Shown here one piece after another: positions 1 to 64,000 of a DNA stretch of 64,000 nt (within the stretch, counting starts at the first letter, position 1; each line of letters begins with the position of its first letter). The DNA is from Tenacibaculum piscium (lineage in GTDB: Bacteria; Bacteroidota; Bacteroidia; Flavobacteriales; Flavobacteriaceae): contig NZ_JAJGWT010000001.1 in NCBI RefSeq assembly GCF_021390715.1, positions 67,839-131,838 on the forward strand. The letters are read 5' to 3'. The notes beneath the pieces are model-generated. The model was not told the DNA's origin, did no database searches, and saw nothing but the letters and a program-made list of their open reading frames with translations. The translations under genes were made by a program, and so were the position numbers.

Positions 1-465
1 ACCAGCATATTCAAAAACATCTTTTATATAGTCGTTATATTTTTGATTTGCGATTAAAGGTAAACTGTAATCATATTTTTCTAAAATGTATAACGCAATA
101 CCACTTAATGGAATTTCTCTACTTTTTTTACCTGATCCTTTTTCTTCTTTAAGTAATAATGTTTTTCCATTTATGTTATTTTTAGAAACAAACTTTAGTT
201 CTCCAAACCTCATACCCGTAACACAAGAAAAAATAAAAACATCTTTTACTTTTTCTAATTTCTCAGAACTCATTTCTACTTTTAATAACGTTTCTAAATC
301 CTCTTTTCTAAGTGCTATTTGATTTGTAATTACTTTTGGTTTCTTTTTAAAATTTATAAAATCAGCTTTATAAGTATATCCATTTTTTAATGCCCAGAAA
401 AGAAACGTTTTAACTAAACCTACATTTCTTGAAAATGTATTATTAATGTGTCCTCTACCTACCAT
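1..465 (-). pseudogene. Tyrosine recombinase (phage-type integrase), N-terminally truncated, runs off the window
   Basis: The minus strand from 465 to base 1 is open for 155 codons and continues past the left edge. It reads as a core-binding segment (NTFSRNVGLVKTFLFW), then the start of the catalytic domain with the box TGMRFGEL, whose Arg is the first catalytic residue of tyrosine recombinases. A full integrase has about 100 more residues before this core-binding helix; here the frame reaches a stop near 506, inside a perfect hairpin (484-528), so the N-terminal arm domain is missing. ATG at 465 is the first Met; GTG at 483 is also in frame. No promoter box is visible. Most likely a decayed integrase of a lost element. 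Family call is firm; that it is broken is inferred. Confidence 0.72.
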
Positions 466-483
466 ACAAACAGGCGTCTCCAC

Positions 484-528
484 AAATAACAAACCCTGTA
501 AATTTTATATTTACAGGGTTTGTTATTT
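484..528. terminator. Perfect 19-bp inverted repeat
   Basis: Left arm AAATAACAAACCCTGTAAA (484-502), 7-base loop, exact right arm (510-528) followed by TTTA. It has the form of an intrinsic terminator in the plus direction. It overlaps the 5' end of the truncated integrase frame, so it may mark the rearrangement that removed the integrase N-terminus. Confidence 0.6.
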
Positions 529-689
529 TATACTGACAATTTTACTGATTTACTAACTTTTTATTTTTTAAAACTTTTACTTCCAAGAGAGAGATAATAT
601 CTCAGTCCATAAAAACATATTCAAAAACCAAAAGATTCAGAGCAAAAATAAATTTTAACTAAACCTTCCTAATCTAAAAAAGTAATATT

Positions 690-1088
690 TCATTTTTTTG
701 TTTTTAATTGTTTTTGTAAATCTATAAATTCTTTCATATTAAAATTAAATACTTTTACACCTCTAAAAACTTTGAACTTATGTGTATGTTTTTTTTTCAC
801 TATTGAGTCTTTTAATTTTATTTTTTGAAAAAAATAATTATAAACATATACTCTTTTTCCATTATTAAGTGTTAATACAGGACTATTATTATTTAATTCA
901 TCTACACTTTTTTTAACAACAATTCCATTAAATTCCATATTATTACTATAAACTAAAGCTTTTTGATGGAGTTCATTAATTATTTTATTAGGATAATTTT
1001 CTTTATAAAGAAACCCTCCTATAATACAAAAAAAAACTACTCCTAAAAGAATCTCTAAATAAAAATCATATTTTTTTTCTGAAATCAT
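690..1088 (-). CDS. Small membrane-anchored protein, paralogue of the upstream neighbour
   Basis: 132 residues. A hydrophobic helix at about residues 12-25 (LLGVVFFCIIGGFLY) suggests a single N-terminal membrane anchor with the rest outside or periplasmic. The soluble part shares with the next gene the pattern GIVVKKSxDxxNxN...L.L.N..R, then KIKxxDSIVKKK and a KVF...FN tail, so the two genes are a tandem duplication. Only 3 bases separate it from the upstream copy, which suggests one transcript. No recognised domain; function unknown. Many homologous Flavobacteriaceae loci carry such small proteins in accessory regions, but I cannot name a family. Confidence 0.6.
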   Translation of the reverse strand: MISEKKYDFYLEILLGVVFFCIIGGFLYKENYPNKIINELHQKALVYSNNMEFNGIVVKKSVDELNNNSPVLTLNNGKRVYVYNYFFQKIKLKDSIVKKKHTHKFKVFRGVKVFNFNMKEFIDLQKQLKTKK

Positions 1089-1091
1089 ATT

Positions 1092-1475
1092 TTAAAAATT
1101 AAACGCTTTATAGGTATCTACTTCAGGAGGAATAACAACGTTAAATTCATATATATGTTTATTACTAAATACCTTAACTGATAAAGATCCTTTCTTTTTT
1201 ACAATAGAATCATTTACTTTTATTTTCTCGTAAAACTCTTCTCTCATATTAATTTTTCTTTTATTTTTAAGTATTAATATAGCTGCATTATGATTTATTT
1301 TATCTCTACTTTTTTTAATAACAACCCCTTCATAAAAGTTATTTTCATACATACGCAAATAATCTTCATAATTTTCTTTAGTATTATCCTTTAATAAAGA
1401 ATATGCTACAACAATTACGAAAATTAACATTGCTTTTTTTAAAAGTATATTTAACATTGTCTCTGAAAACTCCAT
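1092..1475 (-). CDS. Small membrane-anchored protein, first of a tandem paralogous pair
   Basis: 127 residues with a hydrophobic N-terminal segment at about 10-23 (LLKKAMLIFVIVVAYSLL), then a soluble region: GVVIKKSRDKINHNAAILIL, an acidic/basic linker, KIKVNDSIVKKK and a final beta-like segment. It aligns along most of its length with the downstream gene at 690-1088. It begins 6 bases after the stop of the HNH-like stub (1482-1625), so all three may be co-transcribed. Function unknown. Base composition is even lower in G+C than the rest of the window, consistent with accessory DNA. Confidence 0.6.
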   Translation of the reverse strand: MEFSETMLNILLKKAMLIFVIVVAYSLLKDNTKENYEDYLRMYENNFYEGVVIKKSRDKINHNAAILILKNKRKINMREEFYEKIKVNDSIVKKKGSLSVKVFSNKHIYEFNVVIPPEVDTYKAFNF

Positions 1476-1481
1476 AGTTTA

Positions 1482-1625
1482 TTAATTAATTTTAAATATA
1501 ATCTCATTATAAGAAATATTTTCTTTATCCTCTAAAAAAGATATTTCTATAATAGATAACCACCAGTAATATTTATAACTACTAGTAGTATTTTTGAAAA
1601 TAGTATTAATAGGGATTAAATTCAT
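1482..1625 (-). pseudogene. 47-residue stub resembling the N-terminus of an HNH endonuclease-domain protein
   Basis: An ATG-started frame of 47 codons ending in TAA, containing TTSSYKYYWWLSIIEI. That motif resembles the N-terminus (SYKYxWFLxIL...) of a family of about 300-residue HNH nuclease-domain proteins found in accessory regions. The HNH part is absent; the frame stops and the paralogous membrane gene begins 6 bases later. Likely a truncated remnant, though a short intact gene is possible. The family link rests on one short motif recalled from memory. Confidence 0.35.
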
Positions 1626-1939
1626 TGTTTTTTAAATTTGAAAAAAATACTCAATTGTATTGGCAAGCTACAAAATGATTTTCAGAAATATTAAAAAATT
1701 TTTGATACTATTATCCAGCTCTTTTCATCATTAAAAAGCAGTTAAATTGATTAAATAATATCTTTAATATAGCAACAGTAAATTATTTAAAGCGTAGTAA
1801 TCCGTAAAATAAACCTAAATTAAACAATTACTAATCAATATTTTAGATATAAAAAGTAGTTCAAAAAAAAGATAGCATTATTTTTATCAAAAAAAATAAA
1901 AAAAAGTTTACATTTACCACATCTTATTAGATAGGTTCA
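1626..1939. other. Intergenic, no gene seen
   Basis: 314 bases, extremely A+T-rich, with stops in all frames. It presumably holds the promoter of the polyamine operon near 1910-1925: TAcaTTTA, one base off the TAnnTTTG box, lies about 20 bases before the 55-codon leader ORF. Nothing else is recognised. Confidence 0.5.
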
Positions 1940-2107
1940 ATGCAACGTTTTACTTATTTCGAAAATAACTTTTGTTGGGAGATAAAAGGTTATTTTGTGT
2001 TTTGGAAACACAACGGAAAAATTAAGGTTTCTTCCTCTTCGTACAATTATTCATTACCACTGAATTTTCATAATCAGTCTGGTGATTGTCTTGCGTTAAG
2101 ACTCTAA
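1940..2107 (+). CDS. Putative 55-codon leader ORF of the polyamine operon
   Basis: ATG at 1940, TAA at 2105-2107. The peptide starts MQRFTYFENNFCWEIKGYF and ends SGDCLALRL. It lies 155 bases before speA, and a terminator-like hairpin (2130-2169) begins 22 bases after its stop, which is the layout of a translated leader that controls attenuation. Within the ORF, an 8-bp hairpin (TTGTGTTT-tgg-AAACACAA) and an AGTCT/AGACT pair could also be RNA structure, so the open frame may instead be a by-product of a structured RNA. It has no known domain. It could sense translation of its C-terminal Arg or Leu codons, or polyamine-dependent stalling; this is inference. Confidence 0.42.
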   Translation: MQRFTYFENNFCWEIKGYFVFWKHNGKIKVSSSSYNYSLPLNFHNQSGDCLALRL

Positions 2108-2129
2108 CTATTCATTTTCTTTTTGGTCT

Positions 2130-2169
2130 AACAAATTCGCTATAAGATAGCCGTATTATTTGTTTTTTA
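2130..2169 (+). terminator. Terminator-like composite hairpin in the speA leader
   Basis: AACAAAT (2130-2136) pairs with ATTTGTT (2158-2164), enclosing GCTAT/ATAGC (2139-2143 with 2147-2151). The right arm runs into a T tract. It sits between the leader ORF and speA on the same strand, so it would end transcription before the operon unless disrupted. Confidence 0.45.
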
Positions 2170-2193
2170 AAATTTTATTAATTTGAAAAAGTT

Positions 2194-2249
2194 ACAGCAT
2201 TTTGTTGTTACTATTTTTTGAACAAATCCTGCTGTGCTTAAAACACAGC
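2194..2249 (+). promoter_or_regulatory. Mutually exclusive hairpins before the speA start
   Basis: Structure A pairs ACAGCA (2194-2199) and TTTGTT (2201-2206) with AACAAA (2221-2226) and TGCTGT (2230-2235). Structure B pairs GCTGTG (2231-2236) with CACAGC (2244-2249). They share bases 2231-2235, so only one can form. Structure B ends 13 bases before the speA ATG. This looks like an expression switch; the ligand is unknown. Confidence 0.45.
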
Positions 2250-2262
2250 CAAACCAAAGATA

Positions 2263-3660
2263 ATGAATACCAGATATAAAGATTTAATCGAACAAACTTT
2301 TGATTTTCCGCAAGAAGAATTTCATACTAAAAATGATAACTTATTTTTTCATAATATTGATATGATGGCTTTAGTAAAGCAATATGGTTCGCCATTAAAA
2401 TTTACTTATTTGCCAAAAATATCAGAAAATATACATAAAGCAAAAAATTGGTTTCATAAAGCAATGGAAAAACACCAATATAAAGGAACTTATAATTACA
2501 GTTATTGTACTAAAAGTTCGCACTTTAAATATGTATTGGAAGAAGCTCTTAAAAATGATATCCATATAGAAACCTCATCGGCTTTTGATATCGATATTGT
2601 TAAAAACTTAAAGAAAGAAGGCAAGTTAAGCAACGATGCTTTTGTGTTATGTAACGGTTTTAAAAGAGATCAATATGTTACAAATATTGCGAATTTAATT
2701 GATTCAGGACACAAAAACTGTGTGCCTATTATTGATAATTATGAAGAACTAAGTTTACTTTTAAAAGAAACTAAAAGCAACTTTAAAGTAGGAATTCGTA
2801 TTGCTTCGGAAGAAGAACCAAAATTCGAATTTTACACCAGTCGTTTAGGAATTGGTTATAAAAATATTGTATCGTTTTATCAACGTGAAATTGCCAAAAA
2901 TCCACAGGTAGAATTAAAAATGCTACATTTTTTCATCAATACAGGTATAAAAGATAACGCCTATTATTGGAATGAATTATTAAAATGTTTAAACGTTTAT
3001 ACTGCTTTAAAAAAAGTATGTCCAACTTTAGATAGTTTAAATATCGGTGGTGGTTTTCCTATTAAAAATTCATTAGCATTTGAGTATGATTATGAATATA
3101 TGGTTGATGAAATCATAAATCAGATAAATCTTACCTGTAAAGAAGCTGGAGTAGATGTTCCTAATATTTTTACCGAATTCGGAAGCTTTACCGTAGGAGA
3201 AGCTGGAGGTGCTGTCTATGAAATATTGTATCAGAAAAAACAAAACGACCGTGAAAAATGGAACATGATTAATTCCTCTTTTATTACCACTTTACCTGAT
3301 GCTTGGGCGATTAACAAACGTTTTATTATGCTTCCTTTAAACAAATGGAATCATAGATATGAGCGTGTTTTATTAGGTGGTTTAACTTGTGATAGTGATG
3401 ATTATTACAATTCTGAACAACATGTAAACGGTATTTATCTGCCTGCTTACGAAAAAGAAAATCCATTATATATCGGATTTTTTAACACAGGTGCTTATCA
3501 AGAAACTATTGGTGGTTTTGGCGGATTACAACATTGCTTAATTCCACATCCAAAACACGTGTTAATTTCAAAAGATATCAACGGAAATATAACAACTAAA
3601 TTATTTAAAGAACAACAAAAAAGTGAAGCATTACTTGCTATTTTAGGATATGAAAAATAA
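2263..3660 (+). CDS. speA: Biosynthetic arginine decarboxylase (PLP, fold III)
   Basis: 465 residues, the usual Bacteroidota length for this alanine-racemase-fold decarboxylase. Converts arginine to agmatine plus CO2 in the cytoplasm. Visible features: YSYCTKSSHF with Lys84 as the likely pyridoxal-phosphate Schiff-base lysine; HFFINTG and LNIGGGFPI (phosphate-binding glycine loop, near residue 260); and GGLTCDSDD near 376, the CDSxD loop that supplies the active-site Cys across the dimer interface. First gene of the polyamine operon: its last 11 bases overlap the agmatinase start (GGATATGAAAAATAA). Related fold-III enzymes act on diaminopimelate or ornithine; the agmatinase next door favours arginine. 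The leader upstream suggests regulated expression. Confidence 0.88.
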   Translation: MNTRYKDLIEQTFDFPQEEFHTKNDNLFFHNIDMMALVKQYGSPLKFTYLPKISENIHKAKNWFHKAMEKHQYKGTYNYSYCTKSSHFKYVLEEALKNDIHIETSSAFDIDIVKNLKKEGKLSNDAFVLCNGFKRDQYVTNIANLIDSGHKNCVPIIDNYEELSLLLKETKSNFKVGIRIASEEEPKFEFYTSRLGIGYKNIVSFYQREIAKNPQVELKMLHFFINTGIKDNAYYWNELLKCLNVYTALKKVCPTLDSLNIGGGFPIKNSLAFEYDYEYMVDEIINQINLTCKEAGVDVPNIFTEFGSFTVGEAGGAVYEILYQKKQNDREKWNMINSSFITTLPDAWAINKRFIMLPLNKWNHRYERVLLGGLTCDSDDYYNSEQHVNGIYLPAYEKENPLYIGFFNTGAYQETIGGFGGLQHCLIPHPKHVLISKDINGNITTKLFKEQQKSEALLAILGYEK

Positions 3661-4597
3661 AACAACATACGCAGGGATTCCTGAAAACTACGCAAAATTA
3701 GAAACAGCAAACATCGTTTTAATTCCTGTGCCTTACGACGGTACAAGTACTTGGCAAAAAGGTGCCGATAAAGGACCAGAAGCATTTTTAAAAGCTTCTG
3801 AAAATATGGAATTATACGACATCGAAACTGATAGCGAAGTTTATAAAGAAGGAATTTATTTAGCCGATGCTGTACTTGAAAACGCATCACCAGAAAAAAT
3901 GGTAGAAGCGGTTCATCAAACAACTAAAAAGTACATCAATAAAAATAAATTTGTAACTCTTTTTGGCGGAGAACACTCAATTTCTATTGGAACAATTAGG
4001 GCTTTTAATGAATGTTACAACAACTTAACGGTATTACATATTGATGCACATGCTGATTTACGTAAAGAATATGAAGGCTCATCATGCAATCATGCTTGTG
4101 CTGTTTACGAGGCTAGTCAAAATACCAATTTAGTACAAGTAGGTATCAGAAGTATGGACGCTTCAGAAAAAACAGCTATGAACATGGATAAAACTTTTTT
4201 TGCTCATGATATGGCTGTCAATGAATATTGGATGGAAGATGTTATCGATCAATTAACAAACAACGTGTTTATTACTTTTGATTTAGATGCCATAGACCCA
4301 TCAATAATGCCAAGTACAGGAACACCTGAACCTGGAGGATTGTTTTATTATGAAACACTAGAATTCTTGAAAAAAGTATTTACAGAGAAAAATGTTGTTG
4401 GTTTTGATATTGTAGAATTATGCCCTAATACAATTGATAAATCATCAGATTTTTTAGCTGCTAAATTGTACTATAAAATGTTGAGTTATAAATTTTCTTC
4501 AAATGATATTGATGAAGACAACGAAAAAGACACCAATACACAACGTACTTTTAAGATTGCTAAATTTAAAAATCATGATGATAACGAAACTATCTAG
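3650..4597 (+). CDS. speB: Agmatinase (arginase/ureohydrolase family)
   Basis: 315 residues. Hydrolyses agmatine to putrescine and urea with a two-manganese centre. The metal-ligand boxes are all present: GGEHSISIG (about 103-111), HIDAHADLR (about 130-138) and FDLDAIDPSIMP (about 218-229), followed by the TGTPEPGG loop. The start codon lies inside the end of speA (11-base overlap), so translation is coupled. The C-terminus carries an acidic and Asn/Asp-rich extension (about 285-315) beyond the catalytic core. Arginase itself is the alternative, but the agmatine-producing neighbour makes agmatinase the better call. Confidence 0.85.
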   Translation: MKNKTTYAGIPENYAKLETANIVLIPVPYDGTSTWQKGADKGPEAFLKASENMELYDIETDSEVYKEGIYLADAVLENASPEKMVEAVHQTTKKYINKNKFVTLFGGEHSISIGTIRAFNECYNNLTVLHIDAHADLRKEYEGSSCNHACAVYEASQNTNLVQVGIRSMDASEKTAMNMDKTFFAHDMAVNEYWMEDVIDQLTNNVFITFDLDAIDPSIMPSTGTPEPGGLFYYETLEFLKKVFTEKNVVGFDIVELCPNTIDKSSDFLAAKLYYKMLSYKFSSNDIDEDNEKDTNTQRTFKIAKFKNHDDNETI

Positions 4598-4625
4598 CAC
4601 ATTAATAAGTTTTTAAACGTTACAA

Positions 4626-6161
4626 ATGATTCAAAATATAGAAAATATAGAACTTCAGTTTTTAACGCTTGATGATTACAAAGCTTTAAAAAAAGCAATG
4701 ATTGAAGCTTATTCAACCATGCCTGATTCTTACTGGAAAGAATCACAAATAAAACGATTGATTGATAAATTTCCTAAAGGACAAGTTGTTATCAAAATTA
4801 ATGGTGAATTAGCGGGTTGTGCCTTATCGATTGTAGTGGATTATGATAGTTTTGATGACAAACACACATATCAAGATATTACAGGAAAATACACCTTTGA
4901 TACTCATAAAGAAGACGGCGATGTTCTATACGGAATTGATGTTTTTATAAAAGCAGAATACCGAGGCTTACGCCTAGGGAGAAGACTATATGATTATAGA
5001 AAAGAACTTGCTGAAAAATTAAATTTAAGAGGAATTGCCTTTGGAGGAAGGATTCCTAATTATCATAAGTTTGCAGCAACCTTATCACCAAAAGAATACA
5101 TAACAAAAGTAAAACGAAAAGAAATTTATGATCCTGTTTTAAACTTTCAAATTTCAAATGATTTTCATCCAACAAAAATTTTAAATGGTTATTTAGAAGG
5201 TGATAATAATTCTGGAGAGTTTGCAGTACTATTAGAATGGGATAACATTTACTACAAGAAAATATCAAAAAAAGCAACGACTAAAAAAACAGTTGTTCGT
5301 TTAGGATTAATTCAGTGGCAAATGCGTTTGTATAAAAACTTAGAAGAATTAATGCAACAAGCAGAGTATTTTGTAGACGCCGTTTCGGCATACAGATCTG
5401 ATTTTGCATTGTTCCCAGAATTTTTTAATGCTCCCTTAATGGCTGATAATAATCACTTGCCTGAATCCGAAGCAATTAGAGAATTAGCAAAGTATACGCC
5501 TAAAATTGTTCAAAAATTTTCGGAGTTGGCAATTACATACAACATCAATATTATTACTGGAAGTATGCCAGAGATTAAAGGTGAATTATTGTACAATGTA
5601 GGTTATATATGTAAAAGAGATGGAACTACAGAACGTTATGAAAAACTACACGTAACTCCTGATGAAGCAAAAGTTTGGGGAATGCAAGGTGGAAATGAAC
5701 TTAAAACATTTGATACCGATTGTGGAAAAATAGGTGTTTTAATTTGTTATGATTCTGAATTTCCTGAATTAAGTAGATTATTAGCCGAAGAAGGTATGGA
5801 TATATTATTCATTCCTTTTTTAACAGATACACAAAACGGATATTCAAGAGTAAGACATTGCGCACAAGCAAGAGCGATTGAAAATGAATGTTATGTTGCC
5901 ATTGCAGGTAGTGTAGGAAATTTACCAAAAGTAAATAATATGGATATTCAGTATGCACAATCTATGGTATTTACACCTTGTGATTTTTCATTTCCTGCCA
6001 ATGGAATAAAAGCCGAAGCTACCACAAATACCGAAATGATTTTAATTGCTGATGTCGATTTAGATTTATTAAAAGATTTAAATAAATTTGGTAGTGTACG
6101 AAATTTAAAAGATAGAAGAACAGATATATTTGAGGTACGTAAACTTCAAAAAAACAACTAA
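4626..6161 (+). CDS. GNAT acetyltransferase fused to a carbon-nitrogen hydrolase (nitrilase family)
   Basis: 511 residues, two domains. Residues about 10-215 form a GNAT fold (FIKAEYRGLRLGRRLYDYRK is the acetyl-CoA pyrophosphate loop). Residues about 222-505 form a nitrilase-superfamily domain with the Glu-Lys-Cys triad in FPEFF, YEKLHVTPDE and LICYDSEFPE. It lies 28 bases after agmatinase and 4 bases before the homospermidine-synthase-like gene. Nitrilase relatives include N-carbamoylputrescine amidohydrolase, but no agmatine deiminase is seen here, so that step would be redundant. A role in amide formation and hydrolysis on polyamines or a polyamine conjugate is inferred from position. This fusion is known in sequence databases; its substrate is not known to me. 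Confidence 0.75.
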   Translation: MIQNIENIELQFLTLDDYKALKKAMIEAYSTMPDSYWKESQIKRLIDKFPKGQVVIKINGELAGCALSIVVDYDSFDDKHTYQDITGKYTFDTHKEDGDVLYGIDVFIKAEYRGLRLGRRLYDYRKELAEKLNLRGIAFGGRIPNYHKFAATLSPKEYITKVKRKEIYDPVLNFQISNDFHPTKILNGYLEGDNNSGEFAVLLEWDNIYYKKISKKATTKKTVVRLGLIQWQMRLYKNLEELMQQAEYFVDAVSAYRSDFALFPEFFNAPLMADNNHLPESEAIRELAKYTPKIVQKFSELAITYNINIITGSMPEIKGELLYNVGYICKRDGTTERYEKLHVTPDEAKVWGMQGGNELKTFDTDCGKIGVLICYDSEFPELSRLLAEEGMDILFIPFLTDTQNGYSRVRHCAQARAIENECYVAIAGSVGNLPKVNNMDIQYAQSMVFTPCDFSFPANGIKAEATTNTEMILIADVDLDLLKDLNKFGSVRNLKDRRTDIFEVRKLQKNN

Positions 6162-6165
6162 AAAA

Positions 6166-7134
6166 ATGCAAAAACCAATTACAAATTTTATAGAAAAATA
6201 TTTTTTACACTTTAACGCAGCATCTTTAGTCGATGCTGCCAAAGGGTATGAAACACAATTAGCTGAAGGATCTAAAATGTTAGTTTCATTAGCTGGAGCA
6301 ATGAGTACTGCCGAATTAGGTAAAATATTTGCAGAGATGATTCGCCAAGAAAAAGTACATATTATTTCGTGTACAGGTGCAAACCTAGAGGAAGATGTGA
6401 TGAATTTAGTTGCACATTCTCACTACAAACGCATTCCTAATTATCGTGATTTAACTCCACAAGATGAATGGGATTTATTGTTAAAAGGTTTAAACAGAGT
6501 TACAGACACGTGTATTCCTGAAGATGAGGCATTTAGGAGATTGCAAAAACACATTTTCAAAATTTGGAAAGATGCCGAAGATAATGATGAACGTTATTTT
6601 CCACATGAATACATGTATAAATTATTACTTTCAGGCGTATTAGAAGAGTATTATGAAATCGATTTAAAAGATTCATGGATGTATGCTGCTGCCGAAAAAA
6701 ACTTACCAATTGTTGTTCCTGGATGGGAAGATTCTACGATGGGAAATATTTTTGCTTCTTACGTGATGAAGGGCGAATTAAAGGCTAGTACGATGAAATC
6801 AGGTATCGAATACATGACTTTTTTAGCTGATTGGTATACTGATAATTCTGATAATGGTATCGGATTTTTTCAAATAGGTGGTGGTATTGCTGGTGATTTT
6901 CCTATTTGTGTAGTGCCAATGTTATATCAAGATATGGAAAGAGAAGACACGCCTTTTTGGAGTTATTTCTGTCAAATTTCAGATTCAACAACAAGTTACG
7001 GTTCATACTCTGGAGCGGTACCAAATGAAAAAATAACTTGGGGAAAATTAGATGTTGACACGCCAAAGTTTATTATTGAAAGTGATGCGACTATTGTTGC
7101 GCCATTAATTTTCGCGTATCTTTTAGAGATGTAA
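6166..7134 (+). CDS. Deoxyhypusine-synthase-like protein, probable homospermidine synthase
   Basis: 322 residues from the ATG at 6166; an upstream in-frame TTG at 6130 lies inside the previous gene and is unlikely. The fold family transfers an aminobutyl group with NAD through a covalent enzyme-lysine imine. The end of the protein has ITWGKLDVD, matching the catalytic SWGKI lysine box, and DSTTSYGSYSGAVPNEK, the NAD/amine-site loop. Bacteria lack the eIF5A substrate of true deoxyhypusine synthase, so the acceptor is probably putrescine, giving sym-homospermidine, known as the main polyamine of many Flavobacteriaceae. Last biosynthetic step of the operon begun by speA. Confidence 0.78.
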   Translation: MQKPITNFIEKYFLHFNAASLVDAAKGYETQLAEGSKMLVSLAGAMSTAELGKIFAEMIRQEKVHIISCTGANLEEDVMNLVAHSHYKRIPNYRDLTPQDEWDLLLKGLNRVTDTCIPEDEAFRRLQKHIFKIWKDAEDNDERYFPHEYMYKLLLSGVLEEYYEIDLKDSWMYAAAEKNLPIVVPGWEDSTMGNIFASYVMKGELKASTMKSGIEYMTFLADWYTDNSDNGIGFFQIGGGIAGDFPICVVPMLYQDMEREDTPFWSYFCQISDSTTSYGSYSGAVPNEKITWGKLDVDTPKFIIESDATIVAPLIFAYLLEM

Positions 7135-7136
7135 AT

Positions 7137-7379
7137 ATGAAACGAGTAATTGTAGAATATAAAAAACTAACAACTGATATTTTAGATTTATTAATTGAAA
7201 AATATCCTGACGGTTATGATTATACGGATATTATTTCCTTTAAAAATAGCAAAGGAGAAACTATAAAAGCGGTAGAAGTTAAAACTGATGATACACTATA
7301 TCTTGTAAAAATCAGTGCAATGTTAGAACAAACTATGGAAGATTATTTAGAAGATGAAGATTCTTTTGAAGAACTATAA
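7137..7379 (+). CDS. Small acidic conserved protein, end of the polyamine operon
   Basis: 80 residues beginning 2 bases after the homospermidine synthase stop, so translated from the same mRNA. Acidic, with the tail MEDYLEDEDSFEEL and a predicted alternating beta pattern in the middle (IKAVEVKTDDTLYLVKIS). No signal peptide, membrane segment or Cys motif. I do not recognise a family. Position suggests an accessory of the polyamine enzymes, but it may simply be a conserved rider gene. A strong terminator follows at 7493. Confidence 0.6.
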   Translation: MKRVIVEYKKLTTDILDLLIEKYPDGYDYTDIISFKNSKGETIKAVEVKTDDTLYLVKISAMLEQTMEDYLEDEDSFEEL

Positions 7380-7422
7380 TCCGATAAATAAAAATTATTA
7401 GTGCTAGTTTTTTTTCAAAACG

Positions 7423-7461
7423 GTATCGAGAACTTTGCGGAGAAACTCAAATTCTCGATAC
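7423..7461. repeat. Short copy of the GTATCGAGAA inverted repeat
   Basis: GTATCGAGAA (7423-7432) is inverted as TTCTCGATAC (7452-7461). The same module occurs inside the larger elements at 13832-13982 and 22331-22622, so this is a fragment of that dispersed repeat family. Confidence 0.55.
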
Positions 7462-7492
7462 TAATTTTAAGTATTGTATCATTATTTTCCAA

Positions 7493-7525
7493 AAAAACAC
7501 GTAATCAAGTTGATTACGTGTTTTT
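7493..7525. terminator. Bidirectional terminator between the polyamine operon and prfA
   Basis: AAAAACACGTAATC (7493-7506), 5-base loop, exact 14-base complement ending in a T run (7512-7525). It serves the operon on the plus strand and prfA on the minus strand. Confidence 0.85.
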
Positions 7526-7552
7526 TTATATATAATAGTAAGTACTATTTTA

Positions 7553-8629
7553 TTAAATAGTTTCTCCTAATTCTTTTAATTTTGATGTATTTTCGGCAAG
7601 CATTAATTCGTCGATAATTTTCTGAATATCACCATTCATAATATTTGATAAATCGTATAACGTTAAACCAATTCTATGATCGGTCATACGTCCTTGCGGG
7701 AAATTATAGGTTCTAATTTTTGCAGATCTATCACCAGAAGTAACCATTGTTCCACGTTTTAAGGCATCTTCAGCATTTTTCTTTGCTAACTCCATTTCGT
7801 ATAAACGAGAACGCAATACTTTAAAGGCTTTTTCCTTATTTTTATGTTGTGATTTTTGGTCTTGACATTGCGCAACTAAACCAGTAGGAATATGTGTTAA
7901 ACGCACTGCTGAATACGTTGTATTTACCGATTGTCCTCCAGGTCCTGATGAACAGAAAAAGTCAATACGCACCTCTTTTGGATTAATTTCTACATCAAAT
8001 TCTTCTGCTTCTGGGAAAACCATACACGTAGCTGCTGAAGTATGTACACGTCCTTGTGTTTCGGTTTGTGGCACACGTTGTACACGGTGTACTCCTGCTT
8101 CGAATTTTAGTGTTCCGTAAACGTCATCACCAGAAACCTCAAACTGAATTTCTTTAAAACCTCCATTTGTTCCTTCAGAATAATCTACTGTTGATACTTT
8201 CCATCCTCTACCTTCGCAGTATTTGGTATACATTCTAAATAATTCACCAGCAAAAATACTTGCTTCATCTCCTCCTGCTCCTGCTCTAAGTTCGACAACG
8301 GCATTTTTAGCGTCTTCAGGATCTTTAGGAATAAGCATGAATTTAATTTCATCTTCTAAAACAGGAATACGTTTTTTAGCATCATCCATTTCCATTTTAG
8401 CCATTTCGGTCATTTCGGCATCACTTCCGTCGGCTATAATTTCTTTTGCTTCTTCAATTGCATCGGTTAAGCTTTGATACTCCTCTCCTTTCTTAACAAC
8501 TTTACCTAAATCTTTATATTCTTTACTTAACGCAACGTAGCGTTTTTGATCCATTATAACTTCTGGTTGGATAATTAAATCCGAAATTTCGTCATAACGT
8601 TGCTTTATAATTCTTAATTTGTCTAACAT
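7553..8629 (-). CDS. prfA: Peptide chain release factor 1
   Basis: 358 residues, standard RF1 length. Recognises UAA and UAG and triggers peptide release on the ribosome. The GGQ loop is in [17 protein letters not shown] (about 225-240), where the Gln is normally methylated. The codon-recognition box is PQT in [15 protein letters not shown] (RF1 has PxT; RF2 has SPF). The N-terminal alpha-helical domain and C-terminal [14 protein letters not shown] helix are intact. Transcribed alone toward a terminator at 7493-7525. No prmC methylase lies next to it in this window. Confidence 0.95.
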
Positions 8630-8747
8630 CTTCTAGCTTTTCTGGTGTGCGAATTTACGGATTTTATCGGAATTAATTCTAAAATTCATTTTACTAAATT
8701 ATCTATTTAAATTTTCTATTGCTATTTTGTTGATAATTTTTGATACT

Positions 8748-8803
8748 AAAAAACCCAAAAATCAACAACTAAGTTTAATAATTGTTGGGTTTTGGGTTTT
8801 TTT
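8748..8803 (-). terminator. Terminator downstream of purM
   Basis: AAAAACCCAAAA and CAACAA pair with TTGTTG and the GGGTTTTGGGTTTTT tract across an A/T loop. On the minus strand it follows purM; it lies upstream of prfA, separating the two units. Confidence 0.7.
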
Positions 8804-8857
8804 AGATTTTCTCTAGAAGTTTTTTTTAGTAAATTAGCTTATTAATAAGCTAAAAAA

Positions 8858-10036
8858 TTAATATTCAAAAGTTCCAAATTCACTATTTATGGTTAATTTT
8901 TTAGTTGCTGATGCTTCTACACGTCCTACAATTTGTGCGTTTACATTGTATGATTTTGAAATTGCGATAATATCTTGGGCAACTTCTGGCGATACATAAA
9001 GTTCCATTCTGTGTCCACAATTAAATACCTGATACATTTCTTTCCAATCTGTTTTCGATTGTTCTTGTATCAGTTTAAATAAAGGCGGAACTGGAAACAT
9101 GTTCTCTTTTACAATATGTAATTCATCAACAAAATGCAAAATTTTAGTTTGCGCTCCACCAGAACAATGAATCATTCCGTGAACTATATCAGCATTAAAT
9201 TTTGATAAAATTTCTTTAATAATTGGTGCGTATGTTCTTGTTGGCGATAACACTAATTTCCCAGCATCAATTGGAGAATTTTCAACAGCATCTGTTAATT
9301 TCATTTTCCCAGAATACACTAAATCTGCAGGAACTGCATCGTCAAAACTCTCTGGATATTTGGTTGCTAAATAGTTATCAAAAACATCATGACGTGCCGA
9401 TGTTAATCCATTAGAACCCATTCCGCCATTGTACTGTGTTTCATAAGTTGCTTGTCCGAAAGATTCCAAACCAACAATTACGTCACCAGCTTTAATGTTT
9501 GCATTATCGATAACATCGCTACGTTTCATGCGTGCTGTTACGGTCGAATCGACAATAATGGTACGAACTAAATCACCAACATCGGCAGTTTCGCCACCTG
9601 TTGAATGAATTGTTACACCAAAACCTTTTAAATCTTCGATTAACTCTTCCGTTCCGTTGATAATTGCTGCTAATACTTCACCAGGAATTTTACTTTTGTT
9701 ACGTCCGATTGTGCTAGAAAGCAGTATATTATCGGTAGCTCCAACACATAATAAATCATCAATATTCATGATTAAAGCATCTTGTGCAATTCCTTTCCAA
9801 ACAGAGATATCACCTGTTTCTTTCCAGTACATATAGGCTAACGAAGATTTTGTTCCTGCTCCGTCGGCGTGCATTATTAGGCAATAATCTTCATCATTGG
9901 TTAAATAATCAGGTACGATTTTGCAAAAGGCTTTTGGAAATAATCCTTTATCGATATTTTTTATTGCATTATGAACATCTTCTTTAGATGCTGATACGCC
10001 TCGTTGTGCGTAGCGTTTAGAAACTTCGTTACTCAT
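8858..10036 (-). CDS. purM: Phosphoribosylformylglycinamidine cyclo-ligase (AIR synthase)
   Basis: 392 residues, the longer Bacteroidota form. Closes FGAM to aminoimidazole ribotide with ATP in step five of purine synthesis. The N-terminus has KRYAQRGVSASKEDV and HADGAGTKSSLAY, the ATP-binding segment of the PurM/PurL superfamily; IAQDALIMNIDDLLCVGA is the conserved dimer-core motif; HSTGGETADVGDLV and GLTSARHDVF follow, and the C-terminal domain contains MIHCSGGAQTKIL. No other pur genes are adjacent. It ends before a good terminator (8748-8803). Other AIR-synthase-fold enzymes (ThiL, SelD) lack this motif set. Confidence 0.9.
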   Translation of the reverse strand: MSNEVSKRYAQRGVSASKEDVHNAIKNIDKGLFPKAFCKIVPDYLTNDEDYCLIMHADGAGTKSSLAYMYWKETGDISVWKGIAQDALIMNIDDLLCVGATDNILLSSTIGRNKSKIPGEVLAAIINGTEELIEDLKGFGVTIHSTGGETADVGDLVRTIIVDSTVTARMKRSDVIDNANIKAGDVIVGLESFGQATYETQYNGGMGSNGLTSARHDVFDNYLATKYPESFDDAVPADLVYSGKMKLTDAVENSPIDAGKLVLSPTRTYAPIIKEILSKFNADIVHGMIHCSGGAQTKILHFVDELHIVKENMFPVPPLFKLIQEQSKTDWKEMYQVFNCGHRMELYVSPEVAQDIIAISKSYNVNAQIVGRVEASATKKLTINSEFGTFEY

Positions 10037-10129
10037 TATGTTCTGTGTGTTCTGTTGTTGTTGGTTGCAAATTTAATTAATCTTTTTAAATAAACTTTTT
10101 AATTAAATTTTTAATTGAATTTTTATTTT

Positions 10130-12313
10130 TTATCTGATAAATAATAATTCTCGATATTTTGTTAGTGGCCATAAATTATCATCGACCATTAATTCTAATT
10201 TATCGCAATGATATCGAATTTGGTTAAAAAACGGTTTTACTTTATAGCAATAATTATCGGCATTTTTTTGTCCGTGTAATTTATTTGCCTCTTTACGTTC
10301 TTCTGTCATTTTTTCAACATTGGAATTTATTCCTGTAATATGTGCTGATATTTTTTTTATAAGTTCGATTTGTTCTTTGGCATAATTTTGAAAATCATTT
10401 CCGAAGATTTCTTTCAATCCTTTTACGTTTTCTATTAAGGTATTTTGATATTGAATTGCCGTTGGGATTACATGATTTCTAGCAATATCTGCGAGTACTC
10501 TGCTTTCAATTTGGATTTGTTTCGAATATTTTTCGAGTTCAATTTCGTGTCTTGCGATAACTTCGATGTTGCTCATTACTTTCATTTCTTGAAAAAGTGC
10601 GATTGATTTTTCAGAAATTTTAGTTTTTAATGCTTCAGGTGTTGTTTTATGATTGCTTAATCCTCTTTTTTCGGCTTCTTTTTCCCATTCGATTCCGTAT
10701 CCATCGCCTTCAAATCTAATTTTTTTGGATGCTTTAATATATTCTCTTAATACATTAAAAACAGCTTCATCTTTTTTCAGATTTTTGACCTCTACTAATT
10801 CATCAACTTCAATTTTAAATTCTTTTAATTGCTTTGCGATAATGGTATTTAAAATCGTCATTGGTTCGGCACAATTTGCCCATGAACCTACGGCACGTAA
10901 TTCGAATTTATTTCCTGTAAAAGCAAAGGGAGATGTTCTATTTCTATCGGTATTATCGAGTAAAATTTCGGGAATTTTCCCGACAATATTTAATTTCAGG
11001 TCTGTTTTTTCTTTGGGTGATAATTTTCCTTTGGTTACGTTTTCGAGTTCGTCCAATACGGCGGATAATTGCGAGCCAATAAATACCGACATAATTGCCA
11101 AAGGTGCTTCATTTGCTCCTAACCTGTGATCGTTACTAGCACTTGCGATAGATGCTCTTAATAATTCTTCATAATCATGAACAGCTTTAATTGTATTTAC
11201 AAAAAAGGTTAAGAATTGTAAATTTTTCATAGGAGTTTTCCCAGGACTTAATAAATTAACGCCTGTATTGGTTACTAGCGACCAGTTATTATGTTTTCCT
11301 GAACCGTTAATTCCTTGAAATGGTTTTTCATGAAACAATACTTTAAATTGATGACGTTGTGATACTTTTTCCATGACATCCATCAATAATGAATTATGGT
11401 CAACGGCTAAATTAGCTTCTTCAAAAATGGGTGCTAATTCAAATTGATTTGGTGCTACTTCATTATGACGTGTTTTTACAGGAACGCCTAAAAGCATCGA
11501 TTCTTGTTCTAAATCACGCATAAAACTCATGACTCTATCAGGGATTGACCCAAAATAATGGTCGTCTAATTGTTGTCCTTTTGCGGGAGAATGTCCTAAA
11601 AGTGTTCTTCCTGTCATCATTAAATCTGGTCGAGCAATTGCTAAAGCGGTATCAATCAAAAAATATTCTTGCTCCCATCCTAAAGTTGCATTTACTTTTG
11701 ATACATTTTTATCAAAATACTTACAAACTGCCGTTGCTGTTGTGTCGAGTGCTTGCAAGGCTTTTAATAACGGTGCTTTATTGTCTAGTGCTTCGCCTGT
11801 ATAGGCGACAAAAACTGTTGGAATACATAATGTTGTTCCATATATAAATGCAGGTGATGTTGGATCCCAAGCAGTATATCCACGGGCTTCAAAGGTGTTT
11901 CTTATCCCGCCGTGCGGAAAACTAGAAGCGTCAGGTTCTTGTTGCACTAATTTACCACCGTCAAAATGTTCCATCGCGCCTCCACCCTGAACTGTTTCAA
12001 AAAAAGCGTCGTGTTTTTCCGCTGTTGCGCCCGTTAAAGGCTGAAACCAATGTGTATAATGAGTCGCATTTTTAGATAATGCCCAATCTTTCATACTTAC
12101 CGCAATTTGATCGGCTATTTTTCGATCTATTTTAGTGCCAAATTCAATAGCATCCATCACACTTTTATACGCATCTTTTGTCATATATTGACGCATCGCT
12201 TGTTCATTAAAAACATTTTTTCCAAACAATTCTGAACGACGTCCTTTCTCTTCTATAAAAACAGGTTTTCGATGTAAAGTTTCTTGTAAAGCGCTAAATC
12301 TTAAAGTTGACAT
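10130..12313 (-). CDS. glnN: Glutamine synthetase type III
   Basis: 727 residues, typical of GSIII, which is much longer than GSI or GSII and common in Bacteroidota. Condenses glutamate and ammonia using ATP. Visible catalytic elements: TLGWEQEYFLID (metal-binding Glu), RHNEVAPNQFELAPIFEEAN, FHEKPFQGINGSGKHNNWS (the glutamate/ammonia loop) and DRNRTSPFAFTGNKFELRAVGS (substrate Arg and ATP site). The C-terminal helical extension (about 560-727) is specific to GSIII. Divergent from the GSII gene at 12568; the 254-base spacer holds promoter boxes for both and a repeated TACCCCT element. The pair implies switching between ammonia assimilation enzymes. Confidence 0.93.
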   Translation of the reverse strand: MSTLRFSALQETLHRKPVFIEEKGRRSELFGKNVFNEQAMRQYMTKDAYKSVMDAIEFGTKIDRKIADQIAVSMKDWALSKNATHYTHWFQPLTGATAEKHDAFFETVQGGGAMEHFDGGKLVQQEPDASSFPHGGIRNTFEARGYTAWDPTSPAFIYGTTLCIPTVFVAYTGEALDNKAPLLKALQALDTTATAVCKYFDKNVSKVNATLGWEQEYFLIDTALAIARPDLMMTGRTLLGHSPAKGQQLDDHYFGSIPDRVMSFMRDLEQESMLLGVPVKTRHNEVAPNQFELAPIFEEANLAVDHNSLLMDVMEKVSQRHQFKVLFHEKPFQGINGSGKHNNWSLVTNTGVNLLSPGKTPMKNLQFLTFFVNTIKAVHDYEELLRASIASASNDHRLGANEAPLAIMSVFIGSQLSAVLDELENVTKGKLSPKEKTDLKLNIVGKIPEILLDNTDRNRTSPFAFTGNKFELRAVGSWANCAEPMTILNTIIAKQLKEFKIEVDELVEVKNLKKDEAVFNVLREYIKASKKIRFEGDGYGIEWEKEAEKRGLSNHKTTPEALKTKISEKSIALFQEMKVMSNIEVIARHEIELEKYSKQIQIESRVLADIARNHVIPTAIQYQNTLIENVKGLKEIFGNDFQNYAKEQIELIKKISAHITGINSNVEKMTEERKEANKLHGQKNADNYCYKVKPFFNQIRYHCDKLELMVDDNLWPLTKYRELLFIR

Positions 12314-12398
12314 TATATATAGGTGTTATAAAATAGTTATAAAGTGTGAAAAATGAAATAAAAGATATGAAAAATATAAAAGATATGAAATCGAACAT

Positions 12399-12406
12399 CA
12401 AAAGTA
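12399..12406 (-). promoter_or_regulatory. -7 box for glnN
   Basis: Minus strand TACTTTTG matches TAnnTTTG exactly, about 86 bases before the glnN start. Between it and the gene are two direct copies of AAAGATATGAAA (12361-12390). Confidence 0.5.
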
Positions 12407-12430
12407 CACAATTTTATCAATTATAAAGAA

Positions 12431-12494
12431 TACCCCTATAAAAAACAGGGGTAAATTATTTTAAAGTTAATTTTAAGTTTTTTACCCCTATAAA
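12431..12494. promoter_or_regulatory. Candidate operator array between the two glutamine synthetase genes
   Basis: TACCCCT (12431-12437) is inverted as AGGGGTA (12447-12453) with a 9-base spacer. The longer word TACCCCTATAAA at 12431-12442 recurs exactly at 12483-12494, 52 bases on, about five helical turns. The second copy ends 24 bases before the -7 box of the GSII gene. This arrangement fits binding of a dimeric nitrogen regulator; the protein is not known. Confidence 0.6.
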
Positions 12495-12518
12495 TTTTAA
12501 CATATAATATAAATTATT

Positions 12519-12526
12519 TATTTTTG
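12519..12526 (+). promoter_or_regulatory. -7 box for the GSII gene
   Basis: TATTTTTG, an exact TAnnTTTG box, 41 bases before the ATG at 12568. No good -33 TTTG is seen; a TACCCCTATAAA box lies where an activator could substitute for it. Confidence 0.6.
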
Positions 12527-12567
12527 CATCGAATTTGATTATAAAAAATATAGATTCTTATAGTATC

Positions 12568-13590
12568 ATGGCAAAAATTAAGTTAGAGTACATTTGGTTA
12601 GACGGTTACAAACCAACGCAAAACCTACGAAGTAAAACAAAAGTTGAAGAACACGAAAATTTTCAAGGAACTCTTGAGGAATTAAAAAATTGGTCTTTTG
12701 ATGGCTCATCAACAAGACAAGCTTCAGGAGGCGCTTCTGATTGTGTTTTAAAACCTGTTGCAATTTATCCTGATCCTGCTCGTATTAACGGATATTTAGT
12801 AATGAATGAAGTATTAAATGCTGATGGAACTCCGCATGAATCTAACGCTCGTGCTTCTATTAATGATGATAATAACGATTTCTGGTTCGGTTTTGAACAA
12901 GAATATTTTATCATGGATAGAAAAACACAACTTCCTTTAGGATTTCCTGTTGGCGGATATCCTGGACCTCAAGGAATGTATTATTGTTCAGTTGGCGGAA
13001 AAAATACACATGGAAGAGATTTCGTAGAACAACATGCTGATTTATGTATCGATGCAGGTTTAAATTTTGAAGGAATTAATCAAGAAGTTGCTTCAGGACA
13101 ATGGGAATTTCAATTATTTGCAAAAGGTGCTAAAATAGCTGGTGATGAAATCTGGATTGCTCGTTATTTATTAGATAGATTAACTGAACAATATGGTTAT
13201 TATATTGAATATCATCCAAAACCTGTAAAAGGAGATTGGAATGGTTCAGGAATGCACGCAAATTTCTCAAATACCGTATTAAGAACTTGTGGTTCTAAGG
13301 AAATTTACATGAAGGTTTGTGAAGCGTTTAGACCAGTAACTAAAGAACATATTGATATTTACGGAGCTTATAACGACCAACGTTTAACAGGTTTACACGA
13401 AACGGCAGCTATTACAGATTTCAGTTATGGTATTTCTGATAGAGGTGCTTCAATTCGTATTCCTATTTTAACAGTTGATAGCGGTTGGAAAGGATATTTA
13501 GAAGACAGAAGACCTGCTTCAAACGGAGATCCTTATAAAATTGCATCAAGAATTATACAAACAGTAAAACCAGTTTGTGATAATTTATAA
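12568..13590 (+). CDS. glnA: Glutamine synthetase, type II-like (eukaryotic-type, short form)
   Basis: 340 residues from the ATG at 12568 (MAKIKLEYIWLDGY); the in-frame TTG at 12535 lies just after the -7 box and is not credible. Makes glutamine from glutamate and ammonia. Seen: beta-grasp N-terminus with LKNWSFDGSSTRQA, DFWFGFEQEYFIMD (metal-binding Glu), INQEVASGQWEFQ, WNGSGMHANFSN and DRGASIRIPI (substrate Arg). GSII lacks the adenylylation loop of GSI, so control must be transcriptional or allosteric. Divergent from GSIII with the shared TACCCCT boxes; followed by a strong terminator (13623-13656). Confidence 0.9.
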   Translation: MAKIKLEYIWLDGYKPTQNLRSKTKVEEHENFQGTLEELKNWSFDGSSTRQASGGASDCVLKPVAIYPDPARINGYLVMNEVLNADGTPHESNARASINDDNNDFWFGFEQEYFIMDRKTQLPLGFPVGGYPGPQGMYYCSVGGKNTHGRDFVEQHADLCIDAGLNFEGINQEVASGQWEFQLFAKGAKIAGDEIWIARYLLDRLTEQYGYYIEYHPKPVKGDWNGSGMHANFSNTVLRTCGSKEIYMKVCEAFRPVTKEHIDIYGAYNDQRLTGLHETAAITDFSYGISDRGASIRIPILTVDSGWKGYLEDRRPASNGDPYKIASRIIQTVKPVCDNL

Positions 13591-13622
13591 AATCTTATAA
13601 AAAATTATAAATTTTAGATATC

Positions 13623-13656
13623 AAAAAAGCCTTTAAAGTAATTTAAAGGCTTTTTT
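13623..13656 (+). terminator. Terminator after GSII
   Basis: AAAAAAGCCTTTAAA, loop GTAA, then TTTAAAGGCTTTTTT: a 15-bp stem with a T run. Confidence 0.85.
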
Positions 13657-13687
13657 ATGTGATGTTATTTTATACTAAAAATTATTT

Positions 13688-13787
13688 GAAGCTATTTCCC
13701 GCTTTCCGCACTCGCTTTTTTTATTTTTCAAAAGAAAAAAATAAAAAAGAGCTCAAACAATTGCTTCAATCGGGGCTAGGCATTTTT
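13688..13787. repeat. Dispersed intergenic repeat, family B copy 1
   Basis: Begins GAAGCTATTTCCCGC, continues with TTTCCGCACTCGC, a variable A/T hairpin, GAGCTCAAACAATTGC and TTCAATCGGGGCTA. A second copy lies at 28972-29055 with the same ends and a different A/T middle. No coding capacity. Confidence 0.75.
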
Positions 13788-13831
13788 GCTAATTTTGATA
13801 ATTTTAGAAATTAATTATAATTTTATCACAA

Positions 13832-13982
13832 AAATTCATAAATAAACTGTCAGTTCGAGTGATTTTTTTCCTTTAAAAAAATGGTATCGAGAACTTTTTA
13901 AGTATCAATTTCTCGATACAATATTTAATTCCTTCTTGTCATTAAAATCACTCGAATCGACAAATTCAATTTAAACAGACTC
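13832..13982. repeat. Dispersed repeat, family A, partial inverted copy
   Basis: Reverse complement of the right half of the element at 22331-22622: AACTGTCAGTTCGAGTG, a GTATCGAGAA/TTCTCGATAC hairpin, AAAATCACTCGAATCGAC, and a terminal TTTAAACAGACTC. The other terminal repeat is missing or too diverged to see. With family B just before it, the 409-base gap between GSII and the exchanger is mostly repeats. Confidence 0.65.
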
Positions 13983-13999
13983 TAGCTTAAAAAATATAT

Positions 14000-14944
14000 T
14001 TAACTCAATTTTAGATATACAAAAACAGTATAAGCTACTAATAATAGGATTCCGTGTACCCAATTTAAACGCAATTTCTTTGGAAAAAACGCAAATGGTA
14101 ATACGATAAATGAAATGGCAAGCATCCAATAAATATCGCTATTTACTAAACTTAACGCATCATTTTCCAATTGTATCGGTGTAATAATGGCGGTAATTCC
14201 TAAAACTGCCAAGATATTAAACACGTTCGAACCGATTAAATTCCCTAAAGAAATAGCTTTTTCTTTCTTCAAAACTGCAATTATTGATGCCGCTAATTCT
14301 GGTACACTTGTTCCTACGGAAACGACAGTAACTCCAATAATAGCATCACTTACACCCATATTTTTAGCCAAACTTGTTGCTCCTTCGATTAACCATTCCG
14401 AACCCAACCATAAACAAAAACCACCAATCACTAAGAATAAGATAATTTTATACAACGGCATCTCCTCTTCCTCTTCTGATATTTCATCAACAACAACCGT
14501 ATTTTTTTGAAAACGTAATAAATACACTAAAAATGCAATTAACATTGTAAATAAAATAATACCTTCATAGCGTTGAATCGTATAATCAAAGGCGATAAAA
14601 AAATATAACAATCCAGAGGCAAGCATCATTACGGGCCAATCAGTTTTATAAAAACTTTTTTCAACTTCAATGGTGGATAAGATTATCGTAATCCCTAAAA
14701 CCAAACCTAAATTTGCAATATTAGAACCAATTACATTTCCTACCGCCAAGCCAGTAGCACCACTTAATGCCGATTTAATACTAACTATTAGTTCTGGTGC
14801 AGAGGTTGCAAAAGAAACTACCGTCATCCCGATGACAACTTTAGAAATATTTAATTTTAATGACAATCCTACCGCTGCTTTTAACAACCAATTCCCTCCA
14901 AGAACCAGTAGTAACAACCCTAATACTATGTAAATGATACTCAT
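14000..14944 (-). CDS. Calcium/sodium antiporter, CaCA superfamily (YrbG type)
   Basis: 314 residues, about ten membrane helices in two inverted halves. The two alpha repeats that form the ion path are clear: AVGNVIGSNIANLGLVLG (about 66-83) after SFATSAPELIVS, and SLGNLIGSNVFNILAVLG (about 232-249) after VSVGTSVPELAAS. An acidic loop (SEEEEEMP, about 154-161) joins the halves. Moves Ca2+ out against Na+ in the inner membrane; K+ or other cations are possible in this family. Preceded by an exact -7 box on the minus strand (14961-14968). Confidence 0.88.
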   Translation of the reverse strand: MSIIYIVLGLLLLVLGGNWLLKAAVGLSLKLNISKVVIGMTVVSFATSAPELIVSIKSALSGATGLAVGNVIGSNIANLGLVLGITIILSTIEVEKSFYKTDWPVMMLASGLLYFFIAFDYTIQRYEGIILFTMLIAFLVYLLRFQKNTVVVDEISEEEEEMPLYKIILFLVIGGFCLWLGSEWLIEGATSLAKNMGVSDAIIGVTVVSVGTSVPELAASIIAVLKKEKAISLGNLIGSNVFNILAVLGITAIITPIQLENDALSLVNSDIYWMLAISFIVLPFAFFPKKLRLNWVHGILLLVAYTVFVYLKLS

Positions 14945-14960
14945 TTTTTATATTTTTTTA

Positions 14961-14968
14961 CAAAGATA
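14961..14968 (-). promoter_or_regulatory. -7 box for the antiporter
   Basis: Minus strand TATCTTTG, an exact TAnnTTTG match 16 bases before the start codon. Confidence 0.5.
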
Positions 14969-15147
14969 GTACATTGATTATAATTTTTATAGCAAAATAA
15001 AAATGCTATATTTCACTTAAATTTTAAAACTGATTTTTATAAAGATATTAAGTGATTAATTGTTAAAATATACTAGAATATGACAGAAAAAAGAATAAAA
15101 TTTTGTATTTTAATTACTTGTAATCTATAAAACTAAAAAATTCAACG

Positions 15148-15372
15148 ATGAAAGAACACATAAAGGTATACACAGGAACAACAATTTTAACAAATCGACT
15201 TGCTTTTTTATTAGATGAGGCAAAAATTCCGACATTAATTAAGGACACAAAAGAATCTGGAAGATTAGCAGGTTTTGGTGCTACGGGAGATTCTTGTGAA
15301 TTATTCATTTATAAAGCTGATTATAAGGATGCTGAAAAAATAATTATCGACTTTAAAAAAGAGGTAAATTAA
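15148..15372 (+). CDS. DUF2007 domain protein (putative signal-transducing protein)
   Basis: 74 residues, the whole length being a DUF2007 domain: an N-terminal strand (IKVYTGTTILTNRLAFLLDEAKI), a central loop with DTKESGRLAGFGATGDS and a strand-helix end (CELFIYKADYKDAEKIIIDF). The fold resembles a small ferredoxin-like PII-type domain; the molecular role in the family is unknown. No signal peptide, so cytoplasmic. Monocistronic between the antiporter (divergent) and tRNA-Arg (same strand, 80 bases later). Confidence 0.7.
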   Translation: MKEHIKVYTGTTILTNRLAFLLDEAKIPTLIKDTKESGRLAGFGATGDSCELFIYKADYKDAEKIIIDFKKEVN

Positions 15373-15452
15373 ATTTCTGAAAATAAAATAAAAAAAAGTG
15401 CTATTTTATTTTTTAGAACCGAAAAACAGTTGTAGATTTGCACTCGCAATAC

Positions 15453-15526
15453 GGCCTCGTGGCGCAACTGAATAGCGCACTTGATTACGGCTCAAGAGGT
15501 TGCTGGTTTGAATCCAGCCGAGGTCA
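15453..15526 (+). tRNA. tRNA-Arg (anticodon ACG)
   Basis: 74 bases. Acceptor GGCCTCG pairs with CGAGGTC (one G-T), discriminator A. Anticodon stem CTTGA/TCAAG with loop TTACGGC gives ACG at 15487-15489, normally edited to inosine to read CGU/CGC/CGA. T arm CTGGTTTGAATCCAG. CCA is not encoded. A terminator follows at once. Confidence 0.95.
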
Positions 15527-15527
15527 C

Positions 15528-15563
15528 AAAAAAACACTAAGAATTATATTCTTAGTGTTTTTT
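15528..15563 (+). terminator. Terminator after tRNA-Arg
   Basis: AAAAAACACTAAGAA, loop TTATA, TTCTTAGTGTTTTTT. Confidence 0.85.
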
Positions 15564-16304
15564 ATTTGACCACATTTTACCCGTAAACACTGGTTAAATG
15601 CCTTATTTTTAAATTTTATTTAATATAGTTTTATTCCAAAACGAGTGGTTTACTTACTAAAATTGGTACAATTAAGAAAAAATAGTATAAAAATATACCA
15701 TACTAAAATGGCTTTTTTCCAGACAATCGAATTAATTTGAATGATTAGACTATATAAAACAAAATTCAACAAGTTTTTTCGTTTCTAAATTGATTACCTT
15801 AATATCCTTTGAATTAAATTTTCTTCTATTACTTTATCTAGCAATTCAAATTAATTCCCATTCATTGCACGATTACATAAAAATCAGAAAAGTAAACGCT
15901 AAAATTATTTTTTATCATATTTCGTATTGTTTTTAATCTTTTTTGAAGTTTTAAAACCAATAAATATATGCTACTTTAAAAAAATCACAAGAAATTAGGA
16001 TAAAATAATCAACATAAAAACAACTGCTATAAAAAAGACCCTAAGCTTTCGCTTAAGGCCTTTTCGTCTAACCAAACTTAGTATAAAAACTAACTACTAC
16101 TATCTTTAAACTCTTAAATTTTTTTTAAACTTCTCTAAAACTTCTCTTTTATTGAATTATCCTAAAAAAGGATACTGTAAAAACGCTTCAACAAAGAGAA
16201 GTTTAAAAAGGGGACTTCAATTTAAGGCTATTATATTTTACTGATATTTAATAGATTCTACACACTTATGACACATTTATTAATTAAAGGTCACATAAAA
16301 ACAA
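15564..16304. other. Long non-coding stretch after tRNA-Arg
   Basis: About 740 bases with no ORF I can support on either strand. It contains a terminator-like hairpin at 16032-16064 (GACCCTAAGC-tttc-GCTTAAGGCC between A and T runs, two mismatches), which could end a small RNA, and TACCATACT/AGTATA partial palindromes near 15685. The tRNA-proximal position is where elements integrate, so decayed mobile DNA is possible, but no integrase, att duplication or gene fragment is seen. Confidence 0.5.
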
Positions 16305-16338
16305 AAAAAAACTCAAAAAATTTTTTTTTTGAGTTTTT
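16305..16338 (-). terminator. Terminator of the tpiA-prmA-clpS operon
   Basis: AAAAACTCAAAAAA next to TTTTTTTTTTTGAGTTTTT; it overlaps the stop of the last gene on the minus strand. Confidence 0.7.
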
Positions 16339-16609
16339 AATATAAGTATTTTCTTAAAAATACCCGATGTTCAGGAATTGATTTATCATAATTTCTCACT
16401 AAAACCTCTAGTATTTCTGGAGGCTTAACACCAATTTCTGATACTTCTTTATATTTAGAAACATATAAATTATAGGTTTCTTTATCTTTTTCAAAAATTA
16501 AAAAATGTTCTTCATTTAAAATGGCATAACAAATTTCATTTCCTAAAAAACTTGCTGATTCATCCTTAAAAAAATCAGAAAATTCGTAATACCTAAAAAT
16601 ATTTTCCAT
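16337..16609 (-). CDS. Uncharacterised 90-residue protein downstream of clpS
   Basis: 90 residues, starting 1 base after the clpS stop, so co-translated with it. Rich in aromatic and acidic residues (IFRYYEFSDFFKDESASFLG; FLIFEKDKETYNLYVSKYKEV), with a basic C-terminal helix (RNYDKSIPEHRVFLRKYLY). No signal peptide, membrane helix or known motif. Being last in the operon with ClpS may mean a proteolysis link, but nothing in the sequence shows this. Confidence 0.6.
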   Translation of the reverse strand: MENIFRYYEFSDFFKDESASFLGNEICYAILNEEHFLIFEKDKETYNLYVSKYKEVSEIGVKPPEILEVLVRNYDKSIPEHRVFLRKYLY

Positions 16610-16610
16610 A

Positions 16611-16886
16611 TTAAATTATTTCTGCAGATAATCCTAATTCTAGTAATTTACTACATCTTGGTTCTAAGTCTTTATATTCGCCTGTTTTCACGGCACATTT
16701 TCCTTTATGATGAACCAAAATAGAACATTGTTCTGCTTGTTCCAATGTGTGTTCACAAACATCGACCAAACTATCAATTACAAAATCGAACGAATTTACA
16801 TCATCATTATGTAAAATAATTTCATGCTTTTTTGTTTCTTGAATTAAAACATCTAGCTCTTCTTGTATTTTTTCTATTGTGCTCAT
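16611..16886 (-). CDS. clpS: ClpS, N-degron adaptor for the Clp protease
   Basis: 91 residues. Delivers proteins with bulky hydrophobic N-terminal residues to the Clp ATPase-protease. The core motif ILHNDDVNSFDFVIDSLVDV (residues about 24-43) contains the Asn-Asp pair that holds the substrate alpha-amino group, and SILVHHKGKCAVKTGEY carries the His of the binding pocket. The N-terminal tail is short, as in Bacteroidota. Lies between prmA (21 bases upstream) and a small unknown gene. The likely partner ATPase, ClpC, begins at 62392 in this window. Confidence 0.9.
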   Translation of the reverse strand: MSTIEKIQEELDVLIQETKKHEIILHNDDVNSFDFVIDSLVDVCEHTLEQAEQCSILVHHKGKCAVKTGEYKDLEPRCSKLLELGLSAEII

Positions 16887-16907
16887 TTGTGGATATTTAG
16901 TACTATT

Positions 16908-17747
16908 TTATGCTTTTTTTTGATACTGCAAAGCTACCCAATTATTTCTTTTTATTGTTTTATTTAATGTTAAACCGTATTTTGAAACTTCGGCATCTAT
17001 AATTGGAATATCTTCACTATAAAAACCGCTTAACAATAGAACACCTGTTTTATTTAGGCAATTTGTATAGGTTTTCATATCGTTTAATAAAATATTACGA
17101 TTGATATTCGCGATAATAACATCATATTTTTTATCGGTTAAAAGTGATGAATCACCTTCAAAAACTGAAATATTTTTACAACCATTTCTTGTTACATTTT
17201 CTACGGAATTTTCGTAACACCAAGCATCGATATCGATAGCATCAATAGGATTTGCACCTTTCATTTCAGCAAAAATTGCTAAAATTCCTGTTCCGCATCC
17301 CATATCGAGCACTTTTTTATCCGCAACATCTAGATTGATTAAATGTTGTACCATCATGTGTGTTGTTTCGTGATGTCCTGTACCGAAACTCATTTTCGGT
17401 TCGATAACAATATCGTATTTTAATTGAGGATTTTCATGAAATGGCGCTCGGATACTTACTAAATCATCTACTTGAATTTGATTAAAATTCTTTTCCCATT
17501 CGGCATTCCAATTGGTTTGTTCAATTTCTTTTTGTTCAAAATTGATGGTAAAATCAGCAGATTTTAAAATAAAAATAGCATCTAATATAGTTTCTTTCCA
17601 GTCATTTTTTTGAATATATGCGGTAACGCCATTTTCATTTTCGACAAAACTTTCAAAACCAACGTCACCTAATTCAGCGATTAAAATTTCTGTTGCGGGT
17701 TCTTTTGGGCTTATTTCAAAAATATATTCTATATAAATATTATCCAT
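16908..17747 (-). CDS. prmA: Ribosomal protein L11 methyltransferase
   Basis: 279 residues. Uses S-adenosylmethionine to methylate lysines and the N-terminus of L11. The N-terminal alpha/beta domain (about 1-95) binds L11; the Rossmann methylase domain starts with VLDMGCGTGILAIFAE (motif I, about 145-160). FGTGHHETTHMMVQHL, the family-specific segment, and IIANINRNILL, the NxN active-site loop, are both present. Third-from-last gene of the tpiA operon, a common Flavobacteriaceae order. Confidence 0.92.
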   Translation of the reverse strand: MDNIYIEYIFEISPKEPATEILIAELGDVGFESFVENENGVTAYIQKNDWKETILDAIFILKSADFTINFEQKEIEQTNWNAEWEKNFNQIQVDDLVSIRAPFHENPQLKYDIVIEPKMSFGTGHHETTHMMVQHLINLDVADKKVLDMGCGTGILAIFAEMKGANPIDAIDIDAWCYENSVENVTRNGCKNISVFEGDSSLLTDKKYDVIIANINRNILLNDMKTYTNCLNKTGVLLLSGFYSEDIPIIDAEVSKYGLTLNKTIKRNNWVALQYQKKA

Positions 17748-17798
17748 TTTTTTTAACTTCTCTTGATTTTTTTGTTGATTTCTGTTGATTTCTCTTAC

Positions 17799-18557
17799 TT
17801 AAATTGCGTTAACAATTGCTAAAAAATCTTTAGCATTTAAAGCTGCACCTCCAATTAATCCGCCATCGACATCTTGTTTTGAAAAAATTTCTTTGGCATT
17901 TTCGGGTTTTACGCTTCCGCCATACAATATTGAAATATTTTCTGCTATTTCATTTCCGTATTTTTTAGCGATTGTTTTCCTTACAAAACTGTGGATTTCT
18001 TGTGCTTGTCCAGCCGATGCTGTTTCTCCCGTTCCGATTGCCCAAACAGGTTCGTAGGCTAAGATAATATTTTTAAAATCTTCTTTTTTTAGATGAAATA
18101 AGCCATTTTTCAATTGATTTTCAACAATTTCAAAATGATTTTCAAGTTTTCTATCTTCTAAAACTTCGCCAAAACAAAAGATAACTTCTAAGTTATTTTG
18201 AAGAGCTGTTGTTACTTTTTGAGCAAGAATTGCATCGGTTTCGCCAAAATATTCTCTTCTTTCAGAATGTCCTAAAATCACTAACTTCAAACCTAAATTA
18301 GTCAGCATATCAGCAGAAATTTCGCCTGTAAAAGCACCATTATCAGCTTGATGCATATTTTGTGCGGCTACTTCAATATTTGATTTTTTTGTTTTTTTAA
18401 CAGCCGTATTTAAATTCACAAAACTCGGTGCTATAATTACTCTGGTAGTATCACTTATTTGCTTGTCTGCCTGCTTTTTAAGTTCCTTGATTAACGTTTT
18501 AGTTTGGTCAAGATTATTATTCATTTTCCAGTTACCTGCAACTATCTTTTTTCTCAA
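17799..18557 (-). CDS. tpiA: Triosephosphate isomerase
   Basis: 252 residues. Interconverts dihydroxyacetone phosphate and glyceraldehyde-3-phosphate. Catalytic residues visible: N and K in AGNWKMN (about 8-14), His in LGHSERR (about 95) and Glu in LAYEPVWAIGTG (about 168), with the flexible loop and the phosphate-binding GSV and GGAAL segments. The start is TTG at 18557 (reading LRKKIVAGNWKM with fMet); the frame upstream reaches TAG at 18567-18569 with no ATG or GTG, and the conserved N-terminus leaves no later choice. A TTG start for an abundant glycolytic enzyme is unusual. Heads the operon tpiA-prmA-clpS-orf. Confidence 0.93.
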   Translation of the reverse strand: MRKKIVAGNWKMNNNLDQTKTLIKELKKQADKQISDTTRVIIAPSFVNLNTAVKKTKKSNIEVAAQNMHQADNGAFTGEISADMLTNLGLKLVILGHSERREYFGETDAILAQKVTTALQNNLEVIFCFGEVLEDRKLENHFEIVENQLKNGLFHLKKEDFKNIILAYEPVWAIGTGETASAGQAQEIHSFVRKTIAKKYGNEIAENISILYGGSVKPENAKEIFSKQDVDGGLIGGAALNAKDFLAIVNAI

Positions 18558-18641
18558 AATTATGTTCTAATTTATAATTTAAACGTTACTAATTAGTGTT
18601 TTACTATTAGTGTTTTTATGATTAATATTTTATCCTTTTTA

Positions 18642-19133
18642 TTATTCTTTTAAAGCTGCTTCTAACCTTGGATCAAACGGTTCTGTTACATTTGATAACG
18701 AAATAATTCCAAGCTCATTAACGACCATATAACCTGGTATATCTTTAATTCCTAATCCTTTAGCATATCCTCCTTTTAATGCATTAGACATAAAATAATG
18801 ATCTCCTTCTATATTAAAAAATCGTTCTATTCCTTTTTTCCAATGTGGAATTGTTTTATCTATTGATAAGAAAACAAAAACAACGTCAGGATTTTTGGCT
18901 TTTAATTCTTTAATTTTTGGCGTTCCAGAAACACATTCAGAACACCAAGAGGCACATACCTCAAACATTACTTTTTTACCTTTATATTTTTCTAAAATTT
19001 CTCTAAAAGTGATTGTTTCCTCTTGAATTGTTAAAAATTTTTCATTTAAAACTTCTTCAGGAAATGGTGATGGTTTTTCACCACCACAAGAGGCTAATAC
19101 AATAAAGATAAATGCGTAAATAATTTTTTTCAT
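18642..19133 (-). CDS. TlpA-like thioredoxin-fold lipoprotein (paralogue 3 of 3 in transcription order)
   Basis: 163 residues. Lipoprotein signal peptide with box LASC (Cys16), so lipid-anchored in the periplasm or outer membrane. Thioredoxin fold with the redox pair in ASWCSECVSG (about 56-65), followed by a strand VVFVFLSID and a cis-Pro-type segment GIKDIPGYMVV. Thiol-disulfide exchange or cytochrome maturation is the usual TlpA role. Third of three tandem paralogues (18642-20233) sharing the pattern EVLNEKFLTIQEETITFREIL. The CxxC is intact here, so probably active. Confidence 0.78.
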   Translation of the reverse strand: MKKIIYAFIFIVLASCGGEKPSPFPEEVLNEKFLTIQEETITFREILEKYKGKKVMFEVCASWCSECVSGTPKIKELKAKNPDVVFVFLSIDKTIPHWKKGIERFFNIEGDHYFMSNALKGGYAKGLGIKDIPGYMVVNELGIISLSNVTEPFDPRLEAALKE

Positions 19134-19179
19134 AACTTTTTTTTTAATATTTTCACTAACTATTTCGGCTAAAAATACG

Positions 19180-19719
19180 TTATTTTTTTAATATTTTACC
19201 TATAAAATCATCGGTAATTTTTGTTTCATTAAAAACAGTTATTGCTCCATTTTCAGCAATTAATAAATAGCGAGGAATCCAATTTACCCCCAAAAACTTC
19301 GCAAATTTTCCTTCCCAGCCCGATTGCATAAAATAATGTTGTCCTTTTAGATTTAGGCGATGAACAGCAGTTTCCCAGGATTCTAAATCTTTATCAAGCG
19401 ACAAATATACAAATACTACCGTTGGATTTTCGGCTTGAAGTTTTTTAACATCAGGCAGACTCTCTAAGCAATCTTTACACCACGAAGCCCACACATCAAT
19501 CACTATTTTTTTTCCTTTATTTTGTGATAAAATATCTTTAAAAAGTACTTCTTCTATTTCTCTTTCTGTTTTATTTTGATTTTGATTTTGATTTTGATTC
19601 TTTATACCGAATGAAATAAAAGTATCGTTTAAGGCTTCTTTTGAAAATTCGGTAGGGTTTTTAAGAGAACAATTCCCTAAAAAAAATCCTGTAAAAATTA
19701 ATAGTATATATTTTATCAT
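19180..19719 (-). CDS. TlpA-like thioredoxin-fold lipoprotein (paralogue 2)
   Basis: 179 residues with lipobox LGNC (Cys17). Redox motif WASWCKDCLES (about 77-87), strand TVVFVYLSLD and loop VNWIPRYLLI. A short Gln-Asn repeat (NQNQNQNQNK, about 42-51, from the CAAAAT codon pair repeated) lies between the anchor and the domain and could vary in length by slippage. Middle gene of the tandem set, 34 bases after the first. Probably a periplasmic thiol oxidoreductase. Confidence 0.76.
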   Translation of the reverse strand: MIKYILLIFTGFFLGNCSLKNPTEFSKEALNDTFISFGIKNQNQNQNQNKTEREIEEVLFKDILSQNKGKKIVIDVWASWCKDCLESLPDVKKLQAENPTVVFVYLSLDKDLESWETAVHRLNLKGQHYFMQSGWEGKFAKFLGVNWIPRYLLIAENGAITVFNETKITDDFIGKILKK

Positions 19720-19753
19720 CTTGATTATTTATTTTACTTAAAGTTGGTTTAAA

Positions 19754-20233
19754 TTATTTTACTTTTGAAACTTTTGATGCTTTAAAAAGCGTAATTTTCT
19801 GTTTTTCATCAATCATGATAAATCTCGGAATTGTTTTGAGTTTTAAAAATTTCGCTAATTTCCCTTTTCCTTTTTTCGGAATATAATAATATTCTCCTTT
19901 TATGTTGTTGTTTTTTTTGATGTTTTCAAGTCCTCTTTTCCAATCAAAATAAGAATGATCGACCGATAAAAACACATATTTTATCGCTGGATTTTTTTGT
20001 TGAAATTCCAAAACCTCTTTAAAACTTCGCTGACTAATTGGGCAATAGGTTGCAAAAATTTGTATAAATTGCTTCTTATTTTTATTTTTTTGAAAGATTT
20101 CTCTTAAAGTTATCGAATCTCGATGTATGGTTACTAATTTTTCTGATAACGCATCCGAAGAAAAATATTTAGGCTGAAAAACAGCACAACTTTGTAATAC
20201 TAAAAACAGCATAAAAATAAAAAAATACTTCAT
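19754..20233 (-). CDS. TlpA-like lipoprotein lacking the second redox cysteine (paralogue 1)
   Basis: 159 residues with lipobox LQSC (Cys16). The thioredoxin-fold frame is kept: ATYCPISQRSFKEV, IKYVFLSVDHSYFDW, LKLKTIPRFIMI. The active-site motif is CPIS rather than CxxC, so the resolving Cys is replaced by Ser; such monothiol forms can trap mixed disulfides or act by isomerisation or peroxidase chemistry rather than as oxidoreductases. First gene after the ABC permease, 1 base apart, so the permease and the three lipoproteins likely form one operon. Confidence 0.75.
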   Translation of the reverse strand: MKYFFIFMLFLVLQSCAVFQPKYFSSDALSEKLVTIHRDSITLREIFQKNKNKKQFIQIFATYCPISQRSFKEVLEFQQKNPAIKYVFLSVDHSYFDWKRGLENIKKNNNIKGEYYYIPKKGKGKLAKFLKLKTIPRFIMIDEKQKITLFKASKVSKVK

Positions 20234-20234
20234 T

Positions 20235-21311
20235 TTAACTTAATTTAATCCGTGGATCTAACCAACTATAAATAACATCTACTAAGATATTTATCAAAAT
20301 AAATAACGTAGCGATAACCAATACACTCCCCATTATTACGGGCAAATCGAGTGTATTCAACGAATTTACGATTTCTTTTCCTAATCCGTTCCAATTGAAA
20401 ATATATTCGACAAAAACGGCACCTGCCAACATCGAAGCAAACCAACCTGAAATTGCCGTTACTACTGGGTTTAACGAGTTTTTTAAGGCGTGTTTTTTAA
20501 GTACTTGATATTCAGTTAATCCTTTTGCTCTTGCGGTTCGGATATAATCTTGTTGTAGGGTTTCTAATAACGAATTTCGCATCAATTGAATCACCACCGC
20601 CAATGGACGAATGCCTAATACAATCGCTGGTAACACCAAATTTTTCCACTCAATACGGATTCCTTCGCCAAAATCATCGACTTCATATAAACTTCCTGTC
20701 ATTTCTAATCCTGTGAATTTATGCAATACAAATCCGAAGAACCAAGCCACTAAAATTGCCGAAAAAAAAGACGGAACACTCATTCCTAAAGTACTGATAA
20801 TCGCTATGATTTTATCAAAAAAAGTATCTTTATATAATGCCGATAAAATTCCTAAAATAATTCCTAAAAATAACGCAATCGCAATGGAAAAAATGGCTAA
20901 AACGGCCGTATTTGGCAACGTTTCTACAATAACTTCCGATACATTTTTACCGTTTTTCTGAAAAGATTGTCGTAAATACGGATATTTTAATACAATATTC
21001 GTTCCATTTATTTGGATTATTTTCTGAAAAGAATATTTTTCTTCGGATAAAAAAGTATAATCTCCCGAAAAATCACTGTGAAATGATAACGGCGAAACAT
21101 CATTTAAATAATATAAATATTGCGTAGATATCGGCTTATCAAAACCGTATTTCTTTCTGATATTTTCAAGCTGTTTGGTATCTTCTCGTTGATCTAACAT
21201 CATTCTAGCAGGGTCGCCTGGCAACACATTGAACAAAAAAAAGATAACTGTAACAACTCCAAAAAGTGTTAAAAATCCGTAGAAAATTTTATGAATTATA
21301 TATTGAAACAT
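20235..21311 (-). CDS. ABC transporter permease, DppB/OppB family, orphan
   Basis: About 358 residues from the ATG at 21311 (MFQYIIHKIFYGFLTLFG); the frame also has an ATG at 21320, but that lies inside the -7 box. Six membrane helices; a large periplasmic segment (about 55-115) after LFNVLPGDPARMML, which is the DppB signature. The EAA loop YIRTARAKGLTEYQVLKKHALKNSLNP (about 250-277) contacts the ATPase. No DppC, ATPase or binding protein is adjacent, so the partners must be elsewhere. Part of an operon with three TlpA-like lipoproteins; the gene is divergent from pyrF. Confidence 0.85.
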   Translation of the reverse strand: MFQYIIHKIFYGFLTLFGVVTVIFFLFNVLPGDPARMMLDQREDTKQLENIRKKYGFDKPISTQYLYYLNDVSPLSFHSDFSGDYTFLSEEKYSFQKIIQINGTNIVLKYPYLRQSFQKNGKNVSEVIVETLPNTAVLAIFSIAIALFLGIILGILSALYKDTFFDKIIAIISTLGMSVPSFFSAILVAWFFGFVLHKFTGLEMTGSLYEVDDFGEGIRIEWKNLVLPAIVLGIRPLAVVIQLMRNSLLETLQQDYIRTARAKGLTEYQVLKKHALKNSLNPVVTAISGWFASMLAGAVFVEYIFNWNGLGKEIVNSLNTLDLPVIMGSVLVIATLFILINILVDVIYSWLDPRIKLS

Positions 21312-21317
21312 ACGATA

Positions 21318-21325
21318 CAAAGATA
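21318..21325 (-). promoter_or_regulatory. -7 box for the permease/TlpA operon
   Basis: Minus strand TATCTTTG. The start site would fall close to the ATG at 21311, giving a very short or absent 5' leader. Confidence 0.4.
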
Positions 21326-21368
21326 GAATAAGATATAAGAAAGTCTTAAAAAAAGTATTTAAAAAGTG

Positions 21369-21376
21369 TACTTTTG
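21369..21376 (+). promoter_or_regulatory. -7 box for pyrF
   Basis: TACTTTTG, an exact TAnnTTTG box 31 bases before the pyrF ATG. Its position shows that the in-frame upstream ATG at 21366 cannot be the start. Confidence 0.6.
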
Positions 21377-21407
21377 CCTAACTTTTACCATAATTTTAGA
21401 ACAACAC

Positions 21408-22262
21408 ATGACCACACAAGAATTAGTTGCACAAATTAAAAAAAAGAAGTCGTTTTTATGCATCGGTTTAGATGTCGATTTAACCAAAATACCGCAACAT
21501 TTATTACAGAAAAAAGACCCGATTTTCGCCTTCAATAAAGCCATAATTGATGCGACACATCATTTATGCGTTGCCTACAAACCAAACACCGCTTTTTACG
21601 AAGCTTACGGAATAAAAGGTTGGAAATCTTTGGAAAAAACTATCAAATACATCAACAAAAAGTACCCTGAAATTTTTACCATTGCAGATGCAAAACGTGG
21701 CGATATCGGCAATACTTCTACCATGTATGCCAAAGCTTTTTTGGAAGATTTAGCCTTCGATTCGGTAACCGTTGCCCCGTATATGGGAAAAGATTCCGTA
21801 GAACCTTTTTTAGCTTTTCAAGATAAACATACCATTATGTTGGCATTAACTTCCAACCAAGGTGCGTTTGATTTTCAAACAAAAAATGTGGTAGAAAGTA
21901 ATAAAATTGATAAAAATAATAAAATTGACACTCCAAAAGAATTATATAAACAGGTTTTAGAAACGTCTAAATCTTGGAAAAATTCTCAAAATTTAATGTA
22001 TGTTGTCGGAGCAACAAAAGCGGAATATTTCAAAGAAATTCGAAAAATTGTGCCTGATAGCTTTTTATTAGTTCCTGGAGTTGGAGCGCAAGGTGGAAAT
22101 TTACAAGATGTTTGTAAATTCGGAATGAACAAAAATATCGGTTTATTAATTAATTCTTCTCGTGGAATTATTTATGCTTCGGATAAAAAAGATTTTGCTG
22201 ATAAATCCGCAGTAAAAGCACTAGAATTACAACAACAAATGCAAGATATTTTAAACCAATAA
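21408..22262 (+). CDS. pyrF: Orotidine 5'-phosphate decarboxylase, PyrF2-type
   Basis: 284 residues from the ATG at 21408. Decarboxylates OMP to UMP, the last step of pyrimidine synthesis. N-terminal [12 protein letters not shown]; the catalytic [18 protein letters not shown] (about 92-109) holds the Asp-Lys-Asp network; [10 protein letters not shown] and [13 protein letters not shown] are the phosphate-binding segments of the longer (about 270-285 residue) bacterial type. A lysine/asparagine-rich insert ([13 protein letters not shown], about 166-178) looks like a small repeat. Single gene, divergent from the permease. Confidence 0.92.
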
Positions 22263-22330
22263 GTATCAAAAAATAAGCATCAAAAAAAGCATAAAAACCT
22301 AAATACTTATTTTAATATTTTAAGTATTTA

Positions 22331-22622
22331 GAGCCTGTTTAAATTTCATCAAAAAAAGTTTTATAGCAGGAAAACAGAAAATCGAATCGTCAAACTGAAT
22401 TTATTTCAGTTTCGCATCCTGATTTGCCGTAGTTCTTTTCTTTTTTTTGATGATTCTTGTCAATTCGAGTGATTTTAATGACTAAAAGGAATTAAAATTG
22501 TATCGAGAATTTGAATTCTTTTATGTTGATGAATTTTGACGCTAAAAAAATTCTCGATACAATTTTTTTGAAGGAAAAAAAATCACTCGAACTGACAGTT
22601 TATTTAATTTTTAAACAGGCTC
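22331..22622. mobile_element. MITE-like element with GAGCCTGTTTAAA terminal inverted repeats
   Basis: 292 bases bounded by GAGCCTGTTTAAA and its exact inverse TTTAAACAGGCTC, flanked on both sides by TTA (22328-22330 and 22623-22625). No ORF inside. Interior carries a CTGAA-ttta-TTTCAG hairpin, a GTATCGAGAA...TTCTCGATAC pair and paired TCACTCGAA words. TIRs of this form with a TNA target duplication are typical of IS5-family elements (IS427/ISL2 groups), so it is probably a non-autonomous derivative. It fills most of the 403-base gap between pyrF and the DUF4197 gene. Confidence 0.75.
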
Positions 22623-22665
22623 TTAGGTTTTTATTTGTTGTTTTTTAAATTTCAATAACTATTTT

Positions 22666-23385
22666 TTAGTATTTATCTTGTAACGCAAATACTTGACGCA
22701 ATAAAGCCGTATTTCGTAACGCCGATTTTTCACGGATTCCTTTTTCTTCCACAGCAATCATTTTAAAAACACCTTGCAACGCTTGCTTGGTTACATAATC
22801 TGTTAAATCAGGATTTACCCTTTTTACAAAAGGAATGCTGTTATATTTATTGATTAAATTTGTCCAAATTTTATCGGCACCAACTTTCGAAAATGAGTTT
22901 TTTATAACAGGATTAAATTTGCTATATAAAGCCGTATTTGTTTTTGATTCTAAGTAAGAAGTTGCCGAATTTTTATCGCCTAATAAAATAGTTTTGGCAT
23001 CGTTAAAAGAAATTTCTTTCACTGCTTTTACAAAAATTGGCGTGGCAGTTTTAACGGCATCTTCCGCAGTTCTGTTCATCGCTTTTATACCTTGATCTGC
23101 CAAATTACTTAATCCGATTTTACGCAATCCTTTATCAACGGCTTTTAATTCTTCTGGCAATACGATTTTCACCAAATTATTTTTATAAAAACCATCGGTT
23201 GCCGTTAGTTTTGCAACTTGATGTTTAATTCCGTTATCCAACGCTTGACGCAATCCATTTCCTATTTGCTGTTGCGATAAAACGCCTCCCGTTCCTTGTG
23301 GTAATTGACTGACTACTTTTTGTAATTCGGCACATCCTGTTAAAAATGTTACGGAAAACACAAATATTGCTATAATTTTTTTCAT
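22666..23385 (-). CDS. DUF4197 lipoprotein
   Basis: 239 residues with lipoprotein signal and box LTGC (Cys18). The rest is a DUF4197 domain: an all-helical region starting QQIGNGLRQALDNGIKHQVAKL, then LPEELKAVDKGLRKIGL, FNDAKTILLGDKNSATSYLESKT and NPDLTDYVTKQALQGVFKMIAVEEKGIRE. Common in Bacteroidota and Proteobacteria; no biochemical role is established that I know of. Likely periplasmic, anchored to a membrane. Probably alone, with the DUF5522 gene 56 bases upstream on the same strand. Confidence 0.82.
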   Translation of the reverse strand: MKKIIAIFVFSVTFLTGCAELQKVVSQLPQGTGGVLSQQQIGNGLRQALDNGIKHQVAKLTATDGFYKNNLVKIVLPEELKAVDKGLRKIGLSNLADQGIKAMNRTAEDAVKTATPIFVKAVKEISFNDAKTILLGDKNSATSYLESKTNTALYSKFNPVIKNSFSKVGADKIWTNLINKYNSIPFVKRVNPDLTDYVTKQALQGVFKMIAVEEKGIREKSALRNTALLRQVFALQDKY

Positions 23386-23441
23386 TCTTACGAGTTTATT
23401 TTGATGTTAAATTTAATGTTAAATTATTTCTTTAGATATTA

Positions 23442-23606
23442 TCATTGAAAACTATCGGTTTTTTTATCATATCCGAACGGACAATGTTTACAGCCACTTT
23501 TACAGCAATATCCACGCCTTAAATGATACGATTCTTTAAAAACTCGGTATCCTTGTTCGTTTAGATAATATTCGTCGGGAGTTGCTTTTAAAATGATATT
23601 TCTCAT
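23442..23606 (-). CDS. Small Cys-rich DUF5522 protein
   Basis: 54 residues, ATG at 23606, TGA at 23442-23444. Ends with RRGYCCKSGCKHCPFGYDKKTD, the conserved CCxxGCxHCP motif of the DUF5522 family, which suggests a metal or iron-sulfur site in a very small protein; its partner and function are unknown. N-terminal half (ILKATPDEYYLNEQGYRVF) is a short strand-turn typical of the family. Lies between DUF4136 and DUF4197 lipoprotein genes on the same strand. Confidence 0.75.
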   Translation of the reverse strand: MRNIILKATPDEYYLNEQGYRVFKESYHLRRGYCCKSGCKHCPFGYDKKTDSFQ

Positions 23607-23707
23607 AATGCAAATATCAAAAAAAGATACATTATATAATGTATCTTTTAATTTATTTACAGTTAATTTATTTTAATTTGTCTTGATTTATCTTGATTTA
23701 TTTTGAT

Positions 23708-24265
23708 TTATTTTTTATTTTGATGTTTTTCTGGCGGATATACTGCCATTATTTCAGCGACAAATTCTTTAATTCTCGCTTGTTTTTGTTCCACATTTCG
23801 AGTGCTTAAAGTCCCTGTTCCAATGCCTTGCCAAACTAATTCTTTTTTCTGAGCATCTAATATATCAATAAAAAGTGTTCCTTGTGTGTATTTAGAAACT
23901 TGTATCGGATTGATGCCGTAATAATACGGATAATAAAACCCACCGTAAAGATTATCAGTAACCATAATTCGTTCTGTTGATTTTGTAAAAATACTTACTA
24001 AAATATCAGGCGAATCGGATTTTGTCATTCCCTTTGCCGTTAATTCTTGCTCGATAGCACGCATAATCCGTCTTTTATCTAAATCGGAAATCGTTGCTTT
24101 ATCGATGCCTTTTTTATAAAATGCAAATGTTTTATAATTTTTGAAATTTACCTTCGTATCGTAGTCTGTTGCTACGTTTACTGAAACACAGGAAGTTATC
24201 AAAAATAACACAATCAATAAAATTAATGATTTTATCGAAAAAGAAAATAAAGTAGCTGATTTCAT
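23708..24265 (-). CDS. DUF4136 lipoprotein
   Basis: 185 residues. Signal peptide with lipobox ITSC (Cys26), then a DUF4136 domain: VATDYDTKVNFKNYKTFAFY, a helix DKRRIMRAIEQELTAKGM, a strand DILVSIFTKS, an aromatic insert GGFYYPYYYG and TLFIDILDAQKKELVWQGIGTG. DUF4136 proteins are envelope lipoproteins of unknown function; some are linked to stress. Single gene with a divergent neighbour at 24440. Confidence 0.85.
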   Translation of the reverse strand: MKSATLFSFSIKSLILLIVLFLITSCVSVNVATDYDTKVNFKNYKTFAFYKKGIDKATISDLDKRRIMRAIEQELTAKGMTKSDSPDILVSIFTKSTERIMVTDNLYGGFYYPYYYGINPIQVSKYTQGTLFIDILDAQKKELVWQGIGTGTLSTRNVEQKQARIKEFVAEIMAVYPPEKHQNKK

Positions 24266-24407
24266 AATAATTAATTTTTTAAGGATAAAATGTTAAAAAA
24301 ATATAGCAATAAATATGCCAAATAACTGATTTACAAACAATAAAAATTAATACAAAAAAATAACAGTTACGATGCAAACAAGAAACATCATCCAAAATAT
24401 AAATGAG

Positions 24408-24415
24408 TATTTTTG
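24408..24415 (+). promoter_or_regulatory. -7 box
   Basis: TATTTTTG, exact TAnnTTTG, 24 bases before the ATG at 24440; it excludes the upstream TTG start at 24413. Confidence 0.55.
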
Positions 24416-24439
24416 TGGCTAAATCCCTTCCATTTTAAT

Positions 24440-24763
24440 ATGATTTTTATAGCAAAATATATTATTCCTAAAGGTTTTTCGGGCATTGCCTTATTTCCTT
24501 TTATCTTTTTAAAAACTAAGGATTTAAAAGAAAATGATGTGTTAATAAATCATGAAAAAATTCACCTAAAACAACAAGTAGAATTGTTCATTATTTTCTT
24601 CTATCTTTTCTACGCAATCGAATGGATTTTTAAATATATAAAATACAAAAATGCCTATTTAGCCTATGAAAATTTAAGTTTTGAAAGAGAAGCGTATATC
24701 AACGAAGAAAATTTATATTATATTGAATCTCGTAAATTTTGGGCTTTTATGTATTATCTATAA
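24440..24763 (+). CDS. Conserved membrane protein with an HExxH-like motif
   Basis: 107 residues from the ATG at 24440 (MIFIAKYIIPKGFSG). The stretch INHEKIHLKQQVE (about 45-57) contains HEKIH, fitting the HExxH zinc-binding pattern, and is followed by a hydrophobic segment (LFIIFFYLFYAIEWIF). A downstream Glu in LSFEREAYINEE could be a third ligand. The layout resembles a minimal membrane-associated metalloprotease or a relic of an M48/M56-like domain, but the protein is very short, so catalysis is uncertain. Confidence 0.6.
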   Translation: MIFIAKYIIPKGFSGIALFPFIFLKTKDLKENDVLINHEKIHLKQQVELFIIFFYLFYAIEWIFKYIKYKNAYLAYENLSFEREAYINEENLYYIESRKFWAFMYYL

Positions 24764-24810
24764 TATATCAAATTAATGATAAAATCAACAACAAAAACAG
24801 CAATAAATAA

Positions 24811-24837
24811 TGATAAACAATGATAAACAATGATAAA
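24811..24837. repeat. Short tandem repeat
   Basis: TGATAAACAA in 2.7 direct copies in the spacer before the next gene. Confidence 0.7.
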
Positions 24838-24920
24838 AGTCATTTAAGAACATAAATAGTAAGCGTAATTTTGCAGTATCAATTAATATGTGATTAATTA
24901 ACAATTAAAAAAAACTACTT

Positions 24921-25343
24921 ATGAAATTAAATATAACAGACGGAGAATTAAAAATTGTAATGGATACGCCTGCTTTTAACAAATTTTCTCTTAAAGATGC
25001 TGGTTTAAAAGAAGATTCATACACTGTTGAAGGTGGTAATTTACGTTTAAATATCGCTTTAGGATATATTCAAGATTACAACTTTTATAAAATGCCTGTA
25101 ATTGAATTAGAATATGAAAATAATATCCACGAAAGTGAATGGATTGTAGAATTTAACGGCGAAAATATCTTAGAGAAAAAAGACCATTCTGGAACTAAAA
25201 CGATTTTATTATTAAACCGTAATAAAATGAATAAATTAGTACATCGTCATGAAAATAATTTAATTATTCATGGTGATTTTTCTGAAAAAGTAAACATCAA
25301 AAATTCTAGTACACTTAACTTACTAGAAGAACCTGGACAATAA
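24921..25343 (+). CDS. Uncharacterised 140-residue protein
   Basis: 140 residues, no signal peptide or membrane helix. Pattern of beta strands: LNITDGELKIVMDTPAF, SYTVEGGNLRLNIALGYI, MPVIELEYENNIHESEWIVEFNGENIL, KTILLLNRNKMNKLVHRHENNLIIHGDFS. It may be a small beta-sandwich. I do not recognise a family. Single gene with its own terminator (25400-25434). Confidence 0.65.
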   Translation: MKLNITDGELKIVMDTPAFNKFSLKDAGLKEDSYTVEGGNLRLNIALGYIQDYNFYKMPVIELEYENNIHESEWIVEFNGENILEKKDHSGTKTILLLNRNKMNKLVHRHENNLIIHGDFSEKVNIKNSSTLNLLEEPGQ

Positions 25344-25399
25344 TATTGTTATCCCCCATTTATCATTATTTTTTATAATTTATCATTGATAAAAACACT

Positions 25400-25434
25400 A
25401 AAAAATCCTTCAAAAATATATTGAAGGATTTTTT
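25400..25434 (+). terminator. Terminator
   Basis: AAAAAATCCTTCAA, loop AAATATA, TTGAAGGATTTTTTTT. Confidence 0.85.
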
Positions 25435-25453
25435 TTTGATAATTTGTCTTAGG

Positions 25454-25732
25454 TTATCTCATCATAGCGGTGCGTTGATAATCTAAAATAAATGATATGC
25501 TTTTTTCTTTTTCTAAATTTTCCCACTTAAAATAAAATTTTACAAAATTGCAATTTTTCTATAATTTTCATATTCTCTATTTTTAAATAGTTATTTTTAA
25601 TAATTGTATTTCTTTCTTTTAAATTCCAATCATCGGCGATGTATAATTTAGCATCATTATAAGGCGTTGTTCTTGTTTATTTTTTTCTTGAGAAGCATTT
25701 TCTACTTCATTTACTTCTTGCACTTCATTCAT
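25454..25732 (-). pseudogene. Frameshifted remnant of a small unknown gene
   Basis: From ATG at 25732 the frame reads MNEVQEVNEVENASQEKNKQ and then runs to an early stop. A second frame continues with YNDAKLYIADDWNLKERN and TIIKNNYLKIEN, and a third with FYFKWENLEKEKSISF up to DYQRTAMMR and TAA at 25454-25456. The three pieces join into one plausible protein of about 90 residues if two indels are undone. No family recognised. Divergent from the WYL regulator, a likely former target of it. Confidence 0.5.
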
Positions 25733-25777
25733 AGTAACTTTTTTTTTGATTTATTTATACTACAAAGTAACAGCTTC

Positions 25778-25828
25778 ATTTTCCACGAAATTAGGAAAAT
25801 AAAAGATTTCCCATTTTTATGGAAAATC
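25778..25828. promoter_or_regulatory. Two TTTCC-N9-GGAAA palindromes upstream of the WYL gene
   Basis: Site 1: ATTTTCC (25778-25784), 9 bases, GGAAAAT (25794-25800), perfect. Site 2: TTTCC (25807-25811), 9 bases, GGAAA (25821-25825). Same half-site and spacing, 27 bases apart. The second lies 9 bases before the -7 box (25835), where a bound protein would block transcription. Likely autoregulatory operators. Confidence 0.55.
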
Positions 25829-25834
25829 AAAGCG

Positions 25835-25842
25835 TATCTTTG
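25835..25842 (+). promoter_or_regulatory. -7 box for the WYL regulator
   Basis: TATCTTTG, exact TAnnTTTG. It lies inside the longest open frame, so translation should start at the ATG at 25885 rather than 25819. Confidence 0.55.
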
Positions 25843-25884
25843 ATTGATAAAAGAAATATCAACAATAAAAAAGAAGAAAAAATT

Positions 25885-26781
25885 ATGAAAAATAACATCA
25901 GTAAAAAAATACAACGGCAAATTACTATCATCAATTTTCTAAAAACAGAAACAAAATCTAGTAATGCAATTTTACAGCATCTCGCACTAAAAGGACACAG
26001 TAAAAGTACCAGTACTTTAAGTAATGACATTAAAAGTTTAAAAGAAAGTGGCTTCAAAATTGATGACAATACCAAAGGATATTATACCTTATTTTTTGAG
26101 GAATGTAACGAACTTTTTTCACATTTTGTAAAATATCAATCCATGGCAATTGCCTATGAGAAAGCTTTACAAATCCCCGAAAAATATATGCAATATATTT
26201 TATTTGAACCCAATGCTCTAGAATTTAATTTAGATATTTTCAGTACTATTTTTGATGCAATTATCAAAAAAGTAGCAGTAACTTTTAATCATGTAAATTA
26301 TAAACGAAATAACGCTGTAAAAAAATATATTTTTGAACCCTATGTATTAAAAGAATTTCAAAATAGATGGTATGTTATCGGTAAAACCGAAAAAGGATAC
26401 CGAACTTTTTCTTTGGATAGAATTTCAGATTTAGAACTTACCAAAAATAAAATCGCTATTAATTTAGAACGTATTGAAGAAAAATTACGCTATACCGTTG
26501 GTGTTAGTTTTAATGAAGAAACCATCAAACCGATACAAATTAAATTGAAAATTAATAACAGTCAGAAAGAATATATAAAAACAACCCCTATTTTTAAATA
26601 TCAAAAAATAACCGAAGAAAATCCTGATTTTTTTATCTTGAGTTTATTTGTTGGAAATTCGATTGAACTGCATCAAAAAATATTAAAATACGGACATCGA
26701 ATTGAAGTTTTAGAACCGCTTAGTTTACGAAAAGAAATTGCAGATGAAGTAACAGGATTAATGAAAAATTATCATCTTTAA
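25885..26781 (+). CDS. WYL-domain transcriptional regulator
   Basis: 298 residues from 25885. N-terminal winged helix-turn-helix (KKIQRQITIINFLKTETKSSNAILQHLAL...STSTLSNDIKSLKESGF, about 8-60), then a WYL domain with FEPYVLKEFQNRWYVIGKTEKGYRTFSLDRISDLELT (about 143-180), which binds ligands or nucleic acid ends in this family, and a WCX-like C-terminal domain (to LRKEIADEVTGLM). WYL regulators often control defence or DNA-damage loci. Its stop codon directly abuts the stop codon of convergent recQ (26781/26782), leaving no space for a terminator. Confidence 0.85.
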   Translation: MKNNISKKIQRQITIINFLKTETKSSNAILQHLALKGHSKSTSTLSNDIKSLKESGFKIDDNTKGYYTLFFEECNELFSHFVKYQSMAIAYEKALQIPEKYMQYILFEPNALEFNLDIFSTIFDAIIKKVAVTFNHVNYKRNNAVKKYIFEPYVLKEFQNRWYVIGKTEKGYRTFSLDRISDLELTKNKIAINLERIEEKLRYTVGVSFNEETIKPIQIKLKINNSQKEYIKTTPIFKYQKITEENPDFFILSLFVGNSIELHQKILKYGHRIEVLEPLSLRKEIADEVTGLMKNYHL

Positions 26782-28896
26782 TTACTTATTCTTTTGTAAA
26801 ATAGTCAATCCGACACGTATTTCTCCATACGGAACTTTTTCTCCTAAAAACTCAAAATAAGGTTTTAGTGTTGGTTCATTTTTTAAAACTTTTTTAGCAT
26901 TTGCTATTAATTTTAAGGTATCTACACTAATAAATTTATTTAGATTTACATCTTTTCCTTCTAAATATAATTTTGATAAATGAGAAAATATTGTTGGTGA
27001 TTTTAAATTTCGTTTCTCCGCTATTTCATCAATAGAAAAACCTTCTTTGTATAAATTATACGTTTCTAAAGTAGTATCTTTTTTTCCTTGTTTTTTATGT
27101 TTGATAAATTTTTTAATTTCTTCCATAAATTCACCTCCGTACACTTCTAACTTTCTATTTCCTACACCACTAACGGCTAAAAATGCCGAATCTGTTTGCG
27201 GACGTTCGTTTTCTAAGGCTCGTAATGTAGCATCACTAAAAACCAAATAAGCAGGAATATCTTCTTCTTTTGCAATACGAGTACGTAATTTTCGTAAAGC
27301 TTCAAATAAACTACCAGTTGGCGTTTTTATTGCTGATTTTTTCTTTTTTACACCTGCTACTTTTACTTCTTTCTTAAATTCAACAGGCGTTGTTAATTGC
27401 ACTTTTTGACCATCAAAAAGTACTTTTTTTGAAAATTCTGTTAACTGTAAGCTATTCTTTAAGTGAAAAGCAATTCGGCAATACCCTTGATTTATCAACT
27501 GAACAATATAATGTTGCCAATGCTGCCATGAAATATCATTTCCGATGCCGTAAGTTTTTAAAGTTTGATAATTCTTATCAAAAACATTGGCGTTTTTTGC
27601 CCCTCGAAGCACGTCAATTACAGTTCCCATTCCTTCTTTTTCTCGCAATCTGTAAATTGCCGAAAGCGCTTTTTGAGCAATAATAGTTCCGTCAAAAAAC
27701 TGTACTGGATTTTTACAAACATCACAATTTCCACAATTTTTCTCGATTAATTCACCAAAATAACTCAGTAAAATTTTTCGTCGGCAAACCGTTGCTTCAG
27801 AAAATTGTTTCATGCGATCTAATTTCGCATTTTCTAATTCTTGATTATTTCCATTTTCAATAAATTGACGCAACTGAATTACATCTGCATAACTATGAAA
27901 TAGTAAGGCTTCGGCAGATAAACCATCTCTTCCTGCACGTCCTATTTCCTGATAATATCCTTCAATATTTTTGGGCATATTATAATGAATTACCCAACGC
28001 ACATTCGATTTATCGATTCCCATTCCAAAAGCAACTGTTGCACAAATAATTTGGACATCATCTTTAATAAAATCTTCTTGATTTTTTGCACGTTCTTCAA
28101 AAGTTAAACCTGCATGATACGCTTTTGCATTGATATTATTTTGCTTTAATTTACTTGCCAATTGCTCTGTAGCTTTTCTACTTAAGCAATAAATAATTCC
28201 TGCATCATTTGGCTTTTTGTTGATAAATTTAATAATCTGTTGCACTCTATCATTTGCAGGTCGGACTTCTAAACTGATGTTTTCTCGATTAAAAGAACTC
28301 ACATATTTTGTAGCATTTGGTACAGCTAATTGTGCTAAAATATCTTCTTGAGTCGCTTTATCAGCAGTAGCAGTTAAAGCGATAATTGGCACATCGGGTA
28401 AGGTTCTTTTCAGAAAAGATAACTGTTTATAAGAAGGTCTAAAATCATGACCCCAAGAAGAAATACAATGTGCTTCATCAATCGCAACACAACTAATATA
28501 TTGCTGATTTAATAAGTTTTGAAGCAATGCTAAACTCTCAGGAGCAACGTATAAAAGCTTCACTTTTTTATTGATAACCGCATCAAAAACGGCTTTTTGC
28601 TCTTCCGAAGATTGACTACTATTATAATACGTTGCAGGTATTCCGTTGGCTTTTAAACTATCAACCTGATCTTTCATCAGCGCAATTAATGGCGATATTA
28701 CCAAAGTAATTCCTTCAAAAAATAATGCAGGCAACTGAAAACAAATAGATTTCCCTCCTCCTGTTGGCATTATTACTAAGGTATCTTTTTTAGCTAAAAC
28801 ATTTTCAATAATTGCTTTTTGCTGTAACCGAAAACTGTCGTATCCAAAATTAGTTTTTAATTTTACTAATAAATCTTTTTCTGTTAGCTGTATCAT
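26782..28896 (-). CDS. recQ: ATP-dependent DNA helicase RecQ
   Basis: 704 residues. Unwinds DNA 3' to 5' in recombination and fork repair. Motif I VIMPTGGGKSICFQLPA, motif II AIDEAHCISSWGHDFRPSY, motif V AFGMGIDKSNVRWV and motif VI YYQEIGRAGRDG are intact; the RQC zinc site is CRRKILLSYFGE...NCGNCDVC (about 372-394). An HRDC domain (LRTRIAKEEDIPAYLVFSDATL, about 535-600) and a C-terminal HTH_40-like helix-turn-helix (YKEGFSIDEIAEKRNLKSPTIFSHL) follow, the usual Bacteroidota layout. Convergent and stop-to-stop with the WYL gene. Confidence 0.93.
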   Translation of the reverse strand: MIQLTEKDLLVKLKTNFGYDSFRLQQKAIIENVLAKKDTLVIMPTGGGKSICFQLPALFFEGITLVISPLIALMKDQVDSLKANGIPATYYNSSQSSEEQKAVFDAVINKKVKLLYVAPESLALLQNLLNQQYISCVAIDEAHCISSWGHDFRPSYKQLSFLKRTLPDVPIIALTATADKATQEDILAQLAVPNATKYVSSFNRENISLEVRPANDRVQQIIKFINKKPNDAGIIYCLSRKATEQLASKLKQNNINAKAYHAGLTFEERAKNQEDFIKDDVQIICATVAFGMGIDKSNVRWVIHYNMPKNIEGYYQEIGRAGRDGLSAEALLFHSYADVIQLRQFIENGNNQELENAKLDRMKQFSEATVCRRKILLSYFGELIEKNCGNCDVCKNPVQFFDGTIIAQKALSAIYRLREKEGMGTVIDVLRGAKNANVFDKNYQTLKTYGIGNDISWQHWQHYIVQLINQGYCRIAFHLKNSLQLTEFSKKVLFDGQKVQLTTPVEFKKEVKVAGVKKKKSAIKTPTGSLFEALRKLRTRIAKEEDIPAYLVFSDATLRALENERPQTDSAFLAVSGVGNRKLEVYGGEFMEEIKKFIKHKKQGKKDTTLETYNLYKEGFSIDEIAEKRNLKSPTIFSHLSKLYLEGKDVNLNKFISVDTLKLIANAKKVLKNEPTLKPYFEFLGEKVPYGEIRVGLTILQKNK

Positions 28897-28913
28897 TTCA
28901 CAAAAATAATCAT

Positions 28914-28950
28914 AAAAAAAAACGTAGAAATTAAATTCTACGTTTCTTTT
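28914..28950 (-). terminator. Terminator downstream of the trp operon
   Basis: AAACGTAGAA, A/T loop, TTCTACGTTT with A and T tracts on either side; ends minus-strand transcripts from trpA before recQ. Confidence 0.75.
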
Positions 28951-28971
28951 AAATACTTATTAAAATATTTT

Positions 28972-29055
28972 GAAGCTATTTCCCGCTTTCCGCACTCGCT
29001 TTTTTTTGAAAAAAAATCAAAAAAAGAGCTCAAACAATTGCTTCAATCGGGGCTA
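28972..29055. repeat. Dispersed intergenic repeat, family B copy 2
   Basis: Same ends as 13688-13787 (GAAGCTATTTCCCGC ... AATTGCTTCAATCGGGGCTA), with a shorter A/T hairpin in the middle. Lies just after trpA. Confidence 0.75.
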
Positions 29056-29110
29056 AACATTTTTACTTTATTATTTACAACTATTAAAACAAATTGCATC
29101 TTTATAGAAA

Positions 29111-29878
29111 TTAAGCGTTAATAACAGTACTAACAAAATTAGAAATACCTGCTACTCCATTTTTATCTAAATCTTTAATAAAAGCAGAACCTATAATTGC
29201 ACCATCGGCATAACTACAAGCAGTTGTAAATGTTTTATTGTCTGATATACCAAAACCAACAACTAATTTACTCTTTAAATTCATTGCTTCAATTCGCTTA
29301 AAGTAATCAATTTGTTCTGTTGATATTTCTCCTTTTGCTCCTGTAATAGATGCCGAAGCAACTACATAAATAAAAGCATCAGTAAGTGCATCAATTTTTC
29401 GAATACGTTCTTCAGATGTATGAGGCGTAATTAAAAACACATTAGTAATTCCGTACTTTTCGAATAATGCTTTATAATGATTTTCATATTCAATCATTGG
29501 TAAATCAGGAAAAATAACAGTTTTCATACCGCAATCTTTTACTGCTTGACAAAATTTATCCTCACCATATTTAATAAGCTGATTCAAATATCCCATTAAA
29601 ACTAATGGTGTTTTATTGGTGTCTTTAATTGATTTTAATTGCTCAAAAACAACATCTAAATTCATTCCGTTTTGTAAAGCTCTATGGCTACTGTCTTGTA
29701 TCGTAGTACCATCTGCTAAAGGATCAGAATACGGCAAACCAACTTCTATAAAATCAACACCATTTTCACTTAAATCGTGTATAATTTTGGTGGTATCATC
29801 TAACTTTGGAAAACCTGCTGTAAAAAATATAGAAAGTAAATCTTTCTTTTCTTGAAATATTTCTTTTAATAATTTCAT
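29111..29878 (-). CDS. trpA: Tryptophan synthase alpha chain
   Basis: 255 residues. Cleaves indole-3-glycerol phosphate to indole and glyceraldehyde-3-phosphate. FIEVGLPYSDPLADGTTIQDSSHRAL contains the catalytic Glu and Asp (about 40 and 51); VVGFGISDNKTFTTACSYADGAIIGSAF is the phosphate-binding barrel end. Last gene of trpEGDCFBA, 4 bases after trpB, with which it forms the alpha2-beta2 channel complex. Repeat family B and a terminator follow. Confidence 0.95.
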   Translation of the reverse strand: MKLLKEIFQEKKDLLSIFFTAGFPKLDDTTKIIHDLSENGVDFIEVGLPYSDPLADGTTIQDSSHRALQNGMNLDVVFEQLKSIKDTNKTPLVLMGYLNQLIKYGEDKFCQAVKDCGMKTVIFPDLPMIEYENHYKALFEKYGITNVFLITPHTSEERIRKIDALTDAFIYVVASASITGAKGEISTEQIDYFKRIEAMNLKSKLVVGFGISDNKTFTTACSYADGAIIGSAFIKDLDKNGVAGISNFVSTVINA

Positions 29879-29882
29879 GGCT

Positions 29883-31061
29883 TTATTCTTTTAAATACTT
29901 CATATACGTTTCTAAATCCTTATCACCTCTTCCTGATAAGTTTATAACAATTACTTGATCTTTTTTCAAATCCATTTTAGATAAAACAGCCAATGCATGT
30001 GCTGTTTCTAAAGCAGGAATAATTCCTTCTAATTTGGTTAATTCAAAAGCAGCAGCTAAAGCTTCATCATCTGTTGCATTCAAAAATTCGGCACGCTTAG
30101 TTTCATGTAAAAAAGCATGTAAAGGACCAACTCCAGGATAATCTAATCCTGCAGAAATAGAATATGGCTCTGTAATTTGTCCGTATTCATCTTGCATTAA
30201 AATAGTTTTACTTCCATGAATTACACCAACTTGTCCTAATTGAGATGTTGCTGCACTTTCACCAGAATCAACTCCTAAACCACCAGCTTCTACTGCTACT
30301 AAACCTACTTCTTCATCTTCTAAATAATGATAAAAAGCACCAGCCGCATTACTACCACCTCCAACACAGGCAATAATTGTATCAGGGTTTTCTTTTCCTG
30401 TTTTTTCTTTTAGTTGCCATTTCATTTCTTCTGAAATAATAGCTTGTAAACGTGCTACCATATCAGGATACGGAGCAGGACCAACAACAGAACCAATTAA
30501 ATAATAACTATCTGGATGTTGAATCCAATAACGAATTGCTTCGTTTGTAGCATCTTTTAAGGTTTTACTTCCACTTAATGCAGGCACAACTTTAGCTCCT
30601 AACATTTTCATTCGAGCAACATTAGGCGCTTGCCTTGCAATGTCTTTTTCACCCATAAAAACAATACACTCTAAACCCATTAAAGCACAAACTGTAGCTG
30701 TTGCAACACCATGTTGTCCTGCTCCTGTTTCTGCTATAATTTTTGTTTTACCTAGCTTTTTAGCTATTAAAATCTGTCCAACAGTATTGTTTACTTTGTG
30801 TGCTCCTGTATGATTTAAATCTTCACGTTTTAAATAAATAGTAGCACCATATTTTTCTGATAATCTTTCTGCCAAATACAACGGAGTAGGACGTCCAACA
30901 TAATCTTTTAACAATGCTTTGTATTCGTCTTGAAACTCTTTAGATTCGATAATTTTAATATAATTATCTTCTAACTCTTGTACGTTTGGATGTAATAATT
31001 CAGGAATAAATGCACCACCGAATTGCCCGTAATATCCTTCTTTAGTTGGTTGATATTTCAT
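29883..31061 (-). CDS. trpB: Tryptophan synthase beta chain
   Basis: 392 residues. PLP enzyme joining indole and serine. [18 protein letters not shown] carries the Schiff-base Lys (about 84); [13 protein letters not shown] is the substrate-carboxylate loop; [13 protein letters not shown] is the PLP phosphate site; LSGRGDKD closes the C-terminus. This is TrpB1, the type that works with TrpA. Sits between trpF (29-base gap) and trpA. Confidence 0.96.
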
Positions 31062-31090
31062 TTTTTATCTATTTAGTATTCCTCACGGGT

Positions 31091-31753
31091 TTAAAAAACA
31101 TTGAGGTCTTTTTTAAATTTTGTTATATCTTCTACTGATTTTAAGCCAGCTGATGTTTCAAATTTACTATTTACATCTAAAGCATAAATAGGTAAATTTA
31201 ATGATTGTATTTTTTTTATTTCTGATACTTCTTCTAACCCAATTCCTCCACTTAAAAAAAATGGTTTTGTTAAATTATATTTTTGAAGTACAGCCCAATC
31301 AAAAGTAATTCCATTTCCTCCACGCTCTTTTCCTTTAGTATCGAATAAAAAGAAATCAACTAATGATTCGTATGGTTTTAAAACTTCAAAATCGAACGCA
31401 TCTTTAATTCCAAATACTTTTATCAATTCTGGAATTTTATATTTAAGATGTTGCTTTTTTTCAGCAATACTTTCTTCAAAAATGATTCTTAAACGCTGTA
31501 CATATCCTGGAGATTCATCACCATGTAATTGTAACGTATTTAAACCATATTCTTCAGTTAATGAAACTACAATTTCTGGAATTTCATTCACAAAAACACC
31601 TACTTTTTTTATCTCCTTAGGTAAATCGGGAATAATTCCTTCAAAATTTCTTTTTGATTTTTCATAGAAAATAAACCCTAAATAATCAGGTTGCAATGCT
31701 GCAACTTGTTGGATATTTTCTACATATTTCATTCCACAAACTTTCAATTTCAT
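31091..31753 (-). CDS. trpF: Phosphoribosylanthranilate isomerase
   Basis: 220 residues. Amadori rearrangement of phosphoribosylanthranilate. The general base and acid are visible: Cys in KVCGMKYVENI (about 6) and Asp in LFDTKGKERGGNGITFDW (about 128). PFFLSGGIGLEEV and YALDVNSKFETSAGLKS complete the phosphate and product site. Stand-alone, not fused to trpC as in enterobacteria; 2 bases from trpC. Confidence 0.93.
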   Translation of the reverse strand: MKLKVCGMKYVENIQQVAALQPDYLGFIFYEKSKRNFEGIIPDLPKEIKKVGVFVNEIPEIVVSLTEEYGLNTLQLHGDESPGYVQRLRIIFEESIAEKKQHLKYKIPELIKVFGIKDAFDFEVLKPYESLVDFFLFDTKGKERGGNGITFDWAVLQKYNLTKPFFLSGGIGLEEVSEIKKIQSLNLPIYALDVNSKFETSAGLKSVEDITKFKKDLNVF

Positions 31754-31755
31754 AT

Positions 31756-32544
31756 TTATCTTATTTGAGCGATAAAATCTTTACAAGCTTCTCCAGGGTT
31801 TTTTGTTTTCATAAAATTCTCTCCTATTAAAAATCCTTGAAAACCATATTCTTTTAAGCCTGTAATAATTCTAGGATCTGAAATTCCACTTTCTGAAACC
31901 TTAATTGCGGTATCAGGAATTTGCCCTGCCAAGTTGATAGAATGTTCTAAATCAACTTCAAAAGTTTTTAAATTTCTATTATTAATTCCGATAATTTTAT
32001 TATCCAAATCACTAATTTTATCTAAATCCTCTTGTGTGTGTATTTCGTATAAAACTTCTAAACCTAAATCGGTTGCTAATTGTCCGTAATTTTTAAGTTC
32101 TTGTTTTGTTAAACAAGCGGCGATTAATAAAATTACATCCGCTCCTATTGCTTTTGCTTCAACAATTTGAAAACCATCAACAATAAAATCTTTTCTTAAA
32201 ATTGGTATTTGCTGATTTACAGTTCTAGCTTCTAACAAATCTGCCATTGTTCCACCAAAAAAATTCGTATCCGTTAAAATAGATTGCGCTGCTACGTTGG
32301 CATTTAAATAACCTTCTGTTACTTCTAATATTGATGAAGTATCATTGATAATTCCTTTTGATGGCGATTTTCGTTTAAATTCGGCAATAATTCCTGTTGA
32401 ACCTGCTTTTAATAAGGACTTTTTTAATGAAAAAGGGTCATTTTTAAAATTCGGACTTTTCACCAATTTACTCACAGGAACTTCCGCTTTTATTTTAGCA
32501 ACTTCTGTTTTCTTAAAGGCAATTATTTTATCTAAAATTGTCAT
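31756..32544 (-). CDS. trpC: Indole-3-glycerol phosphate synthase
   Basis: 262 residues. Ring closure to indole-3-glycerol phosphate. IAEFKRKSPSKG holds the catalytic Lys (about 56), LRKDFIVDGFQIVEAKAIGADVILLIAA another catalytic Lys, IIGINNRNLKTFEVD and SESGISDP the phosphate and indole contacts. Stand-alone barrel domain. 30 bases after trpD. Confidence 0.95.
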   Translation of the reverse strand: MTILDKIIAFKKTEVAKIKAEVPVSKLVKSPNFKNDPFSLKKSLLKAGSTGIIAEFKRKSPSKGIINDTSSILEVTEGYLNANVAAQSILTDTNFFGGTMADLLEARTVNQQIPILRKDFIVDGFQIVEAKAIGADVILLIAACLTKQELKNYGQLATDLGLEVLYEIHTQEDLDKISDLDNKIIGINNRNLKTFEVDLEHSINLAGQIPDTAIKVSESGISDPRIITGLKEYGFQGFLIGENFMKTKNPGEACKDFIAQIR

Positions 32545-32574
32545 TTTTTTGTACTTTTTTTATGCTTTTTATTT

Positions 32575-33564
32575 TTACAAACCTGTAATTGCCGATAAAC
32601 AAGATTTTGCTTTCAATCCTAATAAAGAATCTTTTGCTTCTTGATATGCATCTTCAAAACTCTTATTTTCATCAACAATTTTCAGAGCAAAAGCGGCGTT
32701 TGTTAAAACTACGCTATTTTGTGCTTGAGTTCCGTTTCCTTCGATAATATTTTTGAATATTTTAGCCGCATCAGCAACCGATTGTCCTCCAAAAACATCG
32801 GATTGTTGCAATCTTTTTTGCCCTAAATCTTCTGGATTTATTAATTGTTCGCCATTTTTAGTGAACAATTTAAAACCGCTTGTTAATGAAATTTCATCAT
32901 AGCCATCAAGCGAATGTACAATTCCGTAATTTGTATTTTCTTCTTGCAAAATATAATTATACAGACGAGCAACTTCTAAATTAAACGTTCCTAATAATTG
33001 ATTTTTTGGCGAACTTGGGTTTACTAAAGGTCCTAAAATATTGAAAAACGTTTTTAACGCTAATTCTTTTCTTGTTGCACTTACCGCTTTCATTGCTGGA
33101 TGAAATTTCGGCGCGTGTAAAAAGCAGATATTTGCTTTTTCTAAATGCGATTTTAAAACCGCTTCATCGTTGGTAAATTTATAGCCAAAACTTTCTAACA
33201 TATCCGAAGAACCCGATTTTGATGACACCGAATAATTACCATGTTTTGCCACTTTTTGCCCAGTTCCTGCCACGACAAAAGAAGTCATTGTTGAAATATT
33301 AAACGTATCTTTTCCATCGCCACCAGTTCCGACAATATCGATGGTATTATAGTCTGATAAATCTACTTTTATTGCCAATTCTATTAACGCATTTCTAAAA
33401 CCCGCAAGCTCATCCGCCGTAATTGGACGCATCATAAAAACCGTCATAAAAGAAGCTAAATGTGCTTCGTTAAATTTTCCAGAAGAAATATCAATTAAAA
33501 CCTGTTTTGCTTCTTCTTTTGATAATCTTTTATGTTGATATAAATTATTTAAAATTTCTTTCAT
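32575..33564 (-). CDS. trpD: Anthranilate phosphoribosyltransferase
   Basis: 329 residues. Transfers phosphoribosyl from PRPP to anthranilate. DIVGTGGDGKDTFNISTMTSFVVAG (about 80-104) is the PRPP loop; KHGNYSVSSKSGSSDMLESFG is the anthranilate-binding segment; DEISLTS is the metal site. A separate protein, not fused to the TrpG amidotransferase. 25 bases after trpG. Confidence 0.95.
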   Translation of the reverse strand: MKEILNNLYQHKRLSKEEAKQVLIDISSGKFNEAHLASFMTVFMMRPITADELAGFRNALIELAIKVDLSDYNTIDIVGTGGDGKDTFNISTMTSFVVAGTGQKVAKHGNYSVSSKSGSSDMLESFGYKFTNDEAVLKSHLEKANICFLHAPKFHPAMKAVSATRKELALKTFFNILGPLVNPSSPKNQLLGTFNLEVARLYNYILQEENTNYGIVHSLDGYDEISLTSGFKLFTKNGEQLINPEDLGQKRLQQSDVFGGQSVADAAKIFKNIIEGNGTQAQNSVVLTNAAFALKIVDENKSFEDAYQEAKDSLLGLKAKSCLSAITGL

Positions 33565-33589
33565 GATTTTAAAAGACTTTTATAAGGTT

Positions 33590-34168
33590 TTATTTTTTGA
33601 TATTTTCTAAAAAGTTTCGAACTATTTGCTCACCAACTTCTGTTAATATTGATTCTGGGTGAAATTGCACTGCGGATAAATTAAATTCTTTATGCTGAAT
33701 TGCTTGAATTCCTCCTTGCTCATCTTTTGCCGTAATCATTAATTCTGATGGAAAATTTTTGTGCGATGCTGTCCAAGAATGGTATCTAGCAGCTTTAAAT
33801 TTCTGTGGAATATCTTTAAAAATAACCGCATCTTTTTTGATGATTTCCATTTCCGTAGCAACTCCGTGAAATACTTCGCCCATGTTTTCGATTGCTCCGC
33901 CAAAAACTTCAGTAATTGCTTGTAAACCTAAACAAACACCAAAAATGGGTTTTTTCCCTGCATAATTTCTGATAACTTCTTTTAAAATTCCTGCTTCGTC
34001 AGGAATTCCTGGTCCTGGCGATAAAAAAATCACATCATAACGGTCAATTTCTGCTATTGAAATTTCGTCATTTCTAAATACATCGGGCAAATTTCCCGTA
34101 ATATCTTCGACCATGTGCACCAAATTATAGGTAAATGAATCGTAATTATCTAGTATTAATATTTTCAT
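33590..34168 (-). CDS. trpG: Anthranilate synthase glutamine amidotransferase subunit
   Basis: 192 residues. Class I glutaminase that feeds ammonia to TrpE. Triad: Cys in IFGVCLGLQAI (about 79), His and Glu in VQFHPESIL (about 170-172). SPGPGIPDEAG is the oxyanion loop. Could also serve PabB (aminodeoxychorismate synthase), as no pabA is seen. A 341-base spacer containing repeats separates it from trpE, unusual within this operon. Confidence 0.92.
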   Translation of the reverse strand: MKILILDNYDSFTYNLVHMVEDITGNLPDVFRNDEISIAEIDRYDVIFLSPGPGIPDEAGILKEVIRNYAGKKPIFGVCLGLQAITEVFGGAIENMGEVFHGVATEMEIIKKDAVIFKDIPQKFKAARYHSWTASHKNFPSELMITAKDEQGGIQAIQHKEFNLSAVQFHPESILTEVGEQIVRNFLENIKK

Positions 34169-34203
34169 CTTCTTTTAAAAATTGAATGATTAAATAATTT
34201 TTA

Positions 34204-34383
34204 GAGCCTGTTTAAATTTCATCTGAAAAAAAAAATATCACAGAAAAATAAGGAATCGCATCCGTCAAACTGAATTTATTTCAGGTTCGCATCCTGATTT
34301 GCCGTAGTTCTTCTGTTGATGCGATGCTGAAATAAATTCAGCATGACGAGAATCTAGTCTTTATTTAATTTTTAAACAAACTA
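34204..34383. mobile_element. MITE-like element inside the trp operon
   Basis: Starts GAGCCTGTTTAAATTTCATC, ends TTTAAACAAACTA (a decayed copy of TTTAAACAGGCTC), flanked by TTA on both sides (34201-34203, 34384-34386). Shares with 22331-22622 the CGTCAAACTGAATTTATTTC segment and the CGCATCCTGATTTGCCGTAG segment. 180 bases, no ORF. It lies between trpE and trpG. Confidence 0.7.
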
Positions 34384-34432
34384 TTAATCTTTTTAAATAT
34401 TTATTTTCTTGATTTCTGGCTGATTTTTTTTT

Positions 34433-34512
34433 GCGTTAGGGATTGCAACGGCATCCTTTTTATTTTTCTTCAAAATAAAAAGATATAGTGGAAAGCCCGC
34501 TCGAACGCCCTA
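34433..34512. repeat. Intergenic repeat, family C, abutting the trpE stop codon
   Basis: GCGTTAGGGATTGCAACGGC, a TTTTTATTTT/AAAATAAAAA hairpin, AGATATAGTGGAAAGCCCGC and CGAACGCCCTAA. Ends are inverted (TTAGGG/CCCTAA). The word GGATTG...GGCATCC...AAGATAT...GAAAGCCCG matches a repeat I recall as widespread in Flavobacteriaceae genomes. It overlaps the trpE TAG (34510-34512). Confidence 0.6.
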
Positions 34513-35910
34513 AATATTTTCCGCTAAAATCAAGGCTTTTTTCAAGGCCGCTAATTTATTATTTACCTCTTGCAATTCTTTTTCTTCATCAGAATGAATT
34601 ACAATTCCCGCGCCCGCCTGATAATACAACCTATTATTTTTACTGACAAATGAACGAATCGCAATCGCTAAATTTACAGAACCGTCTAAACCGATAATTC
34701 CAACTGCACCGCCATAAAAACCACGAGATTGATTTTCATAGGTATCGATTAATTGCATCGCTTTATATTTTGGAGCGCCACTTAAAGTTCCTGCGGGAAA
34801 AGTTGCACCGACAATTTCAATCGGATTTCCTTTAATTTCGCCTCTTACGGTAGAAACCAAGTGAATTACGTGGCTAAAATATTGCACTTCTTTAAACACC
34901 TCAACTTTTACATTATTCGCGTGTTTGCTTAAATCGTTTCGTGCTAAATCGACTAACATTACGTGTTCCGCCGTTTCTTTTTTATCTTCGGATAATTTTT
35001 TTCCAAGCTTAATATCTTGCGCCATATCGCCAGTTCTTCTGAAAGTTCCTGCTATTGGATTGATAATCGCTTTTCCTTCGCTAATTTTAATTTGTGCTTC
35101 TGGTGAAGATCCCATTAATTTAAACGAACCATAATCGAAATAAAATAAATATGGCGATGGATTTATCGAACGCAATGCTCTATACACATTAAATTCATCT
35201 CCTTTAAATTTTTGTTGAAATTGGCGTGATAAAACCAATTGAAAAACATCGCCTCTTTTACAATGAGCTTTTGCTTTTACAACATATTCTTTAAAATCTT
35301 CGTTGGTGCAATTAGAAGTTTCTTGTCCATCGATTTCAAATTTTTGAGTGTTGAAAGTTTGGGCTTCAATGATGGTTTCTATTGCTGAAATTCTTGATTC
35401 AGTTCCTGCTTCTACGTTTTCAATAATCATCATTTCATCATTAAAATGATTGATGGCGATTATAAATCTGTAAAAACTATACTGCATTAAAGGTATTTTT
35501 GACGGTGCATCTTTTACATTTAATACGATATTTTCAAAATATTGAACGCTATCATACGTTGAATATCCGTATAATCCGTTGAACGATTTTAAAGCAGAAT
35601 CACAATCTAAATTGATTGATTTTGAAAATTTATCAAACAAGTTATAAAAATTAGTATCCTTTTTATCAATCGCATTTTTTTCGATAATATTTCCTTGCCT
35701 AGAAACAATAAAATCATGATTTTCTACTTTCATCGTTAGCACAGGTTCGATAGCAATAAAAGAAAAACTTTCTTCTTTACTATGATAATCGGAACTTTCT
35801 AACAATAAAGTATTTGCATATTTATCTCTAAATCGTAAATACAAACCTACTGGAGTAATTGTATCTGAAATTCGTTTTTTACTGACTGTTTTGAATGTCG
35901 TTTTATTCAT
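34510..35910 (-). CDS. trpE: Anthranilate synthase component I
   Basis: 466 residues. Makes anthranilate from chorismate with ammonia from TrpG. NTLLLESSDYHSKEESFSF (about 34-52) is the LLES feedback site that binds tryptophan, so allosteric inhibition is expected. Catalytic chorismate domain: FQLVLSRQF, GSSPEAQIKI, NPIAGTFRRTGD, EHVMLVDLARNDLSK, FPAGTLSGAPKYKAMQLID and GFYGGAVGIIGLDGS. PabB and isochorismate synthases lack this combination. First structural gene behind an attenuator leader (35935-36058). Confidence 0.94.
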   Translation of the reverse strand: MNKTTFKTVSKKRISDTITPVGLYLRFRDKYANTLLLESSDYHSKEESFSFIAIEPVLTMKVENHDFIVSRQGNIIEKNAIDKKDTNFYNLFDKFSKSINLDCDSALKSFNGLYGYSTYDSVQYFENIVLNVKDAPSKIPLMQYSFYRFIIAINHFNDEMMIIENVEAGTESRISAIETIIEAQTFNTQKFEIDGQETSNCTNEDFKEYVVKAKAHCKRGDVFQLVLSRQFQQKFKGDEFNVYRALRSINPSPYLFYFDYGSFKLMGSSPEAQIKISEGKAIINPIAGTFRRTGDMAQDIKLGKKLSEDKKETAEHVMLVDLARNDLSKHANNVKVEVFKEVQYFSHVIHLVSTVRGEIKGNPIEIVGATFPAGTLSGAPKYKAMQLIDTYENQSRGFYGGAVGIIGLDGSVNLAIAIRSFVSKNNRLYYQAGAGIVIHSDEEKELQEVNNKLAALKKALILAENI

Positions 35911-35934
35911 TTTAATTTTATTATTAAAAACAAA

Positions 35935-35960
35935 AAAGGCTTATCGTGAGATAAGCCTTT
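35935..35960 (-). terminator. trp attenuator terminator
   Basis: On the minus strand AAAGGCTTAT, loop CTCACG, ATAAGCCTTT then a run of T. It lies between the Trp leader peptide and trpE. CTCAC in its loop can pair with GTGAG just after the leader stop codon (about 35988-35992), a possible antiterminator contact. Confidence 0.85.
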
Positions 35961-35995
35961 TCTTTATATAATATAACATATAGGTTTCCGCTCAC

Positions 35996-36043
35996 TTATT
36001 TATTAAGAGAGTTCCACCACCATATGTTGTTTTGTTTCATCAT
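35996..36043 (-). CDS. trpL: Trp leader peptide with three consecutive Trp codons
   Basis: Sixteen codons including stop: MMKQNNIWWWNSLNK. Trp codons TGG-TGG-TGG at 36014-36022. In a 15-residue peptide placed between a promoter box and an intrinsic terminator in front of trpE, this is a ribosome-stalling attenuation leader: low charged tRNA-Trp stalls the ribosome and favours read-through. Start could be the first or second ATG (36043 or 36040). The promoter box ends 8 bases upstream, so the leader mRNA is nearly leaderless. Confidence 0.9.
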   Translation of the reverse strand: MMKQNNIWWWNSLNK

Positions 36044-36050
36044 TGTGATA

Positions 36051-36058
36051 CAAATATA
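36051..36058 (-). promoter_or_regulatory. -7 box of the trp operon
   Basis: Minus strand TATATTTG, exact TAnnTTTG, immediately before the leader peptide. The rest of the 379-base spacer up to asnB is A/T-rich, with direct AACAAATTATTGTTT words near 36178-36220. Confidence 0.65.
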
Positions 36059-36289
36059 TGAAAGTTATTTTAATAATTTATTTTCTTCTTTAAATTATTA
36101 CAATTTTTATCTAAAATGATAAAAAACATCTAAAACAACTAAAAATAGTTTTTAAAATTACAATAAATAACCAAAAAACAAATTATTGTTTCAATATGTA
36201 ATCAAAAAACAAATTATTGTTTATAAAAACAAACCTTTATCTGATATTTGCATCATAAATAAGAACAAGAAAATTAAAAATATAAAGTT

Positions 36290-37954
36290 ATGTGTGGAAT
36301 TGTATGTGCGTTTGATTTAAAACAACCTTCGGATAGTTTACGACCTCAAGTTTTAGAAATGGCTAAAAAAATCAGACATCGTGGACCAGATTGGAGTGGT
36401 GTTTATAGCGATGACAAAGTAATTATGGCGCACGAAAGATTGGCAATTGTAGATCCTGCTTCTGGGCAACAGCCTTTATTTAGTGCTGATAAAAAACTCA
36501 TTTTAGCAGCAAACGGCGAAATATACAACCACAGAGAATTAGCTAAAAATCTTACAACTTCGTACGAATTTCAAACCGCTTCCGATTGTGAAGTAATTTT
36601 AGCACTTTACAAAGAAAAAGGCGTTGATTTTTTAGATGATTTAAACGGAATTTTCGGTTTCGCTTTGTACGATGTTGAAAAAGATGAATATTTTATCGCC
36701 CGTGATCACATGGGAATTATTCCTTTATATATCGGTTGGGATCAGAATGGAACTTTTTATGTTGCTTCTGAATTAAAAGCTTTGGAAGGAGTTTGTGCGA
36801 AAATCGAATTATTTCCTCCAGGACATTATATGTCGAGCAAAGATGGAAAATTTGTGCAATGGTACAAAAGAGATTGGGAAGATTATCAAGCCGTAAAAGA
36901 CAACGAAACGAGTATTTCCGAAGTAAAAGAAGCTTTAGAAGCAGCAGTTCACAGACAATTAATGAGTGATGTTCCTTACGGAGTTTTACTTTCTGGAGGA
37001 TTAGATTCTTCTGTTATTTCTGCAATTGCGAAGAAATATTCACAAAAAAGAATTGAATCTGATGATACCTCAGCAGCTTGGTATCCGCAGTTACATTCTT
37101 TTTCTGTCGGTTTAGAAGGTTCGCCCGATTTGGCTGCCGCAAAAAAAGTTGCCGACCATATCGGAACGGTTCATCATGAAATAAAATTTACCATTCAAGA
37201 AGGTTTAGATGCGATTAAAGATGTTATTTACAACATCGAAACCTACGATATTACTACCATTCGTTCTTCTACGCCAATGTATTTAATGGCACGTGTTATA
37301 AAGTCAATGGGTGTTAAAATGGTATTATCTGGCGAAGGAGCTGATGAACTTTTTGGAGGATATTTATACTTTCATAAAGCACCAAACGCACAAGAATTTC
37401 ACGAAGAAACTGTGCGTAAATTAGAAAAATTACACATGTACGATTGTTTAAGAGCCAACAAAAGTTTAATGGCTTGGGGAATTGAAGGACGTGTGCCATT
37501 TTTAGATAAAGAATTTATGGATGTTGCAATGCGCATCAATCCGCAGGATAAAATGATTAACGGTGAACGCATGGAAAAATGGGTAATTCGTAAAGCTTTT
37601 GAAGATATGTTACCTGAAAGTGTTGCTTGGCGACAAAAAGAACAATTTTCTGACGGCGTTGGTTATGATTGGATTGATACTTTAAAAGAAGTTGTTGATA
37701 AAGAAGTTACGGATGAACAATTAGCAAATGCTAAATTCAGATTCCCAATTCAAACGCCAACTAACAAAGAGGAATTTTATTATAGAACTATTTTTGAAGA
37801 GCATTTTCCTAGTGATACTGCGGCATTAAGTGTTCCACAAGAAGCGAGTGTTGCTTGTAGTACCGCTATTGCTTTAGAATGGGATGAAGCTTTTAAAAAT
37901 ATGAACGAACCTTCTGGAAGAGCAATTGCTAATGTTCACGACGATTCTTACTAA
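36290..37954 (+). CDS. asnB: Asparagine synthase B (glutamine-hydrolysing)
   Basis: 554 residues. ATP-dependent amidation of aspartate. N-terminal Ntn amidotransferase begins directly with MCGIV, so Cys2 becomes the nucleophile after Met removal; RHRGPDWSG and AANGEIYNH bind glutamine. The synthetase domain has the PP-loop LLSGGLDSSVIS (about 232-243) and VLSGEGADELFGGY. Length and motifs match the E. coli AsnB type. A box GATATTTG near 36244 is one base off the promoter consensus. Followed by a strong terminator. It sits beside two glutamine-using or glutamine-making blocks (trp, glutamine synthetases) but is separately transcribed. Confidence 0.93.
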   Translation: MCGIVCAFDLKQPSDSLRPQVLEMAKKIRHRGPDWSGVYSDDKVIMAHERLAIVDPASGQQPLFSADKKLILAANGEIYNHRELAKNLTTSYEFQTASDCEVILALYKEKGVDFLDDLNGIFGFALYDVEKDEYFIARDHMGIIPLYIGWDQNGTFYVASELKALEGVCAKIELFPPGHYMSSKDGKFVQWYKRDWEDYQAVKDNETSISEVKEALEAAVHRQLMSDVPYGVLLSGGLDSSVISAIAKKYSQKRIESDDTSAAWYPQLHSFSVGLEGSPDLAAAKKVADHIGTVHHEIKFTIQEGLDAIKDVIYNIETYDITTIRSSTPMYLMARVIKSMGVKMVLSGEGADELFGGYLYFHKAPNAQEFHEETVRKLEKLHMYDCLRANKSLMAWGIEGRVPFLDKEFMDVAMRINPQDKMINGERMEKWVIRKAFEDMLPESVAWRQKEQFSDGVGYDWIDTLKEVVDKEVTDEQLANAKFRFPIQTPTNKEEFYYRTIFEEHFPSDTAALSVPQEASVACSTAIALEWDEAFKNMNEPSGRAIANVHDDSY

Positions 37955-37975
37955 AAAAAATAATTTTAAATATTT

Positions 37976-38001
37976 AAAACCTCGCTTTTGCGAGGTTTTT
38001 T
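37976..38001 (+). terminator. Terminator after asnB
   Basis: AAAACCTCGC, TTTT loop, GCGAGGTTTTTTT. Confidence 0.9.
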
Positions 38002-38152
38002 TATTATTAATTAATTTTATCATCTTAAAAAAACAAAAAAAACCTAAATAAAGAATTTTAAATACATTTTAAGACACTTTTAAAATATCAGCAAATATTT
38101 TGATTTTTAAACATCAATAACTAAAAAGCTTTAAAATATTTTGAAATAATTG

Positions 38153-38160
38153 TATTTTTG
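38153..38160 (+). promoter_or_regulatory. -7 box for gyrB
   Basis: TATTTTTG, exact TAnnTTTG, 93 bases before the gyrB ATG, leaving an untranslated leader of roughly 85 bases. The rest of the 299-base spacer is A/T-rich and featureless. Confidence 0.55.
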
Positions 38161-38241
38161 TAAAAGCTGTTTTTTTATCCGCAGAAAAAAATTTAATAGT
38201 TTTTTTGTGATAAAAACAGTAAAAAAACAAAAATTAATTAA

Positions 38242-40191
<1,950 letters not shown>

Positions 40192-40273
40192 TATTTTATC
40201 TTTTTTAAAGAAAAGATTTTTATATTAACTTTTTATTGAGTTTCTATTAAATCTTCATTAAGAAATAAAATTT

Positions 40274-40306
40274 AAAAAGCTCCGTCTTATAAGACGGAGC
40301 TTTTTT
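40274..40306 (+). terminator. Terminator after gyrB
   Basis: AAAAAGCTCCGTCTTAT followed by its complement AAGACGGAGCTTTTTT; nearly continuous palindrome. Confidence 0.9.
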
Positions 40307-40338
40307 GATACATTTGTTTAAAAATTAAATCTAGTAAA

Positions 40339-41382
40339 ATGAAAAAAATCCCCCTAGTTATATTGGCTATTTTTAGCATAATAGGTACTATAAAAGCACA
40401 AGAATTAGAAACCATTCTTTTAGCAAAAAAAGATGCTGAAAAGTTAACAGAAGCCTATATCAGTCCTGCTATGAAAGGGTTAATATATAGTATGAATAAT
40501 GGCTGGTATCACACAGCGAAAGTCCATAAAAAATTTGGTTTTGATATTACCATCGGTGCAAATGCCTCTCTTGTGCCTTCAAAAGATGAAGTTTTTAATC
40601 TTACAACCTTAAATTTATCAAAAAATACAACCGTTGTAAATGGCGTAACTTCTTCTTCAACAGTGGCAGGAAGTAAAGAGAACGCTCTTGCTAAACTAAA
40701 ATATGAAACAACTATAAAAGGTCAAAAAGTAAGTGCTAAATTTACACTTCCAGAAGGAATTAAAGAAGATTTACCAATAAGTGCTATTCCTGCACCTGCC
40801 GTTCAAATAGGCGTAGGATTACCCTTTAAATTAGAAGCTATCGTACGTTATATTCCTGAAGTAGGTTCCGATGAAGTGAAAGGAAACTTACTTGGTTTCG
40901 GTTTGAAAAAAGAAATTACAAGCCTGTTTGGACCTATGGAAAAAACACCATTACATGTTTCCATAGTAGCGGGTTACACCAAAATGACTGTTGATTATAG
41001 TATGGATATTATCAATGAAAATATAAGAGCCACAAATGCCATTACTGAATTTCAATTAAACAGTTATACAGTTCAAGCAATTGCCTCTATTAACTTTCCA
41101 TTTATCAATTTTTATGGTGGAGCAGGTTACAACGGCGGAACAACCAAATTAAAAATAAAAGCAGATACCGATTTTATTGCAAGCTATCAATTAGAAAATT
41201 TTCCAGCAATAAATGTCGAAGAAAACTTAGGGAAAAATCCAGTATCATTAAATCAAAAAACAAACGGATTTAATGCTACTATCGGAACTCGCTTAAGTTT
41301 AGGATTCTTTAAAATATTTGGAAGTTATACGCTACAAGAATACAATACTGTAAATGCTGGAATTGCATTTAGTTTTAGATAA
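40339..41382 (+). CDS. DUF6588 outer-membrane-barrel-like protein
   Basis: 347 residues. Cleavable signal peptide (MKKIPLVILAIFSIIGTIKAQ). The mature part begins LETILLAKKDAEKLTEAYISPAMKGLIYSMNNGWY, a start typical of the Bacteroidota DUF6588 family, then alternating strands and a terminal F-R (IAFSFR). The strands VQIGVGLPFKLEAIVRYIPEV, LHVSIVAGYTKMTVDYSM and FFKIFGSYTLQEYNTVNAGIAF suggest an outer-membrane barrel. Role unknown. Single gene with terminators on both sides. Confidence 0.75.
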   Translation: MKKIPLVILAIFSIIGTIKAQELETILLAKKDAEKLTEAYISPAMKGLIYSMNNGWYHTAKVHKKFGFDITIGANASLVPSKDEVFNLTTLNLSKNTTVVNGVTSSSTVAGSKENALAKLKYETTIKGQKVSAKFTLPEGIKEDLPISAIPAPAVQIGVGLPFKLEAIVRYIPEVGSDEVKGNLLGFGLKKEITSLFGPMEKTPLHVSIVAGYTKMTVDYSMDIINENIRATNAITEFQLNSYTVQAIASINFPFINFYGGAGYNGGTTKLKIKADTDFIASYQLENFPAINVEENLGKNPVSLNQKTNGFNATIGTRLSLGFFKIFGSYTLQEYNTVNAGIAFSFR

Positions 41383-41416
41383 AATCAACCTAAAAAAACA
41401 CCTAAAAAATTAGTAT

Positions 41417-41446
41417 AAAAGCCCGTTGAAATTTCAATGGGCTTTT
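41417..41446 (+). terminator. Terminator
   Basis: AAAAGCCCGTTGAA / TTTCAATGGGCTTTT with one mismatch. Confidence 0.8.
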
Positions 41447-41471
41447 ACTTTTATATCGATGTTCAAATCGT

Positions 41472-41479
41472 TATTTTTG
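41472..41479 (+). promoter_or_regulatory. -7 box for mdh
   Basis: TATTTTTG, exact TAnnTTTG, 38 bases before the mdh start. Confidence 0.6.
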
Positions 41480-41517
41480 TATAACTAAATTAATCATCAC
41501 AATTAAAATATAAAAAT

Positions 41518-42444
41518 ATGAAAGTAACAGTTGTAGGAGCAGGTGCTGTAGGGGCAAGTTGTGCAGAGTATATTGCTATTAAAAATTTCGCATCAGAAGT
41601 TGTATTAGTGGATATTAAAGAAGGTTTTGCAGAAGGGAAAGCAATGGATTTAATGCAAACAGCCTCTTTAAATGGTTTTGATACTAAAATTACTGGTACG
41701 ACTGGTGATTACAGTAAAACTGCGGGTTCTGATATTTGTGTAATTACCTCTGGTATTGCTCGTAAACCAGGAATGTCTCGTGATGAATTATTAGGAATTA
41801 ATGCAGGAATCGTAAAAATGGTTGCTACTAGTTTAGTGGAACAATCACCAAATACGATTATTATTGTAGTTTCGAATCCTATGGATACGATGACCTATTT
41901 AGTACACAAAGCGACTGGATTGGCTAAAAATAAAATTATAGGAATGGGTGGAGCCTTAGATTCTGCACGTTTTAAATATCGTTTAGCAGAAGCTTTAGGT
42001 GCGCCTATTTCTGATGTTGATGGAATGGTAATTGGTGGACATTCTGATAAAGGAATGCTTCCTTTAACGCGTTTAGCAACTCGTAATTCTGTACCTGTTT
42101 CTGAATTTTTATCAGAAGAAAGATTAGAAAAAGTATTGCAAGATACCAAAGTTGGTGGTGCTACTTTAACTGGTTTATTAGGAACTTCTGCTTGGTATGC
42201 ACCAGGAGCAGCAGTTTCAGGAATGGTACAAGCGATTGCTTGTGATACTAAAAAAATATTCCCTTGTTCAGCATTATTAGACGGTGAATTTGGTTTGTCT
42301 GATTTATGTATCGGAGTTCCTGTTGTTTTAGGAAAAGACGGAATTGAAAAAATCGTTGAAATTAATTTATCAGAAGCAGAAAAAGCAAATTTAGTTGCCT
42401 CTGCCGAAGCAGTAAAAAATAACAATGCTGCTTTAAACTTATAA
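41518..42444 (+). CDS. mdh: Malate dehydrogenase (NAD)
   Basis: 308 residues, the LDH-like MDH type. Oxidises malate to oxaloacetate in the TCA cycle. Rossmann loop VVGAGAVGASCAEYIA (about 5-20) with acidic DIK after strand 2 for NAD; ITSGIARKPGMSRDELL is the mobile active-site loop with the substrate Arg pair; VVSNPMDTMTYL; catalytic His in MVIGGHSDKGMLPLTR. The Arg at the specificity position in ARKPGMSR marks malate rather than lactate. Monocistronic. Confidence 0.93.
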   Translation: MKVTVVGAGAVGASCAEYIAIKNFASEVVLVDIKEGFAEGKAMDLMQTASLNGFDTKITGTTGDYSKTAGSDICVITSGIARKPGMSRDELLGINAGIVKMVATSLVEQSPNTIIIVVSNPMDTMTYLVHKATGLAKNKIIGMGGALDSARFKYRLAEALGAPISDVDGMVIGGHSDKGMLPLTRLATRNSVPVSEFLSEERLEKVLQDTKVGGATLTGLLGTSAWYAPGAAVSGMVQAIACDTKKIFPCSALLDGEFGLSDLCIGVPVVLGKDGIEKIVEINLSEAEKANLVASAEAVKNNNAALNL

Positions 42445-42476
42445 AAAATAATTCTTTACTATTTTTTAAAGCGATA

Positions 42477-42511
42477 AAAAAACCCGTATAATTTTAATTA
42501 TACGGGTTTTT
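42477..42511. terminator. Bidirectional terminator between mdh and ftsE
   Basis: AAAAACCCGTATAATT / AATTATACGGGTTTTT, usable by both convergent genes. Confidence 0.88.
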
Positions 42512-42556
42512 ATTTTTGATGTTATTTTAATATAAAAGCACTCAAATTAATAAAAG

Positions 42557-43237
42557 TTAAACCGATTGCTGTACTTCAAAAAGTTCGCCATCTTCACATT
42601 TTAATGTTTTTTGCTTAAACTTCACAATTAATTGATAATCATGTGTTGCCATTAAAATTGTTTTCCCGCTTTTATGAATTTCATTTAATAATTCCATGAC
42701 TTCTAACGATGTTTTCGGATCTAAATTTCCTGTTGGCTCATCAGCTAAAATTAATTCAGGATCGTTTAATAAAGCCCGAGCAATCGCAATTCGTTGTTGC
42801 TCCCCTCCCGATAATTCAAACGTGTTTTTATAGCATTCTTCTTGCATGCCAACTTTACCCAACACTTCGTGAATTTTATTTTCAATCTCAACTTTATCTT
42901 TCCAGCCAGTTGCTTTTAAAACAAATTCTAAATTTTTAAACACATTTCTATCATTTAAAAGCTTAAAATCCTGAAAAACAATACCTAATTTTCTTCTTAA
43001 AAAAGGAATGTCATTTTGTTTGGTTGCTGTTAAATCGAATCCTACAATTTCTCCGACACCTTCTTGTAATGGTAAATCGCCATATAGCGTTTTTAATAAA
43101 CTGCTTTTTCCACTTCCTGTTTTTCCTATCAGATAATAAAAATCCCCTTTATGTAAACTAAAATTAACGTTTGATAATACGAGCGTATCTTGCTGATAAA
43201 TATCGGCATTTTCAAGATGTAAAACAGGTTTTTCCAT
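42557..43237 (-). CDS. ftsE: Cell-division ABC ATPase FtsE
   Basis: 226 residues, an ABC ATPase: Walker A LIGKTGSGKSSLLKTLYG, Q-loop VFQDFKLL, signature LSGGEQQRIAIARALL, Walker B ELILADEPTGNLD, switch His MATHDYQ. FtsE with membrane partner FtsX controls peptidoglycan hydrolases at the septum. No ftsX adjoins it, a common arrangement in Bacteroidota. LolD-like ATPases look similar, but the VFQDFKLLNDRNVFKNLEF segment is characteristic of FtsE. Preceded by a minus-strand -7 box (43277-43284). Confidence 0.83.
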   Translation of the reverse strand: MEKPVLHLENADIYQQDTLVLSNVNFSLHKGDFYYLIGKTGSGKSSLLKTLYGDLPLQEGVGEIVGFDLTATKQNDIPFLRRKLGIVFQDFKLLNDRNVFKNLEFVLKATGWKDKVEIENKIHEVLGKVGMQEECYKNTFELSGGEQQRIAIARALLNDPELILADEPTGNLDPKTSLEVMELLNEIHKSGKTILMATHDYQLIVKFKQKTLKCEDGELFEVQQSV

Positions 43238-43276
43238 TTTTTATATATCGTTAATTTGATTTAATTCGAGTTGTTA

Positions 43277-43284
43277 CAAAGCTA
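43277..43284 (-). promoter_or_regulatory. -7 box for ftsE
   Basis: Minus strand TAGCTTTG, exact TAnnTTTG, 40 bases upstream of ftsE. Confidence 0.5.
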
Positions 43285-43315
43285 AAATTTTATTACTTAA
43301 TTCTAGAACATTTCT

Positions 43316-43323
43316 TACTTTTG
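43316..43323 (+). promoter_or_regulatory. -7 box for the TPR gene
   Basis: TACTTTTG, exact TAnnTTTG, 85 bases before the ATG at 43408. Confidence 0.5.
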
Positions 43324-43407
43324 ATGTATATTTTAACACATCGTTTACCAACAAAAATAAAAAAAGAACGTTATAGTTCTTATAATTAAAATAGATAATT
43401 AAAAAAC

Positions 43408-46400
43408 ATGAGATTTATTTATTCAAAAAAAAGCTATTATCTATTATTTTTAATAGCATTTTCTACTATTTCAACTACGATAATAGCACAAGAATCGGAA
43501 CTAAATATTGGGGTAAAATCCAAGTATTATCAAGCGATAAAACTGTATAACAATAAGGCATATGGTGCCGCACAAGCCTTATTCAAAGAGGTTTATAAAA
43601 ATTCTGAATCCCATAAAAATATAAAAGCCGATGCCCATTATTACGATGCCATGTGTGCCATCAAACAAGGACAAGATGATGCCAATGAAAAAGTGTTGGC
43701 ATTTGTAAGAAATTATCCGCAGAACAATAAAAAAGAAAAGGCTTTTTTAAATGTCGGAAACCATTATTTTGCCAACAGAAAAGCCGCACACGCCTTAAAA
43801 TGGTATCAAAAAGTAACCATAAATCAATTAAATAAACCAGAAAGAGATGAATTAAATTATAAAATGGGCTATGCACTACTGGTTTCTAATTATCTAAAGG
43901 ATGCAAAAGAACATTTTAAAACCTTATTAGGAAGTTCTGTTTATGGAAACGATGCCCGATATTATTTCGGATATATCGCCTATAAACAAGAAAATTTTGG
44001 CGAAGCTGAAGATAATTTAAGCCAATTAGCAAACGATGCAACCTACAAAGCAAAAGCAAATTATTATATTTTAGATATCAGCTTTAAAGCAGGACGCTTT
44101 GATAAATCAATAAAAATTGGAGAACAACTGTTAACAGCATTAAAAGAATCAAAGAAAAATAAAAAAGAGGAAAAAGAAATTTCTCAAATCTCTAAAATAG
44201 TAGGAGAAAGTTATTTTAATCTGAAAAAATATGAGGCTTCTATTCCCTATTTAAAAGCCTACAAAGGTACAAACGGAAAATGGAAAAACACCGATTATTA
44301 TTATTTAGGATATGCCTATTATCAGCAAAAAAACTACGAAGAAGCCATTAATAATTTTAATAAAATTATTGATGGAAGCAACAAAGTAGCACAAAATGCG
44401 TACTATCATTTAGGCGAATGTTATTTGGAATCGCAGAAAAAAATGGAAGCCTTAAACGCTTTTAAAAATGCCAGCGAAATGGATTTCGATGCCAAAATAA
44501 CCGAAAGTGCTTGGCTAAATTATGCCAAATTAAGCTACGAATTAGGAAATCCTTATCAAAGTGTTCCCGAAGTTTTAAAAGGGTTTTTAGCTAAATATCC
44601 AAACAATACCAACGCCAACGAAATTAGCGATTTGCTAATTACCTCCTTCTTATACCAACAAGATTATCAAGGTGCATTAACATATTTGAAAAACTCTAAA
44701 TCAGCAAAAAATAAAAATCTTGTCAACGAAATTTCTTTGTACAGAGGAATTCAATTATTTAATGAAAATAAACTGCTCGAAGCAACACCACATTTTGAAA
44801 AAGCAACCCTATCAATAAACGAAATTACTCGTAATAAAAGTATTTTTTGGCTTGCGGAAACTGATTATACTATCGGAAATTATCAAAATGCCCTGAACCA
44901 CTTTTTACAAATCTCCAATACAGATTTTAAAGAAGCTGAAAAATTACCGTATCATATTGCCTACACCTATTTTAAACTGAAAAATTATCAAAAATCAGCC
45001 GAATATTTCCAGCAATTTTTAAATACAAAATTAAATGATAACAACTTAAATGATGACGCTTCTAACCGATTAGGAGATTCTTTTTATGCCTCTAATAAAT
45101 TTTCAGAAGCGATTAATTCGTATCAAAAAGTAATTGAACAAGGAGGCGTTGGTGCAGATTATGCCCAATATCAAACAGCGATGAGTTACGGTTTTATGGG
45201 GAAAAATACCCAGAAAATTATCGCCTTTAAAACACTTGAAAATCAATATCCTGATTCTCAATTACAAGATGATGCCCTGTTTCAATTAGCAACCACTTAC
45301 ACAACGGTAAACAACACCCAAAAAGCTCAAAAAACATACGAAAATTTATTAGCAAAATATCCAAATAGTAATTATGTTCCCAATGTACTTTTGCGTCAAG
45401 GATTATTATATAATAATCAAAATGATAAGCAAAAAGCATTACAGAAATATAAAGAAGTCGTTGCAAAACACCCAAATTCGAAAGAAGCAAAACAAGCCGT
45501 TAGCAACGTGAAAAATGTATATATCGACCTAGGAAAAGTAGATGAATACGCCACTTGGGTTAAAAATGTACTCTTTATAAATGTTACCGATGCCGACCTC
45601 GATAACGCAACCTATCAATCGGCTGAAAATAAATTCCTTGAAAATAAAAACCAAAAAGCAATTATCGGTTTTAAAAAATATTTAACCGCTTTTCCAGCTG
45701 GAATACACGCCTTAAATGCACACTTTTATCTCGCCGAAGCTTATAATAATACCCATCAATTTAAAAGTGCAATCCCTAATTATAGCTATGTAATTCAACA
45801 AGAAAAAAGCGAATTTACCGAAATTGCACTCACTAAACTTGCCAAAATATATCTGGAAAAAGAAGACTGGAATAACGGAATTACAATCCTCGAAAAATTA
45901 GAGAAATCAGCCAATTATCCGCAAAATATTATTTTTGCACAAAGCAATTTGATGAAAGGATATTATCAAAAAGAAAACTATAACAATGCAATTTCATACG
46001 CAGAAAAAGTATTAGCAACCGATAAAGTAGCCACAAATATTACCGAAGATGCTAAAATAATTATCGCACGCTCCGCCTTTAAAACAAACGATTTTGTAAC
46101 CGCTGAAGAATATTTTTACGAAGTAAGCAGAAAAGCAACAGGAGAATTAAAAGCAGAAAGCCTATACTATAACGCCTTCTTTTTAAATGAAAATAAAGAA
46201 TATCAAGCGTCTAATAAAGCCGTGCAAAACTTAATCGCCAATTATTCTTCCTATAAATATTGGGGCGTGAAAAGTTATATTATCATGGCAAAAAATTATA
46301 ACGCACTAAATGATGCCTATCAAGCAACCTATATCTTAGAAAATATTATCAAAAATTTTACCGAACATAAAGATATTACCGAAGAAGCAACTAGCGAACT

Positions 46401-46458
46401 TAGAGCCATCAAAATTAAAGAAGCGAAAACAAACGAATCTGTTAGTACTAAAAACTAA
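43408..46458 (+). CDS. Large secreted TPR-repeat protein
   Basis: 1016 residues with a signal peptide (YLLFLIAFSTISTTIIAQ, cleaved about residue 28). The remainder is a string of more than 20 tetratricopeptide-like repeats (patterns AYxxxGxxYxxxxxYxxAIxxFxKVI), for example YYLGYAYYQQKNYEEAINNF and ALFQLATTYTTVNNTQKAQK, forming a superhelical scaffold in the periplasm. BamD- or YbgF-like repeats (KYPNSNYVPNVLLRQGLLYNN) occur in the second half, which hints at envelope assembly. Followed 83 bases later by an outer-membrane barrel gene on the same strand, a conserved pairing in this family. Exact partner unknown. Confidence 0.8.
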   Translation: MRFIYSKKSYYLLFLIAFSTISTTIIAQESELNIGVKSKYYQAIKLYNNKAYGAAQALFKEVYKNSESHKNIKADAHYYDAMCAIKQGQDDANEKVLAFVRNYPQNNKKEKAFLNVGNHYFANRKAAHALKWYQKVTINQLNKPERDELNYKMGYALLVSNYLKDAKEHFKTLLGSSVYGNDARYYFGYIAYKQENFGEAEDNLSQLANDATYKAKANYYILDISFKAGRFDKSIKIGEQLLTALKESKKNKKEEKEISQISKIVGESYFNLKKYEASIPYLKAYKGTNGKWKNTDYYYLGYAYYQQKNYEEAINNFNKIIDGSNKVAQNAYYHLGECYLESQKKMEALNAFKNASEMDFDAKITESAWLNYAKLSYELGNPYQSVPEVLKGFLAKYPNNTNANEISDLLITSFLYQQDYQGALTYLKNSKSAKNKNLVNEISLYRGIQLFNENKLLEATPHFEKATLSINEITRNKSIFWLAETDYTIGNYQNALNHFLQISNTDFKEAEKLPYHIAYTYFKLKNYQKSAEYFQQFLNTKLNDNNLNDDASNRLGDSFYASNKFSEAINSYQKVIEQGGVGADYAQYQTAMSYGFMGKNTQKIIAFKTLENQYPDSQLQDDALFQLATTYTTVNNTQKAQKTYENLLAKYPNSNYVPNVLLRQGLLYNNQNDKQKALQKYKEVVAKHPNSKEAKQAVSNVKNVYIDLGKVDEYATWVKNVLFINVTDADLDNATYQSAENKFLENKNQKAIIGFKKYLTAFPAGIHALNAHFYLAEAYNNTHQFKSAIPNYSYVIQQEKSEFTEIALTKLAKIYLEKEDWNNGITILEKLEKSANYPQNIIFAQSNLMKGYYQKENYNNAISYAEKVLATDKVATNITEDAKIIIARSAFKTNDFVTAEEYFYEVSRKATGELKAESLYYNAFFLNENKEYQASNKAVQNLIANYSSYKYWGVKSYIIMAKNYNALNDAYQATYILENIIKNFTEHKDITEEATSELRAIKIKEAKTNESVSTKN

Positions 46459-46541
46459 AATTCGTTCAAATTTATACTCGAAATTTTATACTCGGCAATT
46501 TATATTTAAAAAAAATAATTCAAAATTAATTCAAAAATTTA

Positions 46542-48407
46542 ATGATTAATTCAATGATTAATTTAATACAAAAATACTCAATACTACTTGTTTTATTCGT
46601 GATATCAATCGCAAATGCACAAGAAAAAAAACAAGAAAACAAACAGGAAAATAGACAAGAAAAAAATGCCATAAAAACAGATACCATCATAAAAACAGAA
46701 GTCGTAAATGTTGTTACTTCCTACGTTCCAAAAATTACAGATGCTTTTAAAATCAAACAAAAACCACAAATAGAACACACCAAAGAAACTCAAAAAAAAG
46801 CACTAGAATATACCATTTTTTCCGTACCCGTTGCCTCTACTTTTATCCCCAAAAGTGGCGTAATGAAAAAAATTGATTTAGGAAAAAAAGAAGAATTTTA
46901 TCCAAACTATTTCGCCTTAGGTTTCGCCAATAAAATGACTCCATTTTTTGAAGCATCTATTAGAAAAAATGAAAATTATGACAGCGAATTTGGTGCAGAT
47001 TTAAAATTTTTACTATCGTCAAATCCTATCGAAAATAGCCAGCTCAATAGCACATATTATACCATGGGTTTGAAATTATTTTATACCCAATACGAACGCT
47101 ATTACAACTGGAAAGCTGGAATTAATGCTTCTAGAAATAAACATAATTGGTACGGTTTACCTGAAAATATCAGCTTTACAGATGCCACAATTAGCCGTAT
47201 CGAACCCGAACAAGCATATAATTCAATCCATGTTTTTGGTGAAGTTATCTTTGATGATTCTTTTATTTCATCAGCAAACACAAAGGTTTCTTTATTTTCT
47301 GATATACTAAGCAGTAGTGAATTTGAATTTGATGCAGATGCAACCTTTAAATTCCCGTTAGATGTTATTTATCGTGATTTAAACGACTTGGAAATAAAAA
47401 CAACTCTTACGTATTTAGGAACTAAATTTGAAAAATCATATCTGAAATCAACAACAAATTCAAACAATTCAAACAATTCAGACGGATTAAAACACAGCTT
47501 TTTTACTTTTGGAATACATCCAAGTTACGAATTTTTAGCACACGATATTTCCGTGAAAATTGGAGCTAAAACATACTTTTCAATGGACATCGAAAATAGT
47601 CAAAATAATATTTTTGTATATCCTGATGTTGAAATTTCATATCCTATTGTAAAAGAATATCTAACCATCTTTTTGGGAGCTTCTGGAGATTTAAAAACCA
47701 ATTCGTATCAATCTTTAGCAAATGAAAATCCGTATATTTCACCCACGCAAAAACTCCTACAAACCAACGAAAAATACAATGCTTTTGCTGGGTTTAGAGG
47801 GAAATTACCCAATCAATTTAGTTATCATCTAAAAGCGAGTTATGCCGATATTGAAAATAACGCTTTTTCAAGCATACAGCAATCAAAATCGAATGGAAAA
47901 AATATCGCTGGAACAGATGCTTTCTCCTTCCTCGGATACGATTACGGAAACTCTTTTAATACCGAATATGACGATATTACAAAAGTTTCTTTCTTCGGTG
48001 AACTTGCTTTTGATGGCTTCAAAAATATGAGTTTAGGAATTAATGGACAATTCAACCAATTTACGCTTACCAACGAATTAGCACCTTGGAATACACCAGA
48101 AATAAAAGGAGAATTTTTTGCAACCTACAAAACTCATAAATGGTATGCTGGAACAAATTTATTCTTTGTCGGAGAACGAAAAGCAAAAGAATATAACGTA
48201 ATCCCTGAAACAACATTTAAAACAATCGATTTAGAAAGTTATTTCGATATTAATTTAAATGGAGGCTATCATATAAGCGATTCTTTTTCAGTATTTCTAC
48301 ATCTGAATAATATTTTAAATACGGATTACCAAAGATTTAATAATTTTAACGTACAAGGTTTTCAAGCAATGGGCGGATTAAGCTGGAAATTTGATGCACT
48401 TTTTTAA
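46542..48407 (+). CDS. Outer-membrane beta-barrel protein (TonB-receptor-like, no plug)
   Basis: 621 residues. Signal peptide ends at SIANAQ; then a Lys/Gln/Glu-rich linker (EKKQENKQENRQEKN) and a short VVNVVTSYVPKITDAFKIKQKP segment that resembles the start of a TonB-dependent receptor. No complete plug domain is seen. The rest is long alternating strands ending in LSWKFDALF, with a terminal Phe as needed for barrel assembly. Probably exported to the outer membrane with the TPR protein upstream as its partner. ATG at 46542 or 46554 could be the start. Confidence 0.72.
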   Translation: MINSMINLIQKYSILLVLFVISIANAQEKKQENKQENRQEKNAIKTDTIIKTEVVNVVTSYVPKITDAFKIKQKPQIEHTKETQKKALEYTIFSVPVASTFIPKSGVMKKIDLGKKEEFYPNYFALGFANKMTPFFEASIRKNENYDSEFGADLKFLLSSNPIENSQLNSTYYTMGLKLFYTQYERYYNWKAGINASRNKHNWYGLPENISFTDATISRIEPEQAYNSIHVFGEVIFDDSFISSANTKVSLFSDILSSSEFEFDADATFKFPLDVIYRDLNDLEIKTTLTYLGTKFEKSYLKSTTNSNNSNNSDGLKHSFFTFGIHPSYEFLAHDISVKIGAKTYFSMDIENSQNNIFVYPDVEISYPIVKEYLTIFLGASGDLKTNSYQSLANENPYISPTQKLLQTNEKYNAFAGFRGKLPNQFSYHLKASYADIENNAFSSIQQSKSNGKNIAGTDAFSFLGYDYGNSFNTEYDDITKVSFFGELAFDGFKNMSLGINGQFNQFTLTNELAPWNTPEIKGEFFATYKTHKWYAGTNLFFVGERKAKEYNVIPETTFKTIDLESYFDINLNGGYHISDSFSVFLHLNNILNTDYQRFNNFNVQGFQAMGGLSWKFDALF

Positions 48408-48433
48408 AAAAAATATATTTTAACTATAAAAAT

Positions 48434-48460
48434 GCATCTTTTTAAGGTTTTTAACGTCTA
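48434..48460 (+). promoter_or_regulatory. Candidate ECF-type promoter of the metallothionein/sigZ unit
   Basis: GCATC (48434-48438), 16 bases, CGTCTA (48455-48460). A GTC-type -10 with 16-base spacing is the usual ECF sigma layout, and transcription would begin about 20 bases before the metallothionein ATG. No TAnnTTTG box is seen. Could be recognised by SigZ itself, which is encoded 200 bases downstream. Confidence 0.45.
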
Positions 48461-48486
48461 TTATATGAACTTTAAAACCAAAAATT

Positions 48487-48591
48487 ATGAACCATAAAAA
48501 TCAATGTACGTGTAATTGCGAAGGATGTAAAACAGGAAATTGCTTAAATTGTACCTGTGAAAATTGTACTTGTAATCATTGTAATTGCTAA
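48487..48591 (+). CDS. Metallothionein-like 34-residue Cys-rich peptide
   Basis: 34 residues with 11 cysteines (positions 7, 9, 11, 14, 19, 22, 24, 27, 29, 32, 34). They follow CxC and CxxC spacing, for example CTCNCEGCK and CENCTCNHCNC, and the rest is small and polar (Asn, Thr, Lys, Glu). Two His (3 and 31) could add ligands. This is the composition of a metallothionein that wraps a few soft metal ions (Cu, Zn, Cd). No signal peptide. It stands 81 bases before a SigZ-type sigma factor on the same strand and behind a candidate ECF promoter. Known bacterial metallothioneins (SmtA, MymT) are not obvious relatives. Confidence 0.75.
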   Translation: MNHKNQCTCNCEGCKTGNCLNCTCENCTCNHCNC

Positions 48592-48622
48592 AATTTACTA
48601 GCATACAAAATGTATAAAATAT

Positions 48623-48660
48623 AACAGTAATTATTTTTCATTAAATAATTACTGTTTTTA
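48623..48660 (+). terminator. Hairpin between the metallothionein gene and sigZ
   Basis: AACAGTAATTATTT (48623-48636), loop TTCATT, AAATAATTACTGTT (48643-48656), then TTTA: 14-bp perfect stem and T run. It ends only 16 bases before the sigZ ATG, so sigZ must be reached by read-through or have a promoter overlapping the hairpin. Confidence 0.8.
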
Positions 48661-48672
48661 TTTCAGAAAAAA

Positions 48673-49260
48673 ATGACCAAAAAACAAGCCAAAATAGCAA
48701 CCGTAACATCAGAATTAACAACCAATTATATTTGGAAAAAATATAGTGACGACCTTAAATATTTTATCTTAAGTAACGTTAAAAATGCCAGCAATACTGA
48801 CGATATCCTACAAGATACGTTCATTAAAATACACACCAAAATAAACACCCTAAAAGATACTACAAAACTCAAATCATGGGTTTTTAGCATTGCCCGAAAT
48901 TCAATACTCGATTATTTTAAAAATAACAATAAAACATTCGAATTTGCCAATTTCGAAACCTCTACAAATATAAAATCCGCAGAAATACACACCGCTAAAG
49001 ATTGTTTAGAAGGTATCTTAAAAAATCTACCTAAAAAATATCGAATCCCTTTACTTTTATCAGATATACAAGGCGTAAAACAACAAGAAATTGCCGATAC
49101 TTTACAACAAAGTTTATCAACAACAAAATCGCAAATTCAAAGAGGTCGCAAAATGATAACGAAAGGTTTTATCGATTGTTGCGGATTTGTAACAAACGAA
49201 AATGGCAAATTAGTGGGCGAAATTAAAGATAAAAAAGATTGTAAAATCTGTAATTTATAA
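48673..49260 (+). CDS. sigZ: ECF-type sigma factor of the SigZ group
   Basis: 195 residues. Region 2 (about 12-85, YILSNVKNASNTDDILQDTFIKIHTKI...LKSWVFSIARNSILDYF) and region 4 (about 105-160, LPKKYRIPLLLSDIQGVKQQEIADTLQQSLSTTKSQIQRGRKMI) are present. After them comes a Cys-bearing tail: Cys169-Cys170 and Cys190-x-x-Cys193, which could bind metal or sense redox in place of an anti-sigma factor; none is encoded nearby. Directs RNA polymerase to its own promoters. Lies behind the metallothionein-like gene and a strong hairpin, so regulation by read-through is likely. Confidence 0.83.
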   Translation: MTKKQAKIATVTSELTTNYIWKKYSDDLKYFILSNVKNASNTDDILQDTFIKIHTKINTLKDTTKLKSWVFSIARNSILDYFKNNNKTFEFANFETSTNIKSAEIHTAKDCLEGILKNLPKKYRIPLLLSDIQGVKQQEIADTLQQSLSTTKSQIQRGRKMITKGFIDCCGFVTNENGKLVGEIKDKKDCKICNL

Positions 49261-49268
49261 CCTGTAAT

Positions 49269-49796
49269 TTATTTGACAAATCGCTTCTTTAAACCATCGA
49301 TAATAATAGCGTGGTCTTGCTTGTCGTGAAGCCCTGAAACCGATACAATAGCAACCATTCCCACATTTTTAACAAAAATAGGAATCGAACCGCCTCGAGC
49401 TAAATATTCCTTCGAATCTAAGGCAAAAGTGCCATTTAACGTCATTTTTCCTTTCTTTAATTGATGTTTTACACTCAATGAACTTTCTTCAAAATTTTTA
49501 ACAACATTCGCTTTACGGCGTAACCAATTCAGCTTATCGGCAGGTAAATTATCATCAACATATAAAAATATCGTGTAATTTAATCGCTCGATTTTTACCG
49601 CAACACGCTGTTGGCGTTCTTTGGCTAAATCTACAATCGCCATACCGATTTCAAGCCCTACTCGATTACTAAAACTCTCTAATTCTATTTTTTTAATGAT
49701 GTTATCATCTTCATTTTTAGGCAATTTTTCAAGGTTTTTTTGAGAATATACATTGGTCAATATTCCAAAAATAATTATGATAATAATTTTTTTCAT
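49269..49796 (-). CDS. Secreted UPF0303/HbpS-like haem-associated protein
   Basis: 175 residues. N-terminal signal peptide (IIIIIIFGILTNVYS), then a domain of the HbpS/GlcG-like fold related to UPF0303: RKANVVKNFEESSLSVKH, GTFALDSKEYLARGGSIPIFVKNVGMVAIVSVSGLHDKQDHAIIIDGL. Most members are cytoplasmic, about 160 residues; the exported form is uncommon. HbpS binds haem and signals redox state, but the role here is inferred only. Convergent with sigZ, with 8 bases between stops. Confidence 0.7.
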   Translation of the reverse strand: MKKIIIIIIFGILTNVYSQKNLEKLPKNEDDNIIKKIELESFSNRVGLEIGMAIVDLAKERQQRVAVKIERLNYTIFLYVDDNLPADKLNWLRRKANVVKNFEESSLSVKHQLKKGKMTLNGTFALDSKEYLARGGSIPIFVKNVGMVAIVSVSGLHDKQDHAIIIDGLKKRFVK

Positions 49797-49855
49797 CTTA
49801 ATGGATTTCTTTACTATTTTTATGTTGCAAAGTACAAAAAACTACAAAAATAGTC

Positions 49856-52800
49856 TTAACTATTCTCTACAATCGCAATTTCAGCATCGGTTAAATTGTA
49901 TAATTTATAAACCATCGCATCAATTTCTGTATCGGTTTGATTTATTTGTGTTTTTAACGCCTGAGCTTCGGCTTTTTTTACCATAAAAACATCCATCCAA
50001 TCCATTTCATCTAGTTTTGTAAGTACGGGAATTATTGGCTGTTCGTTTTTTACAAGTTCTTTATTATTGCTTTTTATCGCCTTGTTGAGTTCTTTTATAA
50101 AATCGCCAAATTCTAAATCGTGCCAGTTTTGAAGCTTTTTTGATAACTTTTCTAATTGAAATTTTTGCTTTAGATAGTTTTGGAAATTGTTAGATGTTAA
50201 ATTATTTTTATTTGATAAATTAATTAATTTTTCTGATAAGACAGATAATTCTAAATCTATATTGTTAAAATTATTTGAAATTGGAATTGTTGTTATTTTA
50301 TCTCTTCTAAAATCGTAAAAACCACCTTGTAATGTTGTACAAATATTTTTCAAATAAAAGAATACAAGTTTAGAATTTAAAAAAGCTAATAATGATTTTG
50401 AGTCAGTAGAAATAAAGAAATTATTATCTAACAAAAAAACCTCTCCTTTTTCATCAAGATAAAAATTACCTCTATTATTTATTCTTGGATATATAATTTT
50501 AGGCTGTTGCATTTCTTCATAGTAAGCACAAGCTCTCAAATTCCAATAATTAACACCTTGGTCATATCTTTTTATTAATACATCTTTATAATTATCTAAC
50601 TCTTCTTTTATATCTGGAAAATCATTAAGAATATCTAAATCATATCCTGTAAATAATAAATATTTATCTTGAAAATTAAATGTATTTCTTTTTACTTCTT
50701 TACCTGTAGCTAAAACCTTTATTTGTTCTTTATTTTTAAAGTTTTTAGTTATTAATTCTTCTCGCTTTTCTGAATCAATTGTAAAAGCTTCATTTCTCCC
50801 TGTTGTTAAACCCCTAAATACTTTTTTATCAACAAAATCGCCTAAACTTATAGAATCTTTTTTTATTTTTTCTAAAAGTTTAAATGAAGTAATATCAATA
50901 AAATTCCACATTTCATCAGTTAAAGAATCACAAGAAACTAAATGTTTTTTATTTTCTAAAGTGATAATTGGGTCGTCCGTATTATCTCTTTTATTAATTT
51001 CAGAAAACAAAAATGTTTTTGCTTTATTATCCGATTTTTTATTTAAAATATAAATAATTGGATACGTAGTTGCATCGGCAAAAACAGGATAATCATCAAA
51101 ATCTAACAATAATTCTAAATTAGCATCTTCCTTCATAACCTTTCTTATATTTTTCCCATAAGTGGCTTTTAGAAATTTATTAGGCAGAATAAATGAAAAC
51201 AAACCTTTTTCATTCATTAAATTAATACCTTTTTCAATAAAATAAGTATATAAATCGGCTACACTATTATAGCATTTATAATTTTTTTCTAAATAAGGTT
51301 TTATCTCTTTAAATAATTCTTGTCTAACATACGGCGGATTTCCAATAATCACATCAAAACCGCCATTTTCAAATATTTGAGGAAACTCATTTTCCCATTT
51401 AAAGGCTTTATCTCTTGCAACGGTTTTACTATCAATTAAAGAATTTCCACATTTAATATTGCTATTTAAGTTGTTTAATTTTCGTCTAGGTTGTGCGGTT
51501 CTTAGCCAGAGAGAAAGTTTCGCAATTTCTACGGATTCTTCGTTTAAATCGACTCCAAAAATATTATTTTCAAGGATTTTATTTTCAATATCAGGAAATA
51601 CAAAACCACCGCCTAAAAGTTTGGTTTTTAGTTCGTCAATATAGGTGTGTTCTTTAATTAAAAAATCTAAAGCTTGGTTTAAAAATGCTCCCGAACCACA
51701 AGCGGGGTCGCAAATAGTCAGTTTTAATAACCAATCTCGATAAACATCTAAGAACGAAACTAATTTAATAATCGTTGTTTTATTTCTGTTTTTTCGTCCT
51801 TTAAAATAGTCATCTTCTTTGATACCAAGTTCTGTTTTCTTTTCGGTACAAAGTTTACCAACGGTATTATCTACAATATATTTTGTGATGTATTTTGGCG
51901 TATAAAAAACGCCATCTTTTTTACGTTTACTTGTTTGTTTATCAAAATTTGAACCTTGAATTTCAGCATTTACACTTTCAATTTCATTTAATGAATTTTC
52001 AAAAATATGTCCTAAAATATTTACATCAACTTGGCTATCAAAATCATATTCCGATAATTTTTTAGTATGTTTATACAGTAAAGTATCATCTAAAATAAGC
52101 GAATCTAAAACGGCATCAGGTTTAAAAAGTCCGCCATTATAAGCGAAAATTTCGGCTTTTTTGTCTGTTCCTTCTCTACCAGTATCTAAATATTTAAAAT
52201 ACAGTTTAAAGCGATTATATAACGGAACTTCAACATCTAAATCTTTTAATTTATCCCAATTTTCAAGGATTTGAAGTGTTGAATTTGGCGGTAATAAACC
52301 TCTATCTTCGGCAAAGAAAATAAACAGAAATCTATCAATTAATTTTTGCGATTTTTTAAACAGACTAAGTTTGATATTTTTATTAATGCTATCAATATTT
52401 TCTTTTTCCTGTTCGGTTCTAAAAACAGGATTCTTTAAATTCTGTTTTATTAAATCTCTATATAATTCTCTTTTAAAAAGCGAATAATCGTTATAAAATT
52501 CTTTCGTAATTTGTTCTTCTTTAACTACGGATGCTTCTTTAATTTTTAAAGGAATATTATTTATGATATTATCTTTATGCAAGCACAAATACAAGAATTG
52601 AAACTGTTCTTTAGTAAGTTCAAAAAGATTAAATTCTTCAAATTCGGTGGCATCGTTTATATAGAATCGTAATTTTTCAAAATTGGAAGTAATTACATAA
52701 ACACAGCCTTTCTGATTTGCTTTATAATCAAAAGCTTGTTTTCTGATGCTTTCTAAATCCTTGGTTTTCGTGCCTTTTAATTCGATAACGGCAATAGCAA

Positions 52801-53086
52801 TATTATCGTTTAAAATTGCGCCATCTGCTTTTCGTGCATTTGTTTGATTTTTATATTCGGCAACTAGGTTAAAATCGGCATTTGGTTTTAGGGTATAATC
52901 TAAAATAGTAACAAATAATTCCGTTAAAAAAATACCTTGATATTCTTCTTCTTTTGAGCTTCTGATATTTTCTTGTATGGTAGGATTTAGAAAATACTTT
53001 GTGTATTTTTTGTAGGCTTTTTCTACAATTTCTTTTTCTTGAAGTTTGAGATGTTTTTTTAATACGGATTTTTGAAATAACGACAT
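49856..53086 (-). CDS. Type IIG restriction-modification enzyme (single-chain nuclease plus m6A methylase)
   Basis: 1076 residues. N-terminal PD-(D/E)xK-like nuclease: ADGAILNDNIAIAVIELKGTK, with the acidic and ExK residues near 90-100. A helical connector precedes an N6-adenine methylase: motif I TICDPACGSGAFLNQAL (about 455) and motif IV IIGNPPYVRQE (about 580). The C-terminal third (about 740-1030) is a TaqI-like target-recognition domain followed by a helical bundle. This is the Eco57I-type architecture, cutting at a distance from an asymmetric site. PglX of BREX has a similar methylase, but no other BREX genes are near, and the N-terminal nuclease argues for type IIG. Frame looks intact. 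Repeats border its promoter side. Confidence 0.82.
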   Translation of the reverse strand: MSLFQKSVLKKHLKLQEKEIVEKAYKKYTKYFLNPTIQENIRSSKEEEYQGIFLTELFVTILDYTLKPNADFNLVAEYKNQTNARKADGAILNDNIAIAVIELKGTKTKDLESIRKQAFDYKANQKGCVYVITSNFEKLRFYINDATEFEEFNLFELTKEQFQFLYLCLHKDNIINNIPLKIKEASVVKEEQITKEFYNDYSLFKRELYRDLIKQNLKNPVFRTEQEKENIDSINKNIKLSLFKKSQKLIDRFLFIFFAEDRGLLPPNSTLQILENWDKLKDLDVEVPLYNRFKLYFKYLDTGREGTDKKAEIFAYNGGLFKPDAVLDSLILDDTLLYKHTKKLSEYDFDSQVDVNILGHIFENSLNEIESVNAEIQGSNFDKQTSKRKKDGVFYTPKYITKYIVDNTVGKLCTEKKTELGIKEDDYFKGRKNRNKTTIIKLVSFLDVYRDWLLKLTICDPACGSGAFLNQALDFLIKEHTYIDELKTKLLGGGFVFPDIENKILENNIFGVDLNEESVEIAKLSLWLRTAQPRRKLNNLNSNIKCGNSLIDSKTVARDKAFKWENEFPQIFENGGFDVIIGNPPYVRQELFKEIKPYLEKNYKCYNSVADLYTYFIEKGINLMNEKGLFSFILPNKFLKATYGKNIRKVMKEDANLELLLDFDDYPVFADATTYPIIYILNKKSDNKAKTFLFSEINKRDNTDDPIITLENKKHLVSCDSLTDEMWNFIDITSFKLLEKIKKDSISLGDFVDKKVFRGLTTGRNEAFTIDSEKREELITKNFKNKEQIKVLATGKEVKRNTFNFQDKYLLFTGYDLDILNDFPDIKEELDNYKDVLIKRYDQGVNYWNLRACAYYEEMQQPKIIYPRINNRGNFYLDEKGEVFLLDNNFFISTDSKSLLAFLNSKLVFFYLKNICTTLQGGFYDFRRDKITTIPISNNFNNIDLELSVLSEKLINLSNKNNLTSNNFQNYLKQKFQLEKLSKKLQNWHDLEFGDFIKELNKAIKSNNKELVKNEQPIIPVLTKLDEMDWMDVFMVKKAEAQALKTQINQTDTEIDAMVYKLYNLTDAEIAIVENS

Positions 53087-53259
53087 TTATAGCTTTTTTT
53101 ATTGCTGATAAATTTACTTTAAAAAAGTTGTATCGAAAATTTTTTTAGTGTTGAAAATGATAAAAATAAAATAATGATTTTTTCAATAATAAAGTCGATG
53201 AAAAATATGGGCGAATAAATTTCCAAAAAAGGGCAGATATATTTACAAAAAGGATAGAC

Positions 53260-53512
53260 GGATTTCAAAAAAAAAGTGGGGCAGACACATAGGTCTGCCC
53301 CTACATCGATAATCCGTAGGGGCGAACCTATGTGTTCGCCCAACCTATGTGTTCGCCCAACCTATGTATTCGCCCAATCTGTGTGTTTGCAAAACAGAGC
53401 AGATGGATTTCAAAAAAAAAGTGGGGGCAGACACATAGGTCTGCCCCTACATTGATAATCCGTAGGGGCGAACCTATGTGTTCGCCCAACCTATGTATTC
53501 GCCCAACATATG
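53260..53512. repeat. Palindromic intergenic repeat block, two large copies
   Basis: Two direct copies, about 145 bases apart, of a unit made of GGATTTCAAAAAAAAAGTG, the hairpin GGGGCAGAC-acata-GGTCTGCCCC, AATCCGTAG, the hairpin GGGCGAAC-ctatgt-GTTCGCCC and further CAACCTATGT(G/A)TTCGCC copies. The GTAGGGGCGAACC... word is known to me as a widespread bacterial intergenic palindrome. Fills the 540-base spacer between the type IIG gene and the tRNA cluster. Confidence 0.8.
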
Positions 53513-53595
53513 TATTTACCCAATCTATCTATTTAAAACTAAGAAACAACAAAATTGCTGACACATTTGCTGACACAGAAAACATTTAAACAACA

Positions 53596-53623
53596 AAAAA
53601 CCTTACTATTTCTAGTAAGGTTT
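53596..53623 (-). terminator. Terminator of the tRNA cluster
   Basis: AAACCTTACTA-tttc-TAGTAAGGTTT, placed just after tRNA-Arg(TCT) on the minus strand. Confidence 0.8.
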
Positions 53624-53626
53624 AAG

Positions 53627-53700
53627 TGAGCCCTGGAGGATTCGAACCTCCGACCGCCTCCTTAGAAGGGAGGTGCTCTATCCAGCTGAGCTAAGAGCCC
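53627..53700 (-). tRNA. tRNA-Arg (anticodon TCT)
   Basis: 74 bases on the minus strand: GGGCTCT acceptor, D arm GCTC...GAGC, anticodon stem CCTCC/GGAGG with loop CTTCTAA giving TCT, T arm GGAGGTTCGAATCCTCC, discriminator A. Reads AGA/AGG. CCA not encoded. Last of three co-oriented tRNAs. Confidence 0.95.
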
Positions 53701-53731
53701 GTAGTTTTTAAAGTTGCTACGTACAACTGTG

Positions 53732-53806
53732 TCGGGGTGGCAGGATTCGAACCTGCGACCTCCTCGTCCCAAACGAGGCGCGATGACCGGGCTACGCTAC
53801 ACCCCG
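53732..53806 (-). tRNA. tRNA-Pro (anticodon TGG)
   Basis: 75 bases on the minus strand: CGGGGTG acceptor pairs with CACCCCG, discriminator A; anticodon stem CTCGT/ACGAG, loop TTTGGGA giving TGG; T arm GCAGGTTCGAATCCTGC. Middle of the cluster. Confidence 0.95.
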
Positions 53807-53823
53807 ATTAGTCATCTTAATTG

Positions 53824-53907
53824 CGGAGAGACAGGGACTCGAACCCTGGCGACAGTCACCCGTCGACAGATTAGCAATCTGCTCCATTACCACTCTGGCA
53901 CCTCTCC
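53824..53907 (-). tRNA. tRNA-Ser (anticodon GCT)
   Basis: 84 bases on the minus strand with a long variable arm (CGACGGGTGACTGTCG), as expected for serine. Acceptor GGAGAGG/TCTCTCC, discriminator G; anticodon stem CAGAT/ATCTG, loop TGCTA centred on GCT; T arm CAGGGTTCGAGTCCCTG. Reads AGC/AGU. First of the cluster. Confidence 0.95.
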
Positions 53908-54013
53908 TAATTTAATAACTGTTATAAATAACAACCTTAAATTGCGAGTGCAAATCTACATCTAATTAAAAGATTTCACAAGCTTTTTTTTATTTTTTTT
54001 CGTTTTTTTTTCA

Positions 54014-56062
54014 TCATTCTGGATACTCGATACGTAAATGATAGATACTCATTAATTTAACTTTAATAATTTTTTTTATTTTTTCTATCTCTCTAAAGGT
54101 GATATCGGAATTTATAAACTGATTATCGTTTTTTTGCTTCTCAATAATTTTATCAATTAAAATATCCACCGATTGTGCTGTTGGATTTTTTAAACTCTTT
54201 GAAGCCGCTTCTGAAGCATCACACATCATTAAAATTGCTGTTTCTTTTGAAAAAGGAATCGGTCCTTGATATTGATATTTTTTGATATTTACTGCCTCTT
54301 CCCCGTGTTCTTCAACTGCTTTTTTATAAAAATAATACGCAATAGTTGTTCCGTGGTGAGTTCTTATAAAATCAATAATTCTATCGGGTAAATTATTTTT
54401 CTTTGCAATTTCAATTCCATTAATTACATGATTTAGAATAATTTGTGCGCTTTCTTCTGCTGATAAATCATTATGAGGATTTACACCTGTTGATTGATTT
54501 TCGCCAAAATACATCGGATTTTCCATTTTACCAATATCATGATACAACGCACCAGTTCTAACTAACATTGAATTTGCTCCTATTTCATTGGCGGCTGCTT
54601 CTGCCAAATTCGCCACCTGCATCGAATGTTGAAAAGTTCCTGGAGCTTTTTCATTTAAATCTCTTAACAACTTCGAATTGGTATTCGATAATTCTAATAA
54701 CGTAACATCAGAAACCAATCCGAAGATTTTTTCATAAAAATAAATGAAAAATACCACCAAAAATGATAACAATCCATTGGCAGCAAACATTCCAAAATAC
54801 GACCAATTTATTTTATCGGCACTTCCTTCTTTCAAAATGGAAAAAGCAAAATAAGTAAGCATATAAATTAAGGTAATCTGACCAACCGATATAAATAAAC
54901 TCGCCCGTTTATAAAGCTCTGAAACTGTTAATATTGCTACAATTCCAGCAATAATATGAAGATAAATAAATTCAAAACTATTGGGTACAATAAACCCTAA
55001 TAATAACACCGTAAGCACGTGTGTAAAAAGTCCTAAACGAGCATCAAAAAAAGTTTTTAATATAATCGGTAAAATACTCAACGGAACAACATACAGATAT
55101 TCAGGATTAAATTTAACAACCAAGGTTTGTACGAAAATTATAAAAAAAACATTGAAAATAATAAACGTAACAGTATTATTATCATTAAAAATTTCTAATC
55201 GATATTTATGAAGAAATAATAAGAGCATCAACAAGGCTAAGGACACTAAAATTGTGTATCCGAAAACAATCCAATTATAATTCGATTTGGTTAAAAGTTG
55301 CGAACTCGAGGCTTTTTCATACGATTTTAAAACATTAAATTTCGTTGCTTTTACAATATCGCCTTTTAAAATAATTAATTCTCCTTTTGATACCTTTCCT
55401 TTTACATACGAAAGTTGTTTTAAAGCTTCGTTTAATTCTTTTGTACTATATTTTGTATCAAAAATAACATTCGGTTCGAGTGCTTCGGATAAACGATTTA
55501 AAAGTATTTCTTGTTTTTGAGCATCGACTTTATGCGTATTTTCGGCGATAAATTTCAGGATATCTTTTGATTGTACTAATCTAGCAAAAGGCACATCTTC
55601 AATAGCATTTCCTTTTCTTAGCAAGATTAATTCATCTTGATTTGCTTTGGGAATACTAGCGTCTTCTAAAAAACCGTAGGCATATATTTTGTTGATAATC
55701 GTTGTTCCCAACTCTTTTAAAACGGTCAAATCTTTGGTTGCTAATGAATCTGATAGCGTTATTTTTCGAATATAACTGGTTAAAACACGTGCGGGAGTTT
55801 CTTCATTATACACGAAATATTTTTTTAAATTATTGCTGATTTCTTTTGTTTCTTCATCAATTTCTTTGGCTGTTTTTTCAATGGCAAAATCAAAAGGAGC
55901 GTATAAATTATCGTATTGCCAAGGTTTTCCTTGCGTATAATCGTATTTAAATTGTCCTGCTTTTGGGAATAAATATACAATTGCCAAAACGGCTATCAGA
56001 AACAATAATACTTTATAGATAATCGCATTATTTTTATATAGTTTATTGATAAAATCGTTCAT
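54014..56062 (-). CDS. PgpH-like membrane c-di-AMP phosphodiesterase (7TM-HD)
   Basis: 682 residues. N-terminal helix, a large extracytoplasmic 7TMR-HDED domain (about 40-260), seven membrane helices (about 265-460), then a cytoplasmic HD domain with FQHSMQVANLAEAAANEIG and LYHDIGKMENPMYFGENQ (His-Asp metal pair near 508), followed by TIAYYFYKKAVEEHGEEAV. Matches the PgpH/YqfF family, which hydrolyses c-di-AMP to pApA and so affects osmolyte and wall homeostasis. Single gene between the tRNA cluster and thiolase (divergent). Confidence 0.88.
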   Translation of the reverse strand: MNDFINKLYKNNAIIYKVLLFLIAVLAIVYLFPKAGQFKYDYTQGKPWQYDNLYAPFDFAIEKTAKEIDEETKEISNNLKKYFVYNEETPARVLTSYIRKITLSDSLATKDLTVLKELGTTIINKIYAYGFLEDASIPKANQDELILLRKGNAIEDVPFARLVQSKDILKFIAENTHKVDAQKQEILLNRLSEALEPNVIFDTKYSTKELNEALKQLSYVKGKVSKGELIILKGDIVKATKFNVLKSYEKASSSQLLTKSNYNWIVFGYTILVSLALLMLLLFLHKYRLEIFNDNNTVTFIIFNVFFIIFVQTLVVKFNPEYLYVVPLSILPIILKTFFDARLGLFTHVLTVLLLGFIVPNSFEFIYLHIIAGIVAILTVSELYKRASLFISVGQITLIYMLTYFAFSILKEGSADKINWSYFGMFAANGLLSFLVVFFIYFYEKIFGLVSDVTLLELSNTNSKLLRDLNEKAPGTFQHSMQVANLAEAAANEIGANSMLVRTGALYHDIGKMENPMYFGENQSTGVNPHNDLSAEESAQIILNHVINGIEIAKKNNLPDRIIDFIRTHHGTTIAYYFYKKAVEEHGEEAVNIKKYQYQGPIPFSKETAILMMCDASEAASKSLKNPTAQSVDILIDKIIEKQKNDNQFINSDITFREIEKIKKIIKVKLMSIYHLRIEYPE

Positions 56063-56103
56063 TTTTAATATTTAGATATGTAAATATAACCTTTCCGTAT
56101 TAT

Positions 56104-56135
56104 TTTGACTCCTTATTATAAAATGGTTATTTTAG
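56104..56135 (+). promoter_or_regulatory. Candidate promoter for the thiolase gene
   Basis: TTTG (56104-56107), 20 bases, TATTTTAG (one base off TAnnTTTG), 29 bases before the ATG at 56164. Confidence 0.4.
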
Positions 56136-56163
56136 CAGAAGAAATTTAACAAATTCCATCAAT

Positions 56164-57339
56164 ATGAAAGAAGTAGTAATTGTATCGGTCGCAAGAACAC
56201 CAATAGGTAGTTTTTTAGGAAGTTTATCAAGCATACCCGCGCCAGAATTAGGGGCAATTGCCATAAAAGGTGCGTTGGCTAAAATAAATTTACAGCCCGA
56301 AATAGTTGATGAAGTTTTTATGGGAAATGTTGTTTCGGCTGGTATCGGACAAGCTCCTGCACGTCAATCGGCTATTTTTGCAGGGATTCCAAATACCGTT
56401 CCTTGTACTACGATTAATAAAGTTTGTTCATCAGGAATGAAAGCGATTATGTTAGCAAGTCAGGCAATTGCTTTAGGCGATGCCGAAATTGTAGTTGCTG
56501 GAGGAATGGAGAATATGAGTTTAATTCCGCATTATCAACACGCTAGAAAAGGGAATAAATTTGGTTCGATCACCCTAGAAGATGGCTTATTAAAAGATGG
56601 TTTAGTTGATGCTTACCAGCAAGTTTCGATGGGTGTTTTTGCTGATGCTTGTGCTACCGAATATAATTTTTCAAGAGAAGAACAAGATGCTTTTGCGATG
56701 GAATCGTATGAGCGTTCGGCAAAGGCTTGGAGCAAAGGAAATTATGCCGATGAAATTGTTCCTGTTGAAATACCACAACGTCGTGGCGAACCTATTATTT
56801 TTTCGGAAGATGAAGAATATAAGAATGTAAAAATGGATAAAATTCCTGCCTTACGCCCTGCTTTTTCTAAAGATGGAACCGTAACCGCTGCGAATGCTTC
56901 TACAATTAATGACGGTGGTGCCGCTTTAATTTTGATGTCTTTAGAGAAAGCTACAGAACTAAATTTAAAACCTTTAGCAAAAATAAAAAGCTATGCTGAT
57001 GCGGCTCACGAACCAGAAAATTTTACGACAGCTCCTTCAAAAGCATTGCCAAAAGCCTTAAAAAAAGCTAATATTTCAATTGATGATGTTGATTATTTTG
57101 AATTAAATGAAGCATTTTCAGTAGTTGGTTTGGCGAATATGAAAATTTTAAGTTTATCTGCCGATAAAGTAAATATTAATGGTGGGGCAGTTTCTTTGGG
57201 GCATCCTTTAGGAGTTTCAGGAGCAAGAATTGTAATTGCTTTAACCTCGATATTAAAACAAAAAAATGCCAAAATTGGAGCGGCGGCAATTTGTAATGGT
57301 GGCGGTGGTGCAAGTGCAATGATTATCGAAAGAATGTAA
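56164..57339 (+). CDS. Acetyl-CoA C-acyltransferase (thiolase)
   Basis: 391 residues, the length of a biosynthetic or beta-oxidation thiolase. Cys nucleophile in INKVCSSGMKAI (about 88); INDGGAALI; NEAFSVVGLANMKI; NINGGAVSLGHPLGVSGARIV holds the catalytic His; AICNGGGGASAMIIE holds the second Cys. Condenses two acetyl-CoA or cleaves 3-ketoacyl-CoA; direction cannot be read from sequence. Followed 19 bases later by an NlpC/P60 peptidase gene, an arrangement common in Flavobacteriaceae. Confidence 0.9.
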   Translation: MKEVVIVSVARTPIGSFLGSLSSIPAPELGAIAIKGALAKINLQPEIVDEVFMGNVVSAGIGQAPARQSAIFAGIPNTVPCTTINKVCSSGMKAIMLASQAIALGDAEIVVAGGMENMSLIPHYQHARKGNKFGSITLEDGLLKDGLVDAYQQVSMGVFADACATEYNFSREEQDAFAMESYERSAKAWSKGNYADEIVPVEIPQRRGEPIIFSEDEEYKNVKMDKIPALRPAFSKDGTVTAANASTINDGGAALILMSLEKATELNLKPLAKIKSYADAAHEPENFTTAPSKALPKALKKANISIDDVDYFELNEAFSVVGLANMKILSLSADKVNINGGAVSLGHPLGVSGARIVIALTSILKQKNAKIGAAAICNGGGGASAMIIERM

Positions 57340-57358
57340 ATTTTAATAAAACAAATAA

Positions 57359-58189
57359 ATGCAATTAACCTCTTTTGGAATTTGTAATTTAAGTAGTATT
57401 CCCATGCGTTTTGAAGCTAGCGATACTTCAGAAATGGTAAATCAAGTTCTTTTTGGCGAACATTTTAAAGTGCTAGAAAAAAAAGATAATTGGACTAAAA
57501 TTGAATTGGCTTTCGATAAATATCAAGGTTTTATTGACACGAAACAATACCAAGAAATTAGCCAAGAAATCTATAACAATTTATCATCCGAAGAACATAA
57601 AAACTATTCGGGTGATTTTATTAATCTTGTTGATTTTAAAGATGATTTTGAAGATGATAATTCTAAAAATCAGCAAAAATTAACAATTCCTTTGGGAGCT
57701 AGACTTCCTTTTCTAAAGGATGGAGAATTTAATATCAAGCTAAAAAAATATACTTATCAAGGGAAAATCTATGATAAAAAACAAGATATTACCAAAACAG
57801 CGATGTTATTTTTAAATGTGCCGTATTTATGGGGCGGGAAATCTGTTTTCGGGATTGATTGCTCAGGATTTACGCAAATGGTTTACAAATTATGTGGCTA
57901 TACTTTATTACGTGATGCCAGCCAACAAGCTACACAAGGCACGTCTGTAAGTTTTATCGAAGAAAGTAAAACGGGTGATGTCGCTTTTTTCGATACTTGT
58001 TTTGATACTTCTTTTGATGATGAAAAATCAGCAAAAATAACACACGTAGGAATTATTTTAGATAATAATACGATTATTCACGCACACGGAAAAGTTCGTA
58101 TTGATACGCTAGACCACAATGGAATTTATAATACCGATTCAAAAAAATATACCCATAAATTAAGAATTATAAAGCGTTTTATTTCATAA
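57359..58189 (+). CDS. NlpC/P60 (C40) cell-wall peptidase with N-terminal SH3 segment
   Basis: 276 residues. No classical signal peptide is seen. Residues about 1-120 form SH3-like strands (SDTSEMVNQVLFGEHFKVLEKKDNWTKIELAFDKYQGFI). The C40 domain follows: LNVPYLWGGKSVFGIDCSGFTQMVYKLCGY with nucleophile Cys (about 171), ITHVGIILDNNTIIHAHG with catalytic His, and a later polar residue. Cleaves the gamma-D-Glu to diamino-acid bond in peptidoglycan stems, probably during recycling if cytoplasmic. Co-transcribed with thiolase; a terminator follows. Confidence 0.87.
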   Translation: MQLTSFGICNLSSIPMRFEASDTSEMVNQVLFGEHFKVLEKKDNWTKIELAFDKYQGFIDTKQYQEISQEIYNNLSSEEHKNYSGDFINLVDFKDDFEDDNSKNQQKLTIPLGARLPFLKDGEFNIKLKKYTYQGKIYDKKQDITKTAMLFLNVPYLWGGKSVFGIDCSGFTQMVYKLCGYTLLRDASQQATQGTSVSFIEESKTGDVAFFDTCFDTSFDDEKSAKITHVGIILDNNTIIHAHGKVRIDTLDHNGIYNTDSKKYTHKLRIIKRFIS

Positions 58190-58217
58190 TATATTTTAAA
58201 AAATAAAACAGGCTCAT

Positions 58218-58252
58218 AAAAAAACCGAAACATTTTACGTTTCGGTTTTTTT
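58218..58252. terminator. Terminator between the peptidase and the convergent TPR gene
   Basis: AAAAAAACCGAAAC, loop ATTTTAC, GTTTCGGTTTTTTT; usable on both strands. Confidence 0.85.
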
Positions 58253-58305
58253 TATATTTTAATTGATAAAATTAGGAAGTTTTAGCTTATTTTTTAGCTT
58301 AAAAA

Positions 58306-59541
58306 CTATCTTAATGATTTGTATAATGTTCTATATTCAGTTGCTTTCGCTTCCATTTCTAAAACTTCATATAAGTTCATTAATGTTTTAACAGTATCAA
58401 CACTTCTTTTAATCGCATCTGCTTTTTCTAAAAATGGTAATGCTTCTTTATATACTTCTTTTTGCTGTAAAGCTAAAGCGTCATATTTTTTATTGTTGCT
58501 TAAATTTTTATTCATTTCCTCAACAATTTTTTTATCTTTTCCTAAGACAACAACGGCTAAGTTCATGTAAGCATCTCCATAATCAGGATTTAATTCGATT
58601 GCTTTTTTGTAGTATTTTTTAGCCTCTTCAGCTCTTCCTTGATTAAAGTTTACAACTCCTAAATTGTAGTATAAAGTAGGATTTTCAGGATCTAAAGCAA
58701 CTGCTTCGCTCATTAATTCTCCAAATTTATCCATTTTATTAAGCTTCACATACATATCCGCTTCATTTAACAATAAATTTAAATCTTTTGGATTTGCTTT
58801 TCTTGCTTCCGCTAATGCCTCGATCGCTTCATCAGTTTTACCTTGTTCTTTTAACAAAAGTGCTACATTTTTAACGATAGTCGCTGTTTTAGACTCTGTA
58901 GATTTGTTCTTCGGATTAGTATATTGTTTCGTTTTCACTAATAAGTCTCTATTTTTTTTAGAACCTAAATTTTCAACTTCTCCTGTTAATTTACTCGTTG
59001 CTAAATATTGCGTTTCAATACCTGTATAACCAACTTTTCGTAATTCTCTATAATATTTAATTGCCGTATCATATTCCTTTGCTTGTGTAGCCGATATTGC
59101 TGCATTATAAGCAAATGAAGTATCTTTTGGACTTAATACGTATGTTAAATAAAAGTTTTCAGCAGCGTTTTTATAGTCTTTTTTATTGTTATATAAATCG
59201 ACAGCTTTATCAGAAACTTCTTGAATCATGGTATTCAAGATAGGTTTTGCCTGTTCAGAGTATTTACTTTTACCCATCGCTAACAAGCTATTTAAAGCCG
59301 TTGCAGCATTTTCATAATCTTTTGTAGCGGCTAATGCTTTTCCTTTTAAAAAGTAAAACTTAGAAGTATATTTAGCTTGAGCTTTATCCATTACTAATTT
59401 TTCAGCAGCATTTAACGTAGTAATTGCTGTTGTAAAATCTTGTTTTTTTATGGCTTTCTCTGCTGTTTTCAATTCTGATTTTTGAGCTAATAATCCTAAT
59501 GATGCTAAACCTAAAGAAAGTGTTAATAATTGTTTTTTCAT
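58306..59541 (-). CDS. Secreted TPR-repeat protein downstream of gyrA
   Basis: 411 residues with signal peptide (MKKQLLTLSLGLASLGLLAQ). Tetratricopeptide repeats from about 30 to 390, the clearest being NPTLYYNLGVVNFNQGRAEEAKKYYKKAIELNPDYGDAYMNLAVV (about 290-335). It starts 22 bases after the gyrA stop, so it is probably in the gyrA transcript, though functionally unrelated; this order is common in the family. Envelope scaffold; partner unknown. Confidence 0.8.
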   Translation of the reverse strand: MKKQLLTLSLGLASLGLLAQKSELKTAEKAIKKQDFTTAITTLNAAEKLVMDKAQAKYTSKFYFLKGKALAATKDYENAATALNSLLAMGKSKYSEQAKPILNTMIQEVSDKAVDLYNNKKDYKNAAENFYLTYVLSPKDTSFAYNAAISATQAKEYDTAIKYYRELRKVGYTGIETQYLATSKLTGEVENLGSKKNRDLLVKTKQYTNPKNKSTESKTATIVKNVALLLKEQGKTDEAIEALAEARKANPKDLNLLLNEADMYVKLNKMDKFGELMSEAVALDPENPTLYYNLGVVNFNQGRAEEAKKYYKKAIELNPDYGDAYMNLAVVVLGKDKKIVEEMNKNLSNNKKYDALALQQKEVYKEALPFLEKADAIKRSVDTVKTLMNLYEVLEMEAKATEYRTLYKSLR

Positions 59542-59563
59542 TTTAGTTCTTATTTATTTATTG

Positions 59564-62092
59564 TTATTCTTGATCTTCGTTTGTGTTATTTTCAATTTCC
59601 GTGCCGTTTTCAACTGTAAGTTTTTCTACATCTTGAGTTTCTTCTTCGACTTCTTCTTCACGCATTACTTTTGCTACTGCAGCAATGCTATCATTTTCTT
59701 TGATGTTAATTAAACGAACACCTTGTGTTGCACGTCCCATCACACGTAAATCTTCCACAGCTAAACGAATGGTAAGTCCTGATTTGTTGATAATCATTAA
59801 ATCATTTGAATCGTCTACATTTTTAATCGCTACTAATTCTCCTGTTTTTTCTGATATATTTAAAGTTTTCACTCCTTTTCCACCACGGTTTGTAACACGA
59901 TAATCTTCTAATTTAGAACGTTTACCATATCCTTTTTCAGAAACCACCAAGATATTACTATCCATATCATTTACGGCAATCATTCCTATTACCTCATCTT
60001 TATCATGTTGTAAACTTATACCACGAACACCAGATGCGGTTCTTCCCATTGGGCGCGTTTTCGCTTCTTCAAAACGAATCGATTTACCCGATTTCAAGGC
60101 TAACATTACTTGACTATCACCAGTTGTTAATTTTGCTTCTAAAAGCTCATCACCTTCTTTAATGGTAATGGCATTAATACCGTTAGTTCTTGGACGAGAA
60201 TATTGTTCTAAAGAAGTCTTTTTAACCTGACCTTTTTTAGTCGCCATAATTACATAATGACTATTGATATACTCTTCATCTTTTAAATCTTCAGTAACTA
60301 AAAATGCTTTTACTTTATCATCAGGTTCAATATTGATTAAGTTTTGCATCGCTCTACCTTTGGTATTTTTTCCTCCTTCGGGGATTTCATACACACGCAT
60401 CCAGAATACTTTTCCTTTTTGAGTAAAGAACATCATATATTGATGATTTGTTCCGATAAATAAATGCTCTAAGAAATCTTCATTACGAGTTGTTGCACCT
60501 TTTTGCCCACGTCCGCCTCTATTTTGAACTTTATATTCATCAAGATTCGTACGTTTTACATATCCTGCATGCGAAATAGTTACCACAACTTTCGAGTTTG
60601 GTATCATATCTTCGATACGCATATCGCCACCAGCATAATGAATTACTGAACGACGTTCATCACCATATTTATCTCTAACATGAATTAATTCATCAGTAAT
60701 TATTTGATAACGTCTTGGTTCGTTTGCTAAAATATCTTTTAAATCAGTGATTGTTAACATTATTTCATCAAACTCACCACGTAACTTATCTTGTTCTAAA
60801 CCAGTCAATTGACGCAAACGCATTTCAACAATAGCTTTTGCTTGAATTTCTGTCAATTCAAAACGTTTGATTAAACTCTCACGAGCTTCATCACCATTTT
60901 TAGAAGCACGAATAATTTTAATTACCTCATCAATATTATCCGAAGCAATAATTAATCCTTCTAAAATATGCGCTCTTGCTTGCGCTTTCTTTAATTCAAA
61001 TTCTGTTCTACGAACAATAACTTCGTGTCTGTGTTCAACAAAATAATGAATTAATTCTTTTAAGTTTAATTGCTCAGGACGACCGTTTACTAATGCAATA
61101 TTATTGACACTAAACGACGTTTGTAATTGCGTATATTTAAATAATTTATTTAAAACGATATTAGGAATTGCATCACGTTTTAAAATATAAACGATACGCA
61201 TTCCGTTTCTATCAGATTCATCACGAATATTCGCAATTCCTTCTAATTTTTTATCATTGACTAACTCCGCAGTTTTTTTAATCATTTCTGCTTTGTTCAC
61301 CTGATACGGAATTTCAGTAACAACGATACATTCTCTTCCTTTTACTTCTTCGAAAGAAGTTTTAGCACGCATTACAATACGACCTCTACCAGTATGAAAA
61401 GCATCACGCACACCTTCGTACCCGTAAATAGTTCCTCCTGTAGGAAAATCTGGGGCTTTAATGTGTTCCATTAAGCCATCAATATCGATATCGTTATTTT
61501 CGATATAAGCAATCGTACCGTTTACAACTTCTGTTAAGTTGTGTGGTGCCATATTTGTTGCCATACCTACTGCAATACCTGACGCTCCGTTTACTAATAA
61601 GTTCGGAATACGCGTTGGTAACACGGTTGGTTCTTGTAGGGTATCATCAAAATTTAAGCGATGATCTACGGTATCTTTTTCAATATCCGCCAACATATCT
61701 TCGGATATTTTCTGCATTCTTACCTCGGTATAACGCATTGCTGCTGGAGAATCTCCATCAACAGAACCGAAATTCCCTTGTCCATCAACCATCATATAGC
61801 GCACACTCCAGTTTTGTGCCATTCGAACCATCGAATCATATACAGAAGTATCTCCGTGTGGGTGATATTTACCCAGTACTTCCCCTACAATTCTTGCTGA
61901 TTTTTTATATGAACCTGTTGCTTTAATACCCAATTCATGCATCCCGAATAAAACTCTTCGATGAACTGGTTTTAAACCATCTCTTACATCTGGTAATGCT
62001 CTTGATACAATAACTGACATTGAATAATCAATGTAAGCTGCTTTCATTTGCTCTTCAATGTTGATCGGGATCAACTTTTCGCCATCTGCCAT
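59564..62092 (-). CDS. gyrA: DNA gyrase subunit A
   Basis: 842 residues. Catalytic Tyr in [10 protein letters not shown] (about 122). The quinolone region reads [11 protein letters not shown]: Thr at the Ser83-equivalent is, as far as I know, the wild-type state in flavobacteria such as F. psychrophilum, so resistance should not be read from it. GyrA box QNRGGRG (about 530), which wraps DNA and separates gyrase A from ParC, then a six-bladed propeller ([24 protein letters not shown]). The acidic tail ([13 protein letters not shown]...) is typical. Partner GyrB is at 38254. Confidence 0.95.
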
Positions 62093-62340
62093 ATATAATT
62101 CTTTAAAATTCTTATTTTGTTAATAAAAAGTAACTTTCATACTTTATCAAAAAGCACTAAAAACAATGCTAATGTAGCTATGTTTCTTAAAACATTGCAA
62201 GATACGATAATGACACCTTTTATACAAAAAATAAAGTTATTGTTTTAATGATACTTATCAACAATTTTAGCTATTTTTAAGCATTAACAACGTATATTTA
62301 ACACACTAAAAAAAACGCTTAAAAACTACTTGGTATCTTT
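62093..62340. other. Divergent spacer between gyrA and clpC
   Basis: No gene seen. It presumably carries the gyrA promoter on the minus strand, but no exact TAnnTTTG was found there. Confidence 0.5.
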
Positions 62341-62371
62341 TTTGTTATTTTTAAGAAAAAACCTAAATTTA
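62341..62371 (+). promoter_or_regulatory. Candidate promoter of clpC
   Basis: TTTG (62341-62344), 19 bases, TAAATTTA (one base off TAnnTTTG at 62364-62371), 20 bases before the ATG. Confidence 0.45.
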
Positions 62372-62391
62372 CCATCATACAACTAAATTTT

Positions 62392-64000
62392 ATGGACGAT
62401 AATTTTTCACCAGAAGTTAAAAATGTAATTACTTTCAGTAAAGAAGAAGCCTTACGACTAGGACACGACTTTATTGGAACAGAGCATTTATTATTAGGTT
62501 TGATAAGAAAAGCAGACGGAAAAGCCATGGAAATATTAACTACTTTTAACGTAGATTTAGAGTTAGTTAGTACTAAATTGGAGCAATTAAATCCAGTAAC
62601 TTCCTCATCAAACAACACCGAATCAACTAGCTTACACCTTACAAGACAAGCTGAAAAAGCGATACGAACAACCTTTTTAGAGGCGAAATTATATCAAAGT
62701 ACCACTATTGATACCGCACATTTATTGTTATGTATTTTACGTAACGAAAATGATCCGACCACTAAATTGCTTAAAAAATATAACGTGACTTACAAAAAAG
62801 CAACCGAAATTTATAAAGAATTTCATTTAGAAGATTTGCCAGAAACACCAACTTCCGAAACACCTTCGGATAGTAATTTTCCTGGTGATAAATTAGATCC
62901 TTTTGGAAGATCGAACACCAACAAAGACAAACAAGATAAAAAATCGAAAACACCTGTTTTAGATAATTTTGGACGCGATTTAACCGCATTCGCCATTGCA
63001 GGAAAACTAGATCCTGTTGTTGGACGTGTAAAAGAAATTGAACGTGTTTCGCAAATTTTAAGCAGACGTAAAAAGAATAATCCAATGTTAATTGGAGAAC
63101 CTGGTGTTGGAAAATCGGCAATTGCAGAAGGTTTGGCTTTAAGAATTGTAGAACGAAAAGTGTCAAGAATTTTATTCGATAAACGAATCGTTTCCTTAGA
63201 TTTAGCAAGTTTAGTCGCTGGAACAAAATATCGTGGACAATTTGAAGAACGCATGAAAGCCCTGATGAATGAACTCGAAAAAAATGACGATATCATTTTA
63301 TTTATTGATGAAATTCACACCATTGTAGGCGCTGGAGGTGCAACAGGTTCTTTAGATGCTTCCAATATGTTGAAACCTGCGTTAGCTCGTGGCGAAATTC
63401 AATGTATCGGTGCTACAACTTTAGATGAATACAGAACAAATATCGAAAAAGATGGCGCCTTAGAACGTCGTTTTCAAAAGGTAATTGTGGAACCAACAAC
63501 GGTTGAAGAAACTATCCAAATTTTACACAATATTAAAGGAAAATATGAAGCACATCATCAAGTTTCATTTACCGATCAAGCTATTGAAGCTTGTGTAAAA
63601 TTAACGAATCGATATATGACAGACCGATTTTTACCTGACAAAGCAATCGATGCTTTAGATGAAGCTGGATCTCGAATTCATATCACCAATATTGTCGTAC
63701 CAGAACAAATCATCGAATTAGAAGCGAAATTAGAAGAGATTCGAACGCAAAAGAAAACTGCCGTAAGTGGTCAAAAATACGAAGAAGCAGCAAAACTTCG
63801 TGATGATGAAAAAAATATTGAAACAGCCCTCGATTCTGCGGAAAATCAATGGGAAGAAGATGCCAAATTAAACCGTGAAATTGTTACCGAAGACAACGTT
63901 GCTGAAGTCGTTTCGATGATGACTGGAATCCCTGTAAATAGAGTTGCCGAAGCTGAAAGCCATCGTTTAGCCGATTTACCAAACATGATTAAAGGAAAGG
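62392..64000 (+). CDS. clpC: ClpC-type AAA+ unfoldase of the Clp protease, 5' part
   Basis: ATG at 62392; 536 codons are in the window and the frame continues past the right edge. Clp_N domain of two repeats (VITFSKEEALRLGHDFIGTEHLLLGLI and SLHLTRQAEKAIRTTFLEAK...TIDTAHLLLCIL, about 1-145), a variable linker rich in Pro/Ser/Lys, then AAA+ module 1: Walker A LIGEPGVGKSAIAEGLA, Walker B ILFIDEIHTIVGAGG, sensor IGATTLDEYR and arginine finger LERRFQ. The middle part contains YEEAAKLRDDEKNIE, a UvrB/C-like motif that marks ClpC rather than ClpA or ClpB. Feeds unfolded proteins to ClpP; its adaptor ClpS is at 16611. Confidence 0.92.
   Translation, partial: MDDNFSPEVKNVITFSKEEALRLGHDFIGTEHLLLGLIRKADGKAMEILTTFNVDLELVSTKLEQLNPVTSSSNNTESTSLHLTRQAEKAIRTTFLEAKLYQSTTIDTAHLLLCILRNENDPTTKLLKKYNVTYKKATEIYKEFHLEDLPETPTSETPSDSNFPGDKLDPFGRSNTNKDKQDKKSKTPVLDNFGRDLTAFAIAGKLDPVVGRVKEIERVSQILSRRKKNNPMLIGEPGVGKSAIAEGLALRIVERKVSRILFDKRIVSLDLASLVAGTKYRGQFEERMKALMNELEKNDDIILFIDEIHTIVGAGGATGSLDASNMLKPALARGEIQCIGATTLDEYRTNIEKDGALERRFQKVIVEPTTVEETIQILHNIKGKYEAHHQVSFTDQAIEACVKLTNRYMTDRFLPDKAIDALDEAGSRIHITNIVVPEQIIELEAKLEEIRTQKKTAVSGQKYEEAAKLRDDEKNIETALDSAENQWEEDAKLNREIVTEDNVAEVVSMMTGIPVNRVAEAESHRLADLPNMIKGK

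Follow-up and report, generated by a model that had tools for sequence, protein, structure and literature searches.

What could be the role of a very short cysteine-rich peptide encoded just upstream of an ECF sigma factor gene? The question is posed by a locus of Tenacibaculum piscium contained in a 64,000-nt stretch of DNA (hereafter the window), which belongs to an assembly of 2.65 Mb in 37 contigs. A preliminary description of the window had proposed that the two genes form a metal-sensing unit. Our comparison favours, with a probability of roughly three in four, the reading that the two genes form an autoregulated metal-defence operon, in which a metal-sensing SigZ-like ECF factor makes its own metallothionein. 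The gene pair, its promoter element, the intervening hairpin, the invariant cysteines and the genes that stand behind the element in relatives are established by sequence comparison.

Both open reading frames were confirmed as first described. The peptide gene (48487-48591, + strand) encodes 34 aa, 11 of them Cys in CxC/CxxC spacing, and its stop codon lies 81 nt from the start of the SigZ-like sigma factor gene (48673-49260, + strand; 195 aa). By this composition, typical of small conserved metallothioneins, the peptide is metallothionein-like, with a putative metal-thiolate cluster. No known metallothionein family model matches it: we found no family in Pfam for any of the 21 members scanned, no model in NCBIfam for the window peptide, and no relative among the PDB sequences. 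An absence of nearby anti-sigma genes had been noted previously, and a family scan of the four adjacent window genes (a TPR protein, an outer-membrane-like protein, an HbpS-like protein and an Eco57I-type enzyme) likewise detected none. At 30 loci the neighbours are known from ORF listings alone, and the recurrent neighbour noticed near the operon is a DUF3703 gene only. We also considered the peptide as a RiPP precursor and rejected this reading, as no recurrent modification enzyme was noticed on inspection of these ORF listings.

Conservation of the pair was followed in several sets of genomes. Among 58 genomes of the genus group, 41 (the window's own included) possess an orthologue of the sigma factor at 56-70% identity, the next-best sequence standing at 38%, and each of the 41 has the peptide gene 5' of it. 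The best 30 of these loci, with the window among them, invariably contain a same-strand upstream peptide of 32-37 aa with 10-12 Cys (at least 11 in 29 of the 30), which abuts the sigma gene in three cases and lies 699 nt away in one; the other 11 genomes with an orthologue have the peptide in 11 of 11. A further set of 80 loci (the named loci), kept from 130 relatives and including Tenacibaculum, Polaribacter, Lutibacter, Lacinutrix and Winogradskyella, has the peptide at every locus. These collections are not disjoint: a named locus identical to it exists for 13 of the first 30 loci, and the 30 and the 80 together yield 90 distinct peptide sequences. The pair is thus carried by many marine flavobacteria. 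The earlier expectation that the peptide and its cysteines would be preserved beside sigZ in related genomes is therefore borne out in both the 41 and the 80.

The peptide sequences themselves bear the marks of a functional protein. Ten of the 11 Cys columns are invariant among 21 peptides and the remaining one is nearly so; Cys spacing and the C-terminus are conserved. The ratio pN/pS equals 0.26 in 79 of the 80 named copies (L146, which has lost the last Cys, was dropped), indicating purifying selection, and exactly 11 Cys are present in 75 of these 79 across the 31 codons compared. This purifying selection, together with the conserved Cys columns, argues that the reading frame is not a product of chance.

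Searching with the peptide profile alone gives matches in 33 of 199 genomes of the family, or 32 of 198 genera. The sigma gene follows directly downstream in 25 of 30 such loci, nearly all from different genera, with the sigma frame broken in one of them (L262). Four loci (L268, L278, L281 and L282) have the peptide without an adjoining SigZ, and the remaining exception, L280, is an eroded peptide copy. The strict form of the promoter element discussed below is present at 23 of the 30 loci, all of them within the 25 with a sigma gene. Some individual loci merit a separate remark. At L268 the SigZ-less peptide lies about 1 kb downstream of what appears by eye to be a CDF-type exporter gene. At L085 (G004:C22:7790-9579) the intact SigZ match is followed about 1 kb further on by another that is partial and contains stops. 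At L037 (G057) SigZ is followed by an ORF that looks MerT-like by eye and by a GDCCVxC domain protein (NF041374), neighbours that may point to mercury or some other thiophilic metal.

How distinctive is the sigma factor itself? The top family matches of the protein are the two SigZ models of NCBIfam, TIGR02959 and NF007215, which upholds its initial assignment to SigZ-type ECF factors, but the scores fall below both curated cut-offs (157.7 against 168.65 and 171.3 against 212 bits), and we therefore call it SigZ-like. The four tail cysteines, 169, 170, 190 and 193, are positioned as originally given: C169-C170 (codons 49177-49182, +) come directly after sigma region 4, and C190 and C193 (49240-49251, +) form a terminal CxxC. 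The preliminary description overlooked a fifth, C111 (codon 49003-49005, +), located in the linker that joins the two sigma domains. All five are invariant in the 34 aligned sigma sequences, and CC together with CxxC is found in all 41 genus-group copies, which were retrieved by whole-protein search; the named loci were collected with a pattern containing CC, so that this pair is favoured there by the search itself. What did not survive is the notion that the Cys tail is peculiar to this gene. C111, C169 and C170 are common to relatives in Priestia, Vibrio and Hymenobacter, and the cysteines therefore belong for the most part to the SigZ family at large, although their treatment as SigZ-defining is our own reading and not the definition used by the libraries. 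Since Cys tails are also present in SigZ relatives near which no peptide was seen (in the phylum-wide survey below, 16 of 30 loci), the tail alone is no proof of a circuit. An AlphaFold model recovered the two sigma domains (pTM 0.43; tail pLDDT about 62-82) with the tail left unresolved and Cys distances not obtainable from it, while a Foldseek search with the model returned ordinary ECF factors that superpose poorly over the whole chain; given the weak tail model and this poor superposition, neither method informs the question of a sensor.

The promoter-like element was correctly recognized as GCATC-N16-CGTCTA placed before the peptide gene. This SigZ-type element, TGCATCTTTTT ... GTCTA (48433-48460, +), has TGCATC starting at 48433 and GTCTA at 48456, and stands 54 nt 5' of the peptide ATG. 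Its spacing is fixed, with 23 nt from the start of TGCATCT to GTCT in all 30 genus-group loci, and the strict pattern fits 74 of the 80 named loci. The stretch after the -10 part, TTATATGAAC..TTAAAA (48461-48486, +), is conserved in all 30 loci as well, every one having a T at +6 and an A at both +12 and +13 (counting from the G of GTC); it presumably represents the start site and 5' leader. The pattern TGCATCTTTTN{10,14}GTCTA, derived from the operon loci themselves, occurs 61 times in the 58 genomes against 10 times for its backwards control.

Does the element accompany the sigma factor? Of the 41 genomes with a sigma orthologue, 40 have a site at E<5e-7 under a sequence-only promoter model built from the 30 loci (R1), whereas none of the 17 genus-group genomes without one has a site at E<=0.001. 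As 30 of the 41 genomes supplied the rows of R1, the independent part of this result is 10 of 11, and the sole miss, G055, has a 24-nt version of the element before its peptide. In the window's own genome there is a single strong site (E 5.8e-13, itself a row of the model), the next having E 0.02. Applied alone to the 199 family genomes, R1 gives 22 sites at E<=1e-4, and 21 of them precede a peptide-SigZ operon, in which the peptide is of the window type 16 times (window included) and of other design five times (L333-L337); nothing recognisable lies behind the remaining one (L338). The 19 weaker sites between E 1e-4 and 0.003 are, as far as they were read, mixed: one belongs to a type B operon (L342), L343 and some others lie at peptides, and a further group (L340, L341, L344-L346) falls within ORFs or ahead of unrelated genes. 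The element thus tracks peptide-SigZ operons across genomes, which supports the original suggestion that it is likely the sigma factor's own promoter; SigZ itself would presumably read it.

The element was also expected to be shared with other putative targets of the sigma factor, and relatives of Tenacibaculum piscium provide several. A DUF3703 gene (one copy identified by Pfam at 1.5e-38, the others by motif) lies just 5' of the peptide in 30 of the 78 named loci whose sequence extends far enough; in 27 of these 30 the element precedes it at fixed spacing. A gene of the CDF superfamily, above the superfamily cut-off and nearest among named models to ZitB, though below the cut-off of that model, occurs in 19 of the 58 genus-group genomes (E<=1e-60), 18 of which have the sigma orthologue. 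In 16 of these 18 genomes the CDF gene is preceded by the element, 15 sites being scored by script and one (L204) read from its sequence context; the score of the site at L206 is matched by the best of its 200 shuffles. The CDF genes of G032 and G057, both with a sigma orthologue, lack the element, as does that of G053, a genome without the sigma gene. Single genomes have the element before a ZntA-like P-type ATPase of the Cd family (L071) and before a CusA/CzcA transporter identified by pattern alone (L082). The 20 non-operon pattern sites that we read comprise six before CDF genes, one each before the ATPase, the CzcA gene, a TonB-receptor-like gene (L049) and an unrelated membrane protein (L073), three before a CPXCG protein and seven in or across ORFs; the last (L040, L063, L069, L070, L075, L080 and L081) were judged to be chance occurrences. 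In the three genomes concerned (L071 at site 712, L087 and L088) a good TGCATCTTTTT..GTCTA site lies 130 nt before the gene for the CPXCG Cys-rich protein, possibly a further target.

Between the peptide and the sigma gene, the perfect 14-bp hairpin before the sigZ start is present as initially described (48623-48656, +; arms 48623-48636 and 48643-48656, loop TTCATT), and a T-rich run follows it. The 81-nt gap folds with a z-score of -4.9 relative to 200 dinucleotide shuffles. Among the named loci, 66 of 80 have a gap of 40-200 nt, and the fold is stable (z <= -2) in 63 of these 66, with a median of -5.5 at 60 shuffles each; the gap is shorter than 40 nt in 13 loci and measures 699 nt in one. 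We discarded the idea of a hairpin conserved as a sequence, for the stems look unrelated between genomes and only the stable fold is kept. The hairpin is a candidate attenuator between the two genes, which would keep the level of the sigma factor below that of the peptide.

What circuit could these parts compose? We infer metal binding, activation rather than inhibition, a response to Zn or Cd rather than Cu, attenuation and buffering as follows. The on-board metal sensor of the sigma factor would consist of C169-C170 and C190-x2-C193 in the short C-terminal tail, probably with the linker C111 as a part. A rise of a thiophilic metal in the cytoplasm, most likely of Zn or Cd, would load the sensor and render the sigma factor competent. 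RNA polymerase would then start at TGCATCTTTTT-N12-GTCTA, ahead of the peptide gene, transcribing peptide and sigZ together in a positive feedback. Most transcripts would end or be processed at the hairpin, yielding far more peptide than sigma factor, and the accumulating peptide would soak up the metal, strip the sensor and switch the circuit off, a negative feedback. In relatives the element would additionally turn on the CDF cation exporter, the DUF3703 protein and, in some cases, pumps of the ZntA or CzcA type. The metal-sensing unit of the preliminary description thus holds in its coupling of genes, tail cysteines, likely own promoter and hairpin, but no second target was found in its own genome: the R1 scan detected none besides the operon there, and no CDF gene reaches E<=1e-60.

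Parallels to parts of this arrangement are known. CorE and CorE2 of Myxococcus xanthus (formerly ECF44, now ECF238) are ECF factors with no anti-sigma factor, with metal-resistance targets, a Cys-rich C-terminal extension and Cys in the linker, all of which are shared by the window sigma, whose metal-resistance targets are putative and known from relatives; its own Cys-rich extension after region 4 is present in the 34 aligned sequences and the 41 genus-group copies alike. CorE2 is described as activated by Cd and Zn and as having a CC pair in the C-terminal domain, the second Cys of which sets specificity (PMC9023288, PMC8999054), and both CorE and CorE2 as requiring a CxC linker (PMC8999054, PMC9023288). 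The Cys spacing is different, CC-x19-CxxC in the window sigma and CxxC-x7-CxC in CorE (181, 184, 192 and 194), and the linker contains a single Cys (CC in type B) in place of CxC. The spacing being unlike that of CorE, we do not file the window sigma as a CorE factor, although by analogy it may work like one. It further differs in its phylum and in having a metallothionein-like partner gene as neighbour; metallothionein is a word that the CorE paper does not use. The groups ECF287 and ECF288 also have Cys-rich C-terminal extensions and are suggested to work in a CorE-like manner (PMC8999054). OrbS of Burkholderia cenocepacia is described as another on-board metal sensor built from C-terminal cysteines (PMC9023288), differing in that it responds to Fe(II), is inhibited and controls siderophore genes. 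MymT of Mycobacterium tuberculosis is a metallothionein in the regulon of an autoregulating metal sensor, RicR (PMC10141476), which is a CsoR-type regulator and not a sigma factor; we found no relationship of MymT to the window peptide and no family match. Members of the SigZ family proper (TIGR02959, NF007215) are found in Bacillus, Priestia and Vibrio; the Priestia copy has no CxxC, and no Cys-rich peptide is annotated at the Priestia and Vibrio SigZ loci. To our knowledge, no function has been established for SigZ. A metallothionein paired with SigZ is not described in the literature searched, which mostly excluded subscription papers, and the pairing looks like an undescribed self-regulating metal-defence circuit.

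The arrangement extends beyond the genus group. Relatives of the sigma factor at E<=1e-25 occur in 34 of 296 Bacteroidota genomes, and 14 of the 30 loci read have a peptide, in four designs: the window type (four loci, window included), type B upstream (six), type C downstream (three) and type D downstream (one). The element stands before the first gene in all 14, including the 10 of other design, with scores of 12-16 out of 16 that at most 6 of 300 shuffles equal. At the 16 loci without a peptide, where the match start was used in place of the true start codon, three score 13-14 (L300, L312 and L313) and 13 score 8-10. A peptide accompanies 14 of 18 SigZ proteins with the linker Cys, a single residue (KDCL) in the window type and CC in type B, and none of the 12 without it (hypergeometric 2e-5, kinship ignored). 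In a tree, types A and B join together and types C and D join elsewhere, in both cases without starred support (92/86 and 96/58); with these groupings separate, the peptide linkage is placed in two parts of the family. A module class may be involved, with no fewer than four peptide designs that look unrelated to one another, two orders of the genes and one conserved promoter type. That the SigZ branch with the linker Cys comprises general Bacteroidota modules of a sigma factor with its own metallothionein, in which the sigma factor would sense metal, the peptide would set the threshold and shut-off, and metal homeostasis would be the function of the family, seems to us slightly more probable than its opposite. 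Some divergent members have neighbours of other kinds. At L312 and L313 a divergent SigZ with the element and no Cys-rich peptide has a gene upstream that appears by eye SelD-like. At L300 an ORF that appears by eye ArsC-like lies about 1.7 kb downstream of a divergent SigZ with the element. On plasmid pSMS7 of Arenibacter algicola (L316, 4977-7666) a SigZ-like gene is followed by thioredoxin-family, permease and oxidoreductase genes.

Which signal does the circuit respond to? CxC-rich peptides often bind Cu(I), which would suit Cu(I) or Ag as the signal of the same circuit, as would the response of CorE to Cu. Another thiophilic metal could be read from the MerT-like ORF (by eye) and GDCCVxC protein directly after one SigZ, and from the seemingly arsenic- or selenium-related genes near divergent family members. 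The commonest distant gene behind the element, however, is the CDF exporter, with ZitB as its nearest model (below cut-off), the element is also carried by the Cd-family P-type ATPase, and the tail CC pair resembles that of CorE2, reported as Cd/Zn-responsive; a signal other than Zn or Cd appears possible but is the weaker choice. The cysteines might, alternatively, sense thiol oxidation or electrophiles as a redox switch rather than metal, since CC and CxxC are capable of forming disulphides, the tail and linker cysteines are invariant, and a divergent relative adjoins a thioredoxin-family gene. Yet those genes behind the element that can be recognised encode metal exporters or the metallothionein-like peptide, with no thiol-redox gene among them, and we regard a redox switch as rather improbable.

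The peptide could also owe its position to a role other than buffering. If it were a direct partner of SigZ, either a small metal-controlled anti-sigma factor or a donor of metal to the tail, its near-obligate pairing with SigZ in Flavobacteriaceae loci, the occurrence of at least four designs in the phylum and the co-occurrence of peptide and linker Cys would be readily understood. The peptide is found, however, beside a CDF gene without SigZ as well (L268), and its designs differ strongly while the SigZ cysteines stay, a pattern more in keeping with generic binding of metal than with a specific interface; we consider a direct partnership unlikely. The order of Cys-rich ORF, hairpin with T run and sigZ recalls, finally, a leader peptide at whose Cys codons ribosome stalling would control the hairpin and hence sigZ. 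Against this, the protein is under purifying selection with its Cys spacing and C-terminus kept, the 13 gaps shorter than 40 nt leave scant room for a hairpin, the peptide exists elsewhere without SigZ, and in types C and D its gene lies downstream of sigZ. Mainly on account of the type C and D order and of protein-level conservation beyond the Cys codons, we reject leader-peptide attenuation as highly improbable.

Read as an autoregulated metal-defence operon, the locus gives SigZ-type sigma factors a concrete, testable role and supplies a candidate one-protein metal sensor together with its probable recognition sequence and targets; the metallothionein-like peptide family is new to the library models searched. 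The operon could be a clean case for coupled positive and negative feedback, and because sensor, buffer and promoter form one short operon, a compact metal biosensor is conceivable. Near the operon, the window also contains a large Eco57I/MmeI-type restriction-modification enzyme on the minus strand (49856-53086). Beyond it, the interval 53119-53589 shows near-identical Cys-containing repeats in the translations of both strands (GEPMCSPN..., GEHIGSPLRI...), which suggests a short direct-repeat array.
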